NCBI GenBank assembly: GCA_900556665.1
Contig: USPX01000060.1
Coordinates: forward strand, 1 to 9,577
Direction of reading: 5' to 3'
From: an uncultured Eubacteriales bacterium
GTDB lineage: Bacteria; Bacillota_A; Clostridia; Lachnospirales; Cellulosilyticaceae
DNA: 9,577 nt
Position 1 is the stretch's first letter, and the number at the start of each line of letters is the position of its first letter. The notes beneath the pieces were generated by a model. The model made no database searches. It had not been told where the DNA came from and saw only the letters and a program-made list of their open reading frames with translations. This document shows, in pieces, positions 1 through 9,577 of the stretch. The position numbers were made by a program, and so were the translations under genes.

Positions 1-427
1 TTTCCCTTCTGCTCTCCCTTCTGCTCTCCCTTCTTCTCTCCCTTCTTCTCTCCCTTCTTCAAAGTTGATTCTATCTCTTTCAAAAAGTGTCATATATTCC
101 ACCTCCATCGTTTTATCATGTTTTACATTGTTTACTTTTTGGTTAATTGCCTTTACTAAGTTACTTCTTGAACTTTCTGCCACTTCATCTGTAGACTGAA
201 CTATATAGTTAAGAAAATCTAACTGCTTTACTATCTAATAATATATCTATAACCTTTTGTTCTTCAGGCATTTTAATCTCTTTAATTTGAATATCTAGGA
301 TTTTTTCAATCACCTTTTTACAGATATTCTTATCACTCATTACCTTTGCAAATAAGAAGTCATCCTCTAAATTAAGCTCTTGTAATGTCTTTTGTTTTTT
401 TCTTTTATTATATTCTTTTGCTCCCAT
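1..427 (-). pseudogene. Rpn-family (PD-(D/E)XK nuclease/transposase-like) gene, core deleted, runs off left edge
   Basis: Remnant of a recombination-promoting nuclease (Rpn) family gene. It starts at ATG 427-425 behind a good ribosome-binding site (AAAGGAGA). The first 68 codons read as the family N-terminus, with FLFAKVMSDK early on and then IDILLDSKAVR, and stop at 211-209. In another frame, from about position 222 to the window edge, the family C-terminal part resumes: LDFLNYI, then YMTLFERDRINFEEGR, then repeated EGR units. The nuclease core that should lie between SKAVR and LDFLNYI, normally over 100 residues with the catalytic Asp/Glu/Lys, is absent, and the two parts are out of frame across about 217-225. 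This points to one internal deletion rather than a stop mutation. Intact family members are linked to RecA-independent recombination and DNA cleavage; this copy cannot be a nuclease. The 3' end lies outside the window. Family call is confident. Confidence 0.82.
3..60 (-). repeat. 12-bp tandem repeat encoding an EGR-rich tail
   Basis: Almost five head-to-tail 12-bp units (plus strand TCCCTTCTGCTC twice, then TCCCTTCTTCTC twice, then a partial TCCCTTCTTC). Read on the minus strand in the C-terminal frame of the Rpn remnant they encode EEGR, EEGR, EEGR, AEGR, then AEGK at the edge. EGR/EGK-rich tails of variable length are typical of this protein family. The array continues to the window edge, so the full copy number is unknown. 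Confidence 0.9.
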
Positions 428-464
428 TAGAGTCTCCTTTATAGCAAAACTATCTTATGATTTT

Positions 465-493
465 AGTATACCCAAAAATACTGTTCTTTTAAA
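465..493 (-). promoter_or_regulatory. Candidate sigma-A promoter of the Rpn remnant
   Basis: On the minus strand, -35 TTTAAA (493-488) and -10 TATACT (470-465) are separated by 17 bases. The -10 has five of six consensus bases and the -35 has four. The expected transcript start near 458 leaves a leader of about 30 bases to the ATG at 427. Called from sequence alone in an AT-rich gap, so it could be fortuitous. Confidence 0.42.
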
Positions 494-562
494 GTATATA
501 TTTTATCATCTCAATAATGGATACCCCATACTTACTTTATATAAAGACCCCAATTTTAAGTA

Positions 563-615
563 TGTACCGCCCCCCAATAGTTAGATTTTAAGTCTAACTA
601 TTGGGGGTAACTACA
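563..615. mobile_element. 53-bp inverted-repeat element with IS150-like tips and GTA target duplication
   Basis: A perfect 15-bp inverted repeat (571-585 against 593-607, CCCCCAATAGTTAGA) encloses a 7-base loop. Outside it, after 4 unmatched bases on each side, TGTA (563-566) pairs with TACA (612-615), giving 5'-TG...CA-3' outer ends. GTA occurs directly on both sides (560-562 and 616-618), as a 3-bp target duplication would. The outer tip, TGTACCGCCCCCC followed by AGTTAGA, resembles ends of IS150-group IS3-family elements as I remember them. No transposase is present, so this is either an internally deleted IS reduced to its two tips or a tiny MITE. It lies 72 bp past the stop of the Pnkp-like gene and could also fold in that transcript, but neither side has a T-run directly after the stem. 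Confidence 0.55.
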
Positions 616-687
616 GTATATCGGAGCCTTTTTTAATATCGTACCTTATTCTTAAAGTACAACACCTATAAAATTCAATAAATTCCC

Positions 688-1896
688 CTATACAATAGGC
701 TTTGTAGATTCATAATAAGTTGCCCTTGCCTTCACATCTACAATCTCTTGTTCAGGATATCTAAAAGCTGTTAATTTCCCACCATACACACAACCTGTAT
801 CAATATTAATGGTATAGTTATTCATTCTAGGATTTAATCTTGGAGTATGACCATAAACTACTAACGCTTTTCCTTTATAATGCTCACTCCAATCTAATCT
901 TATAGGAAATCCATGTTCATCAAACTTACCAGTTGTCTCTCCAAACATTGCCAAATCTTTTATAGCCTTGGACTCTCTACCATGAAGATGTTCTTTGAGC
1001 CCCGCATGTGCCACCACCAATTTGCCTTCATCAAATACATAATGACTTACTAAGCCATCTAAAAAAGCGCTTAACTTCTTTATAAATTCCTCAGGCTCCT
1101 TCTCAAGCTGCTTTAGGGTTGCCTCTAATCCATGAATCACTTTGACATTAGCACCATGTAATTTACGTTGCAATTTGCTATCATGATTACCCATAACAGT
1201 ATATGCTGTTCCCGCTGCCACCATATGCATTACAAGCTTTAATACTTCTACTATTTTAGGACCTCTATCTACAAGGTCCCCGCAAAACACAACTGTTCTC
1301 CCTGATTTGTTAGTTACCTTATAGTTTGCAGCATCCACTTCATAACCTAGTTTTTCTAATAACTCACAAAGTTCATCATAACACCCATGTACGTCTCCAA
1401 TAAGGTCAAAAGGCCCCTTTAAATCTCTTTTGTTATTACTTAGTTTAACCCGTTTCACAGTAACTTTATCTAACTCAGACGGCATATTGACTTTATACAC
1501 TTGCTTAAAGCCCATTTTATTTAGTTTTTCCACCCTTTGTAACACTTCTTTGCTTTCATTTGTACTTTCCTTTGTGACCAAAATGCCTATAGGTGTTACA
1601 TGATACTTTTTACCAAGCGTGATAATCTGTTTACTTTCCTGCTCATCTGTAAAAGATATATAAATTGCCGCTAACTGCCCCAACTTAAGTCTTCTTCCCA
1701 CCTTCTTTTCCTCTGCTATGCTAAAGACTTCTTCCTTCCTAAAATACTTTTTAGCAAATAATGCTTGATTACTTAAATCGTCACCTATGATAGCAACGAC
1801 AGATAACTCTGGGACATGTATTTCCATATGTTTTACGCTCCTATCTGTCATTTTATTCATAGTATGTGCAAATTTACTATGTTTATTGGTATCCAT
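688..1896 (-). CDS. Pnkp-like metallophosphatase with degenerate kinase domain, no ligase domain
   Basis: Related to bacterial Pnkp, the RNA end-healing and sealing enzyme (kinase-phosphatase-ligase, about 870 residues in C. thermocellum). Residues about 161-402 are a binuclear metallophosphatase with every signature residue: GDVHG (Asp168, His170), GDLVDRG (Asp207, Arg211), GNHD (Asn237), AHAG (His297), GHTP (His350), NIDTG (Asp366). It should release phosphate from RNA 2',3' ends or nucleotides. Residues 24-150 align with the Pnkp kinase domain (MEIHVPELSVVAIIG), but the P-loop GxxGxGKS reads GDDLSNQA, and the segments with the catalytic Asp and lid arginines are missing. The protein ends where the ligase would begin. 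Start: ATG 1896 follows GGGGA at 4 bases. Met24 (1827) matches the family N-terminus and follows AGGAG (1838-1842), 10 bases away, and may be the true start. Alternative: a PrpE-type Ap4A hydrolase, though those lack the N-terminal region. Sure of the phosphatase; the substrate is inferred. Confidence 0.88.
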   Translation of the reverse strand: MDTNKHSKFAHTMNKMTDRSVKHMEIHVPELSVVAIIGDDLSNQALFAKKYFRKEEVFSIAEEKKVGRRLKLGQLAAIYISFTDEQESKQIITLGKKYHVTPIGILVTKESTNESKEVLQRVEKLNKMGFKQVYKVNMPSELDKVTVKRVKLSNNKRDLKGPFDLIGDVHGCYDELCELLEKLGYEVDAANYKVTNKSGRTVVFCGDLVDRGPKIVEVLKLVMHMVAAGTAYTVMGNHDSKLQRKLHGANVKVIHGLEATLKQLEKEPEEFIKKLSAFLDGLVSHYVFDEGKLVVAHAGLKEHLHGRESKAIKDLAMFGETTGKFDEHGFPIRLDWSEHYKGKALVVYGHTPRLNPRMNNYTINIDTGCVYGGKLTAFRYPEQEIVDVKARATYYESTKPIV

Positions 1897-1941
1897 TTAA
1901 TCCCCAGTAATTGACTACTATCACAAAAGACTGTTTTCTTA

Positions 1942-2189
1942 TTAGTTTTTTACGATTTTTTGCTTCTCAAGCTGTTTCTTTAACTTATTTCTCCCCCTAA
2001 AAAGTAGGGTTTTCGCAGCACCTTCTTTGATATGTAATTGTTCACTTATGAGCTTAATGGGCAGTTCATCAAAATAATAGGCCATTAGTACCAAACTATA
2101 TTTTCCTCATAACCAACTAGTTTTAAAAGATACCGGTAAACTTTACAATAATACGTTTCATAGAGATTTTCAAAAGCTGACTTCATCAT
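1942..2189 (-). pseudogene. ECF sigma-70 factor gene, middle deleted, frameshifted
   Basis: Two pieces of an extracytoplasmic-function sigma factor in different frames. From ATG 2189, 34 codons read as region 2.1 (MMKSAFENLYETYYCKVYRY, then LLKLVGYEE) and stop at 2087-2085. From 2085 the other frame gives a 47-residue region 4 helix-turn-helix: MAYYFDELPIKLISEQLHIK, EGAAKTLLFRGRNKL, then a basic tail ending at TAA 1944-1942. Regions 2.2 to 4.1, roughly 80-90 residues carrying the -10 recognition helices, are missing, so it cannot act as a normal sigma factor. Stop and start overlap as TAATG, so the region 4 peptide could be made by translational coupling. The gene begins 4 bases after the stop of the zinc-finger/signal-peptidase gene, the expected partner. 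An intact family member would be about 160 residues. Confidence 0.82.
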
Positions 2190-2193
2190 CTTG

Positions 2194-2937
2194 CTACCTA
2201 CTTTCTAGCTCGGCTATTTCCGGCTGCATGACGCTTTGTTCCTCTAATAAAATAACTTTACCTTTTATATTAGTTCTTTTAAAAGGCCCATAATGCCGAC
2301 TATCACAAGCACTCTCTACATAATCTCCCATAATAAAATATTCATTTTCATCAAGTACCGTATTTAACTTCTCTTTTTCTTCTCCTGAACCTAAATCTCG
2401 TAATAATACCTCTTGCTGGCTATAACGTTCATAAAGCTCATCATTCACATAAAGTTTCCCCTCTTTAATCACAATATGATCTCCTGGACAACCAATAATT
2501 CTACCTATGGCATTATACATATATTGTGGATTGTTATAATAAATCACATCATCTTTCTGAGGATTTGCAAATGCATATGCCTTCTTATTAATGACACACA
2601 TATCTCCTACATTGATAACAGGCTTCATTGACGTTGATACCATTTTCGTTATCTGAAAAAAACTATTAAAGGTAATTAAAAGTATGGAGAATATGGCTAA
2701 GCCTTTTAGCAAAAAAAATCGCTTTCTTACCCTTAACTTAGAAGCAGCTTTTACATAACAAGCTTCCTGCATCTTCTTTTTTTGTTCATTCTCAGTTTTA
2801 GCCTGCGCATAATATATTTTACATGACTCACAGCCTTCTACATGAGCTTCAATTACCTTTTTAGTCACTTCAGAGACTTCTTCTTTTTCATACAAAGGAC
2901 ATAAATCCCTAATCACTTCACATGCTATTTCCTTCAC
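2194..2937 (-). CDS. Zinc-finger anti-sigma-like / signal peptidase I-like fusion membrane protein
   Basis: 247 residues in three parts. Residues 1-45 are a zf-HC2 anti-sigma zinc-binding motif: Cys6, then AHVEGCESC with His32, Cys36, Cys39. Residues 74-97 form one membrane helix. Residues 98-235 are a signal peptidase I (S26) domain: STSMKP (nucleophile Ser103), DDVIYY, GRIIGCPGD, GDYVESACDSRHYG. Topology is presumably zinc finger in the cytoplasm, peptidase fold outside. The general-base Lys, which should directly precede Arg146 (VKRIIG in the family), is Gly145 (codon 2505-2503). The box E consensus GDNRxxSxDSR is also altered (Tyr206, Val207, Ala210), so normal catalysis is doubtful. Start is GTG 2937-2935, with GGGGAG nine bases upstream. 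The adjoining ECF sigma gene supports an anti-sigma role: a membrane sensor that may bind rather than cleave extracytoplasmic signals. That role is inferred. Confidence 0.83.
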   Translation of the reverse strand: MKEIACEVIRDLCPLYEKEEVSEVTKKVIEAHVEGCESCKIYYAQAKTENEQKKKMQEACYVKAASKLRVRKRFFLLKGLAIFSILLITFNSFFQITKMVSTSMKPVINVGDMCVINKKAYAFANPQKDDVIYYNNPQYMYNAIGRIIGCPGDHIVIKEGKLYVNDELYERYSQQEVLLRDLGSGEEKEKLNTVLDENEYFIMGDYVESACDSRHYGPFKRTNIKGKVILLEEQSVMQPEIAELESR

Positions 2938-3016
2938 CTTTAATCGCTCCCCTACTACTTTTTACTCATGAGTTATATATTAGTACCTCTATCTAGGAGA
3001 AAGGTTTCACTTTCTT

Positions 3017-3045
3017 CTTATATTCCTACATTATATTATTGTCAT
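3017..3045 (-). promoter_or_regulatory. Candidate promoter of the zinc-finger/signal-peptidase, sigma, Pnkp-like cluster
   Basis: Minus strand: -35 ATGACA (3045-3040), 17-base spacer, -10 TATAAG (3022-3017), five of six consensus bases in each box. The start expected near 3010 gives a leader of about 70 bases before GTG 2937. It lies just downstream of the terminator at 3097-3136, so the cluster is probably transcribed on its own. I see no ECF-type AAC motif here. Confidence 0.48.
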
Positions 3046-3096
3046 GGGTTATTTTATCTTTTTACAATATTTAAAATCACTTTATCTATATGTAAT

Positions 3097-3136
3097 AAAA
3101 AAGGTATAAGCCCCGTACTAGGCTTATACCTTTTTA
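3097..3136 (-). terminator. Intrinsic terminator after the SLH surface-protein gene
   Basis: GGTATAAGCC (3103-3112) pairs perfectly with GGCTTATACC (3121-3130) around an 8-base loop, flanked by A6 (3097-3102) and T5 (3131-3135). On the minus strand the stem is followed by six Ts. It begins 8 bases after the stop codon at 3147-3145. The A/T flanks would let it work in both directions. Confidence 0.92.
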
Positions 3137-3144
3137 TTCTCATA

Positions 3145-6100
3145 TTATACTTCTACTCTTATATCAATTAAATCAGCTTTTTGAAGCATACGAAGCACGA
3201 CTGTCATACTTTCTGCTCTTGTAATTGTACTTTGTGGACGAAGCTTATTATTTGAACCGATAATTAAGTCACTTCCTATGTTAAATGCCACTGCATCCTT
3301 AGCCCATTCACTTACTTTGCTATAATCTTCAAATGCTTCTAATTGACCTTTTTCACCTTTGAGTTGTGCTACCTTTGCTGCTCTTTGCATCATAGCCATA
3401 GCTTCTTCTCTTGTAATTGTTTTATTTGGTGCAAACTGATCCTCTGATATTCCTTTTATAATCTTATATTGATAAGCTGCTCCAATTTCTCCCAAATAAC
3501 TTGAACTTTTTGCTACATCCTTGAAGCAATCTGCGCCTTCAGGTGCTTGTGGTAAACCTAAAGCATTTACTAAAAGTGCTGCAAATTCTGCTCTTGTAAT
3601 AGCCTTGTCCCCTTGAATAGCATTGCCTTCTTCCAAGCACTTTGTAATCATTCGGCTACCTAATTCATTTGCTACTTCTTCATACCATTTTCCTGCTGCA
3701 TCACTATAATTTACTTTATTTTCAATGAGAATATAATTTTCACCTACTAGACTATTCACCTGTACAAAATACTTATTATCTTCTTGATAAACATTAGTAG
3801 GTATGTGATACATTCTACCATCTTTTCCAATAATCACTGCTGTTGTAATGCCTTCAGCTTCTTTAGCAGTTACTTCTGTATTTCTTGCAACATATGTATT
3901 AAATGTATCAAGCTTTATTGCTTTACCATTTACCATAGCTTGTATTTCAAATGTCATTGGCACATTTATCATCGTATATTGATCTTTAATATGTTTCTCA
4001 AGCTGGTCTATTGTTTCCTGAGTTGTTTTCTCAAAAATCATCTCTACTTGAATATCTTTTAAACTATCTTGTCCTAATGCTTTAGATACCTTAGCTACAT
4101 CTATGGCACTTGTTGGCACTGTATAAACTGCTTTTTGATTTTCTATTTTAAGTAAAATAAACTTATCTGCCATATCTTTGACATTCTGTAAATTAAGCTG
4201 TGCTTTAACGATATTCGTTGTAGCCGTAATTGGCATTATAACTTCTGAACCGCTAGGTGCCTCTTTAATCTTAGCAGTAAACTCAAATTGATCTACTGTA
4301 AAAATAGTTTCTTCTCCTGAAACTTTTTGATTGCCAATGTTATAGCGCTTTTTATCAATGATAACTATTGATGAATTTTGAGCTGTGGTATTTTGCGTAG
4401 AATGAGATGATGAGCTAGAAGATGTACTTGGGCTTGTTTCTTTTATTTCTTTACACCACTTTGCATATAAACAAGTAGATGTTGTAATGCTTGTAGAGTC
4501 TGTATATAATGTTCCTTTTCCTTGTGGCTCAGTATACCATCCTTCAAACTTATAAGCTGACCTTGTTGTTATTGGCATTTTCACTGTCTCTTTAATTGGT
4601 ACTTCCATATCCTGAACATGGCTTCCACCTTGGCTATCAAAATGTAAGGTGGCCGTCAAGATTGGCCTATCAGTTACACTAATAGATTGCACGGCAACTT
4701 TTGTTACCTCTGCTTCTGTATAGCTCACTGTAATTTCTTGATTCGCTTTAGTTAACCCACCCTTTGGTGAATAACTACATTGGGCTGTAACATCTTTTAT
4801 CGTCCCATCATTATAATAAGCTTTTACAATCATTCCTGCCTGCTCAAAACTTTCTCCAGTATAGTAGCTTAGTTTATTAGGCTTATTTTCAATTTTTAGT
4901 TCTATTAATTGTTTATCTATATAGTTAGCTGTTACTGTGACATCTTTGTCAGGCATGTTAAATGTTGTTTCTGCACTATTTGCATCTGCAAATGTTACAT
5001 CTTTAGATGTCCACTTATCAAACACTTTTCCCTCTGGAGCTGGATTTGCCTTAATTGTTACAATAGTATCTTCCTCTGCTTTACTGTCTGCCATTTCTGC
5101 CCACCCATTTTCTACTGTAATACCATGTGCTAATCCCTTAATACTAAATGCCGCTACAGCCTTAGCACCATTACTTGTAATTTCTGCATAGTAATGTCCT
5201 TTTTCTTTTGGTGCTGATTCAAGTTTTATTCCTCCAGTAGTGGTTCTTTCTGTTTCTACTTGATAGAAACTTACCTGTGACTTTTCTAAATTACTTTTTG
5301 TAATAGCATTATATGTGTCTATTCCTTCTAACGTAATACCTGAATAAGCTTCACCTGAATAAATTGCATCATTAGCTAATAAGGTTACTGCAATAGCGTT
5401 ACTTCTTCCATAATATTCACATTCAGAGGCACCCTGTGTTTCATCACAATATGCCAAAATCTTATTACCTTGACTTATATAATTGTAATGATGTTCATGC
5501 TTCACATTAGGATTAATTCCATTCTCTACATCTTCCATATTTTTTGCAGAGTTTGATAAAAATTTTCCCCATAATTCCTGTGCAGACTGTAATTGAGCAG
5601 GTGTATGGAGCATGTTGCTCCTTCTATGCCACCAGTTTATATCTGACATTACAGTTATACGTCCTTTTTGAACTGGAAAATCTACAATAAAAGGATATTT
5701 TTTGTTTACAGTTGTGGCAATAACTTGTGCATCTCCACTATAAGTAATCTCTCCAATTGCCCTATACTCAAGTTCATTTCCTACAAGATCTTTACCACCC
5801 ATTATATCTGAATCTTTATTTATAATGGCATTACCCATATCGTCGTCATTAATTGTAATTTGAACCGTTACACCTAATTGTTTTGCAAAATCTAATAATA
5901 CTTTATTTTCATATCTCGCAAAACCATCCCTTTCTCCCTGTAATACAACTCGCCCACCAGCATTAACATAATTTTTTAATGCACTTACATCAGTATCTGT
6001 TAATGATTCGTATGGCATCAACACAATAATTAGGCCATATTGTGATAAATCTTCGGTACCCATAAAATGCTGAGGATTATCTTGGGTACCTACTTTTAAA

Positions 6101-6351
6101 TCTACAGAAATTGAATCAACTCCTGCATAACCGGCTACTTCATCTTTACTTATAAAATCTTTTAGACCGGGTGCATATAACTTCTTTATTTCTGTTTGCA
6201 AAATATATGTTGACCATATGAGAATTTTAGCTTCATTACTTTTTGCATATACTTGCAGTGTATGCATTGGCAACATTGTAAACAACATTATAAATGCCAT
6301 AAATATAGCTATTCTTTTATGAATATGCCGCCTTTCTAACGATTCTTTCAT
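3145..6351 (-). CDS. Secreted SLH-anchored multi-domain surface protein
   Basis: 1068 residues, exported and held to the cell-wall polymer by SLH repeats. A signal peptide spans 1-36 (basic start, hydrophobic 13-31, cleavage probably after VYA36). Residues 41-240 look like a glutamine-amidotransferase-type alpha/beta fold (ILIWST, YGLIIVLMPYE, VSALKNYVNAGGRVVLQGE) without a recognisable catalytic triad. Then come a weakly defined beta region at 290-405, an InlB-type repeat (411-478, FDKWTSKDV...VTANYI), a Big_3-like Ig domain (482-558), a second InlB repeat (565-632, FEGWYTE...LYAKW), a Ser/Thr linker (639-661), an unassigned region (662-878) and three SLH domains (881-933, 942-994, 1006-1060) with TRAE, TREE and TRAE. 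ATG 6351 follows GGAGGGGG (6357-6364) at 5 bases. It is monocistronic between a promoter and a terminator. Ligand or enzymatic role is unknown; polysaccharide or surface binding is inferred from the architecture. Confidence 0.9.
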   Translation of the reverse strand: MKESLERRHIHKRIAIFMAFIMLFTMLPMHTLQVYAKSNEAKILIWSTYILQTEIKKLYAPGLKDFISKDEVAGYAGVDSISVDLKVGTQDNPQHFMGTEDLSQYGLIIVLMPYESLTDTDVSALKNYVNAGGRVVLQGERDGFARYENKVLLDFAKQLGVTVQITINDDDMGNAIINKDSDIMGGKDLVGNELEYRAIGEITYSGDAQVIATTVNKKYPFIVDFPVQKGRITVMSDINWWHRRSNMLHTPAQLQSAQELWGKFLSNSAKNMEDVENGINPNVKHEHHYNYISQGNKILAYCDETQGASECEYYGRSNAIAVTLLANDAIYSGEAYSGITLEGIDTYNAITKSNLEKSQVSFYQVETERTTTGGIKLESAPKEKGHYYAEITSNGAKAVAAFSIKGLAHGITVENGWAEMADSKAEEDTIVTIKANPAPEGKVFDKWTSKDVTFADANSAETTFNMPDKDVTVTANYIDKQLIELKIENKPNKLSYYTGESFEQAGMIVKAYYNDGTIKDVTAQCSYSPKGGLTKANQEITVSYTEAEVTKVAVQSISVTDRPILTATLHFDSQGGSHVQDMEVPIKETVKMPITTRSAYKFEGWYTEPQGKGTLYTDSTSITTSTCLYAKWCKEIKETSPSTSSSSSSHSTQNTTAQNSSIVIIDKKRYNIGNQKVSGEETIFTVDQFEFTAKIKEAPSGSEVIMPITATTNIVKAQLNLQNVKDMADKFILLKIENQKAVYTVPTSAIDVAKVSKALGQDSLKDIQVEMIFEKTTQETIDQLEKHIKDQYTMINVPMTFEIQAMVNGKAIKLDTFNTYVARNTEVTAKEAEGITTAVIIGKDGRMYHIPTNVYQEDNKYFVQVNSLVGENYILIENKVNYSDAAGKWYEEVANELGSRMITKCLEEGNAIQGDKAITRAEFAALLVNALGLPQAPEGADCFKDVAKSSSYLGEIGAAYQYKIIKGISEDQFAPNKTITREEAMAMMQRAAKVAQLKGEKGQLEAFEDYSKVSEWAKDAVAFNIGSDLIIGSNNKLRPQSTITRAESMTVVLRMLQKADLIDIRVEV

Positions 6352-6409
6352 TTAAACCCCCTCCACTCCTCTTATCTTTTAGAATATTCTTTATTTTAAA
6401 TTCTTTATA

Positions 6410-6418
6410 ATTATATCA
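6410..6418 (-). promoter_or_regulatory. Extended -10 promoter of the SLH surface-protein gene
   Basis: Minus strand TGATATAAT (6418-6410) is a perfect TATAAT with the TGn extension. The position 17 bases upstream (6438-6433) is TTTTTT, a poor -35 that coincides with the T-run of the leuS terminator. The extended -10 would compensate. The start expected near 6403 leaves about 50 bases before the ATG at 6351. Confidence 0.6.
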
Positions 6419-6432
6419 CATACATAATAAAT

Positions 6433-6472
6433 AAAAAACCTCGAACTTAAGCACCCTTAAGTTCGAGGTTTT
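6433..6472 (-). terminator. Intrinsic terminator of leuS
   Basis: AAAACCTCGAACTTAAG (6435-6451) pairs perfectly over 17 bp with 6456-6472 around loop CACC. On the minus strand the stem runs into TTTTTT then AT-rich DNA. It lies about 32 bases past the leuS stop codon (6507-6505). Confidence 0.95.
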
Positions 6473-6504
6473 AATTTATCTATTCAATCTATTATCTCTC
6501 GTAA

Positions 6505-8925
6505 TTAGCGAACAACGATGTTCATAATTTTACCTTTGATGTAAATTTCTTTTACAATTGTTTTTCCTTCAATAAAGGCTGCAACTGATGGTACTTGTTT
6601 TGCTTTTGCTTTAGCTGATTCTTCTTCTTCATCTGCTGCAAGCTCTACTGTACCTCTTAATTTACCGTTTACTTGTACACCGATTTCAACAGTATCTTCT
6701 ACCATAGCAGCTTCATCATATTTTGGCCACTCAGCAGTTGCGATAGATTCATTATGACCGTACATTTCCCATAATTCTTCCCCAATGTGTGGACATACGC
6801 AAGATAACATTTTAATGAATCCTTCAGCGTATTCTCTTGGGCAAGTGCCAGCTTTCATCGCTGTATTTACGAAAATCATAAGTTGACTGATCGCTGTATT
6901 GAAACCTAATGTTTCATAGTCATTTGTAACTTTTTTAACTGTTTGGTGGTATACCTTAGTAAGTGTACCATCATTTTCTTCTGTAATATGGCTTTCATCA
7001 GCGAAGAAGTTCCATACTCTGTTGATGAATCTTCTAGCACCTTCTACACCTTGATCGCTCCATGGTTTAGAAGCTTCTAAAGCACCCATGAACATTTCAT
7101 ATAAACGAAGTGTATCTGCACCGTATTTATCAACGATATCACTTGGGTTAACAACGAATTCAGGGAAACGTTTACCCATTTTGATACCATTTGAACCGAG
7201 AATCATACCTTGGTGAACAAGTTTTTTGAATGGTTCTTTAACTGGTGATAAACCTTTTTCATAAAGGTATCTGTTCCAGATTCTCGCATACATTAAGTGT
7301 CCTACTGCATGCTCTGGTCCACCAATGTAAAGATCAACTGGCATCCAGTGTTTTAAGAGTTCTTGATTTGCAAACTCATCTTCATTGTGTGGATCAATGT
7401 ATCTTAAGTAGTACCAACTTGAACCTGCACTACCTGGCATTGTAGAAGTTTCTCTCTTACCTTTTACACCATTGTGATCATAGTGTTTCCACTCTTCAGC
7501 ATTTTCAAGTGGCGCTTTACCATTTTTACCTTTGTAATCTTCAAGTTCAGGAAGTACTAATGGTAATTCAGCGTCATCAAGTACGTGAATGTTGCCGTTT
7601 TCTTCATAAACAACTGGTACTGGTTCACCCCAGTATCTTTGTCTTGCGAAGATCCATTCTCTGAAGTGGTAGTTTACGCGTGTGCGGGCAATACCCATTG
7701 CTACTACTTTATCTGTAATCGCTTTTTTAGCTTCTTCTACTGTCATACCTGTAAATTCTTCTGAATTCATAAGTTTGCAGCCTTTTCCAAGGTATTCACC
7801 TTTTTCAAATGCTTTTTCACTTACATCCCCTTCAATAACTTGGATCATTGGAATGTTGTGAGAGATCGCATATTCATAGTCTCTTTGGTCGTGACATGGC
7901 ACAGCCATAACTGCACCTGTACCATAGCTTGCAAGTACGAAGTCTCCGATAAATACTGGTACTTCTTTACCATTTACAGGGTTAATTGCATAAATCCCTT
8001 TTAACTGGCAACCTGATTTTGTTTTATTAAGTTGTGTACGGTCCATATCGTTTTTCTTTAATGTTTCATCGATATAAGCTTGTACTTCTTCTTTGTTTTC
8101 GATTCTAGGCATTAATTCTTGTACAAGTTTTCCGTCTGGCGCAAGTACCATGAATGTAATACCGTAGATTGTTTCAATACATGTTGTAAAGATTGAGAAG
8201 TCTCCACCACCAACGATTTTGAAGTCAACCTCAACACCTTCAGATTTACCAATCCAGTTTCTTTGCATATCTTTTGTAGATTGTGGCCAGTCGATTTCAT
8301 CTAAACCTTCTAAAAGTTTTTCAGCAAATGCTACTTGGTCGATAACCCATTGTTTCATGTTTTTACGAACAACAGGGAAGCCACCTCTTTCAGATTTACC
8401 ATCGATTACTTCGTCGTTTGATAATACTGTCCCTAATTCTTCACACCAGTTTACAGGCATGTCCACGTATTTTGCATAACCATCAAGGTATAATTGTTTG
8501 AAAATCCATTGTGTCCATTTGTAGAATGATGCATCACTTGTAGCGATTTGTTTAGACCAGTCATAGTCGAAACCAAGTTCTTTAAGTTGTTTGTTGAAGT
8601 TACCAATGTTTGTTTGTGTGAAACCATTTGGATGATTTCCTGTACTTACTGCATATTGTTCAGCTGGAAGACCAAATGAATCATATCCCATTGGGTGTAA
8701 TACATTGTAACCTTGCATTCTTTTCATTCTTGAAATGATATCTGTAGCTGTATATCCTTCTGGATGTCCTGCATGTAAACCTACCCCTGATGGATATGGG
8801 AACATGTCTAATACATAATATTTAGGTTTTGAGAAATCCCAAACATCTGTTTTAAATGTTTGATTATCTTCCCAATATTTCTGCCATTTTGGTTCAATAT
8901 CTTTTGGATTATATATTCTTTCCAT
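6505..8925 (-). CDS. leuS: Leucyl-tRNA synthetase
   Basis: Class I synthetase charging tRNA-Leu with leucine in the cytoplasm. Numbered from the start chosen here (806 residues): HAGH at 51-54 (HIGH motif), CP1 editing domain about 215-410 with GTGAVMAVPCHDQRDYEYA (Asp346), FREWIFARQRYWGEP near 421-435, WYYLRYIDP near 504-512, anticodon-binding domain from about 620, and the C-terminal NGKLRGTV segment. The usual KMSKS loop reads KMGKR (582-586) and the editing motif TTRPDT reads TTCIET (247-252). The zinc-binding cysteines after VNWC are lacking. Start: the frame extends to ATG 8955, but ATG 8925 has GGAGG (8931-8935) at 5 bases and MERIYNPKDIEPKWQKYW is the normal family N-terminus. Controlled by the T-box directly upstream and ended by its own terminator. 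Certain as LeuRS despite the motif changes. Confidence 0.97.
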   Translation of the reverse strand: MERIYNPKDIEPKWQKYWEDNQTFKTDVWDFSKPKYYVLDMFPYPSGVGLHAGHPEGYTATDIISRMKRMQGYNVLHPMGYDSFGLPAEQYAVSTGNHPNGFTQTNIGNFNKQLKELGFDYDWSKQIATSDASFYKWTQWIFKQLYLDGYAKYVDMPVNWCEELGTVLSNDEVIDGKSERGGFPVVRKNMKQWVIDQVAFAEKLLEGLDEIDWPQSTKDMQRNWIGKSEGVEVDFKIVGGGDFSIFTTCIETIYGITFMVLAPDGKLVQELMPRIENKEEVQAYIDETLKKNDMDRTQLNKTKSGCQLKGIYAINPVNGKEVPVFIGDFVLASYGTGAVMAVPCHDQRDYEYAISHNIPMIQVIEGDVSEKAFEKGEYLGKGCKLMNSEEFTGMTVEEAKKAITDKVVAMGIARTRVNYHFREWIFARQRYWGEPVPVVYEENGNIHVLDDAELPLVLPELEDYKGKNGKAPLENAEEWKHYDHNGVKGKRETSTMPGSAGSSWYYLRYIDPHNEDEFANQELLKHWMPVDLYIGGPEHAVGHLMYARIWNRYLYEKGLSPVKEPFKKLVHQGMILGSNGIKMGKRFPEFVVNPSDIVDKYGADTLRLYEMFMGALEASKPWSDQGVEGARRFINRVWNFFADESHITEENDGTLTKVYHQTVKKVTNDYETLGFNTAISQLMIFVNTAMKAGTCPREYAEGFIKMLSCVCPHIGEELWEMYGHNESIATAEWPKYDEAAMVEDTVEIGVQVNGKLRGTVELAADEEEESAKAKAKQVPSVAAFIEGKTIVKEIYIKGKIMNIVVR

Positions 8926-8970
8926 AACTGCCTCCGTCATTTTCTTATTATGCACAAAAGTTTTACAAAT

Positions 8971-9016
8971 AAAAAATCCTTCCGCCTCCTTATTAACAAT
9001 AAAGAGACGAAAGGAT
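8971..9016 (-). terminator. T-box regulated terminator hairpin
   Basis: Minus strand ATCCTTTCGTCTCT (9016-9003) pairs, with three G-U pairs, to GGAGGCGGAAGGAT (8989-8976), followed by TTTTT (8975-8971). It competes with the antiterminator, which needs the CTCT of its 5' arm. It ends about 45 bases before the leuS start at 8925. Confidence 0.9.
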
Positions 9017-9222
9017 ATAAATCCGTCCGCGGTACCACTCTCATTCAGGCATGGGCCTGCACTTGATTTTTATAACGGAAAATACCCGCCAAAGCCTACT
9101 TGATTTCAACCTTGGAGCTCCTAGACGAGTTCAATGCTATACTTTACTATCTCACACCAACTGATAGCTCTCTGAAAAAGATATACACACCTACTACTTC
9201 TATTCTACGCTTTTGTACATTT
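8971..9222 (-). promoter_or_regulatory. Leucine-specific T-box riboswitch leader of leuS
   Basis: In transcript order: S-turn AGTA (about 9198-9192), AG-bulge AGAGAGC (9173-9167), distal loop GTTGGTG (9161-9155), then GAA followed by specifier CTC (9129-9127), a Leu codon. Next comes the closing side GGAGCTCC, then the T-box GAGTGGTACCGCGG (9040-9027) with bulge TGGT (9037-9034), complementary to the ACCA end of tRNA-Leu, and a terminator. Uncharged tRNA-Leu should read CTC with its GAG anticodon and hold the antiterminator (AGAG of the T-box with CTCT at 9006-9003), switching leuS on under leucine starvation. The 5' end is set by the promoter at 9229-9257. Confidence 0.95.
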
Positions 9223-9228
9223 TCCCTC

Positions 9229-9257
9229 AGTGTATCAATAAAGCGTTATTTTGTCAA
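9229..9257 (-). promoter_or_regulatory. Sigma-A promoter of the leuS T-box transcript
   Basis: Minus strand: perfect -35 TTGACA (9257-9252), 17-base spacer, -10 TACACT (9234-9229) with an upstream TGA making it an extended -10. Start expected near 9222, directly before the T-box leader. This is the best promoter match in the window. Confidence 0.85.
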
Positions 9258-9302
9258 GTAACTACAGCATTTATCAACTTTCTAAACTATACGTTATCTC
9301 AT

Positions 9303-9577
9303 TTATTTGTTATTTTTTAACCACATAATGGCACTATAAGCATGCATTGCTGCACCTGTAGTTAAGATGTCTTCATTAAATACAACTTTTTCATTATGCA
9401 TTGGCTCTCCGAATAATTCGTTCTCCTGTTTTGTACCTGCTCCTAACATTACATATAAGCTTGGTACTTTATGAGAATAGACAGCAAAGTCTTCTGAACC
9501 CATACCGCCTTGTTCAAATAATACAACTGCTCGCTCACCTACTAAATCCTTCATATAATTTGTTACTTCATGAGCTA
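9303..9577 (-). CDS. M20-family amidohydrolase / metallopeptidase, C-terminal fragment
   Basis: Only the last 90 residues are in the window. The frame stays open to the right edge (reading AHEVTNYMKDLVG at the edge), so the Met at 9554 is internal, not a start. GGMGSEDFAVYSHKVPSLYV and MLGAG match the end of the catalytic domain of M20D enzymes (hippurate hydrolase or N-acyl-amino-acid/aminoacylase type). MHNEKVVFNED carries the usual C-terminal His metal ligand, followed by the final helix (TTGAAMHAYSAIMWL). Such enzymes hydrolyse N-acyl or N-aminoacyl amide bonds using two metal ions; the exact substrate cannot be told from this part. The stop at 9305-9303 is 46 bases before the leuS -35 box. 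I see no hairpin terminator in that gap, so some read-through into the leuS promoter region is possible. Confidence 0.85.
   Translation of the reverse strand, partial: AHEVTNYMKDLVGERAVVLFEQGGMGSEDFAVYSHKVPSLYVMLGAGTKQENELFGEPMHNEKVVFNEDILTTGAAMHAYSAIMWLKNNK

Follow-up and report, generated by a model that had tools for sequence, protein, structure and literature searches.

The phosphatase domains of Pnkp proteins open 2',3'-cyclic phosphates and remove 2'- and 3'-phosphates, and the kinase domain of C. thermocellum Pnkp works through its P-loop, a catalytic Asp, Arg41 and the arginines of a lid. Pnkp is described as a heal-and-seal machine, with the Pnkp and Hen1 genes always in one operon (PMC4411300). 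Among the open-licence papers listed, no work on a kinase-dead bacterial Pnkp was recognised by its title or the start of its abstract.

The window analyzed here is a 9,577-nucleotide stretch of DNA from an uncultured Eubacteriales bacterium. It contains a gene whose product we read, with a probability of roughly one half, as an orphan, reductively evolved Pnkp orthologue in which the phosphatase heals RNA ends that probably stay unsealed, and in which a pseudo-kinase is kept as a module. Translation of the window shows that 1896..688 on the minus strand is a single open frame of 402 codons, and the plus strand across 688..1896 is riddled with stop codons. The features of this region are as follows.

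688..1827, minus strand: reduced Pnkp gene in its likely true extent, 379 aa from Met24, stop included (open frame, AGGAG, and proteins P0002-P0004 beginning at the same Met)
1828..1896, minus strand: in-frame upstream extension, residues 1-23, containing the Shine-Dalgarno-like AGGAG
1838..1842, minus strand: AGGAG, probable ribosome-binding site for the Met24 start, 10 nt upstream of the Met24 codon
1417..1827, minus strand: pseudo-kinase domain, residues 24-160, with the fold of the Pnkp kinase but no active site
1762..1785, minus strand: former P-loop GDDLSNQA, residues 38-45, with the second Gly, the Lys and the Ser of the motif gone (alignments)
1716..1717, minus strand: deletion site at residues 60/61, corresponding to the stretch that carries Asp38-Arg41 in intact Pnkp (about 23-25 columns, exact edge uncertain; alignments)
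1560..1561, minus strand: deletion site near residues 112/113, corresponding to the lid with its arginines (about 25 columns, exact edge uncertain; alignments)
691..1416, minus strand: intact calcineurin-type phosphatase domain, residues 161-402
688..690, minus strand: stop codon where the ligase would begin in intact Pnkp (open frame and alignment)

Since the AGGAG lies 10 nt before Met24, and GGAG stands upstream of the same Met codon in 9 of the 10 relatives compared (full-length L096 included; L002 has GGGG), we place the likely start of the gene at 1827. Residues 1-23 are then probably not translated, and the predicted structure gives residues 1-21 of the 402-codon frame a pLDDT under 50. 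Downstream of the gene, positions 571-607 hold an 18-bp inverted repeat, 94% complementary with arms 1 base apart. No terminator-like site was found in window positions 400-3200.

Comparisons with known families place the protein with Pnkp. The TIGR04075 model of bacterial Pnkp matches it at 462.8 bits (E 2e-138), short of the equivalog cut-off of 750, and matches P0047, the nearest kinase-intact relative (516 aa, reaching into the ligase), at 847.2 bits. The best PDB match is 4j6o, the C. thermocellum Pnkp phosphatase domain (E 9e-105), and in a structural match the two phosphatases are 62% identical. The Pnkp kinase-domain entries 4gp7, 4gp6, 4mde and 4jst match at E 2e-9. Pnkp descent hung on a structural comparison of the N-terminal region with the Pnkp kinase, and there the predicted structure matches the Pnkp kinase fold. 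The original prediction that both the N-terminal and the phosphatase parts descend from Pnkp is upheld. Because TIGR04075 defining features were tested and some are lacking, we file the protein as a reductively evolved variant rather than a working Pnkp. A phage or defence origin was rejected on the outcomes of PHROGs, which returned phosphatase, phosphoesterase and RNA-ligase families and one unnamed family, and of PADLOC, which returned nothing for the window protein.

That prediction had also named what could overturn it, namely that the protein belongs to an already described PrpE-type family with an unrelated N-terminus. This is not what we find, since the N-terminus is a kinase fold and the NF010148 (PrpE) model scores the window protein at 241 bits, below its cut-off of 340. 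L103, the only stand-alone phosphatase of the order scored with this model, reaches 348.4 bits and passes. In the phosphatase tree, a branch supported at 100/100 parts the reduced clade from the PrpE-type stand-alones L102, L103 and L105-L107. At 10 columns that discriminate intact Pnkp from PrpE-type proteins, more than 90% of 52 reduced rows have the Pnkp state at 9, and 87% have it at the tenth. PrpE membership is ruled out by this score, these columns and this branch. The same five stand-alone phosphatases of the order have GNHC in place of GNHD.

PF00149, a calcineurin-like phosphatase, is the sole Pfam domain over cut-off in the window protein (residues 162-352, E 1e-15), and Pfam detected no kinase domain in it at E up to 1. 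The metal and catalytic residues of the phosphatase stand where they had been predicted. Asp168, His170, Asp207, Asn237, His297, His350 and Asp366 show no variation across 46 aligned reduced sequences, the window's included, and recur in 52/52 rows of a second alignment, except that Asp366 is found in 51/52, with one gap. Judging from the sequence, an RNA-end phosphatase activity presumably persists in the window protein and would serve RNA-end clean-up or turnover.

The kinase site has been dismantled. The P-loop reads GDDLSNQA and VFSI passes directly into AEEKKVGRRLKLG, both exactly as first described, and the first Gly is the sole residue of the P-loop motif (GxxxxGK[ST]) left in the window protein. 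We aligned 23 intact and 50 reduced rows and numbered kinase residues as in P0049. The intact rows have Gly20, Lys21, Ser22, Asp38, Arg41, Arg116 and Arg120 in 23/23 and Arg123 in 22/23; the window protein has none of these. Of the 50 reduced rows, 6 retain Gly20, 37 Lys21, 6 a Ser or Thr at position 22 and 1 Arg41, and the lid arginines Arg116, Arg120 and Arg123 survive in 0, 3 and 0, respectively. The Asp38 column, which lies at the deletion edge where the alignment is uncertain, reads D in 13/50. Two deletions are present in the window protein, one of the Asp38/Arg41 segment and one of the lid. The catalytic-Asp segment is gone as predicted, but the deletion spans about 23-25 columns and not some 30 residues; the predicted loss of the lid, a deletion of about 25 columns near residues 112/113, holds, with no lid arginine kept. 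The C-terminal ligase domain PF16542 is likewise absent, the stop at 688..690 coming right after the phosphatase, which agrees with the claim that the protein ends where the ligase would start.

Other members of the group show less extensive change. Three long-form members, P0007, P0034 and P0038, keep Lys21, Ser22 and Asp38 together and are without Gly20, Arg41 and the lid arginines; their kinase has decayed, but we are less sure that its activity has been lost. A motif scan of 225 rows (the best 120 of 7996 database matches, the window and locus frames, duplicates counted) found the P-loop together with the Asp-Arg motif in 145, the P-loop only in 2, an Asp-type match only in 4 and neither in 74.

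The protein database search with the window protein scored 7996 candidates, and among the best 120, which were examined, 47 (P0001-P0046 and P0048) are of the reduced kind. Their source names include Cellulosilyticum, Niameybacter and Cellulosilyticaceae. P0053 and P0069 are without the N-domain; P0006 is also listed without it, but its whole sequence sits within the longer L082 frame of genome G006. A contig scan with two phosphatase peptides gave one clade member, L001, among at least 80 loci. Occurrence of the N-domain as a free-standing protein elsewhere was rejected, as a search with residues 24-167 alone gave one 88-residue protein among 37 candidates.

We built a tree from the phosphatase only, with 78 rows and bootstrap/SH-aLRT support, leaving out P0071, L101, L055, L069 and L108-L112 (the last five being divergent stand-alones) of the 87 rows of a quick tree. 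The reduced rows group at 97/90, which bears out the suggestion that the reduced form is a conserved clade. P0047, whose kinase motifs are intact, is their sister at 100/99, and both are nested among kinase-intact rows. The long forms make up one group within the clade (99/97), and a second group (98/96) holds the short forms, among which the N-domain-less pair is placed. On the simplest reading of these sequences, three events would have followed one another: the ligase and the kinase site disappeared, a deletion came next, and finally the N-domain was lost entirely. Each would have happened once, and the exact placement of the last is weakly supported in the tree (76/77). The ancestor would have had kinase, phosphatase and ligase, and the first event would fall at the base of a clade of the Cellulosilyticum group, with the phosphatase site retained.

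Two further Pnkp relatives deserve mention here. P0071, a 407-residue protein on a long branch, has the P-loop GCSSSGKT and the lid, with the Asp/Arg segment deleted, and is perhaps an independent start of kinase decay. L143 (3207-4493, minus strand, genome G249) is a 428-residue Pnkp frame with the P-loop and SSD..R intact and no ligase in the frame. Its phosphatase is damaged, with GDFCGIDNK for GDLVDRGPK and GHHD for GNHD, a mirror image of the window gene.

Both domains of the reduced protein are under selection, to different degrees. The median ratio of N-domain to phosphatase distance is 2.69 in the reduced clade (1218 pairs) versus 1.22 in intact Pnkp (253 pairs), and 2.61 (508) versus 1.23 (221) when pairs are matched for phosphatase divergence. 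The dN/dS values that follow come from pairs that share genomes and so are non-independent, with dS at about 0.7 to 2.9, near saturation. For the N-domain, NG86 gave 0.28, 0.18, 0.25, 0.17, 0.25 and 0.13 (6/7 pairs with a value) and YN00 0.45, 0.38, 0.24 and 0.36 (4/7); for the phosphatase, NG86 gave 0.13, 0.08, 0.10, 0.10 and 0.11 (5/7) and YN00 0.07-0.12 (4/7). Since the N-domain value is below 0.5 in every valued pair, the pseudo-kinase domain is under purifying selection, with constraint about two- to fivefold weaker than on the phosphatase. The statement that selection kept only end-healing must be revised accordingly for the dead N-domain, and a pseudogene is rejected on these dN/dS values. 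The window protein differs from the near-identical P0001 at five residues, 6, 53, 57, 77 and 78.

Partner genes were sought in the 24 genomes of the family of L001's genome (titled Cellulosilyticum sp. SIG270, 66% identity), which speak for the window organism as its relatives. A strong Pnkp-type match is found in 9/24 (G001, G002, G003, G006, G016, G018, G019, G020 and G021). Eight of these carrier genes are closed frames of 300-432 codons, that of G003 is cut at the contig end, and that of G002 is without the N-domain. The reduced gene is the sole strong Pnkp-type match in each of the nine carriers; the weak matches seen in G017, and the additional weak one in G021, belong to other phosphatases. 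The term paralogue, used in the original prediction, is not supported, as judged by these relatives. The Pnkp ligase domain PF16542 is found in 0/24 family genomes, and Hen1 over cut-off in 0/24, with weak matches in 12/24. No Hen1-type domain was found in the six window frames scanned with Pfam. As controls, Deinobacterium chartae passed the PF16542 cut-off and 1/14 control genomes passed that of Hen1. In G080, a genome from the same order, a Pnkp frame of 847 residues and a Hen1 match over cut-off (659 bits) stand side by side, two bases separating the matches. Across the order, 16/392 genomes match at E up to 1e-75, namely the nine carriers, six whose frames span 847-968 residues, and G249, whose frame has 428.

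RNA ligases of other families are also scarce among the carriers. RtcB is found in 9/24 family genomes, that is, in 1/9 carriers (G002, with the gene that has no N-domain) versus 8/15 non-carriers. RtcB and the reduced gene are thus nearly exclusive of each other, a pattern that kinship may explain. PF09414 is found in 1/24, the carrier G018 (1/9). In these genomes of unstated completeness, 7/9 carriers are without any of the three ligase families (PF16542, RtcB and PF09414).

In four of the nine carriers (G001, G002, G003 and G021), the gene arranged back to back with the reduced one encodes a DEDDh exonuclease (about 247 residues), the only neighbour family common to all four loci in an all-against-all comparison. 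The three copies scanned contain PF00929, and the best PDB matches by sequence are ERI1 exoribonucleases (E 6e-7); the G003 copy contains a stop. A full orthologue of the exonuclease is present in 7/9 carriers versus 0/15 non-carriers, plus a 21-residue piece in G017, and with weaker matches the count is 19/24. Among the 80 loci of the contig scan, it is found in L001 only (tblastn, E up to 1e-4). Because the exonuclease is frequent in the order (221/392 genomes at E up to 1e-20), its link to the reduced gene is suggestive only and may be old synteny. In the long-form genomes G016, G018, G019 and G020, sbcD adjoins the gene or lies up to four genes away; the scanned copy contains PF12320. Among the part of the neighbours put to Pfam, none near the reduced genes was recognisable as an RNA ligase.

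The window contains neither exonuclease nor sbcD; the rest of its frames comprise leuS, genes for an SLH protein and for a zinc-finger/signal-peptidase fusion, and fragments. The fusion is a 247-aa frame at 2194-2937 (minus strand) that joins an anti-sigma-type zinc finger (PF13490) to a signal peptidase I (PF10502). Between it and the Pnkp remnant, at about 1946-2191 (minus strand), sit two pieces in different frames that by eye resemble parts of an ECF-type sigma factor. A T-box leader (RF00230, 136.6 bits) lies at 9000-9216 (minus strand), upstream of leuS (6505-8955, minus strand). At 1-427 (minus strand) there are fragments in two frames with an E/G/R repeat tail, of which 209-427 is without a Pfam match; we take them to resemble an Rpn/PD-(D/E)XK transposase-type protein.

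In the reading that we prefer, the metal-dependent phosphatase would open 2',3'-cyclic phosphates and strip 2'/3'-phosphates from RNA ends, leaving a 3'-OH, and its substrates would be ends made by metal-independent ribonucleases or ribotoxins. Since the relatives are without Pnkp ligase and Hen1, and no known RNA ligase shows up in most of them, the ends would after healing probably be open to 3'-to-5' decay and nucleotide recycling rather than be sealed, which would amount to disposal instead of repair. The pseudo-kinase domain probably serves as a module that dimerises the protein or holds RNA. Dimerisation is a fair guess because the kinase domain of a different variant, Pnkp1, forms homodimers (PMC4411300). 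More tentatively, we entertain an RNA-repair enzyme that has turned into an RNA-disposal enzyme, in which 2',3'-phosphates would be stripped so that 3'-to-5' exonucleases, possibly the divergent ERI1-like neighbour, destroy the RNA, with the dead kinase as an RNA-holding or dimerising scaffold and the intermediates still alive in sister species.

Other roles for the same phosphatase can be weighed against this one. A PrpE/ApaH-like activity, be it hydrolysis of Ap4A and other dinucleoside polyphosphates or decapping of NpnN-capped RNA, seems rather unlikely to us in view of the NF010148 score, the discriminating columns and the 100/100 branch from the five PrpE-type stand-alones. In addition, TIGR00488 (YqeK) is over cut-off in 22/24 family genomes and 8/9 carriers, missing in G016 and G007. 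YqeK is the Gram-positive Ap4A hydrolase (PMC11857287), and with such a match in 22/24, an Ap4A role for the reduced Pnkp would be mostly redundant. Repair after ribotoxin cleavage, with the healed 3' end passed on to a kinase and a ligase from other families that may have gone unrecognised, draws on the action of full Pnkp with Hen1 on ribotoxin-cut RNA (PMC4411300). The RtcB of G002 and the PF09414 protein of G018 would fit such repair, but the seven carriers without the three ligase families and the lack of a recognised ligase neighbour speak against it. RtcB moreover uses the 2',3'-cyclic phosphate that this phosphatase would remove, and we regard the repair role as improbable.

We see an even slimmer chance that the N-terminal half at least, if not the entire gene, is a relic drifting to loss without function. 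The stepwise loss in a clade that ends in N-domain-less members, the faster evolution of the N-domain and the position of all five window/P0001 differences before residue 79 are what one could cite for it, but the frame is open in 47 homologues among the best 120 listed, the N-domain is constrained and the phosphatase is strongly conserved. It had further been proposed that the protein regulates an intact Pnkp/Hen1 pair. A kinase-fold surface could conceivably pair with a full-length Pnkp, making a regulator or decoy subunit, but neither ligase domain nor Hen1 over cut-off is found in the family genomes by searches that detect the ligase domain in Deinobacterium chartae and Hen1 in one control genome and in G080, and we consider this role very improbable.

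If healing is conserved without sealing in the reduced clade, a distinct role is to be expected for the phosphatase, and the clade is a natural system for asking what 2',3'-phosphate removal does in the cell. Its graded series (kinase-intact sister, partly decayed, deleted, N-domain gone) lets the birth of a selected pseudo-enzyme domain be followed.

Compared with bacterial Pnkp (TIGR04075; 4j6o, 4gp7, 4jst), the window protein shares domain order, the N-terminal kinase fold, the phosphatase catalytic residues and common descent, but it is without the P-loop, the Asp/Arg segment, the lid arginines and the ligase, with no Hen1 over cut-off in the 24 family genomes. Like PrpE (NF010148, a stand-alone phosphatase named bis(5'-nucleosyl)-tetraphosphatase), it belongs to this phosphatase superfamily and has no active unit other than a lone phosphatase; it differs in its kinase-fold N-domain, in siding with Pnkp in the tree and at the discriminating columns, and in scoring below the PrpE cut-off. 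L041, L074, L079 and L080, from other bacteria, are Pnkp proteins that also end after the phosphatase, but their kinase motifs are intact; these kinase-phosphatase frames have 426-434 codons (4/80 loci), and tblastn with two ligase queries found no ligase in their loci. The Pnkp1-Rnl-Hen1 system is similar in having a kinase-phosphatase without a ligase domain, whereas Pnkp1 has an active kinase, a phosphatase of another superfamily, and separate Rnl and Hen1 partners, according to PMC4411300.
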